64,000 nucleotides of DNA from Sphingomonas xinjiangensis. Its GTDB lineage: Bacteria; Pseudomonadota; Alphaproteobacteria; Sphingomonadales; Sphingomonadaceae. The stretch spans positions 1-64,000 of the forward strand of contig NZ_JACIJF010000002.1 in NCBI RefSeq assembly GCF_014199255.1. Direction: 5' to 3'. Below, piece by piece: positions 1 through 64,000 of this stretch (within the stretch, counting starts at the first letter, position 1; every line of letters starts with the position of its first letter). The notes beneath the pieces were generated by a model. It was not told where the DNA came from and made no database searches. It saw nothing but the letters and a program-made list of their open reading frames with translations. The translations under genes and the position numbers were made by a program.

Positions 1-62
1 GCACCATGGGCATGAAATACATTCTTGGCGATATCCAAACCAATCGTGGTAACTTCCGACAT
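1..62 (-). CDS. IS110-family transposase, N-terminal fragment (runs off window)
   Basis: Reading leftward from an ATG at 62, the first 20 codons give MSEVTTIGLDIAKNVFHAHG. The GLDIAKNVF stretch is the hallmark N-terminus of IS110-family (DEDD) transposases and contains the first catalytic Asp. A strong ribosome binding site (GAGGAGG at 68-74 on the minus strand) supports this start. The rest of the gene lies beyond position 1. IS110 elements usually lack terminal inverted repeats, so the element's outer end, somewhere to the right of 62, cannot be placed. It marks the left edge of a stretch of eroded, laterally acquired DNA. Confidence 0.85.
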   Translation of the reverse strand, partial: MSEVTTIGLDIAKNVFHAHG

Positions 63-592
63 GGACGCCTCCTCAAGTGGTGTTCAACACCTCCAATATG
101 GCACATCGATGCCGTCGGGGGGCGTCCACCCCATCACCCACCTTTCCCTTGACGGAATGCCAAAATTGATCTCAGATCAGGTCGCACACGGGTACACACC
201 GTGTGTACAAACCGATGGGTAAGCGACCCACGAAACGCGCAGAAATACGTGCTTTTTGGCTGGAGCAACGCCTCCCGTAGGGGTCACCAATTTTTTCAGC
301 ACTAGCTGTGAATGGTTGGCGGCATATGAGAGCTTCCCCAACGCATCCCCAATGGGTTTGGCGGACTTTTGTGAACGCTGACGAACGCGGTCTCAGATCG
401 GTTTATCCCTTTAGCCGACATGCCTACCGGTCAGACAAAAGTAACGAGCCGGCTCAACAGGGTGGATATGCGTCCGAAGCTTGAGAGCCCGCGTCATGCG
501 CTGGCAGTGGTTGCGGCTTGCACGAGCCGACCGTTGTTGCGGCCCGCAGTTGCCTCGGACTCGCTGCCACCGCATAGCAGACGGCTGGGCGC
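63..592. other. Gene-poor stretch between the IS110 transposase and the dnaE2 remnant
   Basis: The first part is presumably the upstream flank of the IS110 transposase. The only other signal is a tRNA-Glu-like 3' end at 273-290, listed separately. Short open frames at 25-222 and 420-632 have no convincing start signal or recognisable family, so I do not call them genes. Confidence 0.5.
273..290 (+). repeat. Putative att site: 3' end of tRNA-Glu (left copy)
   Basis: The bases TCCCGTAGGGGTCACCAA match, from memory, the 3' end of alphaproteobacterial tRNA-Glu (half of the T stem, acceptor strand, discriminator A and CCA). No tRNA body precedes it, so it is a fragment and not a gene. It matches 3207-3224 in 17 of 18 positions in the same orientation. 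Integrases commonly use tRNA 3' ends as attB and leave such direct repeats at both ends of an island. Confidence 0.6.
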
Positions 593-963
593 TACCCGGA
601 CGATATCACGCTCAAGGTCCGAGCGCAGCTGACACATGAACTGAAGCTCATCGCCGAGCTCGATTACGCGCTATGCCGCGCGGGGCGCGGTGCGCGGCGC
701 CGGCAATGCGCTCGCCCTGAGCGAGGACATGACGGCGGGCCTCGCAGCCTCGGTCTGGGGTGGAGCCGGGAGGGCGTCGAGGAGAAGCATGCGAGCGAGC
801 TCAATCTCGACTTGGCCCCATCCGAGGCTGGCACTGACCCTCGAGCGCGCCAAGCAGATGATCGACACGCCGCGGCGTCTATCGCAGCATCCCGCCGGTT
901 TCCTGACTCGCGACCGGCTCGAGGATCTCGTGCCGATTGAGCCGGCGGCGATGAAAGATCGGC
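593..963 (+). pseudogene. dnaE2: Decayed error-prone DNA polymerase DnaE2 (fragment)
   Basis: DnaE2 is the mutagenic C-family polymerase that usually works with ImuA and ImuB. Bases 593-670 read YPDDITLKVRAQLTHELK then LIAELDYA, a known DnaE2 block. The text then jumps (large internal deletion) to GNALALSEDMTAGLAASVWG from about 702. About 762-815 continue in another frame (SREGVEEKHASELNLDL). The frame of the 690 start resumes with LALTLERAKQMIDTPRRLSQ and ends with DLVPIEPAAMKDR at about 961. Fragment order and motifs fit the family; the deletion and at least two frameshifts rule out function. The open frame at 690-1199 follows part of this remnant and is not an independent gene. Confidence 0.8.
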
Positions 964-1303
964 GTAAAAAACCGGTAGAAGCAACCGCAATCATGGAGCG
1001 GCAGAGTCCGGGGGGTGATCACTGGTCTCCAATTCGCATCGGGCCTGCCAAAGACCCGATCGGCAGAACCATACGCCGTATTTGGTGCAAGATCGCGTAC
1101 GGAGAAACGGGGACGCTTGGCGACGTCTCGACCCTTTCCGATCTCACGGGCGACGATCTGATGATTAAACGGATCGCGCCGCATGCTCAGGCAGGATAAA
1201 GGCGGTGAGCTTAGGCCCTCATGACTCACCGCTGGTTCGACCTTGGGGGCACTATAATCAGGGCTGCCGTCCTCGCGGATAGGAGTTAAGTTCTGGGAGC
1301 GAA
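964..1303. other. Intergenic stretch with no recognisable gene
   Basis: About 340 bases between the last dnaE2-like block and the Lrp/AsnC gene. The dnaE2 reading frame stays open to 1199 but loses all similarity to the family. I see no RNA gene, clear terminator or repeat here. Confidence 0.5.
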
Positions 1304-1792
1304 CTACGGTACGACAATCTCCGCGCCGGCCTTCACCCTATCGAGGGCAATCAGGCTGCGGAAACTCGCCACCGCCTCGTTCTGCGCGAACAATCTGCGA
1401 GTGGCTGCCTCATATGTCACCATGTCGCGCGAGACGATCACCAGTACGAAGCTTATCCCGCCAGTGACATAGTAGCATTGCTGCACCTCGGGTGCGTCAC
1501 GGAACAACGCCTTGGCGGCATCGACGGTAGCCGATCGCTCGTCCGTCAGATGAACTTCGACAATCGAGGTAATGGCCATCCCGATCGCGGCCGTGTCCAA
1601 GATCGCAGCGTTTTGCGTGATGATGCCGGCATCTTCCATCGCCGCGATCCGCCGCTGCACGGCCGCCGTAGAAAGGTTGACGCGCTCGGCAATCGTCCTC
1701 TGCGGTGTTTTCGCGTCCTGCTGAACGATGCGCAGGATGGCTCGATCGAAGCTGTCGAGAGATGGGCGACGAGAGGAGGATGTGCGAGCCAT
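1304..1792 (-). CDS. Lrp/AsnC family transcriptional regulator
   Basis: This 162-residue protein has the usual length and layout of the Lrp/AsnC family. An N-terminal helix-turn-helix comes first (LDSFDRAILRIVQQDAKTPQ, then IAERVNLSTAAVQRRIAAME, residues about 13-53), followed by an alpha/beta ligand-binding (RAM) domain containing the YYVTGGISFVLVIVSRDM segment near residue 108. It is transcribed divergently from the EamA exporter at 1885 with only 92 bases between them, the typical arrangement for a regulator of an amino-acid exporter. The effector cannot be told from sequence. Confidence 0.9.
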   Translation of the reverse strand: MARTSSSRRPSLDSFDRAILRIVQQDAKTPQRTIAERVNLSTAAVQRRIAAMEDAGIITQNAAILDTAAIGMAITSIVEVHLTDERSATVDAAKALFRDAPEVQQCYYVTGGISFVLVIVSRDMVTYEAATRRLFAQNEAVASFRSLIALDRVKAGAEIVVP

Positions 1793-1884
1793 AGGCGAGT
1801 AATTGTTGCATTTTGGCCGGGCATCAAGCGCACATTGCGCTCAACTTCGATGATATGATCCTTCGCTAGAAGCGGGGATCAACC

Positions 1885-2856
1885 ATGAATGCTGTCTGGG
1901 CCAGAGCCAATAAGAGCAAGAGCGCGCTTGGTGTTGTATGCGGAACGGGGGCCGGCGCGCTGTGGGGATTGGTTTTCCTGGCGCCGGAGCTCGTGCGCGA
2001 CTTCACACCGCTTCAGCTCGCGATCGGCCGCTATCTTGCCTATGGTCTCATCGCAGCAGTGCTGATCGCGCCGCGTTGGCGAACGCTGGTGCCCACGATC
2101 ATGCGAAAAGACTGGATCGCGTTGATCTGGCTCTCGCTAGCGGGGAACACGCTCTACTATGTCTTGCTTTCGACAGCGGTTCAGACCGGCGGCATCGCTA
2201 TGACCTCGCTGATCATCGGATTTTTACCTGTCGCTGTCACCGTCATCGGCAGCCGTGATAAGGGCGCGGTCTCGCTCACCAATTTAGCACCCTCCTTGGT
2301 CCTATGCACCGCCGGCGCGGTATGCATCGGATGGCAAAGGCTCGCCGCACCTGTTTCCGGCCAAGCCGACGGGCAGCTACTTGGGCTCGCTTGCGCGATC
2401 GGAGCGTTGGCATCCTGGACTGCTTATGCGGTGGGCAATGCGCGCTGCCTCTCCCGCCTCGATCACGTAACGGCGCATGACTGGAATCTGCTGACCGGCG
2501 TTATCACGGGCGCGCAGGCCGTGTTGCTGATTCCGCTGACGCTCGCGTTTGAGCCCATCCGTCACGCCGCCGCGTCCTGGGCGCATCTGGCGATCGTTTC
2601 GGTGGGCGTCGCGGTCGCCGCTTCGATCTTTGGCAACGCGTTTTGGAACCGGATGAGCCGCCTCCTGCCGCTGACGATGGTGGGGCAGATGATCCTGTTT
2701 GAGACGCTGTTCGCGCTGCTTTATGGCTTTCTTTGGGAACGCCGCCTGCCATCGCCAATGGAGGTGGCGGCCTTCGGGCTTGTCGTTGCGAGCGTGATGA
2801 GCTGCATCGCCGCTCATCGGAAGCAGCCGGATGCTGCCGCAGTGGCACCGGCGTGA
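1885..2856 (+). CDS. EamA/DMT-family inner-membrane exporter
   Basis: A 323-residue protein with about ten hydrophobic segments arranged as two EamA repeats, the layout of drug/metabolite transporters such as amino-acid exporters. Segments such as GALWGLVFLAPELVRDFTPL and the C-terminal GFLWERRLPSPMEVAAFGLV fit the family. The divergent Lrp/AsnC gene makes an amino acid or related compound a reasonable guess for the substrate. Its stop overlaps the GTG start of the next EamA gene (GTGA at 2853-2856), so the two were probably co-transcribed. Confidence 0.88.
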   Translation: MNAVWARANKSKSALGVVCGTGAGALWGLVFLAPELVRDFTPLQLAIGRYLAYGLIAAVLIAPRWRTLVPTIMRKDWIALIWLSLAGNTLYYVLLSTAVQTGGIAMTSLIIGFLPVAVTVIGSRDKGAVSLTNLAPSLVLCTAGAVCIGWQRLAAPVSGQADGQLLGLACAIGALASWTAYAVGNARCLSRLDHVTAHDWNLLTGVITGAQAVLLIPLTLAFEPIRHAAASWAHLAIVSVGVAVAASIFGNAFWNRMSRLLPLTMVGQMILFETLFALLYGFLWERRLPSPMEVAAFGLVVASVMSCIAAHRKQPDAAAVAPA

Positions 2857-3254
2857 CGGTGCTCGATACTCCCACACGCGCGAGCATGCTCGCGGGCCCC
2901 GCCATCGTCGCGTCGCAAGTGTCGATCAACTTCGGCGCGGCGAAGGCGATCTTTCCCGCAGTTGGGCCGGAAGCGGTGGCCATGCTGCGCACCGGCATAT
3001 CGGCCGTGTTGCTGCTGATTTTTGCTCGACCTTGGCGGGCTAGTCCGACGCCCACGCAGCTTGGCTGGCTCACCGTTTACGGTTCGATGCTCGGTGGCAT
3101 GAGCCTGCTGATATATTGGGCAATAGAGCGGATCCCTATTGGCGTCGCGGTCGCCATCGAAATCTGCGGTCCGCTCGCGGTGGTGTTGGGGAAGCACGGG
3201 TCCGATTCCCGTACGGGTCACCAAACAACGAAATCTTCCTCTTCGTTTTCGTGA
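2853..3254 (+). pseudogene. Truncated EamA-family exporter (RhtA-like N-terminal part)
   Basis: The GTG start at 2853 overlaps the upstream EamA stop. The text then reads like a DMT exporter of the threonine/homoserine (RhtA) type, including QVSINFGAAKAIFPAVGPEA and VAVAIEICGPLAVVL. Family similarity ends at about 3187, after roughly 112 of an expected 290 residues. The frame continues only as GKHGSDSRTGHQ, which is translation of the tRNA-Glu-like 3' end at 3196-3223. The gene was therefore cut at the recombination site and should not make a working transporter. Confidence 0.8.
3196..3224 (+). repeat. Putative att site: T arm and 3' end of tRNA-Glu (right copy)
   Basis: Bases 3196-3212 form a perfect T arm (stem ACGGG/CCCGT, loop TCCGATT). 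Next come seven acceptor-strand bases, A73 and CCA at 3221-3223. No 5' half of a tRNA precedes it; the sequence upstream is the truncated EamA gene. It resembles the tRNA-Glu 3' end with one change in the T loop and one in the acceptor strand. The last 18 bases repeat 273-290 with one mismatch. I read it as the right att scar of an integrated island. Confidence 0.6.
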
Positions 3255-3350
3255 CGAAGCGACCATTCTCATGATCACCCGATATCCTCAGCGTGATTGA
3301 GACAACGACGCCGCGTGCAATCAGCACGTCGTTCGTTTCACCGCAGTGAC

Positions 3351-3434
3351 ATAGGATCGGGCGAAAGCCCGAGGTCCTATCTAGGGTGGCATGCCGAGTC
3401 TCAAAGGCGCGGCAGCAGCACTTGCCACTTTGAG
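3351..3434. other. Two adjacent stable hairpins in an intergenic region; possible structured RNA
   Basis: Hairpin one (3351-3380) pairs ATAGGA with TCCTAT outside CGGGC/GCCCG closed by a GAAA tetraloop. Hairpin two (3400-3434) pairs CTCAAAG with CTTTGAG and inside it GGCA with TGCC. They lie in the 238-base gap between the right att scar and the LacI gene. No T-run follows either one, so they do not look like simple terminators. I do not recognise an RNA family, and the strand is unknown. Confidence 0.35.
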
Positions 3435-3492
3435 GAGTGGCCTTGCGCCTCAGATGCCCGGGATCATCGCCGCAAGTAGCTTCTCCGCCCGC

Positions 3493-4524
3493 TCAGTCCT
3501 CGCGCGGGGGTGCAACGGAGGCGCGATGAATGAGCGTGGATGGAAATAGCGACGGCTCCTCCACCGCCTGGTCGTCGCCGAAGAAGTCGGTGAGCAATTT
3601 CAATGCAGCCGATCGTGCCATCGAAATGATCGGCCAGTGTACGGTGGTCATCGGCGGCCAGATATGGCTTGCGATCGCAGTGTCGTCGAAGCCGATAATG
3701 GACAGGTTTTCCGGCACGGTCATGCCCCGCCGCATGGCGGCGTGAAGTGTTGCCGCCGCCATCTCGTCGTTGGACGCGAAGATCGCAGTTGGACGAGGGG
3801 ATAGATCCAGGAGCCGGTCGGCGGCGGCGAGCCCGGTTTCGAAGGTGTAGTTCCCGTCGGCGATCAGGCTGCGCGGCAGCTTGATCCCCGCTTCCGCAAG
3901 CGCCTCCTCAAAGCCTTTTCGGCGCTCGCGTGCCGAGCGGAACCCGTGCGGCCCCGCGATCAGGCCAATCCTGCGATGTCCCAGCGACAGTAGATGCTTC
4001 ACTGCGTCCCGAACCACATCGGCATCGTTCGAGGCCACCATATGCTTGGCGCTGTCGAGAGTCGCCGATCCCATCCGTACATAGCGGATGCCGAGTTCGC
4101 GGCAGAGATCGGCAACCATCTCATTCTCAGACACCGGCGGCAGGAACATGACGCCGTAAAGCCGTTGCCGTTCGAGAAATGCGCGGATATCCTGCAGCAT
4201 GGTTGACGAACCCCGGTCGATCGGGCGAACGATCAACTCGAATTCGGTGTCACGCATCGCTTCGAGCATGCCGGCCTGCACGTTCATCACCATCTGCGCG
4301 TTGGGATTGTCGTGAACGAGGCCGATCAGGAAATTATGCCGCAGCGCCAGCGCGCGCGCCTGCACGTTCGGCACATAGCCGATCTCGGCGATCACCGCTT
4401 CAACCTTGGCGCGGGTGCTTCCGTTCAACAAGGGCGAGCGGTTGATCACCCGGCTGACGGTCTTCTTCGAAACACCGGCTAGCCGGGCAACGTCGTTGAT
4501 GGTGGGCTTGCCCTGGCTCTGCAT
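3493..4524 (-). CDS. LacI-family regulator of the pectin locus
   Basis: This 343-residue protein starts with a LacI DNA-binding domain (TINDVARLAGVSKKTVSRVI, residues 8-27, then the hinge around PNVQARALA). A periplasmic-binding-protein-like effector domain follows, with HRRIGLIAGP and the C-terminal IIGFDDTAIA stretch typical of the family. It is divergent from the pectate lyase gene, with 130 bases between the starts. Its position at the head of a galacturonate cluster suggests it senses a pectin-derived sugar acid (inference). It is a candidate binder of the ACCGGT sites listed below. Confidence 0.92.
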   Translation of the reverse strand: MQSQGKPTINDVARLAGVSKKTVSRVINRSPLLNGSTRAKVEAVIAEIGYVPNVQARALALRHNFLIGLVHDNPNAQMVMNVQAGMLEAMRDTEFELIVRPIDRGSSTMLQDIRAFLERQRLYGVMFLPPVSENEMVADLCRELGIRYVRMGSATLDSAKHMVASNDADVVRDAVKHLLSLGHRRIGLIAGPHGFRSARERRKGFEEALAEAGIKLPRSLIADGNYTFETGLAAADRLLDLSPRPTAIFASNDEMAAATLHAAMRRGMTVPENLSIIGFDDTAIASHIWPPMTTVHWPIISMARSAALKLLTDFFGDDQAVEEPSLFPSTLIHRASVAPPRED

Positions 4525-4610
4525 GTCGTAACGCTAGACCGTCCGGAAAGCTGTGGCAATTTGTCTCGGGGACAGCGCTTGCGTGCGAAAAGGTGCGCCC
4601 GTACCAGGTA

Positions 4611-4624
4611 GGTAACCGGTATCA
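4611..4624. promoter_or_regulatory. Candidate LacI-type operator upstream of the pectate lyase
   Basis: GGTAACCGGTATCA at 4611-4624 has the ACCGGT core and one good half-site (GGTATCA) of the motif TGAYACCGGTRTCA. Better copies lie at 16110-16123, 16186-16199 and 20430-20443. The site is 30 bases before the lyase start and within the LacI/lyase divergent promoter region. The left half is degenerate, so this is the weakest of the four. Confidence 0.4.
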
Positions 4625-4654
4625 GCCGGATTCGCTGCTGGAGAGGCTCTGCCC

Positions 4655-6010
4655 ATGAATCCTTCCTTTCTCCTCGCTACACTGCTCGTCTGCGGTGCGA
4701 CAGTTCCTGCCGGAGCGCAGACCGCTTTCCCCGGCGCCGTAGGACCTGCGGCACAGACGCCAGGAGGCCGTGGCGGACAGATCATCCGGGTCACAAACCT
4801 GGACTCTGATGGTCCTGGCTCGCTCAAGGCAGCGATCGAGACCAAGGGGCCGCGTATCGTCGTGTTCGAAGTGGGTGGCGTCATCGATCTGCGCCGCGCG
4901 GTGTTGAACATCAGCGAGCCCTTCTTGACCATCGCTGGTCAGACCGCGCCCTCCCCTGGTATCACCATCATCCGTGGTGGGATCGACCTGAAGACGCATG
5001 ACGTGATCATCCGCCATCTGCGTATCAAGACCGGTGCGGATGGGCAGCCTAAGCGCAGCGGCTGGGAGGCCGACGCCTTCTCGACCGTAGCGGCCAGCAA
5101 CGTCGTCATCGACCATAACAGCTTCACATGGGCGATCGACGAAAACATGTCCGCGTCTGGTCCACGCTTCGGCGGGAACACCGTGGAAGAATGGCGCAGG
5201 AACACTAGCCACAACATCACCTTTTCGAACAACCTCGCCGCCGAGGGGCTTGCCAATGCCAGCCATCCAAAGGGTGAGCATTCGAAGGGTTCGCTGGTCC
5301 ATGACAATAGTGCAGGGATCGTCTTCTACCGTAACCTGTGGGCACACAGCGTCGAACGGCATCCGCTCGTCAAAGGGGGTGCAAAGGTGCTGATGGTCAA
5401 CAACCTGATCTACAATCCCGGCCATCGCGCCGTGCATTACAACCTGATGGCGCTTGAATGGGGCGATCACCCCTATGTCACTGGTGAGATCACCGCGATT
5501 GGCAACGTCATGCGCGCCGGCAGCGATACGGACCCGGGCTTGCCGTTCCTGATGATCGGGGGTGACGGCGACCTTTCCTACTATGGACGCGACAATCGGG
5601 CAGTCGACCGCTTCGGCAGCAAACTGCCGATGTTCGGCCGCTATGGCGAGACCCGCGCCAAGATCATCGAATCCGCCACGCCGCTGGCGCAGCCAGCTGG
5701 CATGAAGATCCTGCCTTCAGGCGAGGTCGAAACGAGTGTGCTGGGATCCGCAGGCGCACGTCCTTGGGATCGAGATGACGACGATATCCGCGTGTTGTTC
5801 TTCGTAGCCGAAGGACGCGGGGACATCATCGATGACGAAACCGAAGTAAGCGCCTATCCCGCGCCCAAACCGACACTGTCCAGGTTCGTCGAGGGGGATT
5901 GGAACCTCGATACGATGGAACCCAGGTCCGGTCTTTACCCGGGCCAGAAAAGCGCTGCCCAGGAAGCACTCACCACACGCGACCAAGCCATGCGCAAGAG
6001 GGCAAACTGA
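4655..6010 (+). CDS. Secreted pectate lyase, PL1 family
   Basis: Pectate lyases cut polygalacturonate by beta-elimination and release unsaturated oligogalacturonides. The 451-residue product has an N-terminal signal peptide (LLATLLVCGATVPAGAQ, cleavage near residue 22). The right-handed beta-helix text of PL1 enzymes follows: GGRGGQIIRVTNLDSDGPGS, IAGQTAP, VIIRHLRIKTG, DAFSTV, VVIDHNSFTWAIDEN and ERHPLVKGGAKVLMVNN. Unlike plant-type pectate lyases it uses the long bacterial form with a C-terminal extension. A GGAGAGG site precedes the ATG. It probably acts outside the cytoplasm to supply the TonB receptor and the uptake genes downstream; the cupin gene overlaps its stop codon. Confidence 0.92.
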   Translation: MNPSFLLATLLVCGATVPAGAQTAFPGAVGPAAQTPGGRGGQIIRVTNLDSDGPGSLKAAIETKGPRIVVFEVGGVIDLRRAVLNISEPFLTIAGQTAPSPGITIIRGGIDLKTHDVIIRHLRIKTGADGQPKRSGWEADAFSTVAASNVVIDHNSFTWAIDENMSASGPRFGGNTVEEWRRNTSHNITFSNNLAAEGLANASHPKGEHSKGSLVHDNSAGIVFYRNLWAHSVERHPLVKGGAKVLMVNNLIYNPGHRAVHYNLMALEWGDHPYVTGEITAIGNVMRAGSDTDPGLPFLMIGGDGDLSYYGRDNRAVDRFGSKLPMFGRYGETRAKIIESATPLAQPAGMKILPSGEVETSVLGSAGARPWDRDDDDIRVLFFVAEGRGDIIDDETEVSAYPAPKPTLSRFVEGDWNLDTMEPRSGLYPGQKSAAQEALTTRDQAMRKRAN

Positions 6011-6414
6011 TGATCGCGCGTCTCTTGTTCAGCGCGGGTCTCGCCATGCAGGAAGCGCCGCCAATGGTTGTCATCGACGAGCGCGACACGGTGCGCGAGG
6101 AAGCGCCGCCGCACGGCGCGATCGGCATGAGCACCGCCTATCGCATCAGTGACGCGGCGCCGCAGCCGCGCACCATGGAGTTCCGCAAGCGGGTGCTGCA
6201 TCCGGGCGCGGCGATTGGCGTGCATCCGATCGCGCATGATGAGGTCTATTACGTCCTCTCGGGACAAGGCGAAGTGACATCGGACGGCATCAGCAAGCCA
6301 TTACGGGCCGGCATGGCCGCCTATCTATACAACAAGGCAAAGGTAGGCATTCGGCAGCTGGGCAAGCAGCCGCTCGTGCTGATCATCACCTATCCCGTGG
6401 CGCCGAAGAGCTGA
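6010..6414 (+). CDS. Small cupin-domain protein
   Basis: This 134-residue single-domain cupin shows the two expected motifs in relaxed form, around HPGAAIGVHPIAHDEVYYVL (residues 61-80) and then the C-terminal beta-strands. The ATG overlaps the pectate lyase stop (TGATG), so the two genes are translationally coupled. The N-terminus is hydrophobic and could be a weak signal peptide. Small cupins are common in pectin clusters, where roles in sugar-acid handling are proposed but not proven. I cannot assign a reaction. Confidence 0.75.
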   Translation: MIARLLFSAGLAMQEAPPMVVIDERDTVREEAPPHGAIGMSTAYRISDAAPQPRTMEFRKRVLHPGAAIGVHPIAHDEVYYVLSGQGEVTSDGISKPLRAGMAAYLYNKAKVGIRQLGKQPLVLIITYPVAPKS

Positions 6415-6415
6415 T

Positions 6416-7966
6416 TTAGCTGCCCGGCTGAACATAGGGGGCGCGCGCGAACAGCTCGCGCTCCCATTGGCGCGGGTCGTTCACGGCACGGCTGTCGGTA
6501 TCGAACACCATCGTAGCGCGATCAGGCAGCGCGTAATTTGCCCATTGCGGAACGGTCCCCCCATTGGGATTGCCCGTGCGGGCGAGATTGGCGAACGCCG
6601 CCATCATTGTGCGGCTTACCTTTTGTGAAGCGGGGCCGGTGCCGCTGATCGAGCCCTGCGCACCCAGCGTCCCGAACACCAACGGGATATCGGCGGTATG
6701 CGGCGCGCCCCGTTCGGGCGCGACCGGCGACTGAAAATCGACCTGATATACCCAGGTCGCTTTCGCTCCAGCCTGGCTCCGCGCATCCGCCTCGATCACC
6801 TGTCCCGGCCAGCTGCGGCCGGCAGTGGTCGCGCGGTAGAAGATGTCGGCGGGACTGTCCTTTGGGAAGTGTGCCCGATACTCGGCGACGATCCACTCGG
6901 GCAGCAGATCGATTTTGAGTTCGGGCGCCATGCGTTGCGGCAGATTGGCCCAGGTCAGTCCCTTCACCTTCTCCGAATCCGGAGCAATAAACGCCTTGGT
7001 CTCGTCGCGCGTGTTGCCAAGGATCATGGGCAACCGATGCGACTGCGGATTGGCATCCGGCCAGAAGGGGTGACGGTGCAGCCACTTCATGTCGAGCACT
7101 GGACCGAAGTACAGCGTCCCACCAATGATTGGGTCAGTCGCTTGCAACCCCTCCACCAACTGCTCGGTCGACGCCTTTAGCAGGGGCGACAGATCGGTTT
7201 CCCGAATGCCGAGCTTGGCAAGATAGGCCTGCGTTCGGCGGGTGGCGTTCATTGGGCCGGACGCGGTTACTTGCTGACCGCTCATCGTGGCCGCGGCGTG
7301 AAACAGCCGTTCGGCGGCGGGAGTCCCCATCAGGGTCGCGATCTTCGCGCCGCCGCCAGATTGGCCAAACAGCATGACCCGGTCGGGGTCACCACCAAAG
7401 ATTGCAACATTGTCCCGTATCCAGCGCAACGCCAACAACAGATCCAACTGGCCGGCATTGCCGCTGTCGGCGAAACGAGGATCGAGGCGGGCGAGGTAAA
7501 GATAACCTAGGGCATTGAGACGGTGGTTTACCGTTACCACCACCACGTCCTCGGTCGCAGCCAGCACCGCGCCATCGTTGAGGGGGTCGGTGACGCTGCC
7601 GTTCGAATAGGCGCCGCCATGGATGTACACCATCACCGCGCGGCGCGCGGTTAAGTTGGCGTCGGGGGTCCAGACGTTGAGGAACAGGCACTCCTCGGCC
7701 TGAGGTCCATAGGGCCCGCGCTGAGGGCAGACGGGGCCAAAAGCATGCGCGGGACGCAGAACGCCGGGTGTGGCGATCGGCACGGGCGCCTGAAAGCGCG
7801 GGGCGCGGCCATACTGGATGCCGAGGAAGCGCTGCACGCCGCCGACCCGGTCGCCTTCAAAATCACCGGCTGGCGTGCGGACCCGTGGGGTGGCGGCGGA
7901 CCAGGCGCGGGTGGGCAGCGCCGCCAGTGCCAGGCCACCCGCAAGCACGGTGCGCCGATCGGTCAC
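6416..7966 (-). CDS. Periplasmic type-B carboxylesterase
   Basis: The 516-residue product begins with a Tat-like leader (TDRRTVLAGGLALAALPTRA). It carries the type-B carboxylesterase fold: EECLFLNVWTP near residue 90, the oxyanion HGGAYSNG, and the nucleophile elbow FGQSGGG near residue 202. A candidate acid lies in the DETKAF region, and the catalytic His in APHTADIPLVFG. It is the last gene of the leftward galacturonate operon, its ATG overlapping the kdgK stop. In that setting it probably removes ester decorations (methyl, acetyl or feruloyl) from pectin fragments; the exact substrate is inferred. It is convergent with the cupin gene one base away. Confidence 0.85.
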   Translation of the reverse strand: MTDRRTVLAGGLALAALPTRAWSAATPRVRTPAGDFEGDRVGGVQRFLGIQYGRAPRFQAPVPIATPGVLRPAHAFGPVCPQRGPYGPQAEECLFLNVWTPDANLTARRAVMVYIHGGAYSNGSVTDPLNDGAVLAATEDVVVVTVNHRLNALGYLYLARLDPRFADSGNAGQLDLLLALRWIRDNVAIFGGDPDRVMLFGQSGGGAKIATLMGTPAAERLFHAAATMSGQQVTASGPMNATRRTQAYLAKLGIRETDLSPLLKASTEQLVEGLQATDPIIGGTLYFGPVLDMKWLHRHPFWPDANPQSHRLPMILGNTRDETKAFIAPDSEKVKGLTWANLPQRMAPELKIDLLPEWIVAEYRAHFPKDSPADIFYRATTAGRSWPGQVIEADARSQAGAKATWVYQVDFQSPVAPERGAPHTADIPLVFGTLGAQGSISGTGPASQKVSRTMMAAFANLARTGNPNGGTVPQWANYALPDRATMVFDTDSRAVNDPRQWERELFARAPYVQPGS

Positions 7967-8979
7967 CGGCGGACGTCCATGCCGCCGCCTTCGAAAGCGG
8001 CGAGATCGGCGCGCGTGAAGAGGCTGGCGTCACCCGGGAGCGAGTGCTTGAGCGCGGTGAGCGCGAGGCCAGAGTGCGCGGCCGCTTCTGGGTCGCCGCT
8101 TTCAAGCAGGCCGTGAAGCACGCCGGCAGCAAAGGCATCGCCGGCACCCAGGCGGTCGACGATGCCGGAGATCCGCACATCGGGCGTCTGGAACCCGCCT
8201 CGGCGAGTATCGACGCGGGCGGCGACGCGGTGGCTGTCGGCGTCGTCGACATGGCGCGCGGTGGAGGCGATGAGCTGGAGCTTGGGAAAGGCGGCAAAGG
8301 CTGCCTCTGCCGCTTCGCGGCGGCGGTCGGGGCCGTCGCCTGAGAAGGTCTTGCCGAGCAGCAGCGAGACGTCCCGGTGATTGCCGAACAGGATGTCGGC
8401 ATGGCCGATCAGTTGTGTGAGCACCGACTTGGGATCGCTGTCCCATGCTTCCCAGAGACGGGCGCGGTAGTTGCCGTCGAACGAGACCGGGATGCCGCGC
8501 GCGCCTGCCGCTTCGGCGGCGGCAATGGCGGCTGCCGCGGTGTTGGGACCGATCGCGGGGGTGATACCCGACAGGTGGAGCCGCTGGCAGCCGGCAAGCG
8601 CCGCGTGCCAATCCCACGCCGTTGGCGCACGGTCGGCGAATACCGAGTGGGCGCGGTCGTAAATGACTTCCGAAGCACGTAGCCCTGCGCCGGGTTGCAG
8701 GAAATAGAGGCCCAGGCGGCCGGCCTCCGCGACGATCGCCGAGGTGTCGACGCCGCGCCCGCGCAGCTCACGGGTGATCGCCGCGCCCATGGGATTGTCG
8801 GCAACCGCCGTGATCATGCGGGTGGCGTGCCCGAGCGAAGCAAGGCCGGTTGCGACGTTCGCTTCGGCGCCGCCGACATGGACCTGAAAATGGTTGGTCT
8901 GAAGCAGCAGCTCGCGGCCGGGGGGCGAGATTCGCAGCATCACCTCGCCAAAGAACGCGATGGGGCGGGTGTCGGTCAT
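7963..8979 (-). CDS. kdgK: 2-keto-3-deoxygluconate kinase
   Basis: KdgK phosphorylates 2-keto-3-deoxygluconate (KDG) to KDPG, the point where the galacturonate and unsaturated-uronate branches meet. This is a PfkB-family sugar kinase of 338 residues, with FFGEVMLRISPPG at the start, the sugar-binding NHFQVHVGGAEANVATGLA block, and the catalytic DRLGAGDAFAAG motif near residue 283. I take the ATG at 8979 because it overlaps the kduD stop as ATGA; an in-frame ATG at 8991 is possible. The gene also overlaps the esterase by four bases. Confidence 0.93.
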   Translation of the reverse strand: MTDTRPIAFFGEVMLRISPPGRELLLQTNHFQVHVGGAEANVATGLASLGHATRMITAVADNPMGAAITRELRGRGVDTSAIVAEAGRLGLYFLQPGAGLRASEVIYDRAHSVFADRAPTAWDWHAALAGCQRLHLSGITPAIGPNTAAAAIAAAEAAGARGIPVSFDGNYRARLWEAWDSDPKSVLTQLIGHADILFGNHRDVSLLLGKTFSGDGPDRRREAAEAAFAAFPKLQLIASTARHVDDADSHRVAARVDTRRGGFQTPDVRISGIVDRLGAGDAFAAGVLHGLLESGDPEAAAHSGLALTALKHSLPGDASLFTRADLAAFEGGGMDVRR

Positions 8980-9734
8980 CGCGCCAGCCATCCGCCGTCG
9001 ACGGCGAGGATATGGCCCTGGATGTAGTCGGACGCGGAGGATGCGAGGAACACTGCGGCGCCGCCCATGTCGGCGGGGCTGCCCCAGCGGCCCGCCGGAA
9101 TGCGCTCCATGATCTGGCGGTTGCGGGTCTCATCGGCCTGGAGCGCGGCGGTGTTGTTGGTGGCGATATAGCCGGGCGCGATGGCGTTCACGTTGACGCC
9201 CTTGGCCGCCCATTCGTTCGCGAGCAGCTTGGTCAGGCCGCCGATGCCCGACTTGGACGCGGTGTAACTCGGCACGCGGATGCCGCCCTGAAAGGTCAGC
9301 ATCGAGGCGATGTTGATGATCTTGCCCCTGCCCTCCGCCACCATGTGCCGCCCCGCGGCCTGACAGAGGAAGAACACCGACTTGAGGTTGGTGTCGACGA
9401 CCGCGTCCCAATCTTCCTCGGTGAAGTCGAGGCTGTCATTGCGGCGAATGATGCCGGCATTGTTGACGAGAATGTCGAGGCCGCCGAGCTTATCCACAGC
9501 CTCCTCCACGACCCTGTTCACAGGTCCGATGGTGGAGAGATCGGCAGACACGATCGCGGCGCGCCGGCCGAGAGCCCGAACCTTCTCAATCGTCTCTTCG
9601 GCGGGGGTCCGGCCGACGGCAGCAATATCGGCACCGGCAGCGGCAAGCGCCAGGGCGATGCCCTGGCCGATGCCGGTGTTGGCGCCGGTGACCACCGCGA
9701 CGCGGCCGGCGAGGTCGAAGGGAGTGGCTGCCAT
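8976..9734 (-). CDS. kduD: 2-dehydro-3-deoxy-D-gluconate 5-dehydrogenase
   Basis: KduD reduces 2,5-diketo-3-deoxygluconate to KDG, the step after KduI in the breakdown of unsaturated uronates made by pectate lyases. The 252-residue product is a classical short-chain dehydrogenase with the cofactor motif TGANTGIG, NNAG in the core, and the catalytic Ser, Tyr and Lys in IASMLTF and YTASK. The C-terminal VDGGWLAR ending is typical. The start MAATPFDLAGRV at 9734 is chosen because the open frame upstream overlaps kduI and has no family similarity. It lies 2 bases after kduI. Confidence 0.93.
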   Translation of the reverse strand: MAATPFDLAGRVAVVTGANTGIGQGIALALAAAGADIAAVGRTPAEETIEKVRALGRRAAIVSADLSTIGPVNRVVEEAVDKLGGLDILVNNAGIIRRNDSLDFTEEDWDAVVDTNLKSVFFLCQAAGRHMVAEGRGKIINIASMLTFQGGIRVPSYTASKSGIGGLTKLLANEWAAKGVNVNAIAPGYIATNNTAALQADETRNRQIMERIPAGRWGSPADMGGAAVFLASSASDYIQGHILAVDGGWLAR

Positions 9735-9736
9735 GA

Positions 9737-10579
9737 TTACGCCAACTGGCAGATATCGAGGACGTTCATATCGGTGTAATCCTGGTTCTCGCCGGCCATC
9801 GCCCAAATGAACGCATAAGACTTGGTGCCCGAACCCATGTGGATCGACCACGGCGGCGAGATCACCGCTTCGTCGTTCTGTATAACGATGTGGCGAGTGG
9901 CCTCACCCTCGCCCATGAAGTGCATGACGCGATCCTTGTCGAGATCGTCGAGCTCGAAGTAGAAATAGATTTCGCTGCGGCGCTCATGGATGTGCGGGGG
10001 CATGGTGTTCCACACCGAACCGGGCTTGAGCACGGTCAGGCCCATCACGAGCTGGGCGCTGTCGCACACGCCGGGGATGACGAGCTGGAAGATGGTGCGC
10101 TCGTTCGATTCCTCCAGGCTGCCGCGCTCCAGCGCGTTGGCGTCGGCGATTGAGAGTTTGCGGGTCTGGAACGCCTTATGCGCGGGGCAGGAGGCGAGGT
10201 AGAATTTGGCGCCGTCGCCGGAAAACCGAACGTCCTTCGCCCCCATCGTGACGTAGAGGCAGTCCTTGTTGCCGAGCGTGAAGCTCTCGCCATCGACAGA
10301 GACGGTGCCATCGACTTTGCCGACGTTCACGATCGCGAGTTCGCGGCGCTCGAGGAAGGGGTGACCGGCCGCCGAGGGCGGTTCGGTCTGATCGGGAAGC
10401 TTGACGCTGCCCGAAGCGACCTGAACGCCGCCGATCACGAAGCGGTCGGCATGGGTGTAGTTGAGGACGCATTCGCCTTCGCGGAAGAGGCCGGAAATCA
10501 GATACCGGTCGCGCAATTCCTCGTTGGAGACGCATTCCATCATGTCGGGATGGGTGGCGTAGTAGGTGCGGTCGAACAT
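9737..10579 (-). CDS. kduI: 5-keto-4-deoxyuronate isomerase
   Basis: KduI interconverts 5-keto-4-deoxyuronate and 2,5-diketo-3-deoxygluconate, taking products of pectate lyase action towards KDG. The 280-residue length is normal. The bicupin carries the metal-binding HIHERRSE motif near residue 195 and the conserved ending [19 protein letters not shown], then TDMNVLDI. It sits between uxaC and kduD in the leftward operon, 45 bases from uxaC. Having both kduI-kduD and uxaC-uxaA shows that lyase products and free uronates are both handled. Confidence 0.95.
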
Positions 10580-10624
10580 TGGGGGCTCCCTTGGGCTACT
10601 ATCTTGTCTACGCGGAAAACGGAG

Positions 10625-12037
10625 TCAGAGGCGGTAGGCTCGGCGCACCAAGCCAGACGTAAGTTCATCAATTAATTCAACAGCTTCCCAGTCTAGCAGA
10701 CGCCCTTCCGCCACTAGACGGGCGAGGAAAGCGGCGTCGACCCGGCGCGCGACGTCGTGGCGCGCAGGGATGGACAGGAAGGCGCGGGTATCGTCGTTGA
10801 AGCCGACCGTGTTGTAGAAACCGGCGGTTTCGGTCGTATTCTCGCGAAAGCGGCGCATCCCCTCAGGAGAATCATGAAACCACCACGCCGGCCCCAGCTT
10901 GAGGCAGGGATAATGGCCGGCGAGCGGCGCGAGCTCGCGGGCATAGGTGGTCTCGTCAAGCGTGAAGAGGATGATCGACAGATCGCGCGAGGTGCCGAAG
11001 CGGTCGAGCAAAGGCTTCAGCGCCGCGACATAATCGGTGCGCATCGGAATGTCGGCGCCCTTGTCGCGGCCATGGCTGCCGAACAGGCCCTGGTTATGAT
11101 TGCGGAAGGAGCCGGGGTGAATCTGCATCACCATGCCATCCTCCACGCTCATCGCCGCCATTTCGGTGAGCATCTGGGCACGGAACAGCTCGGCATCGGC
11201 GGGCGTCCAGTCGCCTCCGGTGACCCGGCGGAACAGCGCCTCGGCCTCGCCGGGCGTTAGATTGGCGGTACGTGCGGTTGGGTGGCCATGATCCGTGGCG
11301 GTGGCCCCGGCGGCGCGGAAATCGGCGCGGCGCTTGCGATGCGCGGCGAGATAGCCGTTCCAGCTATAGACGTCTTCGCCGGTCAGGTCGGCGAAGACCT
11401 GCATCGCGCCGATAAACTGTTCGTGCTCGACATCGATCACCGCATCGGGGCGGTAGGTGGTGACCACCCTTCCCTGCCAGCCGCTGTCCTGGATGGCGTG
11501 GTGGTGCGAGAGGTCGTCCTGCGGCCCCTCCGTCGTGGCGAGGAATTCGAGGCGGAATCGGTCGAACAACGCACGCGGACGATAGGCGTCGGTCGCCAGC
11601 GCTTCGTTGATGCGATCGTAGTAGAGATCGGCGGTCGAACCATCGAGCGCGACGTCGAAGCCGAACACATCGGCAAAGACATGGTCGAGCCACAGGCGGG
11701 ACGGCGTGCCGCGGAACAGGAAGTAATTATCGGCAAAGATGCGCCACGCCGCGCGCGGATCTGTGGCGGGTACCCCAGCCTTGCTCGGCACGCGCAGATC
11801 GTCGAGCGCGATCCCCTGCGAATAGAGCATGCGGTAGATATAGTGGTCGGGCGCGAGCAGCAGCTCGGTCGCGTTCGACCAATTGGCATCGGTGGCGAAC
11901 CATCGCGCATCGGTGTGCCCGTGCGGGCTGATGATCGGCAGATCAGCCACTTCGCCATAGAGCGCGCGGGCGATGCTGCGCGTGCGCTCCTCGGCAGGGA
12001 AAAGACGGTCGGGATCCAGCATCAACGGCTTGGACAT
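10625..12037 (-). CDS. uxaC: Glucuronate/galacturonate isomerase
   Basis: UxaC turns D-galacturonate into tagaturonate (or glucuronate into fructuronate). The 470-residue product has the family's features: LPIISPHGHTDARWFA near residue 34, DHVFADVFGFD, ATTEGPQDDLSHH, MVMQIHPGSFRNHN and the ending KLGPAWWFHDSPEGMRRFR. It is cytoplasmic, with no leader. The start lies 7 bases after the exuT stop. The enzyme that should act next, UxaB, is not present in this window. Confidence 0.95.
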   Translation of the reverse strand: MSKPLMLDPDRLFPAEERTRSIARALYGEVADLPIISPHGHTDARWFATDANWSNATELLLAPDHYIYRMLYSQGIALDDLRVPSKAGVPATDPRAAWRIFADNYFLFRGTPSRLWLDHVFADVFGFDVALDGSTADLYYDRINEALATDAYRPRALFDRFRLEFLATTEGPQDDLSHHHAIQDSGWQGRVVTTYRPDAVIDVEHEQFIGAMQVFADLTGEDVYSWNGYLAAHRKRRADFRAAGATATDHGHPTARTANLTPGEAEALFRRVTGGDWTPADAELFRAQMLTEMAAMSVEDGMVMQIHPGSFRNHNQGLFGSHGRDKGADIPMRTDYVAALKPLLDRFGTSRDLSIILFTLDETTYARELAPLAGHYPCLKLGPAWWFHDSPEGMRRFRENTTETAGFYNTVGFNDDTRAFLSIPARHDVARRVDAAFLARLVAEGRLLDWEAVELIDELTSGLVRRAYRL

Positions 12038-12044
12038 AAACGCC

Positions 12045-13589
12045 TTACGCCTCCTGCTTTTCGCGGCTCACCGTGTTCACGATGACCGCGAGGATGGCAA
12101 TCGCCGCGCAGACGGCGAGCATGGTGTAATAGCTTCCCGGCTGGAAACAGGGTGTGGTCGGGCCCATCCAGACAGGGATGCAGCCCGCAACCTTCTTGCC
12201 CGACACCAGGAAGATCAACGCACCAACCAGCCCGGCGAGCACCGCGACGATCACTGCCCAGGGGGTAGAGCGGCGGAAATGCTCGACGCGCTTGAGCCGT
12301 GGCGAGAGCAGGTGCACCGAAAGCACGGCCAGGAAATAGGCGCCGCCCGCCGCGATGAACATCGGCGCATAGCTGCCCACCCGATCGAGCACGTCGCCCG
12401 AATATTTGGAGAACAGCGCCCCGCCGATCGCACCCAGCGTGCCGCCAATGCCGATCACCGCGCCCACGGCAAAACGCGGGAAGGTGTCCGACGGCAGCGT
12501 GTAGAGATTGGCCGAGAAGCCCTGGTGCGCGGCGGCGGCGATGCCGATGATCAGCACGCTTGCCCACAGACTGGATACCGACGTGGCGAACACCACCGGG
12601 AGCACGAAGAACGCGCAGACCAGCATGGTAAGCTTGCGCGCCTTGTTGACGCTCATGCCCGCGTTCATCAGCCGGCCTGAGAGCCAGCCGCCTGCGACGC
12701 TGCCGACGTCGGAGATCAGGTAGATGCCGCCAAGCGCAAGCGCCGCGGTGGGTGTCGACCAAGTCTTCAAGTCGAGGCCATATTGCGTGCCGAGATAGCC
12801 CGGCAGCCAGAACAAGTAGAACCACCAGATCGGATCGATGAAGAACTTGCCGAGCGCAAAGGCCCAGGTCTCACGCGTGGCGAGCAGGCGCAGCCAGAGG
12901 CCGGGGGTCTTCACTTCCGGATCGGCGGGATCCTGCGTGATATGCGCGAGTTCGGCAGGCCCGACCTTATGGTGCGTGGCGGGATTGTCGCGGTAGAAGA
13001 TCAGCCAGGCGATCAGCCAGGCCGCGCCGAACACGCCGGTAACGATGAAGGTCATCCGCCAGCCGATGACGGGGACCAGCGCGAAGCAGAGCAGCGGCGC
13101 CGCGATGGCACCGACATTTGCGCCGGCATTGAAGATACCGACCGCAAAGGCGCGTTCCTTTTGCGGGAACCAGGTGGTGACCGACTTCACGCCGGCGGGA
13201 AAGTTGCCCGATTCGCCAATGCCGAGCGAGAAGCGGGCGAGCGCGAACTGCGTGACGCTGTAGGCGCCGCCATGCGCCATGTGCGCGATCGTCCAGACCA
13301 CCACCGCCGCGGCATAGCCCAGCCGGGCGCCGATCGCGTCGACCACCTTGCCGAAGCCGAGATAGCCGATGGCATAGGCGACCTGAAACCAGACGACGAT
13401 GTCGGCATAGCTGCGCTCATCGAGCCCCAGCGCGGGATCGTCCATCATGGTGGGCTTCAACAGCCCGATCATCTGGCGGTCGATATAGTTGATCGCCGTG
13501 GCGGCGAAGAGCAGCGCCACGATCACCCAGCGATAGCGCCCTATCCGCTGCGTCGCGTCCGCGACGATTGCATCCCGACCTACGGCCAT
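12045..13589 (-). CDS. exuT: Hexuronate:H+ symporter, MFS (ExuT-like)
   Basis: This 514-residue protein belongs to the anion:cation symporter branch of the major facilitator superfamily. ATAINYIDRQMIGLLKP follows the first helix, and RFSLGIGESGNFPAGVKSVT then TWFPQKERAFAVGIFNAGAN are the classical ExuT/GudP motifs. It should import galacturonate or glucuronate. The chosen ATG has a GGAGAGG site. The protein is longer than typical ExuT: after the twelfth helix a tail adds two hydrophobic segments around a loop with two cysteines (GCIPVWMGPTTPCF). Confidence 0.92.
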   Translation of the reverse strand: MAVGRDAIVADATQRIGRYRWVIVALLFAATAINYIDRQMIGLLKPTMMDDPALGLDERSYADIVVWFQVAYAIGYLGFGKVVDAIGARLGYAAAVVVWTIAHMAHGGAYSVTQFALARFSLGIGESGNFPAGVKSVTTWFPQKERAFAVGIFNAGANVGAIAAPLLCFALVPVIGWRMTFIVTGVFGAAWLIAWLIFYRDNPATHHKVGPAELAHITQDPADPEVKTPGLWLRLLATRETWAFALGKFFIDPIWWFYLFWLPGYLGTQYGLDLKTWSTPTAALALGGIYLISDVGSVAGGWLSGRLMNAGMSVNKARKLTMLVCAFFVLPVVFATSVSSLWASVLIIGIAAAAHQGFSANLYTLPSDTFPRFAVGAVIGIGGTLGAIGGALFSKYSGDVLDRVGSYAPMFIAAGGAYFLAVLSVHLLSPRLKRVEHFRRSTPWAVIVAVLAGLVGALIFLVSGKKVAGCIPVWMGPTTPCFQPGSYYTMLAVCAAIAILAVIVNTVSREKQEA

Positions 13590-13612
13590 ATCCTCTCCAA
13601 CCCTAACCCGCT

Positions 13613-14413
13613 TCAGATCCGGCTTTTGCCGGTTATCCTGCAGCGTACCTGAAACCCGGTGCCGAACCGCGCCTCCACGGCGGCACCGACCGAAACCTGA
13701 TGAACGCCGGTGACGGCACCCGTCGAAATCCATTGCCCCTTGGCGAGCGGCAAGCGGCGCCGCGCGGCCAGTTCGAACAGGAAGCGGACGGCCCCGAACG
13801 GACCATCGAGCATGCCGCCCGCGGTGCCGGTGCCGGCCACTTCGCCATCGATTGTTAACGCTACCGGCCAGTCATGGAAATCGATTTCGCGCGAGACGGC
13901 GGCACCGATCACCAATCCATTGTTGTTACCGAAATCGGATACGGTGACCGCCGGGCCGTGATCGTTGATTCCGGGAAAGGGCGAACTGGCGACTTCGATG
14001 CCGACATGAACCGCGCCGACATGCGCGGCAACGTCCTGGTTGGTCCAAGCGCGGTCGAAGCTGGCGGGAAGATCGCCCAAGCGCAGCAGAAATTCGGCCT
14101 CCGCCGCTCCGAAGCCGGTGGCGAAGATCGGCATGTCGGGGGTGTCGCCCTCCCCCACCTCGACAACGCTGTCCGCAAAGATCGGCCCGGCTAGGCGGTT
14201 GGCGCCGTGCGCCTCGTCGAGCGGCGACGGGATCTTGCCGACCTTCCACCCCGCGACGTGGCCGCCGAACAGGGCGATCGCGCGTTCCTGAATGCCGTAC
14301 GCCTGGTCCAGCGTTTGCGGCAGCGCTCCCGGGTAATCAGGCAGCGGGCCGCCGGCCTGGCGGGCTTCCACGAACGCCCTGGCAATCTCGTCCGCGGCAG
14401 GTTCAGCGGTCAT
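13613..14413 (-). CDS. 2-keto-4-pentenoate hydratase / FAH-superfamily-like enzyme
   Basis: The 266-residue product resembles 2-keto-4-pentenoate hydratases (MhpD/FAH fold): GWKVGKIPSPL near residue 55, the acidic stretch FGAAEAEFLLRLG, HVGIEVASSPFPGINDHGP and a C-terminal QWISTGAVTGVHQV block. Family members use a divalent metal to act on 2-keto acids. Lying between uxaA and exuT, it may act on a keto-deoxy sugar acid, possibly a side product of uronate breakdown, but no standard step of the pathway needs it. The ATG at 14413 has an AGAGGAA site; the longer open frame overlaps uxaA. Confidence 0.75.
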   Translation of the reverse strand: MTAEPAADEIARAFVEARQAGGPLPDYPGALPQTLDQAYGIQERAIALFGGHVAGWKVGKIPSPLDEAHGANRLAGPIFADSVVEVGEGDTPDMPIFATGFGAAEAEFLLRLGDLPASFDRAWTNQDVAAHVGAVHVGIEVASSPFPGINDHGPAVTVSDFGNNNGLVIGAAVSREIDFHDWPVALTIDGEVAGTGTAGGMLDGPFGAVRFLFELAARRRLPLAKGQWISTGAVTGVHQVSVGAAVEARFGTGFQVRCRITGKSRI

Positions 14414-14448
14414 GGGATCTGGTTCCTCTTGTTGAATCAGGTGCGCGG

Positions 14449-15936
14449 TCACAAGGTCACGCCCCGCTTCCACAGCGCGATCTCGCGCTCCTCATTGCGT
14501 TCGGCGGCGGTGGGCGCGCCCGACGCGATCTGGGCGATGCGCGTGAGCAGCGCTTGCGTGGTGGCGTCGAGGCCCTGATCGAGCACAGCGCCCGCGTCAA
14601 AATCGATCCAGCCAGGCTTGCGGGCGGCAAGATCATGATTGGAGGCGATCTTCACTGTCGGCACCGGGAAGCCCAAGGGCGTGCCGCGGCCGGTGGTGAA
14701 CAGGATCACGGTAGCGCCGGCGGCCGAGAGCGCAGTGGAGGAGACTGCGTCGTTCCCTGGCGCCTCGAGCAGCGTCAATCCAGTGCGGCGCAGGCGCTCT
14801 CCATAGCGCAGCACGTCGGTGACGGTGGCGTGGCCGCCCTTCTGCACGGCGCCGAGCGACTTTTCCTCCAGCGTGGTGATCCCGCCGGCGATGTTGCCTG
14901 GGGACGGGTTCTCCGACACCGGCTCGCCGTGGCTCGTGAAATAGGCTTTGAAGCCATTCACCAGATCGACAATGCCGGTGAAGACGCGCTCGTCGGCGGC
15001 GCGGTCCATCAGCATCTGTTCGGCGCCGAAGATCTCGGGGATCTCGGTGAGCACGGCGCTGCCGCCAGCTTGGGTCACGGCGTCGGCGATGCGGCCGACC
15101 AGTGGGTTGGCGGTGAGGCCGCTGAACCCGTCCGAGCCGCCGCATTTCACCCCGACGACGAGCTTGGACAGCGGCAGCGGCTCGCGCTTCGCCTGGGCGG
15201 CGATGGCAACGAGTTCGTCAATCGCGGCGAGGCCGGCGGCGATCTCGTCGTCGGCAAATTGCGCGGCGACGTGGCGGATGCGCGCGTGGCGCTCGGACGG
15301 GATCGCGGCGAGCAGACCGTCGAGCTGGTTGTTTTCGCAGCCTAGCCCGACGAGCAGCACGCCCCCCGCATTGGGGTGGCTGGCGAGCGCGGCGATCATG
15401 TCGCGCGTGGCGTGGAGATCGTCGCCCAGCTGCGAGCAGCCAAAAGGGTGAGTGAAGGCGTAGACGCCGTCGACCCTGCCCCCATGGCGGGCGTGGGCGG
15501 CGGCGGCGATCTTATGCGCCGTGCGGCCGACGCAGCCGACGCTGGGGAGCACCCAGATTTCATTGCGGGTGGCGGCGCGGCCGTCATCGCGAAGATAGCC
15601 GGTGAAGGTGGGGGCTTCTTGTACCTCTCCGCTCCGGGAAGAGGGCGTTTTGGTGTAGGTGTACTCGCCCTGCCCCTTCAACGCGGTGGCGACATTGTGG
15701 GTGTGGACGTGGTCTCCCGGGGCGATTGGCTGTATCGCGACGCCGATCGGGAAGCCGAATTTCAGAACCGGGTCGCCGGGCGCCACCGAATTGACTGCGA
15801 ATTTGTGGCCGTGGGGGATGGCGTCGCGCAGCACGACCTCCGCCCCGTCCACCTTCACGCGTTCGCCCGCCGCGAGCGCGCGCAGCGCGGTGCCGACGTG
15901 GTCGCGAAGGTCGATTCGGTGGGCGGCCTTGGTCAT
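14449..15936 (-). CDS. uxaA: Altronate dehydratase
   Basis: UxaA dehydrates D-altronate to KDG. The 495-residue product has an N-terminal SAF domain (residues about 1-95, ending in HVHTHNVATAL) and the C-terminal catalytic domain. Conserved segments there are FTGYLRDDGRAATRNEIWVL, FTHPFGCSQLGDD, VLLVGLGCENNQ, VVGVKCGGSDGFSGLTANPL and ITTLEEKSLGAVQKGG. Both domains are in one chain, as in E. coli. The ATG at 15936 begins the family alignment (MTKAAHRIDLRDHV). It is the promoter-proximal gene of the leftward operon, opposite the TonB receptor. Confidence 0.95.
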   Translation of the reverse strand: MTKAAHRIDLRDHVGTALRALAAGERVKVDGAEVVLRDAIPHGHKFAVNSVAPGDPVLKFGFPIGVAIQPIAPGDHVHTHNVATALKGQGEYTYTKTPSSRSGEVQEAPTFTGYLRDDGRAATRNEIWVLPSVGCVGRTAHKIAAAAHARHGGRVDGVYAFTHPFGCSQLGDDLHATRDMIAALASHPNAGGVLLVGLGCENNQLDGLLAAIPSERHARIRHVAAQFADDEIAAGLAAIDELVAIAAQAKREPLPLSKLVVGVKCGGSDGFSGLTANPLVGRIADAVTQAGGSAVLTEIPEIFGAEQMLMDRAADERVFTGIVDLVNGFKAYFTSHGEPVSENPSPGNIAGGITTLEEKSLGAVQKGGHATVTDVLRYGERLRRTGLTLLEAPGNDAVSSTALSAAGATVILFTTGRGTPLGFPVPTVKIASNHDLAARKPGWIDFDAGAVLDQGLDATTQALLTRIAQIASGAPTAAERNEEREIALWKRGVTL

Positions 15937-16109
15937 GCGAACGATTTTGCACTCTCCGGCGCGGAGCGGGTCCGCTGATATGCCGGCCACCTGCGCGGCC
16001 GGGCCCCGGCTCGAAGCGGATGCGGATGCGGGACGACGGTCTGCGAGCATCGACTCTGCACGTCAGCCTCTCCCGCTCCGCTCGTTTTCCGAGCTGGTAG
16101 CGGCAACAG

Positions 16110-16123
16110 TGCTACCGGTGTCA
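16110..16123. promoter_or_regulatory. Candidate LacI-type operator (uxaA side)
   Basis: TGCTACCGGTGTCA is a near-palindrome around ACCGGT and differs from the motif TGAYACCGGTRTCA at one position. It lies 174 bases upstream of the uxaA start and probably serves the leftward operon. Confidence 0.55.
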
Positions 16124-16185
16124 AAATCGCACGTCAACGCTGCTCGACGTCGATTGACAAGGTTCCTGAGCGGCGATAGCGTTTG

Positions 16186-16199
16186 TGACACCGGTGTCC
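16186..16199. promoter_or_regulatory. Candidate LacI-type operator (TonB receptor side)
   Basis: TGACACCGGTGTCC is a perfect 12-base palindrome (GACACCGGTGTC) with one further matching flank base. It follows a candidate -10 element by three bases, so a bound repressor would block initiation towards the receptor gene at 16358. Confidence 0.65.
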
Positions 16200-16357
16200 G
16201 ATCAAGGTCGGAGAACGAGACCAGCGAAGACTGGCCGTTCACGGGGAGGTGGATTGTTGCGCAGGCTGAGCTGCGCCTCCTCGACCATGCCGTACACGCG
16301 ACCGCCCTGCGGCCGCGGCAACGATAAAGAGCGCCGCGTGCGGCGCGAGGAGGATGG

Positions 16358-19294
16358 ATGCGCGTTTTCGACACCCCGTGTTTCGAGTCGCCCGCTCGCC
16401 GGCTGGCAGGAACTTCACTGGCCGCTCTGGCCTTGGGGCTGCTTGCCCCAGCCCATGCCTGGGCAGAGGCGAAGGCGCCGCAGACCGGGCAGGATGTGCC
16501 GCAGACCGCGCAGGGCGCCCAGTCAGGCGACACGCTGACGCAGGACCCTTCGGCCAACGACGCGCAGCAGGCATCCACCGCCGCGCAGCAGGACGAAGTG
16601 GTGGTCACCGGCTTCCGCCAGTCGCTCCAGGCCGCGCTTAACGTGAAGCGCAATTCGGTATCGTCGGTGGACGCGATCGTCGCCGAAGACATCGCCAAAT
16701 TCCCCGACCAGAACCTGGCCGAGTCGCTGCAGCGCATCCCCGGCATCTCGATCCAACGCGACGCGGGCGAAGGCCGCGCGATCACCGTGCGTGGCCTGGG
16801 CGCGCAGTTCACCCGGGTGCGGCTGAACGGGCTCGAGACGGTGGCGACCTCTACCGATGGCGCCAGCGCCAATCGCGACCGTGCGTTCGACTTCAACGTG
16901 TTCGCGGCCGAGCTGTTCACGTCGCTGGTGGTACACAAGACCGCCGAAGCGTCGCTGGACGAAGGATCGCTGGGCGCGGTCGTCGACCTGAACACCGGCA
17001 ACCCGCTGGGCGGCAAATACGGCTTCACAGCGGTGGGCGCGGCGCAGGCGACGTATAACGACCTGTCGAAGAACTGGGGCCCGCGCTTTGCCGGGCTGCT
17101 GTCGTGGAAGTCGCCCGACGGGACGCTGGGCGTGGCGGTGTCGGCCGCGTACCAGAAGACCGACAATCTGGAGCTGGGCAACAACACGGTGCGCTGGGCA
17201 CAGGCGCGGTTCGACAGCGTCAACGGCACGCCGTGCTTCACGCGCCCGAATACCGGCGGCAGCTATGTGCCAAGCGCCGCGTGCAACGAGGCAGCGCTTT
17301 CCTTCCACCCGCGCATCCCGCGTTATGGCGAAGTGCGCCACGACCGCGAGCGGCTGGGCCTGACCGGCAGCGTCCAATGGGCGCCGAGCGATGCGACCAA
17401 AGTGTCGATCGACGCGCTGTATTCGCGCTTCAGCGAGACGCGCGAGGAGAAATGGGGCGAAGTGCTGCTGCGCTCCAACGAACGCTCAATCGACGTGGTC
17501 AATCCGACCTATGACGACAATGGCAACATGGTGTCGGCGACGCTCAACGACGCATGGGTGCGGACCGAGCATTATCTGCGCGAGTCCAAGACCGAATTCT
17601 ACCAGGTCGGCGGCAGCTGGGACCAGGATCTGGGCGAGGATTTCCGCTTCACGCTGATGGGCGGCGTGTCGCAGTCGAACGCGGACATTCCGGTCGAGAC
17701 GACCTTCGTCTTCGACGATCGCGACGCGCAGGGCTATAGCTTCGATTATACCAACTCGCGTTCGCCCCGGCTGACCTTTGGCACCAGCGTCACCGATCCG
17801 GCGAATTTCCAGTTGGCGGAAATCCGCGACCGGCCCTCAACCGTGGTCAACAAGTTCAAGACTGCGCAGCTGCGCACCGAATGGGACGCGACCGATGGCT
17901 TCACCGTGAAGCTGGGGGGCGTGTATCGCCGGTTCGACTATGACGTCGAAGCGTTCCAGCGCGACACCGCGGTATGCGGCAATGGCGGGCGCGACCTGGT
18001 GCTGGGCACGATCACGTGCTCGCCGACATCGGCCTTTGGTCCCGCGGCGATCTATGGCTTCCAGGCAACGTCGGGGCTTTCGGAGCTGTTCGAGCTGGGC
18101 AAGGCCGGGCAGCCCGAGGGCAACACCAACAGCTGGCTGATCCCCAACATCGCCGCGGCGGCCGACTATACCGGGCTCTACGACCGGCCGCTGGCGTTGG
18201 ACGTCGGCAACAACCGGTCGGTCACCGAACAAGTGAAGGGCGGCTACCTGCAATTCGACGCCGACGGCAGCGTGCTGGGGATCGACGTGCGAATGAATGG
18301 CGGCATGCGCTATGTGCGCACCGAGCAGTCCTCCACCGGCATCAACAGCGGCACCAACGTCACGGTGGAGCGCAGCTATGAGGACTGGCTGCCGGCAGTG
18401 AACGTGGCGGCGAACCTGACCAAGAACCTGATCCTGCGCGGCGCGGTGGCCAAGGTGATGACGCGGCCCTCGCTCGGCAGCCTGACGCCGGGTGGATCGG
18501 CGGACGGGTTCAACTATCGGATCAGCTTCGGCAATCCGTTCCTGGAGCCGTTCCGCGCGACCGCTTATGACGCATCGCTGGAATGGTATTTCGCGCCGCA
18601 GTCTATCCTGTCGGTGGCGGTGTTCCAGAAGGACATTGAGAGCTTCCCGGTTTCGGCGACGCGTATCGACACCTTCCTGTCGACCGGCCTCCCGGCGTCG
18701 GTGCTGGCAAGCTCGTCGCCAGGCGCGCTGAACCCGGCGCAGCAGGCGCTGCCGATCTGGACGATCCAGACGACGGTGAACGGCACGGGCGCGAACCTGA
18801 AGGGGATCGAGCTGTCGGCGCAGGCGCCGTTCCGCTTCCTGCCCGGCTTCCTGGCCAATTTCGGCGGGATTGTGAACGCGACCTTTGTCGACTCCACTGC
18901 GCTCTATACGCAGCAGACCCCGGCCACCACGCCGGGCGGATCGAATGTCAGCGTGCCGTTCGAGTCGACGCTGTACGGCCTGTCCAAGCGGGCGTTCAAC
19001 GCCACCCTTTATTACGAGGACAGCAAGTTCAGCGCGCGTGCGTCGGTCAGCTACCGCGGACCGTATGTCGACGCCGGATCGGGCACGGGCAATGTGTTCG
19101 AAGGCTATAACGCGATCACCAATGTCGACGCGTCGCTACGCTACAAGCTGACCGAGTGGGTCGAGCTGTCGCTGGAAGGCACCAACCTGACCGACGCGTA
19201 TCGCGACCGGTATGTCGATGTGGGGTCGAACCGAAACTACGAGTATAACCATTTCGGCCGGATGTTCCTGATCGGCGCCCGGTTCAAGATGTAG
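16358..19294 (+). CDS. TonB-dependent outer-membrane receptor (Caulobacter-type, sugar uptake)
   Basis: The 978-residue receptor has a signal peptide ending at AHAWA (about residue 36) and a TonB-box-like DEVVVTGF near residue 81. Next is a plug domain (DAIVAEDIAKFPDQNLAESL, then QRIPGISIQRDAGEGR, residues about 104-140) and a long C-terminal beta-barrel ending in ARFKM. The plug text and barrel length fit the TIGR01782 group, common in sphingomonads and Caulobacter and often tied to plant polysaccharide uptake. In this locus the likely cargo is oligogalacturonides. A GGAGGATGG site precedes the ATG, and a strong terminator follows. Confidence 0.93.
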   Translation: MRVFDTPCFESPARRLAGTSLAALALGLLAPAHAWAEAKAPQTGQDVPQTAQGAQSGDTLTQDPSANDAQQASTAAQQDEVVVTGFRQSLQAALNVKRNSVSSVDAIVAEDIAKFPDQNLAESLQRIPGISIQRDAGEGRAITVRGLGAQFTRVRLNGLETVATSTDGASANRDRAFDFNVFAAELFTSLVVHKTAEASLDEGSLGAVVDLNTGNPLGGKYGFTAVGAAQATYNDLSKNWGPRFAGLLSWKSPDGTLGVAVSAAYQKTDNLELGNNTVRWAQARFDSVNGTPCFTRPNTGGSYVPSAACNEAALSFHPRIPRYGEVRHDRERLGLTGSVQWAPSDATKVSIDALYSRFSETREEKWGEVLLRSNERSIDVVNPTYDDNGNMVSATLNDAWVRTEHYLRESKTEFYQVGGSWDQDLGEDFRFTLMGGVSQSNADIPVETTFVFDDRDAQGYSFDYTNSRSPRLTFGTSVTDPANFQLAEIRDRPSTVVNKFKTAQLRTEWDATDGFTVKLGGVYRRFDYDVEAFQRDTAVCGNGGRDLVLGTITCSPTSAFGPAAIYGFQATSGLSELFELGKAGQPEGNTNSWLIPNIAAAADYTGLYDRPLALDVGNNRSVTEQVKGGYLQFDADGSVLGIDVRMNGGMRYVRTEQSSTGINSGTNVTVERSYEDWLPAVNVAANLTKNLILRGAVAKVMTRPSLGSLTPGGSADGFNYRISFGNPFLEPFRATAYDASLEWYFAPQSILSVAVFQKDIESFPVSATRIDTFLSTGLPASVLASSSPGALNPAQQALPIWTIQTTVNGTGANLKGIELSAQAPFRFLPGFLANFGGIVNATFVDSTALYTQQTPATTPGGSNVSVPFESTLYGLSKRAFNATLYYEDSKFSARASVSYRGPYVDAGSGTGNVFEGYNAITNVDASLRYKLTEWVELSLEGTNLTDAYRDRYVDVGSNRNYEYNHFGRMFLIGARFKM

Positions 19295-19320
19295 TTTCGG
19301 GGTTGAGGCTGGACGTTGAT

Positions 19321-19354
19321 GGGGCGCCTTCCGTTCGAAGGCGCCCCTTTTGTT
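19321..19354 (+). terminator. Rho-independent terminator after the TonB receptor
   Basis: GGGGCGCCTT at 19321-19330 pairs perfectly with AAGGCGCCCC at 19338-19347 across a seven-base loop. A TTTTGTT run follows. It sits 27 bases after the receptor stop. Confidence 0.85.
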
Positions 19355-19393
19355 GTCACGCGAACGCGCGAAGCTTGAGCGGAAGAGAGGGAC

Positions 19394-20398
19394 TCACCCG
19401 GTGATCCCGGTGTGGCGGAGCCAGTGAAGGAACAGGTCGGGCCAGTGCTCGACGCTCTTGCCGCGGGCGAGGCGAAGGCCAAAGCCGTGGCCACCATCGG
19501 GAAACAAGTGAGTCTGGGTGGCGATGTTCTGCGCGCATAGCGCTTCGCGCAGCATCAGCGTGTTGGCGACGGAGACCGAGGCATCATCCTCGGCATGGAG
19601 GAGGAAGCAAGGCGGCGCGTTGGGCGGCACGTGCAGGTGCGGCGAATAGGCGCGCTCCGCCTCGGGCGTGGGATGCTCGCCGAGCAGGTTCTTGCGCGAG
19701 CCCGCATGCGCTGCGGGCGCAGCCATGGCGATGACCGGATAGATCGGTGCGGCGGCATCGGGACGCGCGGAGCCGCGATCGGCCGCGTCGACTGGCGCAT
19801 AGACCTGCGCGTCGAAGCGGGTGAGCAGGCTGGCGCAGACATGGCCGCCCGCCGAGAAGCCCACCGCAGCAACGCGGGCGGGATCGATGTGATAGCGCGC
19901 GGCATGATGGCGGATGAGGCGCATGGCCCTTTGCGCGTCGGCAAGCGGCACATTCGCGCCATTCGCCCAGCCTTGATGCGGAAGGCGATAGAAGAGGACG
20001 AAGGCAGTGATGCCCTGGGCGGCGAGCAGGCGCGCCATTTCATAGCCCTCCTTGTCGATCACCACCCAGCTATAGCCGCCGCCCGGTGTGATCAGAACCG
20101 CGGCGCCATTGGGCTTGGCCGGGCGAAACACGGCCATGCGCGGCCGGGTGATGCCGGTAACGAAGCGATCGTTATAGGCCGCGTCTTTGCTGCGCTCGAT
20201 CGTGACTTCGGCCTGTTTCGGATACGACCGGGGGGGGTGTGTCCAAAGGTCGATGGTTTCGACCGGATCGGGAAAGGCTAGCCAAAGCGCGCCCTGCCCC
20301 GCCGCGGGCGGCGCAGTCTGGGCCAGCGCGCGAGGTGCCATACTCGCAGCGGCCAAGCCCGCGAGCAAAGCGGTTCTGCGGTCAATGGCGTCGTGCAT
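19394..20398 (-). CDS. Periplasmic alpha/beta-hydrolase esterase (probable pectin deacetylase)
   Basis: This 334-residue alpha/beta hydrolase begins with a Tat-like leader (DRRTALLAGLAAASMAPRALA). The oxyanion segment is TPGGGYSWV near residue 106. The nucleophile elbow is GFSAGG near residue 180, the acid Asp is in HAEDDASV, and the His in GGHGFGLR. The family includes acetyl-xylan and pectin acetylesterases. Its place at the end of a pectin locus and the ACCGGT operator before it point to removal of acetyl groups from pectin fragments in the periplasm (inference). Confidence 0.82.
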   Translation of the reverse strand: MHDAIDRRTALLAGLAAASMAPRALAQTAPPAAGQGALWLAFPDPVETIDLWTHPPRSYPKQAEVTIERSKDAAYNDRFVTGITRPRMAVFRPAKPNGAAVLITPGGGYSWVVIDKEGYEMARLLAAQGITAFVLFYRLPHQGWANGANVPLADAQRAMRLIRHHAARYHIDPARVAAVGFSAGGHVCASLLTRFDAQVYAPVDAADRGSARPDAAAPIYPVIAMAAPAAHAGSRKNLLGEHPTPEAERAYSPHLHVPPNAPPCFLLHAEDDASVSVANTLMLREALCAQNIATQTHLFPDGGHGFGLRLARGKSVEHWPDLFLHWLRHTGITG

Positions 20399-20429
20399 CC
20401 TGCTCCCCCTGCCCGCCTCCTGTGGGGGC

Positions 20430-20443
20430 TGATACCGGTGGCA
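20430..20443. promoter_or_regulatory. Candidate LacI-type operator upstream of the second esterase
   Basis: TGATACCGGTGGCA matches TGAYACCGGTRTCA at all but one position. It lies 31 bases before the esterase start (20398, leftward), a fitting place for a repressor site. Confidence 0.55.
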
Positions 20444-20524
20444 GCTTGTCGCACCTGGCGCAGGGGTTCAAGGATTAGCGGACCCGTCCGCCGGAAATCC
20501 AGCGGACGAAATACGAGCCGGTGG

Positions 20525-21148
20525 TCAGTTCGACGTGAAGGTAGTCGTGGTGATGCGGTGCATCGTCCCCACGGGCTGGCCCGCCTGCCCTTCATCCTTC
20601 ACCGCAGCGGTCAGGAGATAGCGGCCCTGCTCCCGCACCGGCACTTCGAAATCGCCCTGCGCACCCGTGAGTACCGAGCGCGACCATTTGTCAGGGCTGA
20701 TGATCGTCACCTTGGTATTCGCCACCGGCTTGCCATCGCGCAGCAATGCAAACCGGTTGCTGTTGGGCACCACCGGGGCGATCTCGAGCGGCAGCAGCGT
20801 ACGCGCCTCCGTCCGACCAGCGCGGGCATAATAGACCACGCCCTCCTTGCTGCCTTCGGCGCCCCAGGGGGCAAACACGTTGTCATCCCATACGCGCACA
20901 TCGCCCGAGGGTACGGCGGCTTCGAGGAAGCCCGCCCGGCGCGTGAATGTCGGCTTCTCCTGACCGAGCACGGTCGGCGCTTTCAGCTTCTCGAACTCAG
21001 GGTCGCCGCCCGCGGGCAGCGGGTCCGCCGGCTCGCCCAGATAGATGCGAGCGGCGCCCGCGCCATCGCGTTCGACCCAGACTTCATGCGCCTGCGCGGT
21101 GCCCGAGAGCATGCAGAGCAGCGTGATCAACATCATCTTGCGCATCAT
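20525..21148 (-). CDS. Periplasmic DUF4198 protein of the iron-uptake unit
   Basis: A 207-residue exported protein with a signal peptide (MMLITLLCMLSGTAQAHEVW). The mature part begins HEVWVERDG and is rich in beta-strand, ending in a carboxypeptidase-like or Ig-like domain (GDFEVPVREQGRYLLTAAV). This matches DUF4198, a family found next to metal transport genes. The ATG at 21148 shares a base with the stop of the DUF3325 gene. It is the last gene of the leftward iron unit. Its molecular function is unknown. Confidence 0.78.
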   Translation of the reverse strand: MMRKMMLITLLCMLSGTAQAHEVWVERDGAGAARIYLGEPADPLPAGGDPEFEKLKAPTVLGQEKPTFTRRAGFLEAAVPSGDVRVWDDNVFAPWGAEGSKEGVVYYARAGRTEARTLLPLEIAPVVPNSNRFALLRDGKPVANTKVTIISPDKWSRSVLTGAQGDFEVPVREQGRYLLTAAVKDEGQAGQPVGTMHRITTTTFTSN

Positions 21149-21444
21149 CAGTCTCGCTTTGCAAAATAAGTGGTGCCGCTCACGGGCAGGAAGTTCAGCG
21201 CCAAGAACACCAGTCCAGCGCCAAGCATAACGTAGCCGCTCCACAAGATCGATCCCATGATCCAGCCGCGCGCTCCAACGCTCAGCGGGAAGGCGAACGC
21301 GAGCGCTGCCCAGGCGCCGAGCCGAAGCTGCCGCTTACGCGCCGCGCGCGGAATGCGGCCGAAGCGCACCCGATGATGCGGATCGGTGGCCAGTCCGAAC
21401 AGGGCAAACGCGGCTGTGATGAGAAGAAGGGCAAGCGCGCTCAT
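21148..21444 (-). CDS. DUF3325 small inner-membrane protein
   Basis: This 98-residue protein has three hydrophobic segments (ALALLLITAAFALFGLA, AWAALAFAFPLSVGA and GYVMLGAGLVFLALNFLPV). It matches the small DUF3325 membrane proteins that accompany PepSY proteins in iron-uptake loci. The ATG overlaps the PepSY stop (ATGA at 21441-21444) and its own stop overlaps the DUF4198 start. The open frame to 21990 is an artefact of reading through the PepSY gene. Confidence 0.8.
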   Translation of the reverse strand: MSALALLLITAAFALFGLATDPHHRVRFGRIPRAARKRQLRLGAWAALAFAFPLSVGARGWIMGSILWSGYVMLGAGLVFLALNFLPVSGTTYFAKRD

Positions 21445-23033
21445 TCGGCTGGCTCCAAAACCGGGTTGGGTAATTCGGCATAGGCGCGCTTGCTGCGCTC
21501 GCGGACCTTGGGGCGATAGCGCGCCACCCGGGCGGCGGCCCAGAGGAAGGCGATCCCGAACACCAGCATCGTCAGATCGACACCCGCCATCAGCAAGTCG
21601 CCGGTGACGAGCGCGGTGACGATGCCGCGCGGCGTGCCGGCCATGTTGTAGAAGGGCAGAATCGCCAGGAGCACCCCGGTCGAGCCGAGGATCATCACCC
21701 AAGCATGCGCCGGACGCCGCACGAAGCTCAGCACCGCCGCAGCCGCCCAGGCGAGGAACAGGACATGGATCTCCCACTCGGCGCGGCCGCGCATCGCCAC
21801 GGGCAGAAGCCGGTTCGCCCAGAACATCGCCGCCACGCCCAGCGGAAAGCCCGCGAGCACGGCGACATTCAGCCGCTCGACAAGGATGAAGCCGAAATGC
21901 GGCCGGTTCGGATCGGGCAGCTTTTCCCGCCGCTTCACCGTCCACAGCACGAGACCAGTCGCCACCATCAGCGTGCCAGCCACCCCGCACAGGAAGTAGA
22001 TCCAGCGGACGACCGTATCGGCGAAGCGCCCGGCATGGAGCCCGATCATAGCCCCGGCGGTGGTCGTGGCGCCGCCGGGCACCGGCGAGGTCCAGACGAG
22101 CTTGCCGGTGGTGCCGGCATAAGCGAGGCTGGGCGTCCTGGACGACAGCATCGAGGCGGGGCTGCGGCTCACCACAACCTGCGACGCCGCGTCGCCGGCT
22201 TCGCGCACTTCGATGAACCCGACCGGGCCGCCGAGCCGCGTTTCGGCGTCACGGACAATGGCGGTGAGCGGCACAAGCGGTGCGGGGATGCCGGTGCGCT
22301 CTACCGCCTGCGGGTACGGAAAGAGCTGGCGGGGAAGCGCGTCCCCATCGGCATAGTTGGCGACCACCGCCCATGGCATCAGCAGCGCCATCAGCGTGAC
22401 CAGTCCGGTATAGGTGATCATCAGGTGAAAGGGCAGCCCGAGCACCGCGACCGCATTGTGCCCATCGAGCCAGGAACGCTGGCCCTTGCGCCGCCGCAAC
22501 GTGAAGAAATCCTTGAAGATCTTCTTGTGCGTGACGATGCCCGAGAGGATCGCAACCAGCATCATCATCGCGGCGACGCCGACGATCCAGCGCGCCCAGA
22601 TGACCGGCATGTAGTGAAGATCGAAATGGAAGCGGTAGAAGAACTCGCCGCCTCGGGTCGCGCGCACCGTGGTAGGTTCGCCATCTGCCCCGATCAGCGC
22701 CTGATTATCGCGCCGTCCGCGCCGGCCCCGCCCCTTCTCCCCTGCCTTGGGCTGCGGCACCCAGAACAGCTGCGCACCCGCAGTGGACGCGCTGGGCATG
22801 GTGATGAACCAGCTTTTCGCGTCGGGCGCCTTGCTCGAGAGAAAGCGCTGGGCTCCGTCGAGCACCTGCATCGGCTGTTCGATCGGCGCGAGCTCGGGTC
22901 GCATCCAGCGGTTCATGCCGTCGCGCCAGAAGGCGATGGTACCGGTTACGAACACCAGGAAGAGCACCCAGCCGAGCAGCAGACCCGACCAAGTATGCAG
23001 GAACGCCTGCGATTGCCGGAACCCCTTGTTCAT
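21441..23033 (-). CDS. PepSY-domain inner-membrane protein (iron uptake associated)
   Basis: A 530-residue protein starting MNKGFRQSQAFLHTWSGLLL with the PepSY-associated transmembrane signature (HTWSGLLLGWVLFLVFVTGT near residue 12). Several later helices follow, with conserved His residues (HNAVAVLGLPFHLMI near residue 195). Relatives are thought to reduce ferric siderophores or pass electrons at the inner membrane. It lies in an overlapping order after the siderophore receptor and the DUF3649 gene, a common sphingomonad iron unit. The start at 23033 overlaps the DUF3649 stop as ATGA. Confidence 0.85.
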   Translation of the reverse strand: MNKGFRQSQAFLHTWSGLLLGWVLFLVFVTGTIAFWRDGMNRWMRPELAPIEQPMQVLDGAQRFLSSKAPDAKSWFITMPSASTAGAQLFWVPQPKAGEKGRGRRGRRDNQALIGADGEPTTVRATRGGEFFYRFHFDLHYMPVIWARWIVGVAAMMMLVAILSGIVTHKKIFKDFFTLRRRKGQRSWLDGHNAVAVLGLPFHLMITYTGLVTLMALLMPWAVVANYADGDALPRQLFPYPQAVERTGIPAPLVPLTAIVRDAETRLGGPVGFIEVREAGDAASQVVVSRSPASMLSSRTPSLAYAGTTGKLVWTSPVPGGATTTAGAMIGLHAGRFADTVVRWIYFLCGVAGTLMVATGLVLWTVKRREKLPDPNRPHFGFILVERLNVAVLAGFPLGVAAMFWANRLLPVAMRGRAEWEIHVLFLAWAAAAVLSFVRRPAHAWVMILGSTGVLLAILPFYNMAGTPRGIVTALVTGDLLMAGVDLTMLVFGIAFLWAAARVARYRPKVRERSKRAYAELPNPVLEPAE

Positions 23034-23341
23034 ATCCGCCCCGTCAGCTGGATCGACCACCACGCGATCATGCCCGCCACTGCGCCTAAGACAACCAGAG
23101 TCCAAAGCGCGCGCCACCCGCTACGCGCGGCAAAGGCCCACATCGCCGCGGCCGCGCAGATCACGAAGGCGGCAAGCTGCGCGGTGATCGTCGCCTCCAA
23201 CCGTGCGCCGGGCAACAACCGCGCGAGCGCCATCGCCCACAGACTGCCCACGGCATAGCCTATCGGCACCGCTGCAAGGATGCGGAGCAGCATGTCGCCG
23301 CTCCGCCGCCATGCAGGCGCGCTAGCCCCCCCGCGATTCAT
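23030..23341 (-). CDS. DUF3649 small inner-membrane protein
   Basis: The 103-residue product has three hydrophobic stretches (ILAAVPIGYAVGSLWAMALA, TITAQLAAFVICAAAAMWAF and LVVLGAVAGMIAWWSIQLTG) and matches DUF3649. It starts at 23341, sharing one base with the TonB receptor stop (TGATG), and its stop overlaps the PepSY start. The tight coupling implies co-translation with the receptor. Its role is unknown. Confidence 0.82.
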   Translation of the reverse strand: MNRGGASAPAWRRSGDMLLRILAAVPIGYAVGSLWAMALARLLPGARLEATITAQLAAFVICAAAAMWAFAARSGWRALWTLVVLGAVAGMIAWWSIQLTGRI

Positions 23342-25611
23342 CAGGGGTAGGTCACGCGCAGAGTGCCGAACACGGTGCGCGGGCTGCCATAATAGTTGCC
23401 GCGCCCGGTGGCCGAGATGCGCGAATAATAGGTGCGGTCGAACAGGTTGTTCACATTGACCCCCAGCGAGATGCGGTCGTTGATCCTGTACCCGGCGCGC
23501 AGGTCGGCGACGGCATAGGCGCCTTGGCGAACGAGCGTGGAGCGGATCAGCGTTCCGAGCGCATTGCGGTAGGACGGGTTGCCACCCGAGGTCTTGCTGA
23601 ACCATGTGAAGCCGCCGCCCAGGCTGAACCCGGCAAGCGCGCCATCGACGGGCGCATAGTTGGTGAAAAGCTTTGCCTGATGCTCGGGGATCACCGGCAT
23701 CAGCGACAACCCTTCGAAGACCGGATTGGTGTCTTCGATATATTTGCTCTTGGTGTAGCTGTAGCCCGCATTGATCCGCCAGGCCGGGAGGATCTCGCCG
23801 CTTGCCTCGAACTCGGCACCGCGCGCGCGAACTTTGCCGAGCTGAAGGTATATGTCTGGCAAGCTTTCGTTGGTGAAGATCCGGTTGGACTGCTCGATCT
23901 GGTAGACCGCGGCCGAGAGCAGGAGGCGGTCGGCGAACAGCGCAAGCTTGCTGCCGACTTCATATTGGGCGCCGATCAACGGCTGGACATCCTGACCGTC
24001 CGGACGGGTCTTCCCTGAAGGTGCCGCCTGCGGCGTAAAGCTGTCGGCATAGCTGGCGTACAGGTTGAGGTTGCCCGTCACGTCCCACACGACGCCGGCA
24101 TAGGGAGTGAACTGCCCCTCAATCCCATAGCCGGTCTGCGGGGTGAGCGTGGGCAGCAGCGTCTGGAGGTTGGTGTCCCACCAAGTCAGGCGGCCACCGC
24201 CGATCAGAGTCAGGCCTTCCAGCGGGCTGAGGCGCATCTGACCGTAAATGCCATATTGCTCGACCTGGGTCGTCGAACCGCCCCAGGATTGCAGCACGCA
24301 GTTGGCGGGCGCGGGCGTTACGGGCACGCTGACATTGGGGCAAGTCGCGTTGCTGCCCTGCACCGGGTAATAAGGCGACGGGCCATAGGGATTGAGCGGA
24401 GGCTCGAGCGGCGAGACCGGATTGTACACGTCGATCCGCGCATAGTTGGACAGGCGCGTGAAGTAGGAGTCGTTGTCCGCCGCCTGATAATCCGCGCCCA
24501 GAATCAGCGTCTGCTCGCGCCCGAACGCGCGGAAGCTGCCGACGCCGTTGAAATCGAACGAATGCGTCGTGCCGAAGCTGTCGCCCCGATAGGCGATGTG
24601 GTTGGTCAGGCCGTTGGTCGGGGTGACCGGCTGGCTGCCGATATAGCTGTACACGTCGATCCGCTTGATATCGGTGTAAAGGCCGGTGGCACGCAGCGTC
24701 CAGCGGTCGCTTATCTGGTGCGTGATCTCGGCAAAGCCGGTCCACACGTCGGAACGGAATCGGTTCCAGTCGGCACCCAGATAGGTAGAGCGCGGAACGT
24801 CGAGCAGGCTGCCCTCGCTGCCGTCCAGGCCACCGATGATGCCAGGCAGGCCCGACTGGATCGCGGGCTTGAAGCGGTCATAGGTGCCTCCGACGGTGAT
24901 GGTGGTACGCTCACCGATGTCGAGCGACCCGACCACGAACGCATTCACCCGGTTGCGGTGCGCCACGTCGTAGAACTGATCCTGGTCCTGCACCATGATG
25001 CCGCTGCGCAGGCCCGCATTGGCGCTGAGCGGCACCGAAATGTCGAGCTCGGCGCGCAAATTCTGGTAGCTACCATAGCCGACCGACGCCTGGGCGCGGG
25101 CTTCTTCGAGCGGGCGCTTGCGGACCATGTTGATGCTGCCCGCCGGGTTGCCCGATCCGCTGAACAGGCCCGCAGGGCCGCGCAGCACTTCGAGCCGGTC
25201 AAAGGCGAACAGGTCCGGTACGACGGAGGGAAAGCCGAAGGACAGCGTCGGCACGCCGTCGATGAGGTAGTTGTTGATCGCAAAACCGCGCGACAGGAAC
25301 GTCGGATCCTCGCTGCCGACGCCGGTCACGGTGACGCCGGGCGTCGCGGTGAGCGCGTCCTCGAGGGTGAAAAGATTCTGCGCCTCGATCTGTTCGCGGT
25401 CGATCACCGAGATGGTGTTGGGAACATCCTTGCGCGGCGTGACGGTCTTGCCGACATCCTGGCCGTAGCTTTTGCCGAGAACGACGACCTCGTCTTCCGA
25501 CCGCGCCTGCTGCGCCGCGTCGTCGGTGGAGACCGGATCGGTCGGATCCGCAAAAGCGGGCGTCCCGATCATTGCCGCAACCCCTGCCAGCAACGCCCCC
25601 AAATTCCGCAA
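23341..25611 (-). CDS. TonB-dependent siderophore receptor
   Basis: This 756-residue receptor has a signal peptide (LGALLAGVAAMIGTPAFA), a TonB box (DEVVVLG near residue 46) and a plug with the siderophore-receptor text DVPNTISVIDREQIEAQNLF and RGFAINNYLIDGVP. The 22-strand barrel ends in RVTYP, with NVNNLFDRTYYSR near the end, as in FhuE/FpvA/FecA-type receptors. No ATG fits; I choose TTG at 25611 because an AAGGAG site lies eight bases before it and the signal peptide follows directly. An in-frame ATG only occurs inside the leader. A Fur-like site lies upstream. The siderophore is unknown. Confidence 0.9.
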   Translation of the reverse strand: MRNLGALLAGVAAMIGTPAFADPTDPVSTDDAAQQARSEDEVVVLGKSYGQDVGKTVTPRKDVPNTISVIDREQIEAQNLFTLEDALTATPGVTVTGVGSEDPTFLSRGFAINNYLIDGVPTLSFGFPSVVPDLFAFDRLEVLRGPAGLFSGSGNPAGSINMVRKRPLEEARAQASVGYGSYQNLRAELDISVPLSANAGLRSGIMVQDQDQFYDVAHRNRVNAFVVGSLDIGERTTITVGGTYDRFKPAIQSGLPGIIGGLDGSEGSLLDVPRSTYLGADWNRFRSDVWTGFAEITHQISDRWTLRATGLYTDIKRIDVYSYIGSQPVTPTNGLTNHIAYRGDSFGTTHSFDFNGVGSFRAFGREQTLILGADYQAADNDSYFTRLSNYARIDVYNPVSPLEPPLNPYGPSPYYPVQGSNATCPNVSVPVTPAPANCVLQSWGGSTTQVEQYGIYGQMRLSPLEGLTLIGGGRLTWWDTNLQTLLPTLTPQTGYGIEGQFTPYAGVVWDVTGNLNLYASYADSFTPQAAPSGKTRPDGQDVQPLIGAQYEVGSKLALFADRLLLSAAVYQIEQSNRIFTNESLPDIYLQLGKVRARGAEFEASGEILPAWRINAGYSYTKSKYIEDTNPVFEGLSLMPVIPEHQAKLFTNYAPVDGALAGFSLGGGFTWFSKTSGGNPSYRNALGTLIRSTLVRQGAYAVADLRAGYRINDRISLGVNVNNLFDRTYYSRISATGRGNYYGSPRTVFGTLRVTYP

Positions 25612-25657
25612 AACCCGATCTCCTTGTGATTCGCGCCGCTGATAGCCGGAGGGGTTT

Positions 25658-25678
25658 TGCGAGTCACTAGCATTAGCA
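25658..25678. promoter_or_regulatory. Possible Fur box between the siderophore receptor and the small lipoprotein
   Basis: On the minus strand this reads TGC-T-AAT, seven bases, then ACT-C-GCA, an imperfect inverted repeat resembling Fur boxes of the TGCnAAT-N7-ATTnGCA kind. It is 47 bases upstream of the receptor start. It is called by eye only. Confidence 0.35.
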
Positions 25679-25707
25679 CCGTTGTTGCGATTGGTTTCAC
25701 GTAAGCT

Positions 25708-26046
25708 ATGCTGCGGAGCATGAATCCGGCTGGAAACGTTCTGATGCTTGTGCTCGCCTGTGCACTTGCCGGGTGCGCGGGTGAGCGAACACGGAAGCCC
25801 TTTACCATATCGCTTCGCGGCGTGGGCACGGCGTGCATCACCAAGGTTCAGGGGCGCACGGTGACGATGGACGAGTTGCTCGCGATGGCAGCGCCGGCAG
25901 CGAAGATCGAGCCGCGGGCGCATGTACGTACGGATGCTAGCGTGTCCTACCGGTGCATCGCCGGGCTGATCTACAGGTTGCAGCATGTCGGGTTCGAGTG
26001 GGTCGATGTCGGACCCAAGCCGGGACAGGTGCCGATCGGCAAGTAA
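25708..26046 (+). CDS. Small lipoprotein resembling the periplasmic domain of ExbD/TolR
   Basis: The 112-residue product has a lipoprotein signal with lipobox LAGC near residue 23. The remainder (TACITKVQGRTVTMDELLAM, then a predicted strand-helix pattern with RAHVRTDASVSYRCIAGLIY and GFEWVDVGPKPG) resembles the periplasmic half of ExbD/TolR, the energising partner of TonB. It lacks the ExbD transmembrane helix, which the lipid anchor would replace. It is divergent from the siderophore receptor. The start could also be the ATG at 25720. The family link is judged by eye. Confidence 0.6.
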   Translation: MLRSMNPAGNVLMLVLACALAGCAGERTRKPFTISLRGVGTACITKVQGRTVTMDELLAMAAPAAKIEPRAHVRTDASVSYRCIAGLIYRLQHVGFEWVDVGPKPGQVPIGK

Positions 26047-26068
26047 GCGGGGGTGCCAGACCCCTTGG

Positions 26069-26102
26069 TCGGGCGCGGTACCGATAGCGGCGCCGCGCCC
26101 GA
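26069..26102. terminator. GC-rich hairpin between convergent genes
   Basis: TCGGGCGCGG at 26069-26078 pairs fully with CCGCGCCCGA at 26093-26102 in the 63-base gap between the small lipoprotein and the GMC gene. There is no T-run on either side, so it may slow rather than end transcription. Confidence 0.4.
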
Positions 26103-26109
26103 TCCTCGG

Positions 26110-27786
26110 TCAGGCTTGCCGCATCTGCTTGACGGCGTGATCGGCGGCGCGGGCAGTAAGCGCCATGAAGGTAAGCGACGGGTTTACGCAGGAGACCGAC
26201 GCCATCTGCGCACCGTCGGTGACATAGAGATTGGCGGCGTCGTGCGCCTGGCTCCAGCCGTTGAGAACCGAGTTGCGCGGATCGGCGCCCATACGCGCGC
26301 CGCCCATTTCGTGGATGGCGTCGCCGGGAACATGCTCACCTTCATAGCTGGTGACGTTGTTGAGGCCGGCGGCCTTGAGCATCTTTTCGCCCTCTTCTTT
26401 GGCATCGGCCATCATGCGCAGCTCGTTCTCGCGGAAGCGGACGTCGAAACGCATGAGCGGCACGCCGAAGCGGTCCACCTTGCTGGAATGCAGCGAGACG
26501 CGGTTGTCCTTGTACGGCAGGCATTCACCGAACGCGCCCATGCTGAACTTCCAGGGCGTATAACCGCGCATGCCCTGCTTCATCGACGCGCCGAACCCGA
26601 CCGGCGCGGCAGGGTCGCGGCGCGCGCTGCCCTGATAGCCATAGCCGCGCTTGAAGCCGACGCCCTCCTCACCGCCGATGTTGCGGAAGCGCGGGACGTA
26701 CACCCCGCCGGGGCGCCGGCCATATTCGATATAGTCGGTCATGCCCGGGATCTCACCCTCCACACCGACGCGGAAGATGTGGTCCATGACATAGCGGCCG
26801 AGCGTGCCGCTGCCGTCGAAATGGCTGCGCTCGCTGCCGGGCTGGCGCGAGTTCATCAGGATCTGCGTCGAGGCCATGGCCGAGGCGCACAGGAAGACGA
26901 GATCGGCCGAAACCGTCTGCGCCTGCCCCGTCTTGGCATCGACGTAGCGGACGCCCGTGACACGCTTTTTGGCCGCGTCATAGTTGAGGTTGGTGACGAC
27001 CGCGTCCGATTGCAGCGTCAGCCGCCCGGTGGCGCGTGCGGCGGGAAGCGTCACTGCCTGGGTGGAGAAATAGGCGCCGAACGAGCAGCCATTGCCGCAC
27101 TGGTTGCGCATCTGGCACTTGGTGCGGTTCTGTTCCGGCTTGTCCTCGGTCAGGTTGGACAGGCGGGTGTTGATCAGCTTGCGGCCGGGGAACTTGGATT
27201 CCAGCCGCTGCTTCAGCCACTTTTCCGCGACGTTCATCGGGATCGGCGGCTGGAACTCGCTGTCGGGCAGATACGGCAGGTTCTCGCGCGATCCCGAGAC
27301 GCCGATATAGTTCTCGACATAGCGGTACCACGGTTCGACATCGTTGTAGCCGATTGGCCACGCGCCATCAATGCCGTCGCGCTTGTTCGCTTCGAAGTCC
27401 TCGGGTGCCCAGCGAAAGCTCCACCGGCCCCAGATCAGCGACTTGCCGCCCACTGCGCCGGGACGGATCCAGTAGAACTTCTCGCCTTCGTCAAAGGCAT
27501 AAGGGTTCAGCCGGTCGTCATTGTAGAATTTCTGGTTGCTCGGCGCGACATAGCCGTGCTTGGCGATGAAATAATCGCTGTCGACCAGTGCCTTGGGCAT
27601 GATGTTGCGGGCGGGTACTTCGAAGGCGGGCTTGCCATCGTAAGGATAGCCCTCGCCGTGCTCCACCATGATGCCGCGATCGAGCATCAGCACCCGCAGC
27701 CCCTTTTCAGTCAATTCCTTGGCGGCGAAACCACCGCTGACACCCGAACCGATGACGATTGCGTCGAACCTGTTGGTCGAAGCCAT
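26110..27786 (-). CDS. GMC-family flavoprotein dehydrogenase, large subunit (sugar dehydrogenase type)
   Basis: The 558-residue product is a GMC oxidoreductase with the FAD-binding VIGSGVSGGFAAKEL at residues 11-25 and the C-terminal block DGAQMASVSCVNPSLTFMAL. It has the Cys cluster C-x5-C-x3-C (CQMRNQCGNGC, near residue 225). The same spacing holds a 3Fe-4S cluster in bacterial FAD-glucose dehydrogenases. It has no leader of its own and probably leaves the cytoplasm with the Tat-borne small subunit encoded at 28652. Electrons would pass to the cytochrome c of the cluster. Likely reaction: oxidation of a sugar or glycoside, perhaps at C3. Confidence 0.85.
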   Translation of the reverse strand: MASTNRFDAIVIGSGVSGGFAAKELTEKGLRVLMLDRGIMVEHGEGYPYDGKPAFEVPARNIMPKALVDSDYFIAKHGYVAPSNQKFYNDDRLNPYAFDEGEKFYWIRPGAVGGKSLIWGRWSFRWAPEDFEANKRDGIDGAWPIGYNDVEPWYRYVENYIGVSGSRENLPYLPDSEFQPPIPMNVAEKWLKQRLESKFPGRKLINTRLSNLTEDKPEQNRTKCQMRNQCGNGCSFGAYFSTQAVTLPAARATGRLTLQSDAVVTNLNYDAAKKRVTGVRYVDAKTGQAQTVSADLVFLCASAMASTQILMNSRQPGSERSHFDGSGTLGRYVMDHIFRVGVEGEIPGMTDYIEYGRRPGGVYVPRFRNIGGEEGVGFKRGYGYQGSARRDPAAPVGFGASMKQGMRGYTPWKFSMGAFGECLPYKDNRVSLHSSKVDRFGVPLMRFDVRFRENELRMMADAKEEGEKMLKAAGLNNVTSYEGEHVPGDAIHEMGGARMGADPRNSVLNGWSQAHDAANLYVTDGAQMASVSCVNPSLTFMALTARAADHAVKQMRQA

Positions 27787-27812
27787 GTTCTTTTATCCTC
27801 TCCGAAGCGCGT

Positions 27813-28655
27813 TCAGAACCGCAGTGCGCGCAGCGTGTTGAAGCTGGTGGTGATGTCGGGGAGGTAAGGCGCGGGCGCCTCGTCATTCTCGACATAGAAA
27901 TGCTGCACGCCGGCGCTGCCGGCCAGCTTGAACAGCGCAGCGAAATCGGTGGTGCCCTGCCCCACTGCGGTCATGCTGCGGTCTGCGCGCATGTCCTTGA
28001 CGTGATAGGCGTATATGCGGCGCGACAATCGCTGGATCAACGCGGCGGCGCTTTCACCGGCACGCGCCGCCCAGTAGAGATCGAGTTCGATCTTCACCAG
28101 CGCAGGATCGGTTTCCTTCAAGAACCGATCGTACAGACTGACGCCGCCCGGCTTCGTCGTGAACTCGAAGTCGTGATTGTGGTACGCGAAGCCCAGACCA
28201 GCCTTGTTCAGGTCCGTAGCGAAGCGATTGAAGTTGGGCAGCGCGGCCTGCCAGCCCTGCTCGGTGCGGTGCTGGTCAGTCATGTAGGGAAGCACGACCG
28301 TGTCGGCGCCCAGCGCCTTGGCCATCGCGACCGAGCGGTCGAACTGGCCGAACAGCGCATCATAGCCGACATGGATCGACGGGGCGCGGAGGCCGAGCCG
28401 GTCCATGGTCTTGCGCAGCATGGCGTGGTCCATGGTATCATAGCCGCCGCCGCCGAATTCAACTTCGCGGTAGCCGATGCGGGCGATCTTCTCGAGCGTG
28501 CCCGCCGGATCCTTCTGGAAGAGGTCGCGCACGGTATAGAGCTGGATTCCGATCGCCTTGATCTGCGCGGCGGAAGCGGCCGGGATCAGAGGACTCGTGA
28601 CGGCCACGGCTGCGATGCCAGTGGCACCGCCAAGCAAGGAACGACGGCTGATCAT
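27813..28655 (-). CDS. Tat-exported sugar phosphate isomerase/epimerase-like TIM barrel
   Basis: The 280-residue protein has a twin-arginine leader (MISRRSLLGGATGIAAVAVT). Its AP-endonuclease-2-type TIM barrel contains IGIQLYTVRDLFQKDPAGTL near residue 36, GYREVEFGGGGYD, AYHNHDFEFT near residue 158, and VKIELDLYWAARAGE. The acidic and His residues fit the usual metal site. Relatives act as isomerases, or as lyases and hydratases on 3-keto-sugars. The leader places it in the periplasm, with the GMC dehydrogenase. Its ATG overlaps the stop of the small-subunit gene. Confidence 0.83.
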   Translation of the reverse strand: MISRRSLLGGATGIAAVAVTSPLIPAASAAQIKAIGIQLYTVRDLFQKDPAGTLEKIARIGYREVEFGGGGYDTMDHAMLRKTMDRLGLRAPSIHVGYDALFGQFDRSVAMAKALGADTVVLPYMTDQHRTEQGWQAALPNFNRFATDLNKAGLGFAYHNHDFEFTTKPGGVSLYDRFLKETDPALVKIELDLYWAARAGESAAALIQRLSRRIYAYHVKDMRADRSMTAVGQGTTDFAALFKLAGSAGVQHFYVENDEAPAPYLPDITTSFNTLRALRF

Positions 28656-29221
28656 GCGCTGTACACCTTGTTGACCTGAGAATAGGGAAACTCGCCGTTA
28701 TATTCCCCCGGCACGGGCAGGTATTCGCGCTCTTGCGTGATCCCGACCTCCGACGTGTAATAGCCGGTGACGACGAGCTGGCGGAACGCTTCGAAGAACT
28801 CCTTGCCCGAGGGCAGCTGGTCGTTCATCGCGAGGGTGAGCAGCGCGTCCTGTTGCGCGGGCGTCGCACGTTCGGCCGGCACCTTGTAATCGCGCTGACT
28901 GCGCGCCGAAACCGCGTCGAGCCCGGCCAGGATCGGCTTGCGGTCCCCCGGCGTGCCCCAATCGGCCAGCAGCTTCTCAATAAACGCAGGCACACCCGCG
29001 GCGATGGCGCCGGGTGTATCCGTCGTCGGGATCACCCGCTCGCTCAGCGCCGACACCAGCGCGCGCTGCGCGGGGGTGAACACCGCAACGCTGGGTGGTC
29101 CTTCGCTGATTACCGGGATGCGCGACGCCTGGGCTGCCCCGGCAGCGCGGGCGATCGGCGCGAACAATCCCGCACCGAACATTCCGACCACGCCGGCAAG
29201 CGCGGTTCTACGATCGATCAC
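28652..29221 (-). CDS. Gluconate 2-dehydrogenase subunit 3-like small subunit with Tat leader
   Basis: The 189-residue product starts with a Tat leader (IDRRTALAGVVGMFGAGLFA) and continues as a gluconate 2-dehydrogenase subunit 3 domain (FTPAQRALVSALSERVIPTT, residues about 48-67, and the ending GYYTSEVGITQEREYLPVPG). Such subunits pair with GMC flavoproteins and carry them through the Tat system. I choose GTG at 29221, preceded by AGGAGAG; the open frame upstream overlaps the next gene. The partner is almost certainly the GMC protein at 26110, two genes downstream. Confidence 0.88.
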   Translation of the reverse strand: MIDRRTALAGVVGMFGAGLFAPIARAAGAAQASRIPVISEGPPSVAVFTPAQRALVSALSERVIPTTDTPGAIAAGVPAFIEKLLADWGTPGDRKPILAGLDAVSARSQRDYKVPAERATPAQQDALLTLAMNDQLPSGKEFFEAFRQLVVTGYYTSEVGITQEREYLPVPGEYNGEFPYSQVNKVYSA

Positions 29222-29309
29222 TTGCTCTCTCCTACCAGGTTCTTGGCGATCTCCGCTGCCTTCAGCGGACCCACCACGAGTTCCAACAACGTTGCGGAGG
29301 GCGGCGCCC

Positions 29310-30236
29310 TCACGCGCCAGCCCCATTCTGCGCATCGATCGCGCGATAGGCGGCGATCAAACGCTCTTCGCCGGCACGCCCCGCGACCGAATTGCCATGT
29401 TCCATGCCGATCACGCCGGCGTAGCCGCGCGCGCGCAACCAGCGGACGATGTTGGCATAATTGATCTCACCGGTTCCCGGCTCGTTGCGGCCGGGATTGT
29501 CGCCGAACTGGATATAGCCGATCTCGCTCCAGCAGGTTTCCAGCACCGGAATGAGGTTACCGGACTGGATCTGCTCATGATACAGGTCGGCCAGGATCTT
29601 GACCCCGGCGCTGTTCGCGCCGCGCGCCACTGCGAACCCTTGTGCTATGCTCTGCATATACACGCCGGGATGGTTGGTGCGGGTGTTGAGCGGCTCCATC
29701 ACCATGGCGATGCCGTGCGGTGCGACGATGTCGCCGGCAGCGCGCATCACATCGATGATCCGCGCGGTCTGGATGTCCACCGGCACCTTGGGATCCAGGA
29801 AGCCGGTGACCACCGTCATGCGCGTGGCATTCAGCCGCTTGGCCACGTCAACTGCGCTACGGACATCGGCCAGGAACGCGTCGCGCTCCGCACCGTCCGT
29901 TGCGCCCAGCAAGGGACGCGACTGGCTCCATTTGGGCATGCTGGCGACGAACACACCCATGGTCATGCCGCGCTGCTGAAGCGCCTTAGCCATCTGAGTC
30001 TGCTGCGCGACCGGACGAGCGCGGGCTTCATTGTCCTCCCAGGCGGTGAAGCCCTGGTCGGCCGCGAAGGCGATCTGCTCGATCAGCCCGCCGCGGCTGG
30101 CGAAGCTGCCCTCGTGCGGCGCATAACCAAGCGAGAAGCGGGCAGCGTTGGACCTGACGCCCTGCGCCCCCGCCATTCCGGCCAACAGCGGTGAAGCGGC
30201 CCCGGCGGCCAGCAGCGTGCGCCGCGTTATCGTCAT
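29310..30236 (-). CDS. Tat-exported hydroxypyruvate isomerase-like TIM barrel
   Basis: The 308-residue product has a Tat leader (TITRRTLLAAGAASPLLAGM). The barrel is of the hydroxypyruvate isomerase and sugar epimerase type, with IAMVMEPLNTRTNHPGVY near residue 175, ILADLYHEQIQSGNL and YIQFGDNPGRNEPGTGEINY. Glu and His residues at these places form the usual metal site. As with the other exported TIM barrel here, a periplasmic step on an oxidised sugar is likely. The exact reaction cannot be told. Confidence 0.82.
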   Translation of the reverse strand: MTITRRTLLAAGAASPLLAGMAGAQGVRSNAARFSLGYAPHEGSFASRGGLIEQIAFAADQGFTAWEDNEARARPVAQQTQMAKALQQRGMTMGVFVASMPKWSQSRPLLGATDGAERDAFLADVRSAVDVAKRLNATRMTVVTGFLDPKVPVDIQTARIIDVMRAAGDIVAPHGIAMVMEPLNTRTNHPGVYMQSIAQGFAVARGANSAGVKILADLYHEQIQSGNLIPVLETCWSEIGYIQFGDNPGRNEPGTGEINYANIVRWLRARGYAGVIGMEHGNSVAGRAGEERLIAAYRAIDAQNGAGA

Positions 30237-30249
30237 GCCCGCACCGTGA

Positions 30250-30630
30250 TCATTTCGCGCCTTCCGCTTTGAGGTAGGCGATGATTGCCTTACGCTTGGC
30301 CGGATCGGCCATGCCGATCGGCATGCGGGTGCCCGGCACCTTCTTGGTCGGCGCGGCGAGGAACTGGTCGAGCGTCGCGTCGTCCCAGCGCAGTTTAGAT
30401 TTCTTGAGCGCCGCCGAATAGTTGAAGCCCGGCACCGATGCCGCAGGCCGGCCGACGACGCCGTTCAGATTGGGGCCGACGCCGTTCCTGCCGCCCTTCT
30501 GGACCGTGTGGCACGCCTTGCACGCGGCAAAGGCGGGCGGCGCCGCGGTCTGCGCCTCGGTGGGCACGGTGGCAACCACCAGCGCGCCGGCAGCACCGGC
30601 TCCAGCTGCCAAACACATGAAAAGCTTCAT
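30250..30630 (-). CDS. Periplasmic class I cytochrome c
   Basis: This 126-residue exported protein (signal peptide ending near TEAQ, residue 27) has one haem-binding CKACH motif near residue 37. A likely axial Met lies in PGTRMPIG near residue 101, as in small soluble c-type cytochromes. Between the Gfo/Idh gene, which its start overlaps, and the dehydrogenase subunits, it most likely takes electrons from the GMC flavoprotein to the respiratory chain. Confidence 0.9.
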
Positions 30631-31775
30631 TCATTCTCTCCAGACTCGATACTGGTCCATTTCTGCGCCGATGCCGCGTTCGCGACAACCGCTTCAACGA
30701 ACTTCATGGTGCGCAGACCATCAGGGACACCGGGGAACCAGATGCCGGCGGTGCCGCGGATCGCGGCGCCGAATGCGCGGTACAGATTGGCGAACGCCTC
30801 GACATATCCTTCGGGATGCCCTGCCGGGGTTCGCAGCAGCGGAAGCGTCGACGCCTGGAGTCCAGGCCCCCCTGCCCGTACGACTTCGGCAGGACGATCG
30901 AGCCAGCGCAGCGTCAGCGTATTGGGCTCCATCTGCGCCCATTCGAGTCCGCCGCGTTCGCCATGAATGCGCAGCTTCAGCCCATTCTCTTCCCCGGCTG
31001 CGACTTGCGACGCCTTGAGCGTGCCGCGCGCGCCGCCTTCGAAGCGGAGCAGCGCGCTGACATCGTCGTCCAGGCGACGGTTCGGCACGTGGATGGAAAG
31101 ATCGGCGGACACCGACTCCACCCGCAAGCCGGAGACATGCTCGGCCAGCTGAAAGGCGTGCGTACCGATATCGCCCAGACAGCCGCCCAGCCCGGCGCGC
31201 GCCGGATCGGTGCGCCATTCGGCCTGCTTGTTGCCTTGGGTATCGATCGGCTGGCTGAGCCAGCCTTGAAGATACTCCGCCTGCACCAGCCGAATCTTGC
31301 CGAAGTCGCCGCGTGCCACGCGAGCCCGCGCTTCTTCGACCATCGGATAGCCACTATAGGTGAACGCCAAGCCAAAGCGGCATCCGCTGCGGTCCACCGC
31401 CTGAGCGATCGCCTGCGCTTCGGCGACGCTCATCGCCATCGGCTTTTCGCAGAACACGTGAAAACCCGCCTCCAGGGCGGCAATCGCCATCGGCGCGTGG
31501 AGATGGTTGGGAGTGACGATGCTGATCGCGTCGATCCGCGCATCAGCCGGCAGCGCGCGCTCGCCTTCCAGCATCTCCTCGAACGAGGCGTAAACCCGCT
31601 GCGGATCGAGGCCAAGCTGTGTGCCCGTGCGCCCGTTGCGGCCAGCGTCGGTGCTGAACGCGCCCGCGACCAGCCGCCAGTCGCCGTCGAGTGCCGCTGC
31701 CATGCGATGGATGGCGCCGATAAAGGCGCCCTCGCCGCCGCCCACCATGCCCAGCTTCAGCGCGGACGCAGTCAT
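30627..31775 (-). CDS. Gfo/Idh/MocA-family oxidoreductase
   Basis: The 382-residue product has the NAD(P)-binding start [20 protein letters not shown], the family's EKP motif ([16 protein letters not shown] near residue 110) and the [20 protein letters not shown] substrate-side stretch. Members oxidise or reduce sugars and inositols, and several reduce 3-keto-sugars. It has no leader, so it acts in the cytoplasm. Four-base overlaps join it to the isomerase gene before it and the cytochrome gene after it. Confidence 0.9.
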
Positions 31776-32848
31776 GCCTGATCCGATCCTTGCCGCGCGG
31801 ACAGGCCGAGCAATTTGCGGATCGATGCGCGATCCGCACCGCTGGCGGCGAAATCGTCAAACGCGCGATCGGTCACGTCGATGATATGGCTGCTGATAAA
31901 GGGTGCGCCTTCGCGTGCACCGTCTTCAGCCCGCTTCAGCGCGCATTCCCATTCGAGCACGGCCCAGCCGGCATAACCATATTGGGCAAGCTTGCTGAAG
32001 ACGCCAACAAAGTCGACCTGGCCATCGCCCGTCGAGCGGAAGCGGCCGGCGCGGTTCACCCAGCTTTCGTAGCCGCCATAGACGCCGGTGCGTCCGTTCG
32101 GATTGAACTCGGCATCCTTGACATGGAAGCACGCGATCCGATCGTGATAGCGGTCGATGAAATCCAGATAATCGAGCTGTTGCAGCACATAATGCGATGG
32201 ATCGAACAGAATGCGCGCGCGGGGGTGACCGTTCACCTCGGCAAGGAAGCGCTCCCAAGTCGCACCGTCGTGCAGATCCTCGCCGGGATGAACCTCAAAG
32301 GCGCAGTCCACCCCGACTTCCTCGAACACGTCGAGGATCGGCGTCCAGCGGCGCGCGAGCTCGGCAAAGGCTTCCTCGACCAGCCCGGCGGGACGCTGCG
32401 GCCAGGGATAGACATAGGGCCAGGCGAGCGCGCCCGAAAAAGTGGCGTGCGCCGAAAGCCCCAAATTGGCGCTGGCCCGCGCGGCGAGCTTGACCTGCTC
32501 AACCGCCCAGGCCTGCCGCTCGGCCGGCTTGCCGTGCAGATGCGCCGGCGCGAAGCCGTCAAACAGCGTGTCATAGGCAGGATGCACTGCCACCAGCTGC
32601 CCTTGCAGGTGCGTCGACAGTTCGGTCGGCTCGATCCCGAACTTGGCGAGCCGGCCGCGCAGATCGTCGCAATAATCCTTGCTCGCCGCGGCCTGCTCCA
32701 GGTCGATCAGCCGAGGATCGCAGGGAATCTGCACGCCGACATAGCCCAGCCCCCCGGCCCATTCCGCCAGATGATCCAGCGTATCGAACGGCGCCTCGCT
32801 GCCCAGGAATTGGGCCAGGAAAATGCCGGGGCCCTTCATCGCGGTCAT
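31772..32848 (-). CDS. Cytoplasmic sugar phosphate isomerase/epimerase
   Basis: A 358-residue TIM-barrel protein without a leader. Conserved pieces are [20 protein letters not shown] at the start, [19 protein letters not shown] near residue 190, [20 protein letters not shown] and [20 protein letters not shown]. These form the metal-binding Glu/His/Asp pattern of the family. It is the cytoplasmic counterpart of the two exported barrels in this cluster. It overlaps the Gfo/Idh start (ATGA) and the stop of the transporter gene. Substrate unknown; a keto-sugar is a fair guess. Confidence 0.88.
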
Positions 32849-34095
32849 GCGCGCACCTCAGCCTTGCTGTTGTCTTTGAAAGTCAGCTGGAACAGCACGG
32901 CGATCACCGCGGCGGCGACCGCCGGATACCACCACATATGCTGCCAATCGGCGACCGACGGGTTGGCCGGGAGCTGCGCATAGAGCAGCCCGCCGATCTG
33001 CGATCCGAGCAGCATGCCCACGCCATAGGTGAACAGCGTCAGCATGCCCTGCGCCTGCGCGTTCACGCCCTTGGGCGAGGCGATCGTGCCGGTGTAGATC
33101 GCTCCGGCGACGAAGAAGAAGTCGTAGCACACGCCATGCAGCGCGACGCCGAGATAGATCGCCCAGAGCGAGTCGCCACCATCGCCAATCGCGAACAGCG
33201 CATAGCGCAGCGCCCAGGCGATCATGCCGACCAGCAGCAGCGGCTTCACGCCGAAGCGGCGATACAGCACCGGCATCGAGAACATGAACGCCAGCTCGGA
33301 CATCTGCCCGATCGACATGGTGCCGCCGACATTCTCGATCCCCGCGGTGCCGAGATAGGCCGAGGCATAGGCGTAATACATCGCCAGCGGAATCGAGATC
33401 AGCGTGGCGCAGACGATGAAGATCAGGAACGAGCGGTTACGCATCAGCCCGAATGCTTCGACGCACAGCACGTCGCGCAGGACGTTGCCGCTTTGCGGCG
33501 CGTCGGGTTCGACCTTGGGCAGCGTGACGCTGTACAGCCCGAGCGCGATGGACACGACTCCTGCCACCACGAAGATCTGCGGGCTCGCCGACAGTCCTGC
33601 CCAGCCGATGATCAGACCGGCGGCGATCCAGCCGAGCGTGCCGAACGCGCGCACGAAGGGGAAACGGTCGACTCGCTCGCCAAAGCTCTTGAGCGCGATT
33701 GTGTTGGCGAGGCCGACGGTCGGCATGTAGAGGATCATGTAGCCCAGCAGCAGCCAGACGAAGCTGTTGCCATGCTCGGGCGTCACCAGCGTTGGAAGGA
33801 CAAACAACAGCACGCCTCCCACGAGATGGAGGACGACCATCAGCATCTTGGGGCTGAAATAGCGGGCCGCCGCCATGCCGAGCAGGAACGACCCGACAAT
33901 CGACGCGATCGGCCCGACCGAAAAGGCGTTCGCGATCAGATTGCCGATGCCGACGGTCTGCATCACCAGGCCGAGCGTGACGTTCCACGCACCCCAGACG
34001 AAGAATTGCATGAACATCAGCGCGCTCAGGCGCCCCGTCATCATCCCCGATGCCGGGCGCACCGCACCCGTAAGCGTGCCTTCAGCAGCGACCAT
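32845..34095 (-). CDS. MFS transporter of the nucleoside:H+ symporter (NupG-like) family
   Basis: The 416-residue protein has twelve hydrophobic segments. Its text FMQFFVWGAWNVTLGLVMQT (from about residue 29), then MILYMPTVGLANTIALKSFG and FVRAFGTLGWIAAGLIIGWA, follows NupG/XapB nucleoside symporters. Many relatives in sugar clusters carry sugars or glycosides instead, and the neighbours suggest that here. I choose the ATG at 34095, preceded by GGGGAGGA. It is the first gene of the leftward operon, opposite the LacI gene, with a palindromic operator between them. Confidence 0.87.
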   Translation of the reverse strand: MVAAEGTLTGAVRPASGMMTGRLSALMFMQFFVWGAWNVTLGLVMQTVGIGNLIANAFSVGPIASIVGSFLLGMAAARYFSPKMLMVVLHLVGGVLLFVLPTLVTPEHGNSFVWLLLGYMILYMPTVGLANTIALKSFGERVDRFPFVRAFGTLGWIAAGLIIGWAGLSASPQIFVVAGVVSIALGLYSVTLPKVEPDAPQSGNVLRDVLCVEAFGLMRNRSFLIFIVCATLISIPLAMYYAYASAYLGTAGIENVGGTMSIGQMSELAFMFSMPVLYRRFGVKPLLLVGMIAWALRYALFAIGDGGDSLWAIYLGVALHGVCYDFFFVAGAIYTGTIASPKGVNAQAQGMLTLFTYGVGMLLGSQIGGLLYAQLPANPSVADWQHMWWYPAVAAAVIAVLFQLTFKDNSKAEVRA

Positions 34096-34160
34096 GCGCT
34101 TGTCCTCCCCGAAGCAGTTTGCCTGCTCTCCAGATCCCAAGCCTATGCAGCGCGATCGTG

Positions 34161-34178
34161 GATGTAAAGGATTACATC
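34161..34178. promoter_or_regulatory. Perfect LacI-type operator palindrome
   Basis: GATGTAA AGGA TTACATC is a perfect 7-base inverted repeat with a four-base centre. It lies midway in the 125-base gap between the divergent transporter operon and LacI gene, so one regulator could control both directions. The dyad TGTAA-N4-TTACA is of LacI/GalR type. Confidence 0.75.
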
Positions 34179-34220
34179 ACGCCCTCTCGACACGGTTCGC
34201 CGACGGGCACATGAAGCGGT

Positions 34221-35225
34221 ATGACGACGATCATCCAAGTCGCCGCAGAGGCCGGTGTCTCCACCGCGACCGTATCGCGGGTGCTGAGCCAGCCCGACCG
34301 GGTGGCCCTGCAAACCCGCGAGCGCGTGCTCGAAGTGGTGCAGGCGCTCGGCTATGCGCCTAACGTCGCGGCGCGAAGCCTGCGCACGCTGCGCGCCGCC
34401 AAGATCCTGCTGACGGTACCCGACATCTCCAACCCCTTCTTCGCCAGCGTCATTCGCGGCGCGGAAGAAGCGGCGCGCGACGCGGGCTATGCCGTGGTGC
34501 TGGGCGACACGCGGCATGATCCGGAGGTCGAGGATCAATATGCCGAGATGCTGTCGCGCCGCGAAGTGGACGGGCTGATCTTCCTGGGGCACCGCCTGCC
34601 CGCCAGCCTTGTGCCGCTGGTGGCACGGCAAGGTGCTTCCGCGCCGATCGTCAACGGATGCGAATACAGCCCGAACATCGGCGTGCCGAGCGTCCATATC
34701 GACAACGCCGCCGCAAGCAGCGATGCAGTGGATCATCTGGTCACGCTCGGCCACCGCGACATCGGCGTCATCACCGGTCCGGCGATCAGCCCGATCAGCC
34801 GCGACCGTCTGGCCGGCGCGCTGGCCGCCGCCGAGCGGCACGGGGCGCACGTCCGGCTGATCGTGCGCGAGGGCGACTACACCGCCACCTCGGCATTCGA
34901 ACAAGCGCGCGCGCTGCTGGGTTGCGGCGTCAGCGCGATCTTCTGCTTCAACGACGAGATGGCGATGGGCGCCATGAGCGCGGTGGCGCAGGCGGGCTTT
35001 TCCTGCCCGGAGCATGTCTCGGTGATAGGCTTCGACGACCTTCCCCTTGCCCGCTTCTTCCACCCGGCGCTGACGACCATCGCGCAGCCCAAAGGACTGA
35101 TCGGCCGCCGCGCGGTGGAACTGCTGATCGGCATCCTCAACGGCACCGGCTGCCCCATCCACCAGGTCACGCTGCAACACGAACTGATCGTCCGCGACAG
35201 CACGGCGCGCGTGTACTGCGGCTGA
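34221..35225 (+). CDS. LacI-family regulator of the sugar-oxidation cluster
   Basis: The 334-residue protein has the LacI headpiece (TIIQVAAEAGVSTATVSRVL, residues 3-22, and the hinge PNVAARSLRTLR). The effector domain contains LLTVPDISNPFFASVIRGAE, LGHRDIGVITGP, FCFNDEMAMGAM and VIGFDDLPLARF. All core features are present. It faces the transporter operon across the operator palindrome and is the obvious regulator of that operon. Its stop is six bases from the end of the convergent DUF1080 gene. Confidence 0.93.
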   Translation: MTTIIQVAAEAGVSTATVSRVLSQPDRVALQTRERVLEVVQALGYAPNVAARSLRTLRAAKILLTVPDISNPFFASVIRGAEEAARDAGYAVVLGDTRHDPEVEDQYAEMLSRREVDGLIFLGHRLPASLVPLVARQGASAPIVNGCEYSPNIGVPSVHIDNAAASSDAVDHLVTLGHRDIGVITGPAISPISRDRLAGALAAAERHGAHVRLIVREGDYTATSAFEQARALLGCGVSAIFCFNDEMAMGAMSAVAQAGFSCPEHVSVIGFDDLPLARFFHPALTTIAQPKGLIGRRAVELLIGILNGTGCPIHQVTLQHELIVRDSTARVYCG

Positions 35226-35231
35226 GGCGCC

Positions 35232-36173
35232 TCAGTCGCGCGCGGCGATCACCCGCGGCAGGCTGCGGATCGGCTCGACGGTGATCCGACGGAACCAGGT
35301 CTCGGCCCCTTCGGACTGAAGCTGGATGTTGCCATGGGTGAGCGGGCGGCGCACGCCATCGGCGCCGATCACCGCCATGTCGCGAACCTCGGCCACCGGC
35401 ACGCCGTTGACCACATGCACGGCACGGTCGCCCAGCACATACAGGTCGAGCGTGTTCCATTCGCCGATCGCACGCTCCGCATCGGTCGCGGCTTCGACGT
35501 TCCAGGTCGGCGTGCCGTTCACCATGTCGATCGTGCGCCCGCCGGTACGATAGCGGAGATGCGGCGCGATCAGGCGTGGATCGTATGCCACATCGGTCTG
35601 CGCGCGAACCTTCGTGCCAACCATCACGATCATGCCGGTGGATCCCTTCATGATCTCGAACTCGACCGAGGGCCGCCAGGTCCCGAACACTTCCCCGGGC
35701 ACGCCGTGGGTGTGGTAAAGCAGGCCATTGTTGCGCGGCTCCTTCTCGCGCGGCGCCCAGGTCTTGTCGCCCCACTTGTACTGAAGTCGAAGGTGATAGT
35801 CGCGCAAATCGGCGCGGTGCACCAGGCTGCCCCAGGTCTCGCCCTTGATCCAGATCGCCGGCTCGCCATCGACGGTGCGGACGGCGAAGTCCCCGCGCGT
35901 GTCGCGGCCAGTACCGACAGGGACATTCGCCGGGTCGGCCTTGTAGGTGACGCCGGGATCGGCATAGCCGAGCCAGGGCTGCCAATCGCGCAGGCTGCGC
36001 CCGTCGAACAGCGCCACCGGCTTGCCGGTGGGACGCGGCACGTCGGCCAGCGCCAGCCGCTGCACCGCGGTTTGCGGATCGCCTGCGAGTTCCCGCGCCC
36101 GTTCCGAAGAACTCTGCGCCACCGCCGCAGCCGGCAGCAACACCAGCGCCATCAAAGCTCGCGCCACCCCCAT
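35232..36173 (-). CDS. Secreted DUF1080 (3-keto-disaccharide hydrolase-like) protein
   Basis: This 313-residue exported protein has a signal peptide (ARALMALVLLPAAAVAQ). The DUF1080 beta-sandwich begins with PVALFDGRSLRDWQPW near residue 50 and includes KEPRNNGLLYHTHGVPGEVF, VEFEIMKGSTG and the ending GNIQLQSEGAETWFRRITVE. DUF1080 members include enzymes that hydrolyse 3-keto-glycosides. It is next to the GMC/cytochrome/TIM-barrel cluster, convergent with its LacI regulator. The ATG at 36173 with GAGGGGAGA upstream is preferred over a longer frame that would enter the efflux channel gene. Confidence 0.85.
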   Translation of the reverse strand: MGVARALMALVLLPAAAVAQSSSERARELAGDPQTAVQRLALADVPRPTGKPVALFDGRSLRDWQPWLGYADPGVTYKADPANVPVGTGRDTRGDFAVRTVDGEPAIWIKGETWGSLVHRADLRDYHLRLQYKWGDKTWAPREKEPRNNGLLYHTHGVPGEVFGTWRPSVEFEIMKGSTGMIVMVGTKVRAQTDVAYDPRLIAPHLRYRTGGRTIDMVNGTPTWNVEAATDAERAIGEWNTLDLYVLGDRAVHVVNGVPVAEVRDMAVIGADGVRRPLTHGNIQLQSEGAETWFRRITVEPIRSLPRVIAARD

Positions 36174-36264
36174 AACCGTCTCCCCTCTGCGCACGCGATG
36201 AACCGCGTTGCAGCGCCAGGAGCTTCCCATCATGCAGGGCGGCAGGTCAATATGCAGCGCACGC

Positions 36265-37656
36265 TCAGGCCTGCCATCCTCCACCTAACGCCCGGAACAA
36301 GTCGATTTGCGTGTCGGCGATGAACGCATCGGCCGCCGCGAGCGTCGCCTCCGCATCGGCAAAGGTCCGTTCCGCGTCCAGCAGCGCAAGCGAGTCGATG
36401 TCGCCCTCCCGCTGGCGTGCGCGGGCGATGTTCACCGCCGCCTCGGCCTCATTGCGCGCCGCCTGCAACGCCGTGCGCCGATCCAGCGCATGGCCATAGG
36501 CCGACAGCGCGGTCTCGGTCTCTTGGAGTGCGCGCAGCACCGCGCCGTCAAAATTGGCTAGCGCTTCGCGGCTGGTCGCCTCCGCCGCCGCCACGCGCGC
36601 CCGCGCCGGCCCGGGGTTGACCGCCCAGTTGATCAGCCCGCCGACCAGCCAGCGCAACGGGCCTGCCCCGAACACGTCGCCCCAATCGGTGCCGGTCGAT
36701 CCGCCCGAAGCGCCCAGCGTAATACGCGGGTAGAGATCGGCGGTCGCCACGCCGATGCGCGCGGTCGCTGCCGCCAATTGACGCTCCGCAACGCGGATGT
36801 CGGGCCGCCGGGCGAGCAGCGCCGCGCCGTCCCCGACCGGGATGGGCTGGCTGAGCCGCAGCGTCGTGGTGCGCCCGGCGGCCACTGGCGGCAACGCGGC
36901 TGGCGCGCGCCCGGTCAACATGGCCAGTCGGAACAAGGCGGCGTCGCGCTGCGCCTGAAGCGCAGGCACCTGCGCTTGACGCTCGTTGCGTAGGGCGCCG
37001 ATCCGGGCCGTGTCGAGGCGGGTCGCGCCGCCGAGGCTGCGCCGCCGCTCGGTCAGGTTGATCGACTGATCGAGCAAGGCGACGATGCGCTGGGCGACCT
37101 GCAACCGCTCCAAAGCGGAGGCGGCGTCGGCATAGGCCTGGGTCGTGTCGGCGACGATGATCACCCGCACTGCGTCGGCATCGGCCTCCGCCGCACCCAG
37201 ATCACCGCGCGACGCCTCGACCCCGCGTGATAGCCGCCCGAACAGATCGGCTTCATAGTTCACGTCGAGCCCGGCATCGATCTGCCAGTTTTCGCGGTCG
37301 GAACCGGGGAAGCGTTGTATCTCCGGCAGGCGGCCGTAATTGGCACCGGACGAAAGCCCCACTTGCGGAAGCTGATTGGCCCGCGATCCGCGCAGCAGCG
37401 CCCGCGCCCGCTCGATCCGCGCCACGGCGGCCCGCACATCGGTGTTGGCTGCAAGCGCATCGGCGACCAGGCCATCGAGCACCGGATCATTGTAAAGCCG
37501 CCACCAATCACCCTTCAATGGATCGGCGCTCACCGCAGAATGCGCGGCAACGAAACTACCTGCCGCAGTCTGCGGCGGCTCGGGAGCGACATAGTCGGGA
37601 CCTGCGGCACAGGCGGCGAGCGCCAGTGCCGAGGCGGTTGCAAACAGGATACGCAT
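36265..37656 (-). CDS. RND efflux outer-membrane channel lipoprotein (NodT/OprM type)
   Basis: The 463-residue product has a lipoprotein signal with the lipobox LAAC near residue 15. Two outer-membrane efflux repeats follow, with the family start GPDYVAPEPP, GDWWRLYNDPVLDGLVADAL near residue 49, and RRPDIRVAERQLAAATARIG near residue 280. It forms the exit duct of the RND pump encoded just upstream, 11 bases away, as the last gene of the efflux operon. Confidence 0.92.
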   Translation of the reverse strand: MRILFATASALALAACAAGPDYVAPEPPQTAAGSFVAAHSAVSADPLKGDWWRLYNDPVLDGLVADALAANTDVRAAVARIERARALLRGSRANQLPQVGLSSGANYGRLPEIQRFPGSDRENWQIDAGLDVNYEADLFGRLSRGVEASRGDLGAAEADADAVRVIIVADTTQAYADAASALERLQVAQRIVALLDQSINLTERRRSLGGATRLDTARIGALRNERQAQVPALQAQRDAALFRLAMLTGRAPAALPPVAAGRTTTLRLSQPIPVGDGAALLARRPDIRVAERQLAAATARIGVATADLYPRITLGASGGSTGTDWGDVFGAGPLRWLVGGLINWAVNPGPARARVAAAEATSREALANFDGAVLRALQETETALSAYGHALDRRTALQAARNEAEAAVNIARARQREGDIDSLALLDAERTFADAEATLAAADAFIADTQIDLFRALGGGWQA

Positions 37657-37667
37657 AGGTGCCCTCC

Positions 37668-40600
37668 TTATTCAGCGGGCTGGAGGTGAACGTCGCCGCT
37701 ACCCTTGCGGGCGGCACGGGCGCGGCGATTGCGGGCGATCCGCTCGCCAAGGCCACGGCAGACGACATAGAAGGTTGGCGTGAAGAGCAGGCCGAATGCA
37801 GTCACGCCCATCATCCCGAAGAACACCGCGGTGCCCAGCGTCTGGCGAAGCTCCGCGCCGGCGCCGGTGGCGATCAGCAGCGGCACCGCGCCCAGGATGA
37901 AGGCGAACGATGTCATCAGGATTGGGCGCAGACGGTCGCGCGCGGCACGCACCGCGGCTTCCACCGGCGACAGCCCGTCCTCATCCTCGGCCTGCTTGGC
38001 GAACTCGACCACCAGGATCGCGTTCTTGGCCGCCAGCGCGATCAGCACGACCAAGCCGATCTGGGTAAGGACATTGTTATCCATGCCCCGCAGGATTACC
38101 CCGCCCATCGCCGCCAACAGGCACATCGGCACGATCAGGATGATCGCCAGCGGCATGGTCAGGCTTTCATACTGCGCAGCCAGCACCAGGAAGACGAACA
38201 GCACCGCCAGCGCGAACACCAACCCAGCCGTGCTTCCCGCCATCTTCTGCTGGAAGGCAATGCCGGTCCACTCGGCGGAGTAGCCGGGCGGCAACTCGCT
38301 CGCGAGCTTCTCCATGGTCATCAGCGAGCGTCCCGAGCTGTAACCCGGCGCGGTATCGCCATCGACCTCGACGGCTGGAAACAGATTGTAGCGCGTGACG
38401 CGGTACGGCCCGGTCTTGTTCTCGAACGTCGACACCGATCCGATCGGCACCATCGCCCCCGAGTTCGACCGCGTCTTCAGGTTGGCGATGTCCGCTTCGG
38501 TCGCCCGGAACGGGGCATCGGCCTGCGCGGTGACGCGATACGTGCGCCCCAACATGTTGAAGTCGTTGACGAAGGCCGAGCCGAGATAGACGTTCAGCGC
38601 CTCGAACACCCGCTCGGGCGGCACGCCCAGCAGGTCCGCCTTGCGCCGGTCGATATCGGCGAACACGCGCGGCGTGGCCGTGTTGAAGAAGGTATAGATC
38701 TGCTGCAGGCCTTCGGCCTGATTAGCCTTGCCGATCAGCCCGAACGCGGTCTTGCCCAGTGCCTCATAGCCATGCTCGGCACGATCCTCGACCATCATCC
38801 GGTACCCGCCGGCAGAGCCGATGCCCTGAATCAGCGGCGGCGGCACGACGAGCAACATCGCCTCGTTAATGTCGGCGGTGCGCTTGCGCGCCTCGTCCAT
38901 GATGCCGGCATACGTAACGCCCAGCTTCTTGCGCTCTTCGAAGGATTGCAGCGGGACATAGGCGGCCGCACTGTTCGGCGCGAGGGTCTGTGATGGGCCG
39001 TCGAAGCCGGCAAGCATCACCGAACCTTTGACACCCGGGATCGGCAGGATGCGCGCGACGACCTTGCGCATCACGTCGTCGGTGCGCTCGAGCGACGAAC
39101 CCGGCGGCAGCTGGATCACGGTGAGGAAATAGCCTTGGTCCTGGGCCGGGATGAAACCGACCGGCGTCACCCAGAAGGTGGCGATGGTGGCGGCGATCAG
39201 ACCGACATAGGTTACCATCATCCGCTTGGGGCGCGTGACCAGCTTTTGCGTCAGCCGGGCATAGCCTTCGCTCATCCGCTCGAAGCCGCGGTTGAACCGG
39301 TCGGCCGCGCCTTGGGTGAAGCGGCCGATCCGTCCCTTGGGCGCGGCCTCGTGATGGCGCAGCAGCAGCGCGGCGAGCGCCGGCGACAGCGTCAGCGACA
39401 CGAGCAGCGAAATCGCCGTGGCCGCCGAGATGGTGACCGCAAACTGCTTGTAGAATGCGCCTGATAGGCCGTTAAGGAACAGAGTCGGCAGGAACACCGC
39501 CAACAGCACCAGCACGATCGCAACCAGCGCGCCCGACACTTCGTCCATCGAGGTCTGCGCCGCCTGGAGCGGCGTCATACCGCGCGCCAGGTTGCGCTCG
39601 ACATTCTCCACCACCACGATCGCGTCGTCGACGACGATACCGATCGCCAGCACCAGGCCGAACAGCGAGAGGTTATTGAGCGAGTAGCCGAGCGGCAGCA
39701 GCGCCGCCATCGTGCCGATCAGCGACACCGGGATCGCCACCACCGGGATGATCGCCGCCCGCCACTTCTGGAGGAACACGATCACCACCAGCACGACCAG
39801 CAGGATCGCCTCACCCAGCGTGTGATAGACGGCGTCGATCGACTGGGCGATGAACTCGGTCGGGTTGTAGATCACGCGATATTCAAGGCCCTTCGGGAAG
39901 TCCTTCGACATCGTCTGAAGTTCTTGCTCGATCGCCTGCGCAGAGGCGAGCGCGTTCGAGCCCGGGCGCTGGAAGACGCCGAGGATCACCGTCGGCTGGT
40001 TCGACAGATAGGTGTTCGATGAATAGTCCGCGGCACCCAGTTCGACGCGCGCGACGTCGCTCACCCGCACCTGGCGGCCATCCCCATCGGTGCGGATCAC
40101 GACCTGACCGAATTCGCCTGCGTCCTTCAGTCGCCCTTGCGTCTGCACGTTGAGCTGGAAGGCATTGCCGGTGGGCGCGGAACCTGGCTGGCCGAGCGTA
40201 CCGGCAGCGACCTGAATATTCTGCGCCCGCAGCGCCTGGACAATATCGCCCGCGGTGAGGTTCAGCGCTGCCGCTCGACCAGGGTCGATCCACACGCGCA
40301 TGGCATAATCGCGCGCACCGAACATGCGCACGTCACCCACACCCTCGATGCGGGCCAGGCGGTCCTTCACCTGCGTCAGCGCATAGTTGGAGATGTAGCT
40401 GCGATCGATCGAGTTGTCGGGCGAGATCAGGTTGACGACCATCAGGAAGTCCGGCGTGGTCTTGCGCGTCACCACGCCCAGGCGCTGCACCTCCTCAGGG
40501 AGGCGCGGCACGGCAACCGCGACGCGGTTCTGCACCAGCACCTGCGCGGCATCCAGGTCGGTGCCCGACTTAAAGGTGACGGTGATCGTGACCGCGCCAT

Positions 40601-40859
40601 CGCCGGTCGATTGCGACGACTGGTAGAGCATGTCGTCGACGCCGTTGATCTCCTGTTCGATCGGCGCGGCGACGGTCTCGGCGACAGTCTCTGCCGATGC
40701 GCCGGGATAGCTGGCGGTGACCGTCACCGTGGGCGGCACGATATCGGGATATTGGGAGATCGGCAGCGCCAGATAGGCGATCGCACCGATGATCGTGATG
40801 ATCACCGAGATAACCGCCGCGAAGATCGGGCGCGTGATGAAGAACCGTGAGAGGCGCAT
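37668..40859 (-). CDS. RND multidrug efflux pump, HAE1 family
   Basis: A 1063-residue inner-membrane pump of normal length. The start MRLSRFFITRPIFAAVISVI is typical. The periplasmic porter part begins TASYPGASAETVAETVAAPI. Transmembrane helix 4 carries the proton-relay Asp pair (GIVVDDAIVVVENVER, near residue 405), and the second half has GFIPAQDQGYF and IGLVVLIALAAKNAILVVEF. Drug:proton antiport is the family role. A GAGGAG site precedes the ATG. Adaptor and channel genes flank it. Confidence 0.95.
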   Translation of the reverse strand: MRLSRFFITRPIFAAVISVIITIIGAIAYLALPISQYPDIVPPTVTVTASYPGASAETVAETVAAPIEQEINGVDDMLYQSSQSTGDGAVTITVTFKSGTDLDAAQVLVQNRVAVAVPRLPEEVQRLGVVTRKTTPDFLMVVNLISPDNSIDRSYISNYALTQVKDRLARIEGVGDVRMFGARDYAMRVWIDPGRAAALNLTAGDIVQALRAQNIQVAAGTLGQPGSAPTGNAFQLNVQTQGRLKDAGEFGQVVIRTDGDGRQVRVSDVARVELGAADYSSNTYLSNQPTVILGVFQRPGSNALASAQAIEQELQTMSKDFPKGLEYRVIYNPTEFIAQSIDAVYHTLGEAILLVVLVVIVFLQKWRAAIIPVVAIPVSLIGTMAALLPLGYSLNNLSLFGLVLAIGIVVDDAIVVVENVERNLARGMTPLQAAQTSMDEVSGALVAIVLVLLAVFLPTLFLNGLSGAFYKQFAVTISAATAISLLVSLTLSPALAALLLRHHEAAPKGRIGRFTQGAADRFNRGFERMSEGYARLTQKLVTRPKRMMVTYVGLIAATIATFWVTPVGFIPAQDQGYFLTVIQLPPGSSLERTDDVMRKVVARILPIPGVKGSVMLAGFDGPSQTLAPNSAAAYVPLQSFEERKKLGVTYAGIMDEARKRTADINEAMLLVVPPPLIQGIGSAGGYRMMVEDRAEHGYEALGKTAFGLIGKANQAEGLQQIYTFFNTATPRVFADIDRRKADLLGVPPERVFEALNVYLGSAFVNDFNMLGRTYRVTAQADAPFRATEADIANLKTRSNSGAMVPIGSVSTFENKTGPYRVTRYNLFPAVEVDGDTAPGYSSGRSLMTMEKLASELPPGYSAEWTGIAFQQKMAGSTAGLVFALAVLFVFLVLAAQYESLTMPLAIILIVPMCLLAAMGGVILRGMDNNVLTQIGLVVLIALAAKNAILVVEFAKQAEDEDGLSPVEAAVRAARDRLRPILMTSFAFILGAVPLLIATGAGAELRQTLGTAVFFGMMGVTAFGLLFTPTFYVVCRGLGERIARNRRARAARKGSGDVHLQPAE

Positions 40860-40936
40860 GGGGCCACTCCTCGTGAAGGGATCTGAATAAGGGTGTCAGC
40901 CGCCGGACACTTGGGGACCGCCCGGCGGCTGACGGG

Positions 40937-42205
40937 TCAGCGGGCGAAGGTCGCCTCGCCCGTGACCGGTGCGGTAACGGCTTGGGTCTGCGCGGCTTGC
41001 GCCGGTGCGATCTTGCCCGGCTTGGGCTGCACCTTTGCGCCGGGCATCGCCATTTGCGTGCCAGCGATCACCACGCGGTCCTGCGGAGTCAGCCCGCTGC
41101 GGACGATGCGCAGCCCGTCGATCACCGGACCCAGCTCCACCGGCTTGGGCGTGACGCTGTTGTCGGCGGCGACGGTCAGCACCAGCTTGCGGGCCTGGTC
41201 GGTCTGGATCGCGGCATCCGGCACCATCAGCGCGCGTTCGGTACCGCCCGAGGACAGGCGCATATTGCCGAACATGCCGGGCGTCAGGAACATGCCCGGA
41301 TTGCTCAGCACCGCGCGTCCGCGGATCGTGCCCGACCGCGCGTCGAGGCGATTGTCGGTGAAATCCAGCCGCCCCTTCCAGCGATAGTCGGTTTCGTCCT
41401 GCAAGCGGATCTCGGCGGGCGAGGCCTGCGCCCCGGCCTCCCGTGCGCGCTTGGTCTTGAGGAACAGCGCTTCGGAACCGTCAAAGGTGAAATAAATCGG
41501 GTCCAGCGCGTTGATGGTGGTCAGCAGCGAACCGCCCTGCCCTTCGCCCGCCGCGACCAGATTGCCGGCGTCGACGCGGCGATCGGAGATGCGGCCAGCG
41601 ATCGGCGCACGGACCTGGGTGAACTCGACCTCCAGCGCACGGCTGCGGACCCGGGCCTGCGCCGCTGCCACCGCGGCATTGCCGGCACGCACCCGCGCCT
41701 GCAACCGCTCGACATCGCTGCGCGACACCGCGTCGACCGCGGCCAACCGCTGGGCGCGGGCCAGATCGGTACGGGCCAGGGCGAGATCGCTTTGGGCGCT
41801 GGCCAGGCCGGCACGCGCTTCGGCCAAGGCGGCAGTGAAAGGCCGCGCATCAATGGTGAACAGCAATTGGCCTTTTTGGACCACGGCGCCATCGGTGAAG
41901 TGCACGCCGGTCACCGCGCCGGAGACGCGCGGGCGCACTTCCACTGCCCGGCTGGGCTCGAAGCGGCCGACATATTCGTCCCATTCGTTGACTTCGCGCA
42001 CCAGCGGCGTGGCCACCGTGACCACTGGAAGCGGCGGCGCCGCAGCCGCGGCTGGCGCATCCTTGTATGCAATACCGAGACCGGCTGCGACCAGCGCGAC
42101 CGGCAGGGCGATCAGCCCGGCGCGCCGCCAGCCCTTCAACCCGCCCGCCTGAGCGGACCGATCCGCGCGGGCTTCTTCATTCTCGATCGGAGATATCATG
42201 TTCAT
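40937..42205 (-). CDS. RND efflux periplasmic adaptor (MFP)
   Basis: The 422-residue adaptor has one N-terminal hydrophobic segment (AGLIALPVALVAAGLGIAYK, residues about 30-49). The lipoyl/hairpin/beta-barrel order follows: VRPRVSGAVTGVHFTDGAVV near residue 92, a coiled-coil of repeated Ala and Arg (residues about 128-185), then VRAPIAGRISDRRVDAGNLV and RGRAVLSNPGMFLTPGMFGN. It links pump and outer-membrane channel. Its start overlaps the stop of the small gene upstream (ATGA at 42202-42205). Confidence 0.93.
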   Translation of the reverse strand: MNMISPIENEEARADRSAQAGGLKGWRRAGLIALPVALVAAGLGIAYKDAPAAAAAPPLPVVTVATPLVREVNEWDEYVGRFEPSRAVEVRPRVSGAVTGVHFTDGAVVQKGQLLFTIDARPFTAALAEARAGLASAQSDLALARTDLARAQRLAAVDAVSRSDVERLQARVRAGNAAVAAAQARVRSRALEVEFTQVRAPIAGRISDRRVDAGNLVAAGEGQGGSLLTTINALDPIYFTFDGSEALFLKTKRAREAGAQASPAEIRLQDETDYRWKGRLDFTDNRLDARSGTIRGRAVLSNPGMFLTPGMFGNMRLSSGGTERALMVPDAAIQTDQARKLVLTVAADNSVTPKPVELGPVIDGLRIVRSGLTPQDRVVIAGTQMAMPGAKVQPKPGKIAPAQAAQTQAVTAPVTGEATFAR

Positions 42206-42591
42206 CGAAATCGCTTTCCCTGGTTCAGGGCCGAGCGGCCGCGGCTGATGCTGGCCAGCAGGGTTTCATATTGATCGGCGGTGTAGCCCGCCGCGTGGAA
42301 CGCGCCGATCTCGTGGCGCGGGACGGCATAGCCATGGTGCCAGGCAAGCACCGCGAGGCGGCGCAGCGCCTCGAGCTGCGGGTCGGCCAAACTCGGATCG
42401 CCCTTGAAGCCGCCGAAGATGACGCCCAGCGCCACGGCCATCCGGCCCGGCTTGTTCAGGCTCGACAGCCGATCCTTTTGGGCGATCGCCACCACCGACC
42501 ATTCGAGCGCGGAAAACCCGCTTTTCGCAGTTCGTTTGACAACGGTCGCCGCAGCACCGCCCTGCACTTCGCTGAAGTTGAGATACGCCAT
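42202..42591 (-). CDS. Small protein heading the efflux operon, AhpD/carboxymuconolactone-decarboxylase-like fold suspected
   Basis: A 129-residue cytoplasmic protein starting MAYLNFSEVQGGAAATVVKR. Helical segments around ALEWSVVAIAQKDRLSSLNK and DPQLEALRRLAVLAWHHGYA recall the AhpD-like fold, but the redox CxxC motif of AhpD is missing; a His pair (WHHGY) lies near the expected place. Its stop overlaps the adaptor start, so it is the first gene of the efflux operon. The ATG has a GGAGG site. I cannot assign a function. Confidence 0.6.
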   Translation of the reverse strand: MAYLNFSEVQGGAAATVVKRTAKSGFSALEWSVVAIAQKDRLSSLNKPGRMAVALGVIFGGFKGDPSLADPQLEALRRLAVLAWHHGYAVPRHEIGAFHAAGYTADQYETLLASISRGRSALNQGKRFR

Positions 42592-42904
42592 GATAACGCC
42601 TCCTCCTGGGTTCGTGTCGGATGAAGGCGTGCGCCCCCGTGCCGTGCGGGACCTCTCCCGCCGACTTCTCCGATCCTTGTGTTCGAAGGGCACGAAGCGG
42701 CGCTTGCGCAGGCAACCCTGCGCACCACACAACCTCGTACTACCTGCCGTTCTGTTGAAGTTCGGGTTGCGATGCGCTCTCCCTCAGCACCGCTTCACCC
42801 CATCCGCCTTCTGTACTGCTTGGTATAGAAACTCTGCCGCTGCGGGTCAATCGCTTTTTATACCGTACGGTATTTTTTGTCGAGACCCGGGTTGGAAGCA
42901 GCGA
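42592..42904. promoter_or_regulatory. Efflux-operon promoter region with a TetR-type palindrome at 42860-42873
   Basis: The 313-base gap between the TetR stop and the first efflux gene contains ATACCGTACGGTAT at 42860-42873, a perfect 14-base palindrome flanked by T-rich DNA. Palindromes of this size are typical TetR/AcrR operators, and the neighbouring TetR gene makes autogenous control of the cluster likely. No gene is evident in the rest of the gap. Confidence 0.65.
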
Positions 42905-43510
42905 TTATCGCGCCGGCCACATCGCGAGGCTGGTGTCGATCAGGGCCTTCAGATCCCCGCACGAGGCGCCTGCCCCCGCTTGTACGGCAAGCCCCTGCAT
43001 GATCGCTGTGACATAGCTGGTGAGCCCGACGGGATCGGCATGGGCTGGCAGGTCGCCCTCGGCCTTGGCGCGTTCGAAACGCCGGACGATCAGGTCCTTC
43101 GCGATCCGCCCGCGCAAGATAACCTCGGCGCGGATCGACTCGGCTTCGTCGCCGCATGCCACGGCATTGATGACGCCCAGGCACCCCTTGGGGTCGCAAC
43201 TGCTCATCTGCATCTGCAGCGCGCTGCGCAACAAATGCTCGGCGACCTTGCGGGCCGTAGGCTCTTTCAACGCCTCGCCGATATAATCGAGCTTTTCGCG
43301 CTCATACAGGTCGAGCGCTTTCTTGAAGAGCGCCTCCTTGTTGCCGAAGGACGCGTACAGACTCGGCCTGGTGATGTGCATCGCCTCGGTCAGTTCACTC
43401 AGCGACGCGCCTTCATAGCCTTTGGTCCAGAAGACTCGCAACGCCGCGGCAAGCGCGGTGTCTGGATCGAACTCGCGCGGGCGACCTTTAACTGCGCAAC
43501 CGATTTTCAT
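42905..43510 (-). CDS. TetR/AcrR-family repressor
   Basis: The 201-residue product has the TetR N-terminal domain (DPDTALAAALRVFWTKGYEG, residues about 15-34, then SLSELTEAMHITRPSLYASF and GNKEALFKKAL). A helical ligand domain with several Cys residues follows (SSCDPKGCLG near residue 103). It lies in the same direction as, and just upstream of, the RND efflux operon and probably represses it through the palindrome at 42860. The inducer is unknown. Confidence 0.92.
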   Translation of the reverse strand: MKIGCAVKGRPREFDPDTALAAALRVFWTKGYEGASLSELTEAMHITRPSLYASFGNKEALFKKALDLYEREKLDYIGEALKEPTARKVAEHLLRSALQMQMSSCDPKGCLGVINAVACGDEAESIRAEVILRGRIAKDLIVRRFERAKAEGDLPAHADPVGLTSYVTAIMQGLAVQAGAGASCGDLKALIDTSLAMWPAR

Positions 43511-43627
43511 AATGATCGGTACATAAGGCGAAACTGGCCGAAGTCCAGTAACAACCGCACCAAACTCCGCTTGTCACGCGCTGCGCAGTGCCGCATCGAT
43601 GCAACACAGTCATAGTGGGGCACGATC

Positions 43628-45466
43628 TTGCGCATTCCTCTTCTGAACACGGTATCCGCGGCAGCGCTGCTGCTGGTCTGCACGTCTCCTGCCACCGGGA
43701 GGACACCTCCCGCCGCCGCCACGCAGCAAGCGGGGCGGCCCGCGCACCAAGCCGCCGCGTCCGCCGCTCTTCACGCGCTCTTCAAGCAAAGCGATGAGGA
43801 TAATCTTCGCCGCAACCCCCTCAATGCGCTGTTCCGCGGCGACATGCGCTACGCCGATCAACTCGGCGACTTCATTACCGACGCGTATTTCGATGCGGAG
43901 CGCATGGCGGGCAAGAAGGATCTGGCCGCGCTAGGCCGCATCGATCGCGCCGCGCTCTCGGCGACCGACCAACTCGCTTACGACGTCTTCAAGTGGCAGA
44001 CCGCGCTCACCCTGCGCTCGCTCAGCCCGGAGATCCTGTCCCTGAACGCGGTGCGACCGATCGATCACTTCACCGGCTTGCACACTTTTTATCCTGACCT
44101 CGCCTCGGGCCAGGGCGCGGCACCCTACAAGACGGTCAAGGATTACCAGGACAGCATCAGCCGCCATCACCGTTATGCCTGGCTGATCGACCAGTCGATC
44201 GTCCGCTTCCGGCAGGGCATGGCTTCAGGCGTGGTCCAGCCCAAGCTCGTGGTTCGCAACGTCATCGACCAGCTCGATCTTCAATTGGCGCAGGGCGTTG
44301 AAGGATCAACTTTCTACGCGCCGCTCAAGACCTTCCCAGCAGACATCTCCGCTGCGGATCAGGCGCGGCTTCGCGACCAAACCACAGCGGTGATCCGGGA
44401 CGAAATCCGACCGGCCTATCAGCGCCTGCGCGACTTCCTTTCCACGGAATATCTGCCCGCCGCGCGGGAGGGCGTGGGCCTGGTCAGCATGAAGGGAGGC
44501 CCGAAGCTATATGCCTTCTTGATCCAGCAAAACACGACGCTGCCACTTTCCGCCGACGACGTGCACCAGCTCGGCTTGCGCGAAGTCGCGCGTATCCACC
44601 GCGAAATGGAGGCGGTGATGACCCAGACGGGGTTCAAGGGCGACCTGCCGGCGTTCTTTGAATATCTGCGCACCGACGCCAAGTTCCGCCCGGCCAGCAA
44701 GGAAGCGCTGCGTGACGAATATTACGCCATCGGCAAGCGCGTGGATGCGCGCGTCGGCACGATCTTCTCCACCCTGCCCAAGACTGCGCTCGAGATCCGC
44801 GCGGTGCCGGACTATCGCGAGAAGACCGACGCCGGCGGATCGTACATGCAAGGTGCGCCGGACGAATCGCGGCCGGGCGTGTTCTACTATAACAGCTACG
44901 ACCTACCCTCGCGCTCGACCTGGGGCCAAGAGACGCTCTACCTGCACGAAGGCGCGCCGGGGCACCATTTCCAGATTAGCCTGGCGCAGGAAAACGAGGC
45001 GCTCCCTAACTTCATGCGTTTTGGCGGCAACACCGCCTATGTCGAAGGCTGGGCCCTCTATGCCGAGACGCTGTGGGACGAGCTGGGCATGGAAACCGAT
45101 CCGTATCAGCGCTTCGGCGGCCTGAACGACGAAATGCTGCGCGCAATGCGGCTGGTGGTGGATTCGGGCATCCATGCCAAGGGCTGGACCCGCGATCAGG
45201 CGATCAAGTACATGCTCGACAACAGCTCGATGGGCCGCACCGATGCGACCAGCGAAGTCGAACGCTACATCGCCATGCCGGGCCAGGCCCTCGCCTACAA
45301 GATCGGCCAGCTCAAGATCCTGGAACTACGCGCCAAAGCGGAGAAGGCGCTGGGCAGCAAGTTCGACCTGAAGGCGTTCCACGCGCAGGTGCTGATGACC
45401 GGCTCACTGCCCATGTCAATTCTCGAGCAGAAGATCGACCGCTGGATCGCGGCGCAGCGATCATGA
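43628..45466 (+). CDS. DUF885-family peptidase-like exported protein, copy 1
   Basis: The 612-residue protein has a signal peptide (NTVSAAALLLVCTSPATG) and the DUF885 pattern. A long helical part comes first, then LYLHEGAPGHHFQISLAQEN near residue 437 (the HExxxH-like HEGAPGHH zinc motif), YVEGWALYAETLWDELGMET and the ending AMPGQALAYKIGQLKILELR. DUF885 proteins look like metallopeptidases of the thermolysin clan; substrates are unknown. The frame opens with TTG at 43628 behind a weak GGGG site, so the exact start is uncertain. Confidence 0.85.
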   Translation: MRIPLLNTVSAAALLLVCTSPATGRTPPAAATQQAGRPAHQAAASAALHALFKQSDEDNLRRNPLNALFRGDMRYADQLGDFITDAYFDAERMAGKKDLAALGRIDRAALSATDQLAYDVFKWQTALTLRSLSPEILSLNAVRPIDHFTGLHTFYPDLASGQGAAPYKTVKDYQDSISRHHRYAWLIDQSIVRFRQGMASGVVQPKLVVRNVIDQLDLQLAQGVEGSTFYAPLKTFPADISAADQARLRDQTTAVIRDEIRPAYQRLRDFLSTEYLPAAREGVGLVSMKGGPKLYAFLIQQNTTLPLSADDVHQLGLREVARIHREMEAVMTQTGFKGDLPAFFEYLRTDAKFRPASKEALRDEYYAIGKRVDARVGTIFSTLPKTALEIRAVPDYREKTDAGGSYMQGAPDESRPGVFYYNSYDLPSRSTWGQETLYLHEGAPGHHFQISLAQENEALPNFMRFGGNTAYVEGWALYAETLWDELGMETDPYQRFGGLNDEMLRAMRLVVDSGIHAKGWTRDQAIKYMLDNSSMGRTDATSEVERYIAMPGQALAYKIGQLKILELRAKAEKALGSKFDLKAFHAQVLMTGSLPMSILEQKIDRWIAAQRS

Positions 45467-45601
45467 CCTTCGGGGGCTCTGTGCCGTGTGCGGCGCCGAG
45501 CCCCTGATGATCCATCGCCGAGCGGGACATATCGGTTTGTGCTTGCCGCGCCGCGAGCAGCCGAACAGAGTGCAAAGCATTGAACCAGCGGGGAGTATTC
45601 A

Positions 45602-47419
45602 GTGGATCGTCGTTCCTTTATCGGTAGCGCCAGCGCCGCTACGCTCGCCGCGACCCTCCCCGCGGAAGCGCATGCCGCCGACCAATCCGCAGCCGACACC
45701 CGCCTGCGCAGCCTGCTCGACCGGTTCTTCTATGATCGGCTCCAGAACGATCCCGAAGGCGCGACCCGCCTCGGCCTCGACACCGGGGAACGCGCGGCGC
45801 TGAAGTCCCGGCTGGGCGACGATTCCGCCAAGGGAGCAGCCGCCGATCTTGCCCGCGCCAAGCGCGAGCTCGCCGAGTTGCGCGCGATCAAGCCCTCCTC
45901 GCTCTCACCTTCGGCGCGGCTCGACTATGAAGTCATCGCTTATCAGCTTCAGGCCGCGATCGCGGGCGGGGAGCGCTTCACCTATGGCGCCAGCATGGGC
46001 CGCTACGCTCCCTATGTGCTCAGCCAACTGACCGGCGCGTACCGCAACGTCCCGGACTTCCTCGACTCGCAGCACCGCGTCAAGGACGCCGCCGATGCCG
46101 ACGCCTATCTCGCCCGGCTCTCTGCTTTCGAACGGGCGATAGACGACGACACCCAGCGCCAGCGGGCCGATGCCGCGCGTGGCGTGTTCGCTCCCGATTA
46201 CCTGCTCGACACCACGCTGAAGCAACTCGCCGCGTTGCGCGACCAGCAGCCGGGCGCGACCGTGATGGTCGCCTCGCTCGCCACCAAGCTGAAGGCCGCC
46301 GGACTTCCCGACAGCTACACTGCCAAGGCTGAGCGGATCGTCGCCGACCGCGTCTTCCCGGCGCTGGACCGCCAACGCGCGCTGGTCACCGAATTGCGTG
46401 CCAAGGCGACGCACGACGCGGGAGTCTGGCGCCTGCCAGATGGCGAGGCCTATTACCAGGCAGCGGCGGAGGCAGCGACCACCGCCAAGCTGACCGGCAA
46501 CGAAATCCACAAGCTCGGGCTCGACCAGGTCGCGCAGATCAGCGCCCGCATCGACACGATCCTAAAGGCGCAGGGGCTGACGCAGGGCAGCGTCGGGGCG
46601 CGGCTGGTGGCGCTGAATGAACGCCCCGACCAGCTCTTCCCCAACACCGATCCGGGTCGCGAGGCGCTGCTCGCCGCGCTCAACACCCAGATTGAGGCGA
46701 TGGCCAAGCGCCTGCCCGAGCAGTTCGCCACGCTGCCCAAGGCACCGGTGGAAGTCCGCCGCGTGCCGCCGTCGATCCAGGCCGGCGCGCCGGGCGGCTA
46801 TTACGAAAATGCCTCGCTCGACGGTTCGCGCCCGGCGATCTATTTCATCAACCTGCGCGACACCTTCGACCGGCCAAAATTCGGCCTCGCGACGCTGACG
46901 CACCACGAGGCGGTCCCGGGCCATCATCTTCAGGTGATGACCGCGCTGGAATCGACCAGCATCCCGCTGATCCGCCGCCGCACTTTCTTCAGCGGCTATA
47001 GCGAAGGCTGGGCGCTCTACGCCGAACAGCTTGCCGACGAGATGGGTATGTATGAGGGCAACCCGCTCGGCCAGGTCGGCTATCTCCAGTCACTGCTGTT
47101 CCGCGCCACCCGGCTGGTGGTGGACTCAGGCATGCACCACAAGCGCTGGAGCCGGGAAAAGGCGACCGACTATCTGATCGCCACCACCGGCATCGCCCGC
47201 GGCCGCAGCCAGGGTGAAATCGACCGCTACACCGCCTGGCCGGGGCAGGCATGCAGCTACAAGATCGGCCACACCGTCTGGACCCGCCTGCGCGACCAGG
47301 TGAAACGCAAGCAGGGCGCACGCTTCGATCCGCGCGCCTTCCACGCGATCCTGGCAGAAGGTCCCATGCCGCTCACCGTCCTGGAGCGCGTGGTGAGCGA
47401 GCGGATGCTGAAAGCTTAA
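45602..47419 (+). CDS. DUF885-family peptidase-like protein with Tat leader, copy 2
   Basis: A 605-residue paralogue beginning at GTG 45602 (GGGGAG upstream) with a twin-arginine leader (MDRRSFIGSASAATLAATLP). The zinc motif is in LTHHEAVPGHHLQVMTALES near residue 436 (HEAVPGHH). EGWALYAEQLADEMGMYEGN and WPGQACSYKIGHTVWTRLRD complete the family pattern. It lies 135 bases after copy 1 in the same direction. The Tat leader, unlike the Sec-type leaders of copies 1 and 3, suggests folding or metal loading before export. Confidence 0.87.
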   Translation: MDRRSFIGSASAATLAATLPAEAHAADQSAADTRLRSLLDRFFYDRLQNDPEGATRLGLDTGERAALKSRLGDDSAKGAAADLARAKRELAELRAIKPSSLSPSARLDYEVIAYQLQAAIAGGERFTYGASMGRYAPYVLSQLTGAYRNVPDFLDSQHRVKDAADADAYLARLSAFERAIDDDTQRQRADAARGVFAPDYLLDTTLKQLAALRDQQPGATVMVASLATKLKAAGLPDSYTAKAERIVADRVFPALDRQRALVTELRAKATHDAGVWRLPDGEAYYQAAAEAATTAKLTGNEIHKLGLDQVAQISARIDTILKAQGLTQGSVGARLVALNERPDQLFPNTDPGREALLAALNTQIEAMAKRLPEQFATLPKAPVEVRRVPPSIQAGAPGGYYENASLDGSRPAIYFINLRDTFDRPKFGLATLTHHEAVPGHHLQVMTALESTSIPLIRRRTFFSGYSEGWALYAEQLADEMGMYEGNPLGQVGYLQSLLFRATRLVVDSGMHHKRWSREKATDYLIATTGIARGRSQGEIDRYTAWPGQACSYKIGHTVWTRLRDQVKRKQGARFDPRAFHAILAEGPMPLTVLERVVSERMLKA

Positions 47420-47436
47420 GCGGAAACCGGCAGAAG

Positions 47437-47464
47437 ATCCTCCCCGTAAGGGGAGGATTTTGTT
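47437..47464. terminator. Bidirectional terminator between convergent DUF885 genes
   Basis: ATCCTCCCC pairs perfectly with GGGGAGGAT around a GTAA loop, followed on the plus strand by TTTTGTT. It ends the rightward DUF885 pair. The stem sequence matches the outer end of the GC-rich repeats found further right, so it may be a member of that family. Confidence 0.75.
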
Positions 47465-47481
47465 ACACCGATGCGATCGCT

Positions 47482-49302
47482 TCACCCTCGCTTGGCGGCG
47501 ATATACGCGTCGACCTGCTCTTCCAGTACATCGAGCGGCAGCGCGCCGTTCGCCAGCACCACCTCATGGAAGTCGCGGATGTCGAAGCGCGGTCCCAACG
47601 CCTTCTCCGCCTTGGCACGAAGCCCGGCGATCTTCAGCTGCCCGACCATGTAGCTCGTCGCCTGGCCGGGATTGTTGATGTAGCGGTCGACTTCCTTGAC
47701 GATGTCGCGCTGCGACAGCGGCGAGTTCTTCTGGAAGAACGCGACCGCCTGTTCGCGGCTCCAGCGCTTGGAATGCATGCCGGTGTCGACCACCATGCGG
47801 ATCGCGCGCCACATCTGAAGCGACAGCATGCCGAATTCGGTGTCGGGCGTCGGATAGGCGCCCATCTCCTGTGCCAGCCGCTCGGTGTAGAGCCCCCAGC
47901 CCTCGATATAGCTGCCATAGAAGCCGAAGCGGCGGAACTTGGGCAGGCCCTGCAACTCCTGCGCGCGGGCGATCTGGAAGTGGTGCCCCGGCGCGCCTTC
48001 GTGCACGGCAATCGCGTTGACCTGCTGCTTGTTCACCTGGTTCATGTCGGCCAGATTGACGTAGAAGATGCCCGGCCGCGACCCGTCCGGCGCCGGACGG
48101 TTGTAGAAGGCGACCGCCGCGGTCTCCTGCCGCCATTTCTCCACCGCACGCACTTCCAGCTTCGCCTCCGGCAGGCGATGGAAGAAGCGCGGCCCCGTCG
48201 CCATCATCTTGGCGATCACCGCGCGCGCGTCGTTCAGATACTGTTCGCGGCCGGCTTCGTCGTTGGGATATTTATACTGGGGATCGGTGCGGATCGCGTC
48301 GAAGAACGCCTCCAGGCTGCCTGTGAAACCGATCCGCGCCTTCACGCGCTCCATCTCGGCGCGGATCGCTTTCACTTGGGCCAGACCGGTCTGGTGGATT
48401 TGATCGGCGGTGAGGTCAGTGGTCGTGTAGAAGGCCAGCTGCGACTGGTAATAAGCGTCGCCGCCTGGGAGGCTCCATGCCCCGTCATTGCCCTTGGCCT
48501 GCGGCTCGATCGCATCCAGCGTGGCGAACAGCGTGTCGAAACCGCGCTTGAACGGACCCGTAACCGCCGCCTGCGCTTGCTCGATCAGCTGCGCCTTGGT
48601 CGCCTCCGGCGCGGTCAGCCCGCCAACCTTCTTGCGGAAATCAGCCAGGATCGTGCTGTCGGCCCCATTATCGAACGGGGCGCCAGTGATCACTTTTTGC
48701 GCGTCGCCGCGGGCGGGCGCGAACACCATCTTGGGCGGAACGATGCCTTTCGCCGCCTGCTCGCGCATCTGCGCCGAGACTTCGCGCATCACCCGTTCGC
48801 TGTCGATCAGCCGGGCGACATAAGCGCGCGCATCCTCGACGCTGTCGACGCGATGCTCGTTGATCAGGAACACCGGAATCTGCCCCGCCGGGCTGCCATT
48901 GGTCGACACGGGGAAGCCATAGTCGCTGAACTTGGCCTGGCGCCGAGCCGTCTCGACATTCTTCTCGAACAATCGATAGCTCAGCCGTCCCATCATGCTC
49001 AGCTTCGCAGGATCGAACTGCCGCTTCATGTCGGCCAGCTGCCGCTCGGCCAGCGCGAGCCGGCGCTGCTCCGCGGCCTTGGTATAATCGTCGAGCCGGT
49101 CATAGTGCGTCTTCAGCCCCAGGCTGGTCATCTGCTCGGGGCTGAGCGCCACCGCCTCGTCGAATGCCGCATCGAGAAAGGTGGTGAGCCGCTGATCCTG
49201 CGTGCTCGGCGCCGTGGTCGCCGACTTCGTCGGCTGCGTCTGCGCCATGAGCGGCGCCGCCGCACACGCCGCCATCAGACACGCCAGATAGACCCGCTTC
49301 AT
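47482..49302 (-). CDS. DUF885-family peptidase-like exported protein, copy 3
   Basis: The 606-residue product has a signal peptide (VYLACLMAACAAAPLMAQ). The family zinc motif lies in IAVHEGAPGHHFQIARAQEL near residue 437, and YIEGWGLYTERLAQEMGAYP and NNPGQATSYMVGQLKIAGLR complete the set. The ATG at 49302 has a GGGAGG site; the longer open frame upstream is not coding-like. It is convergent with copies 1 and 2 and closest to copy 1 in its HEGAPGHH motif. Substrate unknown. Confidence 0.87.
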   Translation of the reverse strand: MKRVYLACLMAACAAAPLMAQTQPTKSATTAPSTQDQRLTTFLDAAFDEAVALSPEQMTSLGLKTHYDRLDDYTKAAEQRRLALAERQLADMKRQFDPAKLSMMGRLSYRLFEKNVETARRQAKFSDYGFPVSTNGSPAGQIPVFLINEHRVDSVEDARAYVARLIDSERVMREVSAQMREQAAKGIVPPKMVFAPARGDAQKVITGAPFDNGADSTILADFRKKVGGLTAPEATKAQLIEQAQAAVTGPFKRGFDTLFATLDAIEPQAKGNDGAWSLPGGDAYYQSQLAFYTTTDLTADQIHQTGLAQVKAIRAEMERVKARIGFTGSLEAFFDAIRTDPQYKYPNDEAGREQYLNDARAVIAKMMATGPRFFHRLPEAKLEVRAVEKWRQETAAVAFYNRPAPDGSRPGIFYVNLADMNQVNKQQVNAIAVHEGAPGHHFQIARAQELQGLPKFRRFGFYGSYIEGWGLYTERLAQEMGAYPTPDTEFGMLSLQMWRAIRMVVDTGMHSKRWSREQAVAFFQKNSPLSQRDIVKEVDRYINNPGQATSYMVGQLKIAGLRAKAEKALGPRFDIRDFHEVVLANGALPLDVLEEQVDAYIAAKRG

Positions 49303-49416
49303 CCAAACCTCCCTGCAACTTGTTGCACACGGTAGCGATTGCGAACCGCCGCGCAACGCCTGCAATCGGGCGCGCGACAGGTTCACAAGCACGCAGCCAA
49401 GGCTTAAGCTACACGC

Positions 49417-49683
49417 ATGATCGACCGCATCTTCCTCGCCCACCCCCGCAGCGTCGGCGAAAGCTATGGCGAGCATGCCGCGACCGCGACCCGCTTCGGC
49501 GTCGCGATGATCGTCGGCGGTGCCGCGTGCATCGTCCACGCCGTGCTGCCCCAGCTGTTCGCCCGCACCGCCAGCGACACGGTGAAGCGGCTCTACGCCC
49601 AGATGAAGGCGCGCCAGCCGGCATTTGCGCAGGACAAGCCCGCCTTCCAGCAGCCCGAGTGGCAGCTCGAATACGAGATCTGA
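49417..49683 (+). CDS. DUF6356 small membrane-associated protein
   Basis: An 88-residue protein starting MIDRIFLAHPRSVGESYGEH with one hydrophobic segment (FGVAMIVGGAACIVHAVLPQ, residues about 28-47) and the conserved TASDTVKRLYAQMKARQP tail. This matches a small family common in sphingomonads (DUF6356). It ends 4 bases before the TTG start of the FAD-dependent gene and is probably co-transcribed with it. Function unknown. Confidence 0.75.
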   Translation: MIDRIFLAHPRSVGESYGEHAATATRFGVAMIVGGAACIVHAVLPQLFARTASDTVKRLYAQMKARQPAFAQDKPAFQQPEWQLEYEI

Positions 49684-49687
49684 TCGA

Positions 49688-51034
49688 TTGATCAACCATG
49701 TCGCGATCATAGGGGCGGGCTTTTCGGGCACGCTCCAGGCGATCAACCTGCTCCGCCACGAAGGGCCTCGCGCCACGCTGATCGAACGCGCGCCCGTTGC
49801 CGGCACTGGCTTGGCCTATGGCGCCGCGCATCCCGGCCATGTGCTGAACGTCCGCGCGGCGAACATGAGCGCCTTTCCAGACGATCCCGCACATTTCGTG
49901 CGCTGGCTGGAAGCGCGCGGCGTGGCCGACGCCCCCGCCGCGTTCATCCCGCGCACTACCTATGGCGAGTATCTGCGCGAGCTGCTCGAAGAAGCGCTGC
50001 GCACGTCGAGCGGCCGCCTCACCCTGATCCGCGACGAAGTCTGCGATCTCGAAACCGGCCCGACCGTCCGCCTGAAGCTCGCCAACCGCACGCTGGAGGC
50101 CGACGCCGCCGTGCTCGCGGTCGGCAACCTGCCCCCGCATGATCCGCCCGGCCTCGATCCGGCGCTGCTGTCGCCCACCCGCTACAAGGGCGATCCCTGG
50201 CATCCCAGCGTGCCTGAGGATCTGGCAGACGACGATACCGTGCTGGTGATCGGCACCGGGCTCACGATGGTCGACGTCGTGCTGCTGCTCGACTCGCGCG
50301 GCTTTCGCGGCCGCATCGTCGCGCTTTCACGCCGCGGGCTGCTCCCCCGCCCGCACGCCGCTGGCAGCAACTGGCAGCGGATAAACGAGCGTCCGGCCAC
50401 GGTCGCCTCGTCGCTGCTCCGCAATGTCCGCAGCCGCGGCGAGGCGGTGGGCTGGCGAAACGCCGTGGACGAACTTCGCCCCTTCACTCAATCGATGTGG
50501 GGCAATGCCACCGATGCCGAGCGCGGGCGCTTCCTGCGCCACCTCCGCCCCTGGTGGGACGTCCACCGCCACCGCCTCGCGCCCCAGGTTCATGCCCGGC
50601 TCCAGGCACTGCTCGACCGCGGCCAGCTCAAAGTAATCGCTGGCAAGACGCTCGACTTTGCCGAACAGGCCGATGGCGTGCAGGTCCGCTTCCGCCGTCG
50701 CGGCGCCGATCGCGCCGAGCGCCTGCTCGCTCAGCGGATCATCAATTGCACCGGTCCGCTCGGCGACCTCAGCCGCAGCGCGGAGCCGCTGCTGCGCCGC
50801 CTTGCCGAGCGTGGCTGCATCCGCCCAGACCCTGCGCATCTCGGCATCGAAGTCGACAATCAGGCGCAGACGATCAACGCCGCGGGCGAGCCCAACGCCA
50901 ACCTCTACGCGCTCGGCCCGATGACGCGCGGCGCGTTCTGGGAGATCGTCGCGGTGCCCGACATCCGCACTCAGACCTGGAGCGTCGCCCGACGTCTCTC
51001 GAACGCACATTGGGTCGGCGGCGAAGGGCTGTAA
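49688..51034 (+). CDS. FAD/NAD(P)-binding protein (HpyO-like oxidoreductase)
   Basis: The 448-residue product starts with a dinucleotide-binding fold (INHVAIIGAGFSGTLQAINL). A second one lies near residue 180 (DDTVLVIGTGLTMVDVVLLL), with GTGLAYGAAHPGHVLNVRAA and the C-terminal NLYALGPMTRGAFWEIVAVP. This pattern is typical of the FAD-NAD(P)-binding HpyO-like family. No ATG is in frame at the fold start; TTG at 49688 is the best choice. Substrate unknown. A 40-base palindrome follows the stop. Confidence 0.8.
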   Translation: MINHVAIIGAGFSGTLQAINLLRHEGPRATLIERAPVAGTGLAYGAAHPGHVLNVRAANMSAFPDDPAHFVRWLEARGVADAPAAFIPRTTYGEYLRELLEEALRTSSGRLTLIRDEVCDLETGPTVRLKLANRTLEADAAVLAVGNLPPHDPPGLDPALLSPTRYKGDPWHPSVPEDLADDDTVLVIGTGLTMVDVVLLLDSRGFRGRIVALSRRGLLPRPHAAGSNWQRINERPATVASSLLRNVRSRGEAVGWRNAVDELRPFTQSMWGNATDAERGRFLRHLRPWWDVHRHRLAPQVHARLQALLDRGQLKVIAGKTLDFAEQADGVQVRFRRRGADRAERLLAQRIINCTGPLGDLSRSAEPLLRRLAERGCIRPDPAHLGIEVDNQAQTINAAGEPNANLYALGPMTRGAFWEIVAVPDIRTQTWSVARRLSNAHWVGGEGL

Positions 51035-51041
51035 GACGTGC

Positions 51042-51081
51042 GCCAGCCACGATAGTATCAATTGACACTATCGTGGCTGGC
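51042..51081. promoter_or_regulatory. 40-base near-perfect palindrome over the hppD promoter
   Basis: Each 20-base arm starts GCCAGCCACGATAGT; 19 of 20 pairs match, with AATT at the centre. It contains TTGACA at 51062-51067. A weak -10 (TAAAC-like, 51086-51091) lies 18 bases further on, which would place transcription start within a few bases of the hppD ATG at 51099. So it looks like an operator over a promoter that yields a leaderless or nearly leaderless mRNA. It could also fold as a long RNA hairpin ending the upstream transcript. Confidence 0.6.
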
Positions 51082-51098
51082 ACGGTAAACACGCCTTC

Positions 51099-52139
51099 AT
51101 GAACGACGCAGCCAACCCGCTCGGCCTCAACGGATTCGAGTTCGTGGAATTCACTTCGCCCGATCCTGAGGCGATGGCGAAGCAGTTCGAACAGATGGGC
51201 TTCGTTCCCACTCACCAGCATCCGCGCAAAGCGATCACCCGCTACAAGCAGGGCCGGATCAACCTGATGCTCAACCGCGACGAGAGTGGTCGCGTCGCCG
51301 ATTTCCGCGCGGCACACGGCCCCTCGGCCAGTGCGATGGCATTCCGCGTCAGCGATCCCAAGGCTGCGTTCGACTGGGCGCTCCAGCATGGCGGCGAGCG
51401 AACCGACGAAGATGATACCGTCATCCAGGGTATCGGCGGCTCGTACCTCTACTTCATCCAGGACGGCGTCGATCTGTACGCCGATTGGCAGGAAGTGCCC
51501 GGCTGGCAGCAGGCGGAAGCCGAGAACAATGTCGGGCTCGACCTGCTCGACCATCTCACCCACAATGTCCGCCGCGGGCAGATGCGGGTGTGGTCGGAGT
51601 TCTACAAGACGCTGTTCGGCTTCGAAGAGCAGAAGTATTTCGACATCAAGGGCCAGGCCACCGGGCTGTTCAGCCAGGCGATGATCGCGCCGGACAAAGC
51701 GATCCGCATCCCGCTGAACGAGAGCAAGGACGACCAGAGCCAGATCGAGGAATTCATCCGCGAGTATAAGGGCGAAGGCATCCAGCACCTCGCCCTGACC
51801 ACCGACGATATCTACGACACAGTGGAGCGCCTGCGCGAACGCGGCGTGAAGCTTCAGGACACGATCGAAACCTATTTCGAGCTGGTCGACAAGCGCGTGC
51901 CCGGCCACGGCGAAGACCTGGAGCGGCTGCGGAAAAACCGCATCCTGATCGATGGGTCGGTCGAGCGCGGCGAAGGCCTGCTGCTCCAGATCTTCACCGA
52001 GAACATGTTCGGCCCGATCTTTTTCGAGATCATTCAGCGCAAGGGCAATGAAGGTTTCGGCAACGGCAACTTCCAGGCACTGTTCGAGAGCATCGAGCTC
52101 GACCAGATCCGCCGCGGCGTGATTAAAGTCGACGCCTGA
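51099..52139 (+). CDS. hppD: 4-hydroxyphenylpyruvate dioxygenase
   Basis: HppD converts 4-hydroxyphenylpyruvate to homogentisate in tyrosine breakdown. The 346-residue protein has two vicinal-oxygen-chelate domains. The Fe(II) ligands can be placed in LLDHLTHNVRRGQM (His), GIQHLALTTDDIYD (His) and PIFFEIIQRKGNEGFGNGNF (Glu), near residues 152, 228 and 308. The next gene, hmgA, takes homogentisate further. No clear ribosome binding site precedes the ATG; a strong palindrome does. Confidence 0.95.
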   Translation: MNDAANPLGLNGFEFVEFTSPDPEAMAKQFEQMGFVPTHQHPRKAITRYKQGRINLMLNRDESGRVADFRAAHGPSASAMAFRVSDPKAAFDWALQHGGERTDEDDTVIQGIGGSYLYFIQDGVDLYADWQEVPGWQQAEAENNVGLDLLDHLTHNVRRGQMRVWSEFYKTLFGFEEQKYFDIKGQATGLFSQAMIAPDKAIRIPLNESKDDQSQIEEFIREYKGEGIQHLALTTDDIYDTVERLRERGVKLQDTIETYFELVDKRVPGHGEDLERLRKNRILIDGSVERGEGLLLQIFTENMFGPIFFEIIQRKGNEGFGNGNFQALFESIELDQIRRGVIKVDA

Positions 52140-52267
52140 TCAAGTTTGGAGAGGAGAGCCGGGATCAACCCGGCCCCGAAAGATAACGTCCTCAAGATCC
52201 GAGCGAGGGGAGCCGCAGGAGGATGAGGGAGATGCGCGCAGGCGTTTCTCCCTCATCTTGCTTGAAT

Positions 52268-52410
52268 GCCCTCTCCCCTTGCGGGAGAGGGAGGGGCCCG
52301 CCGCGCAGCGGTGGGAGGAGAAGGAGCGATTTGCAGTGCAAATTGCGCGGCGCATGCGCGCCGCTCACCCTCTCCAAGCTTCGCTATCCTCCCCCGTTCA
52401 GGGGAGGAGG
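52268..52410. repeat. GC-rich palindromic intergenic repeat (unit A)
   Basis: Two hairpin ends frame this unit: CCCTCTCCC/GGGAGAGGG at 52269-52291 and TCCTCCCC/GGGGAGGA at 52387-52408, with small dyads between them (TTGCAGTGCAA, GCGGCGCATGCGCGCCGC). Read on the minus strand, GAGGATAGCGAAGCTTGGAGAGGGT matches in parts unit B at 53717-53899, in opposite orientation across hmgA. The 284-base gap between hppD and hmgA holds nothing else apart from a short GCCGGG/CCCGGC stem at 52158-52174. Confidence 0.65.
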
Positions 52411-52423
52411 TTGGGAGTAAAGA

Positions 52424-53704
52424 ATGATCGACTACCATCCCGGCTTCGGCAATCACGTTTCCACCGAGGCTGTGCCCGGCGCACTGCCCCAAGGCCGCAA
52501 TTCGCCCCAGAAGCCCGCCTTCGGCCTCTATACCGAGCAGCTGTCCGGCACCGCCTTCACTGCGCCGCGCCACGAGAACCGCCGGTCCTGGCTATACCGC
52601 CTGCGCCCCACCGCCGAGCACCCGCCTTACACGCGCTACCAGGGTGCCAATCGGTTTGCGCCCGGCACGGACAAGGCGCCGCTGGCTCCCAACCGCTTGC
52701 GCTGGAACCCCCTGCCCGCCGCCGCCGAGCCAGTCGACCTGATTGACGGCATGACCACCATGCTCGCCAATCGCGACCCTGCCGACCTCGAAGGTGTCGC
52801 CGTCCACATCTATGCCGCCAACAAGGACATGGACACGCGCGTGTTCATGAATGCCGATGGCGAGCTGCTGTTCATTCCCCAGGCAGGCAGGCTGCAACTC
52901 CTCACCGAGATGGGCCGCATCGATGTCGCGCCCGGCCAGATCGCGCTGGTCCCGCGCGGCGTCCGCTTCCGCGCGCTACTTCCCGACGGCGAGGCGCGCG
53001 GCTATGTCGCCGAAAATCACGGCGCACTGTTCCGCCTGCCCGATCTCGGCCCGATCGGCGCGAATGGCTTGGCCAATCCGCGCGACTTCGAGACGCCTGC
53101 CGCCTGGTTCGAGGATCGTGATGATCCGTTCGAGGTTGTGCAAAAGTCGTTGGGAAGTCTGTGGATAACTAGCCTCGACCACTCGCCGCTCGACGTGGTC
53201 GCCTGGCACGGCAACCTCGCGCCGTGGCGCTATGATCTGGCACGGTTCAACACGATCAACACGGTCAGCTTCGACCATCCCGATCCGTCGATTTTCACGG
53301 TGCTGACATCGCCCAGCGACGTGCCAGGCCGCGCCAATGCTGACTTCGTCATTTTCCCGCCGCGCTGGATGGTAGCCGAGGACACCTTCCGCCCGCCCTG
53401 GTTCCACCGCAACATCATGTCCGAGGCAATGGGGCTGATCCACGGCGCCTATGACGGCAAGGCCGACGGCTTCGCGCCAGGCGGGCTGTCGCTGCACAAT
53501 TTGATGGCCGGTCACGGACCGGACGTCGCAAGCTGGCAGGGCGCCAGCAACGCCGAGCTGAAGCCGCACAAGATCGACGGCACCATGGCGTTCATGGTGG
53601 AGTCGTGCTGGCCGTACCGGCCGACCGCGTACGCACTGGAGCACGCCCAGCCCGATTACGATGCGGCCTGGGCAGGCTTCCCGAAGGCGCAATTGCCGGC
53701 GTGA
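52424..53704 (+). CDS. hmgA: Homogentisate 1,2-dioxygenase
   Basis: HmgA opens the homogentisate ring to maleylacetoacetate, the step after HppD. The 426-residue product has the full family text: [20 protein letters not shown] at the start, [34 protein letters not shown], and the iron-site region [20 protein letters not shown] near residue 325 with [15 protein letters not shown] after it. Length is normal. Maleylacetoacetate isomerase and fumarylacetoacetase are not in the window. Confidence 0.96.
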
Positions 53705-53716
53705 GTAGGAATGGTC

Positions 53717-53899
53717 TCCCTCCTCCCCCTTTACGGGCGAGGATAGCGACGCTTGCCAGCCCGCTGGCTAGCGGAGCTTGGAGAGGGTCGCGAGCCACGG
53801 GCTCGCGCGGCGCGACGCGCCGCTCCCCCTCTCCCGCTGCGACTAACCGCAATACGTGCGCTACGTCTCGCGGCCTCCCCCTCAAGCGGGGAGGCAAAT
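53717..53899. repeat. GC-rich palindromic intergenic repeat (unit B)
   Basis: This unit runs from TCCCTCCTCCCCC through GCGAGGATAGCGACGCTT, GAGCTTGGAGAGGGT and CTCCCCCTCTCCC to CCTCCCCCTCAAGCGGGGAGG. It shares the GGATAGCGA...GCTTGGAGAGGGT core with unit A but is inverted relative to it. It fills the gap between hmgA and the Rieske gene, and its last bases may supply the latter's ribosome binding site. Confidence 0.6.
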
Positions 53900-53903
53900 A
53901 GGA

Positions 53904-54257
53904 GTGGATCGCCTCACCACCACACCGCCGAATGTCAGCCTCGGCCCCCTCACCCTCATCGCAGACGGCCATGCCCGCAGCTTCGTCATCGAACTGCGCG
54001 CCGGGCGCTTCCACGGCTTCATCGTCCGTCAGGGCGAGGCGGTGCACGGCTATGTCGACCGATGCCCGCATATGGGCCTGCCGCTTGCCCAGGAACTCGA
54101 CGACTATGTCGCGCCCGGCGGCGAGTATCTGATGTGCTCGTGGCACGGCGCCTTCTTCCGGATCGAAGATGGGTACTGCGTGGGTGGTCCTTGCGGCGGC
54201 GCCTCGCTACAGCCCTGGCCGATAACGGTACGCGACGGCATGCTCGTGACCGCCTGA
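53904..54257 (+). CDS. Rieske 2Fe-2S ferredoxin-like protein
   Basis: The 117-residue protein has the Rieske pattern: CPH near residue 53, then CSWH near residue 77. These provide the two Cys and two His ligands. The spacer between them is 21 residues, a little longer than the usual 15-17. No transmembrane segment is seen, so it is a soluble electron carrier or a Rieske domain of a two-part oxygenase. GTG at 53904 follows AGGCAAATAGGA. Partner unknown; it lies between tyrosine and leucine breakdown genes. Confidence 0.82.
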   Translation: MDRLTTTPPNVSLGPLTLIADGHARSFVIELRAGRFHGFIVRQGEAVHGYVDRCPHMGLPLAQELDDYVAPGGEYLMCSWHGAFFRIEDGYCVGGPCGGASLQPWPITVRDGMLVTA

Positions 54258-54296
54258 GGGCAAAGCCCATAAAAATATAACAGGATGAGGATGACC

Positions 54297-55448
54297 ATGA
54301 CCCCCGATTTCGACTTCGCGCTCGGCGACAATGCCGACATGATCCGCGAGACGACGGCGCGCTTCGCCAAGGACCGCATTGAGCCGCTGGCCGCGCGTAT
54401 CGATGCCGAGGACTGGTTCCCGCGCGACGAACTCTGGACGGCGATGGGCGAGCTCGGCCTGCACGGCATCACCGTGCCCGAGGATCAGGGCGGACTGGGT
54501 CTGGGCTATCTCGAGCATGTCATCGCGTGCGAGGAAGTCAGCCGCGCCTCGGCCTCGATCGGGCTCAGCTATGGCGCGCACTCCAACCTGTGCGTCAACC
54601 AGATCGCCCGCTGGGCGAACCCCGAGCAGAAAGCCAAGTACCTCCCCAAGCTGATCTCGGGCGAACATGTCGGCAGCCTGGCGATGTCCGAAGTCGGCGC
54701 CGGATCGGACGTGATCAGCATGAAGCTTCGCGCCGAAAAGACCGACCGCGGCTATGTGCTCAACGGCACCAAATTCTGGATCACCAACGCGGCCTATGCC
54801 GATACGCTGGTGGTCTATGCCAAGACCGGCGAGGGCTCGAAGGGCATCACCACCTTTCTGATCGAGAAGAACATGCCCGGCTTCGCGATCGGCCAGAAGA
54901 TCGACAAGATGGGCATGCGTGGCTCGCCCACCGCCGAGCTGGTATTCGACGATTGCGAAGTGCCTGACGCGAACGTCATGGGCCCGGTAAACGGCGGCGC
55001 CGGCGTGCTGATGTCGGGGCTCGATTATGAGCGCACGGTACTCGCCGGCATCCAGCTTGGCATCATGCAGGCCTGCCTCGACATAGTCCTGCCGTACCTT
55101 CGTGAGCGCAAACAATTCGGCAAGCCGATCGGCGCCTTCCAGCTGATGCAGGCCAAGGTCGCCGACATGTATGTCGCACTCAATTCCGCACGCGCCTATG
55201 TCTATGCCGTCGCCAAGAGCTGCGACGCGGGCAGGACCACGCGTTTCGATGCCGCCGGCGCAATCCTGCTGGCAAGCGAGAACGCCGTGCGCGTGTCGTT
55301 GGAGGCGATTCAGGCGCTGGGCGGCGCCGGTTACACCAAGGACTGGCCGGTGGAACGCTTCGCCCGCGACGCCAAGCTGCTCGACATCGGTGCGGGGACG
55401 AACGAAATCCGCCGCATGCTGATCGGCCGCGAGCTGATCGGGAGCTGA
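54297..55448 (+). CDS. ivd: Isovaleryl-CoA dehydrogenase
   Basis: This acyl-CoA dehydrogenase oxidises isovaleryl-CoA to 3-methylcrotonyl-CoA in leucine breakdown. The 383-residue product has LAMSEVGAGSDVISMKLRAE near residue 130, FWITNAAYADTLVVYAKTG, and the ending GGAGYTKDWPVERFARDAKL. The catalytic Glu of the isovaleryl type is in MSGLDYERTVLAGIQLGIMQ near residue 248. I choose the ATG at 54297 (GAGGATGACC before it), though ATGs at 54285 and 54291 are possible. Its product feeds the carboxylase encoded at 58062 and 61165. Confidence 0.92.
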   Translation: MTPDFDFALGDNADMIRETTARFAKDRIEPLAARIDAEDWFPRDELWTAMGELGLHGITVPEDQGGLGLGYLEHVIACEEVSRASASIGLSYGAHSNLCVNQIARWANPEQKAKYLPKLISGEHVGSLAMSEVGAGSDVISMKLRAEKTDRGYVLNGTKFWITNAAYADTLVVYAKTGEGSKGITTFLIEKNMPGFAIGQKIDKMGMRGSPTAELVFDDCEVPDANVMGPVNGGAGVLMSGLDYERTVLAGIQLGIMQACLDIVLPYLRERKQFGKPIGAFQLMQAKVADMYVALNSARAYVYAVAKSCDAGRTTRFDAAGAILLASENAVRVSLEAIQALGGAGYTKDWPVERFARDAKLLDIGAGTNEIRRMLIGRELIGS

Positions 55449-55453
55449 TCTTC

Positions 55454-55863
55454 AATCCTCCCTCGCCAGGGGAGATGGCGCCGAAGGCGACGGAGGGGGA
55501 GGCCAGCGATGCGCCTTGGACGATCTGAAACCAGCAGCCACACCGCCAAAGAACTTCGCCAGCAGATGACTCCGCCGGAAATTCCGCTCTGGCTTGCACC
55601 GCGGCGCAACGAAGCGGGACTGCGCTTACGCAAGCAGCATGCCGGCGGCCCTTATGTGCTCGATTTCTACTGCGCGCCGGCCAAGCTGGCGATCGAAGTC
55701 GATGGCGAGGCACATGCACGCGGTGGCCGGCCCAGGCGGGACGCGGCGCGCGACGCCTGGCCGAAATCGTGGCGATTACCTGGCGGGACGCGATCGAGAG
55801 CGGTCGCTAACCTCCCCCTCCGTCACGCTTACGCGCGCCACCTCCCCAGGCCGGGGAGGATCT
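55454..55863 (+). mobile_element. DUF559 cassette C: nuclease-like gene between inverted repeats
   Basis: The left end (55454-55504) and right end (55809-55863) are inverted copies of one GC-rich repeat. Both run from ATCCTCCC through GGGGAG, TGGCGC and CGGAGGGGGAGG, reading inward, with small gaps. They enclose a damaged DUF559 gene and nothing else, in the gap between ivd and the M13 peptidase gene. Compare cassette D at 59683-60176. Confidence 0.6.
55509..55810 (+). pseudogene. DUF559 (PD-(D/E)XK-like) endonuclease-domain gene, frameshifted
   Basis: The text TAKELRQQMTPPEIPLWLAP, then LRLRKQHAGGPYVLDFYCAP and KLAIEVDGEAHARGGRPRRD, is the DUF559 core, including the acidic DFYC...EVDG..H residues of this Vsr-like nuclease fold. 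At RRDAARDAW (about 55760) the frame breaks; the expected LAE continues in another frame and reaches TAA at 55808-55810. The last part of the domain is missing. The longer open frame to 56129 is antisense to the M13 gene and not real. Confidence 0.75.
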
Positions 55864-55867
55864 TAGA

Positions 55868-57940
55868 TCACCACACCTTCACCCTTCTCTCGGGCGCCAG
55901 GAACAGCTTCTGCCCCGCCTGCACACCGAACGCGCCATACCACGCGTCAAGGTTCCGCACCGTCTGCGCGCGGAAGCGCGAGGGCGCGTGCACGTCAGTG
56001 GCGATCCGCGCGCGGAGTTGCTGTTCGCGGCTCTTGTCGCGCCAGCTCTGCGCGAAGGCCAGGAAGAAGCGCTGGTCGCCAGTTAGCCCGCCGATCACCG
56101 GCGCAGGCTTCCCGCCAAGCGCGGCGTGATACGCTTCGTACGCCGCGGTCAGCCCCGCCACGTCGGCGATGTTCTCGCCTAACTCCTGCTTGCCGTTGAG
56201 ATGCAGCCCCGGCAACGCTTCATAGGCGTTATATTGCGCCACCAGCGCGGCGCCAGCGTCGTTGAAATGCGCCAAATCCTCCTTGGTCCACCAGTTGCGC
56301 AGCCGGCCACTGGCGTCGAAAGTCGATCCTAGATTGTCGAAGCTGTGGCTGATCTCATGCCCGATCACTGCGCCGATCGAACCATAGTTCGACGCCGCAT
56401 CGGCGCCCGGATCGTAGAAGGGCGCCTGGAGAATCGCCGCTGGGAAGTTCAGCGCGTTCTGCAGCGGCAGATTGACGGCATTCACCGTCTGCGGCGTCAT
56501 CCACCATTCGCCGCGATCTACCGGCTTGCCGATCTTGCCGAGCTGATGGCGGTATTCGGCCAGCTGCGCGCGGCGGAAATTGCCGACCGGATCGTCGGCC
56601 TTCACGTCCAGCGCGGCATAGCTGCGCCACTTTTCCGGATAGCCGACTCCGACCTGCATCGTCTCGATCTTGCGGCGCGCCTCGGCCTTGGTGGCGGGCG
56701 CCATCCAGTCGAGCGCGGCGACGCGCTTGTCGAACGCGGCGAGGATACCCTTCACCATCGTCTGGATATCGGCCTTGGACGAGGCGGGGAAATAATCCTT
56801 GGCGTAGAGCTGCCCCACCGCATCGCCCAGCCAGCTGTTCAGGCTGGCGATCGCCCGCTTGTCGCGCGCGCGCTGCTTGGGCGTGCCGCTCAGCTGGTGG
56901 CTGTAGAATTCGAAATGGGCCTGGTCGAACGCCGCCGGCAGCACATCGGTGACTTCGTTGATGCGGTGAAAGGTCAGCCAGTCCTGCCAGGTCTGGAGCG
57001 GCTCGCTCGCCACCAGCTTGGCGATACCGGCGACCGCGCCGGGCTGCCAGACGATGAAGTCCTGCTGCTGCGCCAACCCCGCCGCGTTCCAGAACGCACC
57101 CCAGTCGATGCCGGGCGCCTTGGCCGCGAAGTCTGCCTGCTTCCAGGGGTTGTTGGCCTTGCTCGCGTCCTGGCTGGTCACGATGTCGGCGTGCGCCCGG
57201 GCGATCTTGGTCTCCAGCTCGACGATCCGCTGCGCGCGTGCGTCGGGCTCGGTCACGTTGGCCAGGCTCAGCAGCTTGCCGACATAGGCCCGATACTGGC
57301 CGCGGACCTTCGTCATTGCCGGCGTGTCCGACACATAATAATCGCGGTCCGGCAGCCCCAGCCCGCCCTGGAGCAGATACGGCACGGTCGTGTCGGGCTT
57401 ACTCAGTGCCTGCGTTACAAAGATGCCGAACAGGTTCTCGGTCTCGAAATTCGTCGCGTTCAGGGGATCGACATCGGCGCGGATATTGCCGCCCAGCATC
57501 GCCGACAGCGCCTTCTTGTCCGCCAGCGAGGCGATCGCATCCATTTCCTCGCCCAGCGGCGCCAAGCCCCGCTGCTCGATCGCCGCGGTATCGGTATAGG
57601 CATTGTACCAATCGGCGATGCGGCGCTGGTCGCTGCCCACCGCCGCGTTCGCCTTCAGCGCGGCCTGGACGATTGCGGCGTTGTTCGCTTCGGCCTTGTT
57701 GAACACTTCCAGGAACACGCCGGTGCTCGAACGGTCGGCCGGGATCTCGGTCTTCGCGCGCCAGCCGCCATTGGCATATTCCTCGAAATCGTCGCCCGGC
57801 TTCACGCTCTTGTTCAATCCCGCCACATCGATGCCGATCCCCGGCTGGGTCGAGGCCGACTGGGTCTTGGCCGCATCACCGCCGGATGTGCAGGCCGTGG
57901 TGGCGAGCAGGGCAGCGAGCAGCAGGGCGCGATTGGGCAA
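55868..57940 (-). CDS. M13-family metallopeptidase lipoprotein
   Basis: M13 peptidases (neprilysin/PepO family) are zinc enzymes cutting short peptides. The 690-residue product has a lipoprotein signal (LLLAALLATTAC, lipobox TTAC). The N-terminal M13 domain begins with VKPGDDFEEYANGGWRAKTE. The zinc site is GAVIGHEISHSFDNLGSTFD (HEISH) near residue 535, with the third ligand in ELGENIADVAGLTAAYEAY; NALNFPAAILQAPFYDP precedes the site. TTG at 57940 is preferred, with GGAGAT before it; GTG at 57958 is possible. It interrupts the leucine cluster on the opposite strand. Confidence 0.9.
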   Translation of the reverse strand: MPNRALLLAALLATTACTSGGDAAKTQSASTQPGIGIDVAGLNKSVKPGDDFEEYANGGWRAKTEIPADRSSTGVFLEVFNKAEANNAAIVQAALKANAAVGSDQRRIADWYNAYTDTAAIEQRGLAPLGEEMDAIASLADKKALSAMLGGNIRADVDPLNATNFETENLFGIFVTQALSKPDTTVPYLLQGGLGLPDRDYYVSDTPAMTKVRGQYRAYVGKLLSLANVTEPDARAQRIVELETKIARAHADIVTSQDASKANNPWKQADFAAKAPGIDWGAFWNAAGLAQQQDFIVWQPGAVAGIAKLVASEPLQTWQDWLTFHRINEVTDVLPAAFDQAHFEFYSHQLSGTPKQRARDKRAIASLNSWLGDAVGQLYAKDYFPASSKADIQTMVKGILAAFDKRVAALDWMAPATKAEARRKIETMQVGVGYPEKWRSYAALDVKADDPVGNFRRAQLAEYRHQLGKIGKPVDRGEWWMTPQTVNAVNLPLQNALNFPAAILQAPFYDPGADAASNYGSIGAVIGHEISHSFDNLGSTFDASGRLRNWWTKEDLAHFNDAGAALVAQYNAYEALPGLHLNGKQELGENIADVAGLTAAYEAYHAALGGKPAPVIGGLTGDQRFFLAFAQSWRDKSREQQLRARIATDVHAPSRFRAQTVRNLDAWYGAFGVQAGQKLFLAPERRVKVW

Positions 57941-58061
57941 CGCTTGATCTCCGAACACGAAAACGCTGCGCGGGTGCTACTCCCGCCGCGCGTGCCACGC
58001 CAGTCCTTCCCAACCCGGTTCACCGCGTCTAGGACCACAGCCAAACGATAAAGGAGGATGC

Positions 58062-59663
58062 ATGAGCGCCCCGGTGCTCGATACCAAGGTCTCGGCCGAG
58101 AGCGAGACGTTCCGCGCCAACGCCGCGCACAACCGCGCGCTTGCCGAGCGCCTGCGCGGCGACGTCGCGCAAGCGGCGCTGGGCGGCAGCGACAAGGCAC
58201 GCGAACGCCACACCGCCCGCGGCAAGCTGCTCCCGCGCGACCGCGTCGAGCGCCTGCTCGATCCCGGCGCACCCTTCCTGGAGATCGGCCAACTCGCCGC
58301 CAACGGCATGTATGACGACGAGGTCCCCGGCGCCGGCGTGATCGCCGGTATCGGCCGCGTGTCGGGCCGCACCGTGATGATCGTCTGCAACGACGCGACG
58401 GTGAAGGGCGGGACCTATTACCCGCTCACCGTCAAGAAGCACCTGCGTGCCCAGGCGATCGCACTGGAGAACCGCCTGCCCTGCATCTACCTGGTTGATT
58501 CTGGCGGCGCCAACCTCCCCCACCAGGCGGAGGTATTCCCCGACCGCGAGCACTTCGGCCGCATCTTCTTCAACCAGGCGAACATGTCGGCACAGGGCAT
58601 CCCCCAGATCGCCTGCGTGATGGGCAGCTGCACCGCGGGCGGCGCCTACGTGCCCGCCATGTCCGACGAAAGCGTGATCGTCCGCAATCAGGGTACGATT
58701 TTCCTCGCCGGCCCACCCTTGGTCCAGGCCGCGACCGGCGAAGTCATCTCGGCCGAGGATCTGGGCGGCGGCGATCTGCATGCGCGCAAGTCGGGCGTGG
58801 TCGATCACCTCGCCGAGAATGACGAGCATGCGCTCACCATCGTCCGCGACATCGTCAGACACTTGCCCGCCGATCGCACCCCCGACCTCAAGCTGCTCGA
58901 TCCGCGCCCGCCCAGATACGCGCCCGAGGAGCTGTACGGCATCGTCCCCCAGGACGTCCGCGCGCCGTACGACGTCCACGAAGTCATCGCCCGCATCGTC
59001 GACGGATCGGAGTTCCACGAATTCAAGGCGCTCTATGGCAGCTCGCTGGTCTGCGGCTTCGCGCATATCTGGGGCATGCCGGTGGCGATCCTGGCGAACA
59101 ACGGCGTGCTGTTCAGCGAGTCCGCGCAAAAGGGCGCCCACTTTATCGAACTCGCCTGCCAGCGCCGCGTGCCGTTGCTCTTCCTCCAGAACATCTCGGG
59201 CTTCATGGTCGGCGGCAAGTATGAGGCCGAAGGCATCGCGAAGCACGGCGCCAAGCTGGTCACCGCCGTCGCCACCGCCACCGTGCCCAAGCTGACCCTG
59301 CTGATCGGCGGCAGCTTCGGCGCGGGCAATTACGGCATGTGCGGCCGCGCTTATGATCCGCGTTTCCTGTTCTCCTGGCCCAACAGCCGCATCAGCGTGA
59401 TGGGCGGCGAACAAGCGGCGAGCGTGCTCGCCACCGTCCACCGCGACGCAGACAAATGGAGCGATCAGGAAGCCGAAGCCTTCAAAGCTCCGATCCGCGC
59501 CAAATACGAGGACGAAGGCAATCCTTGGCACGCCACCGCGCGGCTATGGGACGACGGCATCATCGACCCCGCCCAAACCCGCGACGTCCTCGGCCTTGCG
59601 CTCGCCGCCACCCTCAACGCCCCCATTCCCGAACGCCCGCAGTTCGGCGTGTTCCGGATGTGA
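58062..59663 (+). CDS. mccB: 3-methylcrotonyl-CoA carboxylase, carboxyltransferase (beta) subunit
   Basis: This 533-residue subunit moves the carboxyl group from biotin to 3-methylcrotonyl-CoA in leucine breakdown. The family text includes [20 protein letters not shown] near residue 47, [40 protein letters not shown] near residue 190, [20 protein letters not shown] and [20 protein letters not shown]. The [12 protein letters not shown] region is typical of the methylcrotonyl rather than propionyl type. An AAGGAGG site precedes the ATG. Its biotin partner lies at 61165. Confidence 0.94.
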
Positions 59664-59680
59664 GGGACACAAGCGAGCCT

Positions 59681-60112
59681 TCAATCCTCCCCGAGCTTCG
59701 CTCGGGAAGGGGGTCCGCCCCGCCTTGCGGGGCGGTGGAGGGGCAAGCGCGAATGCGCGGTATCCAGTACCGCGCGTACTACAGCATCAAGGTCCTGAAG
59801 GAGCTCGCTAGCCGGTATGCGCAGCGTACCGATTCCTTCGGCTTCCAGCCACGCGTCTCCGCGGGAGTCGCGAACAGGCCTGCTGCCATATTCGTGCGCG
59901 GTACCGTCCACCTCCATCGCCAGCCGAGCGGCGATGCAGTAGAAGTCGAGGCTATAGGGTCCCGTTGGATGCTGTCGTCTGAACTTGAGCCCTTTAGGAG
60001 CACGACGGAGCACCTGCCACAGCAGCACTTCTGGCAAGCTCATGGTGCGTCGCTGTTGACGCGCCTGGTGCACCGTCCGACTGGTTCCCTTTGGCGATCG
60101 ATCCTTGAACAT
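59681..60112 (-). CDS. DUF559 endonuclease-domain protein, apparently intact
   Basis: The 143-residue product has the whole DUF559 domain: RTMSLPEVLLWQVLRRAPKG, LKFRRQHPTGPYSLDFYCIA, RLAMEVDGTAHEYGSRPVRD, and a final helix after WLEAEGIGTLRIPASELLQD. The DFYC...EVDG..H acidic residues fit the PD-(D/E)XK/Vsr-like nuclease fold. Its last 20 or so codons lie inside the left inverted repeat of cassette D, so repeat and gene are fused. It is opposite in direction to mccB. Substrate unknown. Confidence 0.8.
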   Translation of the reverse strand: MFKDRSPKGTSRTVHQARQQRRTMSLPEVLLWQVLRRAPKGLKFRRQHPTGPYSLDFYCIAARLAMEVDGTAHEYGSRPVRDSRGDAWLEAEGIGTLRIPASELLQDLDAVVRAVLDTAHSRLPLHRPARRGGPPSRAKLGED

Positions 60113-60176
60113 TCCGCAAGCCCCTCCACCATGCTTCGCATGGTCCCCCTCCCCGAGACAAGCTCGGGGAGGATCT
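59683..60176 (-). mobile_element. DUF559 cassette D: nuclease gene between 60-base inverted repeats
   Basis: The left end (59683-59744) and the right end (60120-60176) are inverted copies. Both read ATCCTCCCCGAGCTT, CGGG, AGGGGG, CC, a short hairpin, then GGTGGAGGGGC towards the gene. Only the DUF559 gene lies between them. The unit sits between mccB and an uncharacterised small gene. With cassette C it suggests a mobile unit of about 0.4-0.5 kb. Confidence 0.65.
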
Positions 60177-60187
60177 AGGACGTACCC

Positions 60188-60583
60188 ATGCTCCTCACTC
60201 TCGCCCTTCATCTCATCACGCCGGCAACCCCGGCCACCGACCTCCTTCCCCTCACCGAAGCCGACCTGAACCGCACCCAGGAAAGCGGCTGCGCCTTCTC
60301 CTTCGACCAAGTGACCAAAACCCTGCTCTACACGATCGGCCGCGACCTCATGCTCCGCACGCCGCAGGGTTTCGCGCTGTGCCGCTTTGACCAGGCACAG
60401 CTGGATGCCTTCACCGACGCCAAGCGCCCCCTATTCTGTGGGGGCCGCACGCTGCGGCTGCGCAGGACGGGCGCAACCCACGGCTTTCCCGAAAGCGACA
60501 GCGCCGGCTGGGGAGCCACACTGACCTTGACCAACGGCAAGACCAGTAAGACCCTGCGCGGCAATGCCGGCGTGGCATGCTGA
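60188..60583 (+). CDS. Uncharacterised small exported protein
   Basis: A 131-residue protein with a short hydrophobic N-terminus (MLLTLALHLITPATPATDLL) that may be a signal peptide. The rest is beta-rich, with four Cys (near residues 35, 65, 84 and 131) that could form disulfides, and segments CAFSFDQVTKTLLYTIGRDL and CGGRTLRLRRTGATHGFPES. I do not recognise the family. It lies between cassette D and the DUF3088 gene in the direction of the mcc genes. Confidence 0.6.
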   Translation: MLLTLALHLITPATPATDLLPLTEADLNRTQESGCAFSFDQVTKTLLYTIGRDLMLRTPQGFALCRFDQAQLDAFTDAKRPLFCGGRTLRLRRTGATHGFPESDSAGWGATLTLTNGKTSKTLRGNAGVAC

Positions 60584-60608
60584 ACGCGCCGCTTCCAGGA
60601 GATCGCCG

Positions 60609-60932
60609 ATGACCAAGGACCGCCTGTTCGTGCTAGATACCGACTGGACCGACCCTGCTTATGGCGGCGAACGGCGCTTTTATTGCAAGGACTGCGTCAC
60701 CGTCGAAGGACTGCTCGCCGCCTTTCCCGAACGCGCCGGCAGCATCGAAGTGATCCGCCTCGCCTGGCCGCGCCCCCGCGCTGCGTTGGTCGAGGCGATC
60801 GGCGAAGCCAACCAGAACCTGCCTGCGCTCGTCTGGACGCAGGCCGACGGCAGCACCGCCTTCGTCAACGACCAGTCCGGCCTGCTGCGCGCGCTCCACG
60901 AGCGCCATGGCTTCCCGGAGCCGCATCCATGA
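60609..60932 (+). CDS. DUF3088 family protein
   Basis: The 107-residue product begins MTKDRLFVLDTDWTDPAYGG and contains FYCKDCVTVEGLLAAFPERA (CxxC near residue 26) and PALVWTQADGSTAFVNDQSG. This matches DUF3088, whose thioredoxin-like pattern suggests a redox role, though none is proven. The ATG at 60609 has an AGGAGAT site; the longer frame overlaps the previous gene. It sits 25 bases after the previous stop and likely shares its transcript. Confidence 0.75.
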   Translation: MTKDRLFVLDTDWTDPAYGGERRFYCKDCVTVEGLLAAFPERAGSIEVIRLAWPRPRAALVEAIGEANQNLPALVWTQADGSTAFVNDQSGLLRALHERHGFPEPHP

Positions 60933-61042
60933 CTATCAATGTAGGATTTCGCGTGGTTCACTGCATCGCCATGCAGCCGTCCAACGCCTTGCCGCACCTC
61001 GCGCCACCCTTTGTGCACGAAGCAGGGAAACCGCGCGAAGAC

Positions 61043-61140
61043 CGCAACTTCCTCAACTTCACTTTGGCTGGAAAACCCGGCTTCAGCCGCCGCATCCTTG
61101 GAAACCCGCCGTTTCCAAATCGCAACTTCCTCAACTTCAC
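61043..61140 (+). repeat. 20-base direct repeats ahead of mccA
   Basis: CGCAACTTCCTCAACTTCAC occurs at 61043-61062 and again, identically, at 61121-61140. Both lie in the 232-base gap between the DUF3088 gene and mccA. In one frame each copy reads NFLNFT. I see no gene in the gap. The repeats could be regulatory sites or a short dispersed repeat. Confidence 0.6.
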
Positions 61141-61164
61141 ATCCAACCAAATGGTTGTTTCAAA

Positions 61165-63021
61165 ATGATCGCTTCGCTCCTGATCGCCAATCGCGGTGAG
61201 ATCGCCTGCCGAATCATCCGCACCGCGCGGGCGATGGGCATCCACACGGTTGCCGTCTATTCGGACGCCGACGCGAACGCGCTGCACGTCCGCCAGGCCG
61301 ACGAAGCCGTGCATATCGGCCCGTCGCCCGCGCGCGAAAGCTATCTGGTCGGCGAAAAGATCATCGCCGCCGCCCAGGCGACCGGCGCGGAGGCGATCCA
61401 CCCCGGCTATGGCTTCCTCTCGGAAAACGCCGATTTCGCGCAGGCCGTGCTCGACGCCGGCTTGATCTGGGTCGGCCCCAAGCCCGACAGCATTCGCGCG
61501 ATGGGCCTGAAGGACGCCGCCAAGGCGCGGATGATCGCCGCCGGCGTGCCCGTCACCCCCGGCTATCTCGGTGAAGACCAGTCGCCGGCACGTCTACAGG
61601 CGGAAGCCGATACGATCGGCTATCCCGTGCTCATCAAGGCTGTGGCCGGCGGCGGCGGCAAAGGCATGCGCCGCGTCGACGATCCGGCGCAATTCGCCGA
61701 GCTGCTGCAATCCTGCCAGCGCGAAGCCGCCTCGTCGTTCGGCGACGATCGCGTGCTGCTGGAAAAATACATTCTCAGCCCACGCCACATCGAAGTGCAG
61801 GTATTCGGCGACAGCCACGGCAATGTCGTCCACCTGTTCGAACGCGACTGCTCGCTCCAGCGCCGTCACCAGAAGGTGATCGAGGAAGCCCCCGCCCCCG
61901 GCATGGACCCAGCCACGCGCGAAGCGCTCTGCGCCGCCGCCGTGCGCGCCGCGCAAGCGGTCGATTATGTCGGCGCCGGCACGATCGAGTTCATCGCCGA
62001 CGCATCCGAAGGCCTGCGTGCCGACCGCATCTGGTTCATGGAAATGAACACCCGCCTCCAGGTCGAGCATCCGGTGACCGAACAGATCACCCGGCAGGAC
62101 TTGGTGGAATGGCAGCTGCGCGTCGCCAGCGGCGCGCCGCTGCCCAAGCGGCAGGAGGAGTTGTCGATCGATGGCTGGGCGATGGAGGCGCGGCTCTATG
62201 CCGAGAACCCGGCCACTGGCTTCCTGCCTAGCACCGGCCGCTTGGAGCATCTGCGCCTGCCGAAGAAGGCGCGCATCGAAACCGGGGTAGAGCAAGGCGG
62301 CAGCGTGTCGCCCTTCTACGATCCGATGATCGCCAAGATCATCGTGCACGAGGCCGACCGGATCGAAGCGATCGAGGCGCTGTGGGACGCCACGACGGAG
62401 GTCGAGGTCTGGCCGGTGCGCACCAATGCCGGCTTCCTGGCCCGCATCTGCGGCGATGAGGATTTTCAAACCGGCGACATCGACACCGGACTGATCGAAC
62501 GCCGCGGGGAAATGCTGACCAGGCCACCCGAACCGCAGCACGACCACCTTCGCGACGTCGCCTCGGCGCTTGCTGCCCGTCCAGCCTCGGGCGTGTGGGA
62601 TGCGGCCGTCGGCTTCCGCGCCAATGCGCCGGCACGCAGCGAGGTGCACATCATCGACGATGCCGGCACCGTCCATGCCGTAGCGGACGGGTTTCCAAAT
62701 GACGGCGAACCGCAGGAGGAAGTGGTCAGCTTCTTCCTTGGCGATGGCCGCGGCTTCCGGCTCCATCAACCCCGCGGCAGCGGCGCAGGGACAGCTTCAG
62801 ACGGCGCGCTTCTCGCGCCGATGCCGGGCCGTATCACCGCCGTGGAAGCCGAGCTGGGCGCCAGTGTCACCAAGGGCCAGCGCCTCATCACGCTCGAAGC
62901 CATGAAGATGGAGCACAGCCTCGTCGCCCCTTTCGACGGCACGATCGCCGAGTTGAACGCCGAAGCCGGCGGCCAAGTCAGCGAAGGCACGCTGCTGGTG
63001 AAGGTCGAACGCGCCGAATAA
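61165..63021 (+). CDS. mccA: 3-methylcrotonyl-CoA carboxylase, biotin-containing (alpha) subunit
   Basis: The 618-residue subunit carboxylates its biotin using ATP and bicarbonate. In order it has the biotin carboxylase start (SLLIANRGEIACRIIRTARA), the ATP-grasp Gly-rich loop (IKAVAGGGGKGMRRVD near residue 160), the active-site stretch FMEMNTRLQVEHPVTEQITR near residue 292, and the biotinyl domain with EAMKMEHSLVAPFDGTIAEL near residue 577. The ATG at 61165 begins the family alignment but lacks a strong ribosome binding site. It pairs with the mccB product encoded at 58062. Confidence 0.95.
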   Translation: MIASLLIANRGEIACRIIRTARAMGIHTVAVYSDADANALHVRQADEAVHIGPSPARESYLVGEKIIAAAQATGAEAIHPGYGFLSENADFAQAVLDAGLIWVGPKPDSIRAMGLKDAAKARMIAAGVPVTPGYLGEDQSPARLQAEADTIGYPVLIKAVAGGGGKGMRRVDDPAQFAELLQSCQREAASSFGDDRVLLEKYILSPRHIEVQVFGDSHGNVVHLFERDCSLQRRHQKVIEEAPAPGMDPATREALCAAAVRAAQAVDYVGAGTIEFIADASEGLRADRIWFMEMNTRLQVEHPVTEQITRQDLVEWQLRVASGAPLPKRQEELSIDGWAMEARLYAENPATGFLPSTGRLEHLRLPKKARIETGVEQGGSVSPFYDPMIAKIIVHEADRIEAIEALWDATTEVEVWPVRTNAGFLARICGDEDFQTGDIDTGLIERRGEMLTRPPEPQHDHLRDVASALAARPASGVWDAAVGFRANAPARSEVHIIDDAGTVHAVADGFPNDGEPQEEVVSFFLGDGRGFRLHQPRGSGAGTASDGALLAPMPGRITAVEAELGASVTKGQRLITLEAMKMEHSLVAPFDGTIAELNAEAGGQVSEGTLLVKVERAE

Positions 63022-63033
63022 ACCGAGGCGGCT

Positions 63034-63051
63034 CCCCGGCCTCCGCCGGGG
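63034..63051. repeat. Short GC-rich hairpin between mccA and the GNAT gene
   Basis: CCCCGGC pairs with GCCGGGG around CTCC. There is no T-run. It is similar in style to the other intergenic palindromes here. Confidence 0.45.
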
Positions 63052-63066
63052 AACAAGAGGGGGAAC

Positions 63067-63552
63067 ATGACAGACCACCGAACCGGGCCAGCCGCGCTCA
63101 TCATCCGTACCGCGAGCCGCGAAGACCTCCCCGCCATCCTCGCCATGCTGGCCGAAGACACGCTCCCGGCCGACCGTGAGACCGACCCGGCCGATCCGCG
63201 CTACCTCGCCGCGTTCGACGCGATCGACGCCGACCCCCACCAGTTGCTCGTCGCCGCCGAGCTGAACGACCAAGTCATCGGCACGCTCCAGCTCAGCTTC
63301 TTCCCCGGCTTGTCGTTCCGCGGCGCCTGGCGCGGCCAGATCGAGGCGGTGCGTATCGCCAGCAACCTGCGTGGCCGCCGCTATGGCGAACAGCTTATCG
63401 CCTGGGCGGTCGAGCGCTGCCGCGAGCGGGACTGCTTCCTGGTCCAGCTAACCTCGTCCAACGAACGCACCGACGCCCACCGCTTCTATGAACGGCTCGG
63501 CTGGGCGAAGAGCCACACCGGCTCCAAACTGAAACTGAAGGATGCCCAATAA
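63067..63552 (+). CDS. GNAT-family N-acetyltransferase
   Basis: The 161-residue product has the GNAT fold: IIRTASREDLPAILAMLAED at the start, the acetyl-CoA-binding RIASNLRGRRYGEQLIAWAV near residue 98 (R-G-x-x-Y-G pyrophosphate loop), and TSSNERTDAHRFYERLGWAK near the end. The substrate is unknown. A GAGGGGG site precedes the ATG. Its TAA stop overlaps the start of the MaoC-like gene by one base, so the two are co-translated. Confidence 0.88.
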   Translation: MTDHRTGPAALIIRTASREDLPAILAMLAEDTLPADRETDPADPRYLAAFDAIDADPHQLLVAAELNDQVIGTLQLSFFPGLSFRGAWRGQIEAVRIASNLRGRRYGEQLIAWAVERCRERDCFLVQLTSSNERTDAHRFYERLGWAKSHTGSKLKLKDAQ

Positions 63553-64000
63553 TGCCCGGACGTTTCTTCGACGAATGGCAGGTCGGCGATGTCGTCTGCC
63601 ACGATCTGCGCCGCACGGTAACGGAGACCGACAATCTCCTCTTCACCACCCTCACCCACAACACCCAGCCGCTGCATCTGGATGCAGAGGCGGCGCGCGC
63701 GTCGGAGTTCGGCCAAATCCTGGTCAACGGCACCTACACGTTCAGCCTGATGATCGGCATCACGGTTGGCGATACCACTGCCGGCACGCTGGTCGCCAAT
63801 CTCGGCTATGACCAGCTGCGCATGCCCAAGCCAGTGTTCCTGGGCGACACGCTGCGCGCCGAAAGCGAAGTGATGGAACTCCGCCCCTCCAAGTCACGCC
63901 CTGGCCAAGGCATCGTCACCTGGCAGCACCGCATGCGCAACCAGCGTGACGAACTGGTTTGCGAGTGCCTCCGCTCGGCGCTGCTGCGGAGCCGCCCGGC
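63552..64000 (+). CDS. MaoC-family dehydratase, 3' end beyond the window
   Basis: From the ATG at 63552, 149 codons are open to the window edge: GRFFDEWQVGDVVCHDLRRT, then NTQPLHLDAEAARASEFGQI, NGTYTFSLMIGITVGDTTAG and a later beta-rich part. This is the hot-dog fold of MaoC (R)-hydratases, with the N-x-x-P-x-H catalytic-type motif (NTQPLHLD, residues about 36-43). Next to the leucine genes it may hydrate an enoyl-CoA of branched-chain breakdown, but this is not shown. The C-terminus is missing only because the window ends. Confidence 0.85.
   Translation, partial: MPGRFFDEWQVGDVVCHDLRRTVTETDNLLFTTLTHNTQPLHLDAEAARASEFGQILVNGTYTFSLMIGITVGDTTAGTLVANLGYDQLRMPKPVFLGDTLRAESEVMELRPSKSRPGQGIVTWQHRMRNQRDELVCECLRSALLRSRP

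Follow-up and report, generated by a model that had tools for sequence, protein, structure and literature searches.

Organization of the DUF559 cassettes

The window, that is, the whole 64,000-nucleotide stretch of Sphingomonas xinjiangensis DNA that was analyzed, contains two cassettes, C and D, in each of which a DUF559 gene is enclosed by inverted hairpin repeats (Table 1). This organization had been proposed in a sequence-only reading of the stretch, and is confirmed by the repeat coordinates and by matches to the Pfam family PF04480. The same reading correctly recognized a common outer-end sequence, ATCCTCCC, which is present at all four outer ends, and the location of the final 20 codons of gene D inside the left repeat, with the stop codon lying just past it. 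Its description of C as frameshifted and lacking an end holds for the gene, which is truncated and has lost its frame. It does not hold for the cassette, as the right-hand repeat is present.

Table 1. Positions of the DUF559 cassettes and related hairpins in the window
Feature	Position	Strand	Characteristics
Solo hairpin	47438..47457	.	Run of T after hairpin
Gene-less inverted hairpin pair	52269..52408	.	Same kind as C/D repeats; REPIN-like
Second gene-less pair	53721..53894	.	Decayed; REPIN-like
Cassette C, left repeat	55455..55502	+	Outer C/T-rich hairpin, inner hairpin (GAA loop), G-rich tail
Cassette C, DUF559 gene	55509..55760	+	Broken; domain match 55536-55760; C-terminal part absent, frame lost
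Cassette C, right repeat	55811..55861	-	Inverted; inner loop GTAA
Cassette D, DUF559 gene	59681..60112	-	Open, 143 aa; intact Vsr-like PD-(D/E)XK nuclease motif
Cassette D, left repeat	59684..59743	+	Contains last 20 codons of gene D; inner loop CTT, not GNA
Cassette D, right repeat	60121..60174	-	Inverted; inner loop GAA; GGAGGGG tail ends 8 nt before gene D ATG

The repeat unit consists of two hairpins, with a C/T-rich outer arm and a G-rich tail. Across nine aligned units 15 of 15 pairs are kept, and four of these have changed on both sides. The inner triloop is GNA in 93 of 114 units and its complement TNC in 0 of 114. As in REP/REPIN families, the dispersed palindromes are numerous and occur both singly and as inverted pairs; it is as REPINs or solo hairpins, without a gene, that they are numerous, and not as gene-bearing cassettes.

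The DUF559 protein

The remnant in cassette C (Pfam E 2.6e-15, 56.7 bits, profile positions 4-77 of 109) and the open reading frame in D (E 2.6e-22, 79.2 bits) both match DUF559 above the curated cut-off of 20.6 bits. The conserved D, E, (D)G and H residues are kept in a 22-sequence alignment for which no reading frame was picked by motif; frames were picked in this way for the comparison of protein with repeat likeness described below and for one further analysis, in which some motif residues are consequently invariant by construction. A structural model of the D protein (mean pLDDT 83.7) matches the folds of 3hrl and 3r3p, and in Foldseek searches the catalytic domain of the homing endonuclease I-Bth0305I ranks second (E 9e-5) after 3hrl, with the Vsr structure 1vsr reached at an E-value of 0.05 only. 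Profile, conserved residues and model fold thus agree with the earlier assignment of a Vsr-like PD-(D/E)XK domain. The NCBIfam model for Vsr proper (vsr) does not match D, and the DUF559 protein of locus L094 scores 16.7 bits against its cut-off of 97.85. In 12 of 12 close pairs dN/dS lies between 0.09 and 0.46. Taken together, alignment and substitution rates show that this putative nuclease has kept its motif and evolves under purifying selection. Membership in a defense system was considered and set aside, since PADLOC yielded weak DpdF matches alone.

Association of DUF559 genes with hairpin repeats

The 41 genomes of the genus contain 151 DUF559 matches in total, including weak matches to large proteins. 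Loci were drawn from the best-scoring matches, with further ones taken from the top of the list, so that weak DUF559 copies are under-represented. A C/T-rich hairpin lies within 350 bp of the gene in 206 of 209 loci and on both sides in 162; among 1257 random windows of the own genome the corresponding counts are 37 and 0. Enough flank was available in 77 of 80 named loci for this test and in 78 of 80 for one flank comparison, and the named and unnamed locus sets may overlap. A fixed inverted-repeat score, applied to 91 loci, reached at least 16 in 6 of 8 DUF559 loci of the own genome and in 79 of the 83 that came from congeneric genomes, compared with 13 of 6512 sliding windows over 400 kb of the own genome; loci shorter than 3,100 nt, namely 4 of 87 congeneric ones (L026, L031, L036 and L134), were excluded from the flank counts. 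The five top-scoring control windows (score at least 18) all fall at one place, 47.2-47.4 kb, which we take to be a putative pair of convergent related genes. The possibility, stated at the outset, that DUF559 genes elsewhere lack such flanks was examined and is not borne out.

These counts bear directly on the view that the hairpins are ordinary terminator-like repeats, near which DUF559 genes lie by chance or through a common preference for gene ends. Some solo hairpins, such as that at 47438-47457, do resemble intrinsic terminators. Yet with one hairpin per about 15-21 kb in the own genome two close flanking copies would be expected only rarely, flanks on both sides are common at the loci and absent from the random windows, and hairpin copy number tracks DUF559 in the three samplings described below. 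Flank scores, random windows and hairpin counts all disfavor an origin by chance or from terminators only, and we regard this view as highly improbable.

Repeat likeness also tracks protein likeness over 24 neighborhoods (mean rho 0.28, median permutation p 0.005) in a test comprising 61 loci, those with a score below 16 or an unclear strand being excluded; between DUF559 gene pairs inside single genomes the two are unlinked (52 pairs, rho 0.05, p 0.71). A second reading reverses the causality, in that palindrome-rich genomes would keep DUF559 as a host nuclease acting on extruded hairpins or mismatches, which it would remove or repair, the gene having settled among the repeats as tolerated insertion sites. 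The Vsr-like fold and the purifying selection are in keeping with such a role, as is the report that Caulobacter VsrA, itself a DUF559 protein, triggers the SOS response in cells devoid of the methylase ScmA, its authors proposing that VsrA is a mismatch-repair nuclease (PMC12907096). A repair gene, however, needs no inverted repeats around it, yet both sides are occupied at most loci, and the parallel likeness of repeat and protein across neighborhoods also speaks against it. We therefore consider repair and tolerated placement, taken jointly, unlikely.

Hairpin number and the presence of DUF559

Among the Pseudomonadota, 150 genomes were sampled, and 22 of 31 DUF559 carriers are hairpin-rich as against 6 of 119 non-carriers, 15 genomes with weak matches alone (E 1e-5 to 1e-3) being scored as negative; the exceptions are thus the remaining 9 carriers and the 6 hairpin-rich non-carriers. 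Within the own class the figures are 18 of 22 carriers versus 0 of 16 non-carriers. In the own genus hairpin count correlates with DUF559 (Spearman 0.72). The count partly also varies with base composition (control pattern 0.53) and with genome size (0.45). Every one of the 13 carriers in a second genus contains 18-307 hairpins, and 67 of 68 non-carriers at most 17, although the carriers belong mostly to one clade, leaving few independent contrasts; here G444, which has a contig-end fragment, was scored as a non-carrier, as were four weak-match genomes, and the rpoB tree comprises 40 of 81 genomes with 11 of the 13 carriers (G429 and G433 excluded). In families holding both states the direction is the same in 8 of 8. 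The tendency of carriers to hold many scattered hairpins suggests that the nuclease drives their spread. Together with the flanks, it strongly supports, across the phylum, the initial proposal that DUF559 and the palindromes belong together. In E. coli the median number of places per genome that match the ycjD repeat is 19, and ycjD itself is absent from many genomes, which indicates that the repeats can remain where the gene is missing.

The comparison with REP elements and RAYT made in the sequence-only reading is valid as an analogy only, since no match to the Y1 transposase (PF01797) was found in the own genome. Of the 41 genomes sampled from the genus, 3 have this domain and 38 lack it. 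Across the 150 genomes 14 of 87 with Y1 and 14 of 63 without it are hairpin-rich, so that Y1 is no marker of this state. A RAYT as hidden partner is accordingly disfavored.

Turnover of sites and mobility of the cassettes

At a given site relatives have variously a cassette, a REPIN, a solo hairpin or nothing, and REPIN and solo hairpin alternate at one site between close species. Downstream of mccB, one of the places at which a search for empty sites had been suggested, the cassette is absent in 5 of 22 relatives; these have diverged to 79-89% DNA identity, so that no base-exact empty cassette site was obtained and no target duplication is established. The E. coli ycjD locus was rejected as a clean empty site, since ycjD occupies the place of the eef operon (PMC12817139). 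The two cassette orientations downstream of mccB correspond to two protein groups (mean identity 54% between and 66% within groups), and a recent inversion of D between its repeats is hence unsupported.

No like cassettes (80% identity over at least 200 nt) occur within one genome among 121 loci, which speaks against recently transposing gene-bearing units. The notion of a small mobile element is thus only partly right, as the gene cassettes look old and mostly fixed in place. Three Pseudomonas-like loci, L091, L094 and L097, have the cassette in common; L091 and L097 share 448 nt only, so that a move or rearrangement is possible there.

The variable occupancy of sites is also compatible with homing, in which a break made by the nuclease at a repeat site or solo hairpin would be repaired from a cassette-bearing allele, with copying of the cassette, the repeats spreading by other means and the gene alone exploiting them. 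The position of the cassettes among repeats fits a gene inserted into its own putative cleavage sequence, and the I-Bth0305I catalytic domain is the nearest fold after 3hrl. Homing leaves unexplained why hairpin number tracks the gene, and we judge it distinctly improbable.

Relationship to known systems and a proposed mechanism

I-Bth0305I, whose catalytic fold the D model resembles, serves an intron-type element, unlike the short intergenic cassette with its own inverted ends seen here. Insertion sequences and MITEs likewise have a gene between terminal inverted repeats and gene-less derivatives (as at the G102 site), but the cassettes differ in lacking recent gene-bearing copies within a genome and in having inverted ends that are themselves hairpins. 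RIME elements are GC-rich palindromic intergenic repeats of rhizobia; in the present sample rhizobial DUF559 genes are flanked by CCTTCTCCC...GGATGAGGGG, a possible parallel. Vsr nicks T-G mismatches, whereas the candidate substrate here is a hairpin. The PD-(D/E)XK fold is shared with Vsr and with the DUF559/YcjD branch (PF04480), including Caulobacter VsrA. YcjD was placed beside Vsr in 2005 (PMC1189080). The accessible parts of this paper and of the VsrA paper (PMC1189080, PMC12907096) make no mention of repeats, and full-text searches of an open-access library turned up no article that connects DUF559 with repeats.

The closest parallel is with the REP/REPIN and RAYT systems (TnpA-REP, "REPtrons"), which are described as intergenic palindromes, many per genome, single or in inverted pairs, adjoined by low-copy nuclease genes (PMC3116915, PMC3733652). 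The present family resembles these in its many intergenic palindromes, singles and inverted pairs, with few nuclease genes between or beside them. It differs in its enzyme, a PD-(D/E)XK Vsr-like domain and not a Y1 HUH transposase, and in its unit of two hairpins, which has an outer arm rich in C/T and a G-rich tail and lacks the GTAG foot in all nine aligned 46-nt units of the single repeat type checked. We favor, with moderate confidence, the interpretation that C and D represent the gene-bearing form of a repeat family of REP/REPIN type whose partner is a one-domain Vsr-like nuclease in place of RAYT.

Under this interpretation the DUF559 nuclease probably spreads the repeats. It would recognize an extruded or single-stranded hairpin, with the one-strand GNA loop as a potential recognition mark, and nick it, whereupon host replication or repair could copy the repeat to a new place. 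The cassettes may act as engines in trans while themselves staying put. Internal deletion could turn a cassette into a REPIN, and a REPIN into a solo hairpin through deletion between its two palindromes; once the gene is lost, the repeats would no longer be replenished. More tentatively, DUF559 could be the mobilizer of a RAYT-free class of palindromes that is very widespread in bacteria, a former mismatch-nicking, Vsr-like enzyme that reads the sheared G-A pair of the extra-stable GNA mini-hairpin, nicks one strand and drives copying of the unit.

GC-rich palindromes fill the intergenic regions of many RAYT-free genomes, for which DUF559 is a candidate engine; if so, palindromes would be transposed by a PD-(D/E)XK nuclease and not by an HUH transposase. 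For DUF559, a widespread family whose name reflects the lack of a known function, the link supplies a candidate substrate, and the spread of REPs without RAYT becomes open to bench experiments. The DNA damage that VsrA causes in Caulobacter can also be read in a second way on this basis.

Hairpin flanks of DUF559 genes

The association between DUF559 genes and hairpin repeats is firm as comparative genomics, short of strain-level data. With all sets taken together, 206 of 209 DUF559 loci have a hairpin at most 350 bp away (7/8 in the host genome, 83/83 in the genus, 28/28 phylum-wide, 13/13 in a second genus and 75/77 in named genomes), and 162 of the 209 have hairpins on both sides. Random windows with any hairpin amounted to 37/1257 in the host genome, and to 55/574, 8/202, 13/188 and 16/188 in the compared genomes G009, G037, G023 and G002, the samples of these four including their own DUF559 loci; a single window in total (in G002) had hairpins on both sides. 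The search of the open-access full-text literature, which left out most subscription papers and all preprints, recovered no description of a link between DUF559 and repeats.

DUF559 is present in 40 of the 41 genomes of the genus, with at most 10 matches per genome. Inverted flanks with a fixed inverted-repeat score of at least 16 occur in the genus at 79 of 83 additional loci, across the phylum at 19 of 28 and in named genomes at 57 of 78, the last set including Xanthomonas, Pseudoxanthomonas, Mesorhizobium, Thiocapsa and Alcanivorax as well as MAGs classified in other phyla. A REPIN (a gene-less inverted hairpin pair) lies on one side only of the gene at 10 of the 21 mostly low-scoring loci that were inspected. 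Plasmid-borne loci with flanks come from Deinococcus (two, scores 20 and 32), S. meliloti (102), Sphingomonas (24) and Qipengyuania (26), while those of Picosynechococcus (13), Synechocystis (10) and Azospirillum (12) fall below the threshold. In E. coli K-12, ycjD (fabI-ycjD-sapF) has C-rich repeats of the DUF559-flank kind on its 3' side only, and its 5' side bears a different inverted repeat. Other E. coli strains have the eef operon in place of ycjD, and repeats of this kind are absent from the two gaps examined.

Two further observations concern individual loci. The genome with the tandem hairpin series at L088 (see table) measures 2 Mb and has few hairpins of the main pattern. Three Pseudomonas-like loci (L091, L094 and L097) have a cassette in common, but only 448 nt are shared between L091 and L097, possibly owing to a move or a rearrangement.

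Hairpin number and gene content

Hairpins were counted per genome with the pattern YCTCCCN{2,12}GGGAGR, its reversal serving as control. Across the 41 genomes of the genus, excess hairpins correlate with DUF559 matches (Spearman 0.72; 0.67 per Mb). Correlations are also seen for genome size (0.45) and the control count (0.53), so this trend is partly one of size and composition. The sole genome among them that lacks DUF559 has 23 hairpins (control 4). Across the phylum, with carriers defined by a DUF559 match of E below 1e-8, the median excess is 104 in the 31 carriers and 1 in the 119 non-carriers. Hairpin-rich genomes make up 22/31 carriers against 6/119 non-carriers, and 18/22 against 0/16 within the host's class. 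Carriers are higher in 8/8 families with both states, although in f23 and f25 the numbers are small, with one genome a side.

In the second genus (81 genomes), the 13 carriers have a median of 167 hairpins (range 18-307) and the 68 non-carriers one of 6 (range 1-40). In an rpoB tree built from 40 members of this genus, most carriers fall into one clade; as read by eye, its contrasts favour carriers, some weakly, both inside that clade (G425 over G438; G461 over G415 and G445; G473 and its sisters over G411) and for G419, the lone carrier outside it, against its own clade. Some genomes are hairpin-rich yet lack a clear match to DUF559, namely G267, G274, G289, G297, G302 and G388 in the phylum and G438 in the second genus. 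The last is the sister of a carrier in the tree, as would be expected if its DUF559 gene had been lost recently.

The Y1 transposases, which include the known REP partner RAYT, show no such relation: among 150 genomes, the hairpin-rich ones number 14/87 with and 14/63 without a match to PF01797, a family that spans all Y1 transposases, RAYTs being only part. The host genome and 38 of the 41 genomes of the genus have no match to it.

Cassettes and repeat anatomy

The sequence-only reading had described cassettes C and D as DUF559 genes enclosed by inverted repeats, a layout that is confirmed with small corrections of detail; gene C is broken and gene D open (143 aa). The host genome (4.47 Mb) has 8 DUF559 genes, of which five have detected hairpins on both sides, two on one side and one (L007) on neither, a decayed repeat being visible by eye upstream of the last. 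In a 400 kb host sample, 15 of the 19 strict C/T hairpins lie away from its three DUF559 genes.

Coordinates of the cassettes and associated features
Feature	Sequence	Position	Remark
Cassette C	NZ_JACIJF010000002.1	55454-55863	beside ivd
Cassette D	NZ_JACIJF010000002.1	59683-60176	beside mccB
Start codon (ATG) of gene D	NZ_JACIJF010000002.1	60112-60110	8 nt after tail GGAGGGG
mccB-downstream site (L326-L344 across genomes)	NZ_JACIJF010000002.1	59684-60174	
Locus L088	genome G260	1855-3028	CCCCTCTTTGCTAAAGAGGGG hairpins in tandem series adjoining DUF559 gene

Each repeat unit combines an outer and an inner hairpin, the outer one having a C/T-rich 5' arm, with a G-rich tail directed into the cassette. 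Because an in-frame start follows the last G-run in 82 of 102 loci with a scored repeat (median distance 9.5 nt), the tail may serve as a ribosome-binding site of the DUF559 gene. The inner loop is a triloop in 114 of 138 distinct two-hairpin units; it is GNA in 93 of the 114 and the complementary TNC in 0, counts that include non-independent units from orthologous sites; background triloop hairpins in 400 kb comprise 42 GNA and 48 TNC of 789. Of the outer triloops, 28/51 are GNA, and the inner loop of the left repeat of cassette D is an exception (CTT). GNA mini-hairpins of DNA such as GCGAAGC are described as exceptionally stable, their loop containing a non-canonical G-A pair (PMC4686876). 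As GNA is preferred on one strand, the bias points to a role of the repeat as a single strand. In nine 46-nt units all 15 of 15 pairs are kept, four having changed on both sides.

The DUF559 protein

YcjD, the E. coli member of DUF559, is assigned to the PD-(D/E)XK superfamily next to Vsr (PMC1189080). The predicted structure of the D protein (mean pLDDT 83.7) matches 3hrl (E 1.5e-6) and the homing nuclease I-Bth0305I (E 9e-5), Vsr itself reaching only E 0.05, and all 12 of 12 close DUF559 pairs have dN/dS of 0.09-0.46, with dS saturated in some. The most economical reading, which we regard as on balance probable, is that the DUF559 nuclease mobilises the hairpin repeats; its main rival would have DUF559 act in repair.

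When one locus was drawn per neighbourhood (61 loci in 24 neighbourhoods), protein likeness correlated with repeat likeness; across 20 draws, rho averaged 0.28 and the permutation p had a median of 0.005. Two results speak against a tight protein-repeat match: the within-genome pairs (n=52) show no such correlation (rho 0.05, p 0.71), and repeats are no closer within a genome (0.32) than between genomes (0.35).

Turnover at shared sites

In the aligned blocks of G037 and G009 (88-94% identical), a REPIN stands opposite a solo hairpin at 3 of 6 junctions inspected by eye, the outer junction being equal at two. The M13 gene still adjoins ivd in 11 of the 29 relatives read at that site, and the gap, read by eye, holds a REPIN in three, a solo hairpin in four and neither in four. 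Downstream of mccB, a DUF559 cassette is found in 17 of 23 genomes (own included) and is missing from five; in G235 it is preceded by another stretch of about 375 nt, and in G102 two repeats enclose what, by eye, are short remnants of both gene ends. These site comparisons suggest that cassettes can give rise to REPINs and REPINs to solo hairpins, and both conversions may also run in reverse. The gap downstream of mccB is a recurrent cassette site, with two groups of DUF559 proteins. Cassettes there occur in both orientations, 10 minus (own included) and 7 plus. In two relatives (L060 and L064), the same kind of place 3' of ivd is taken by palindromic repeats of other families, centred on CTGAACTTGTTTCAG and CCCCGGACTTGTTCCGGGG.
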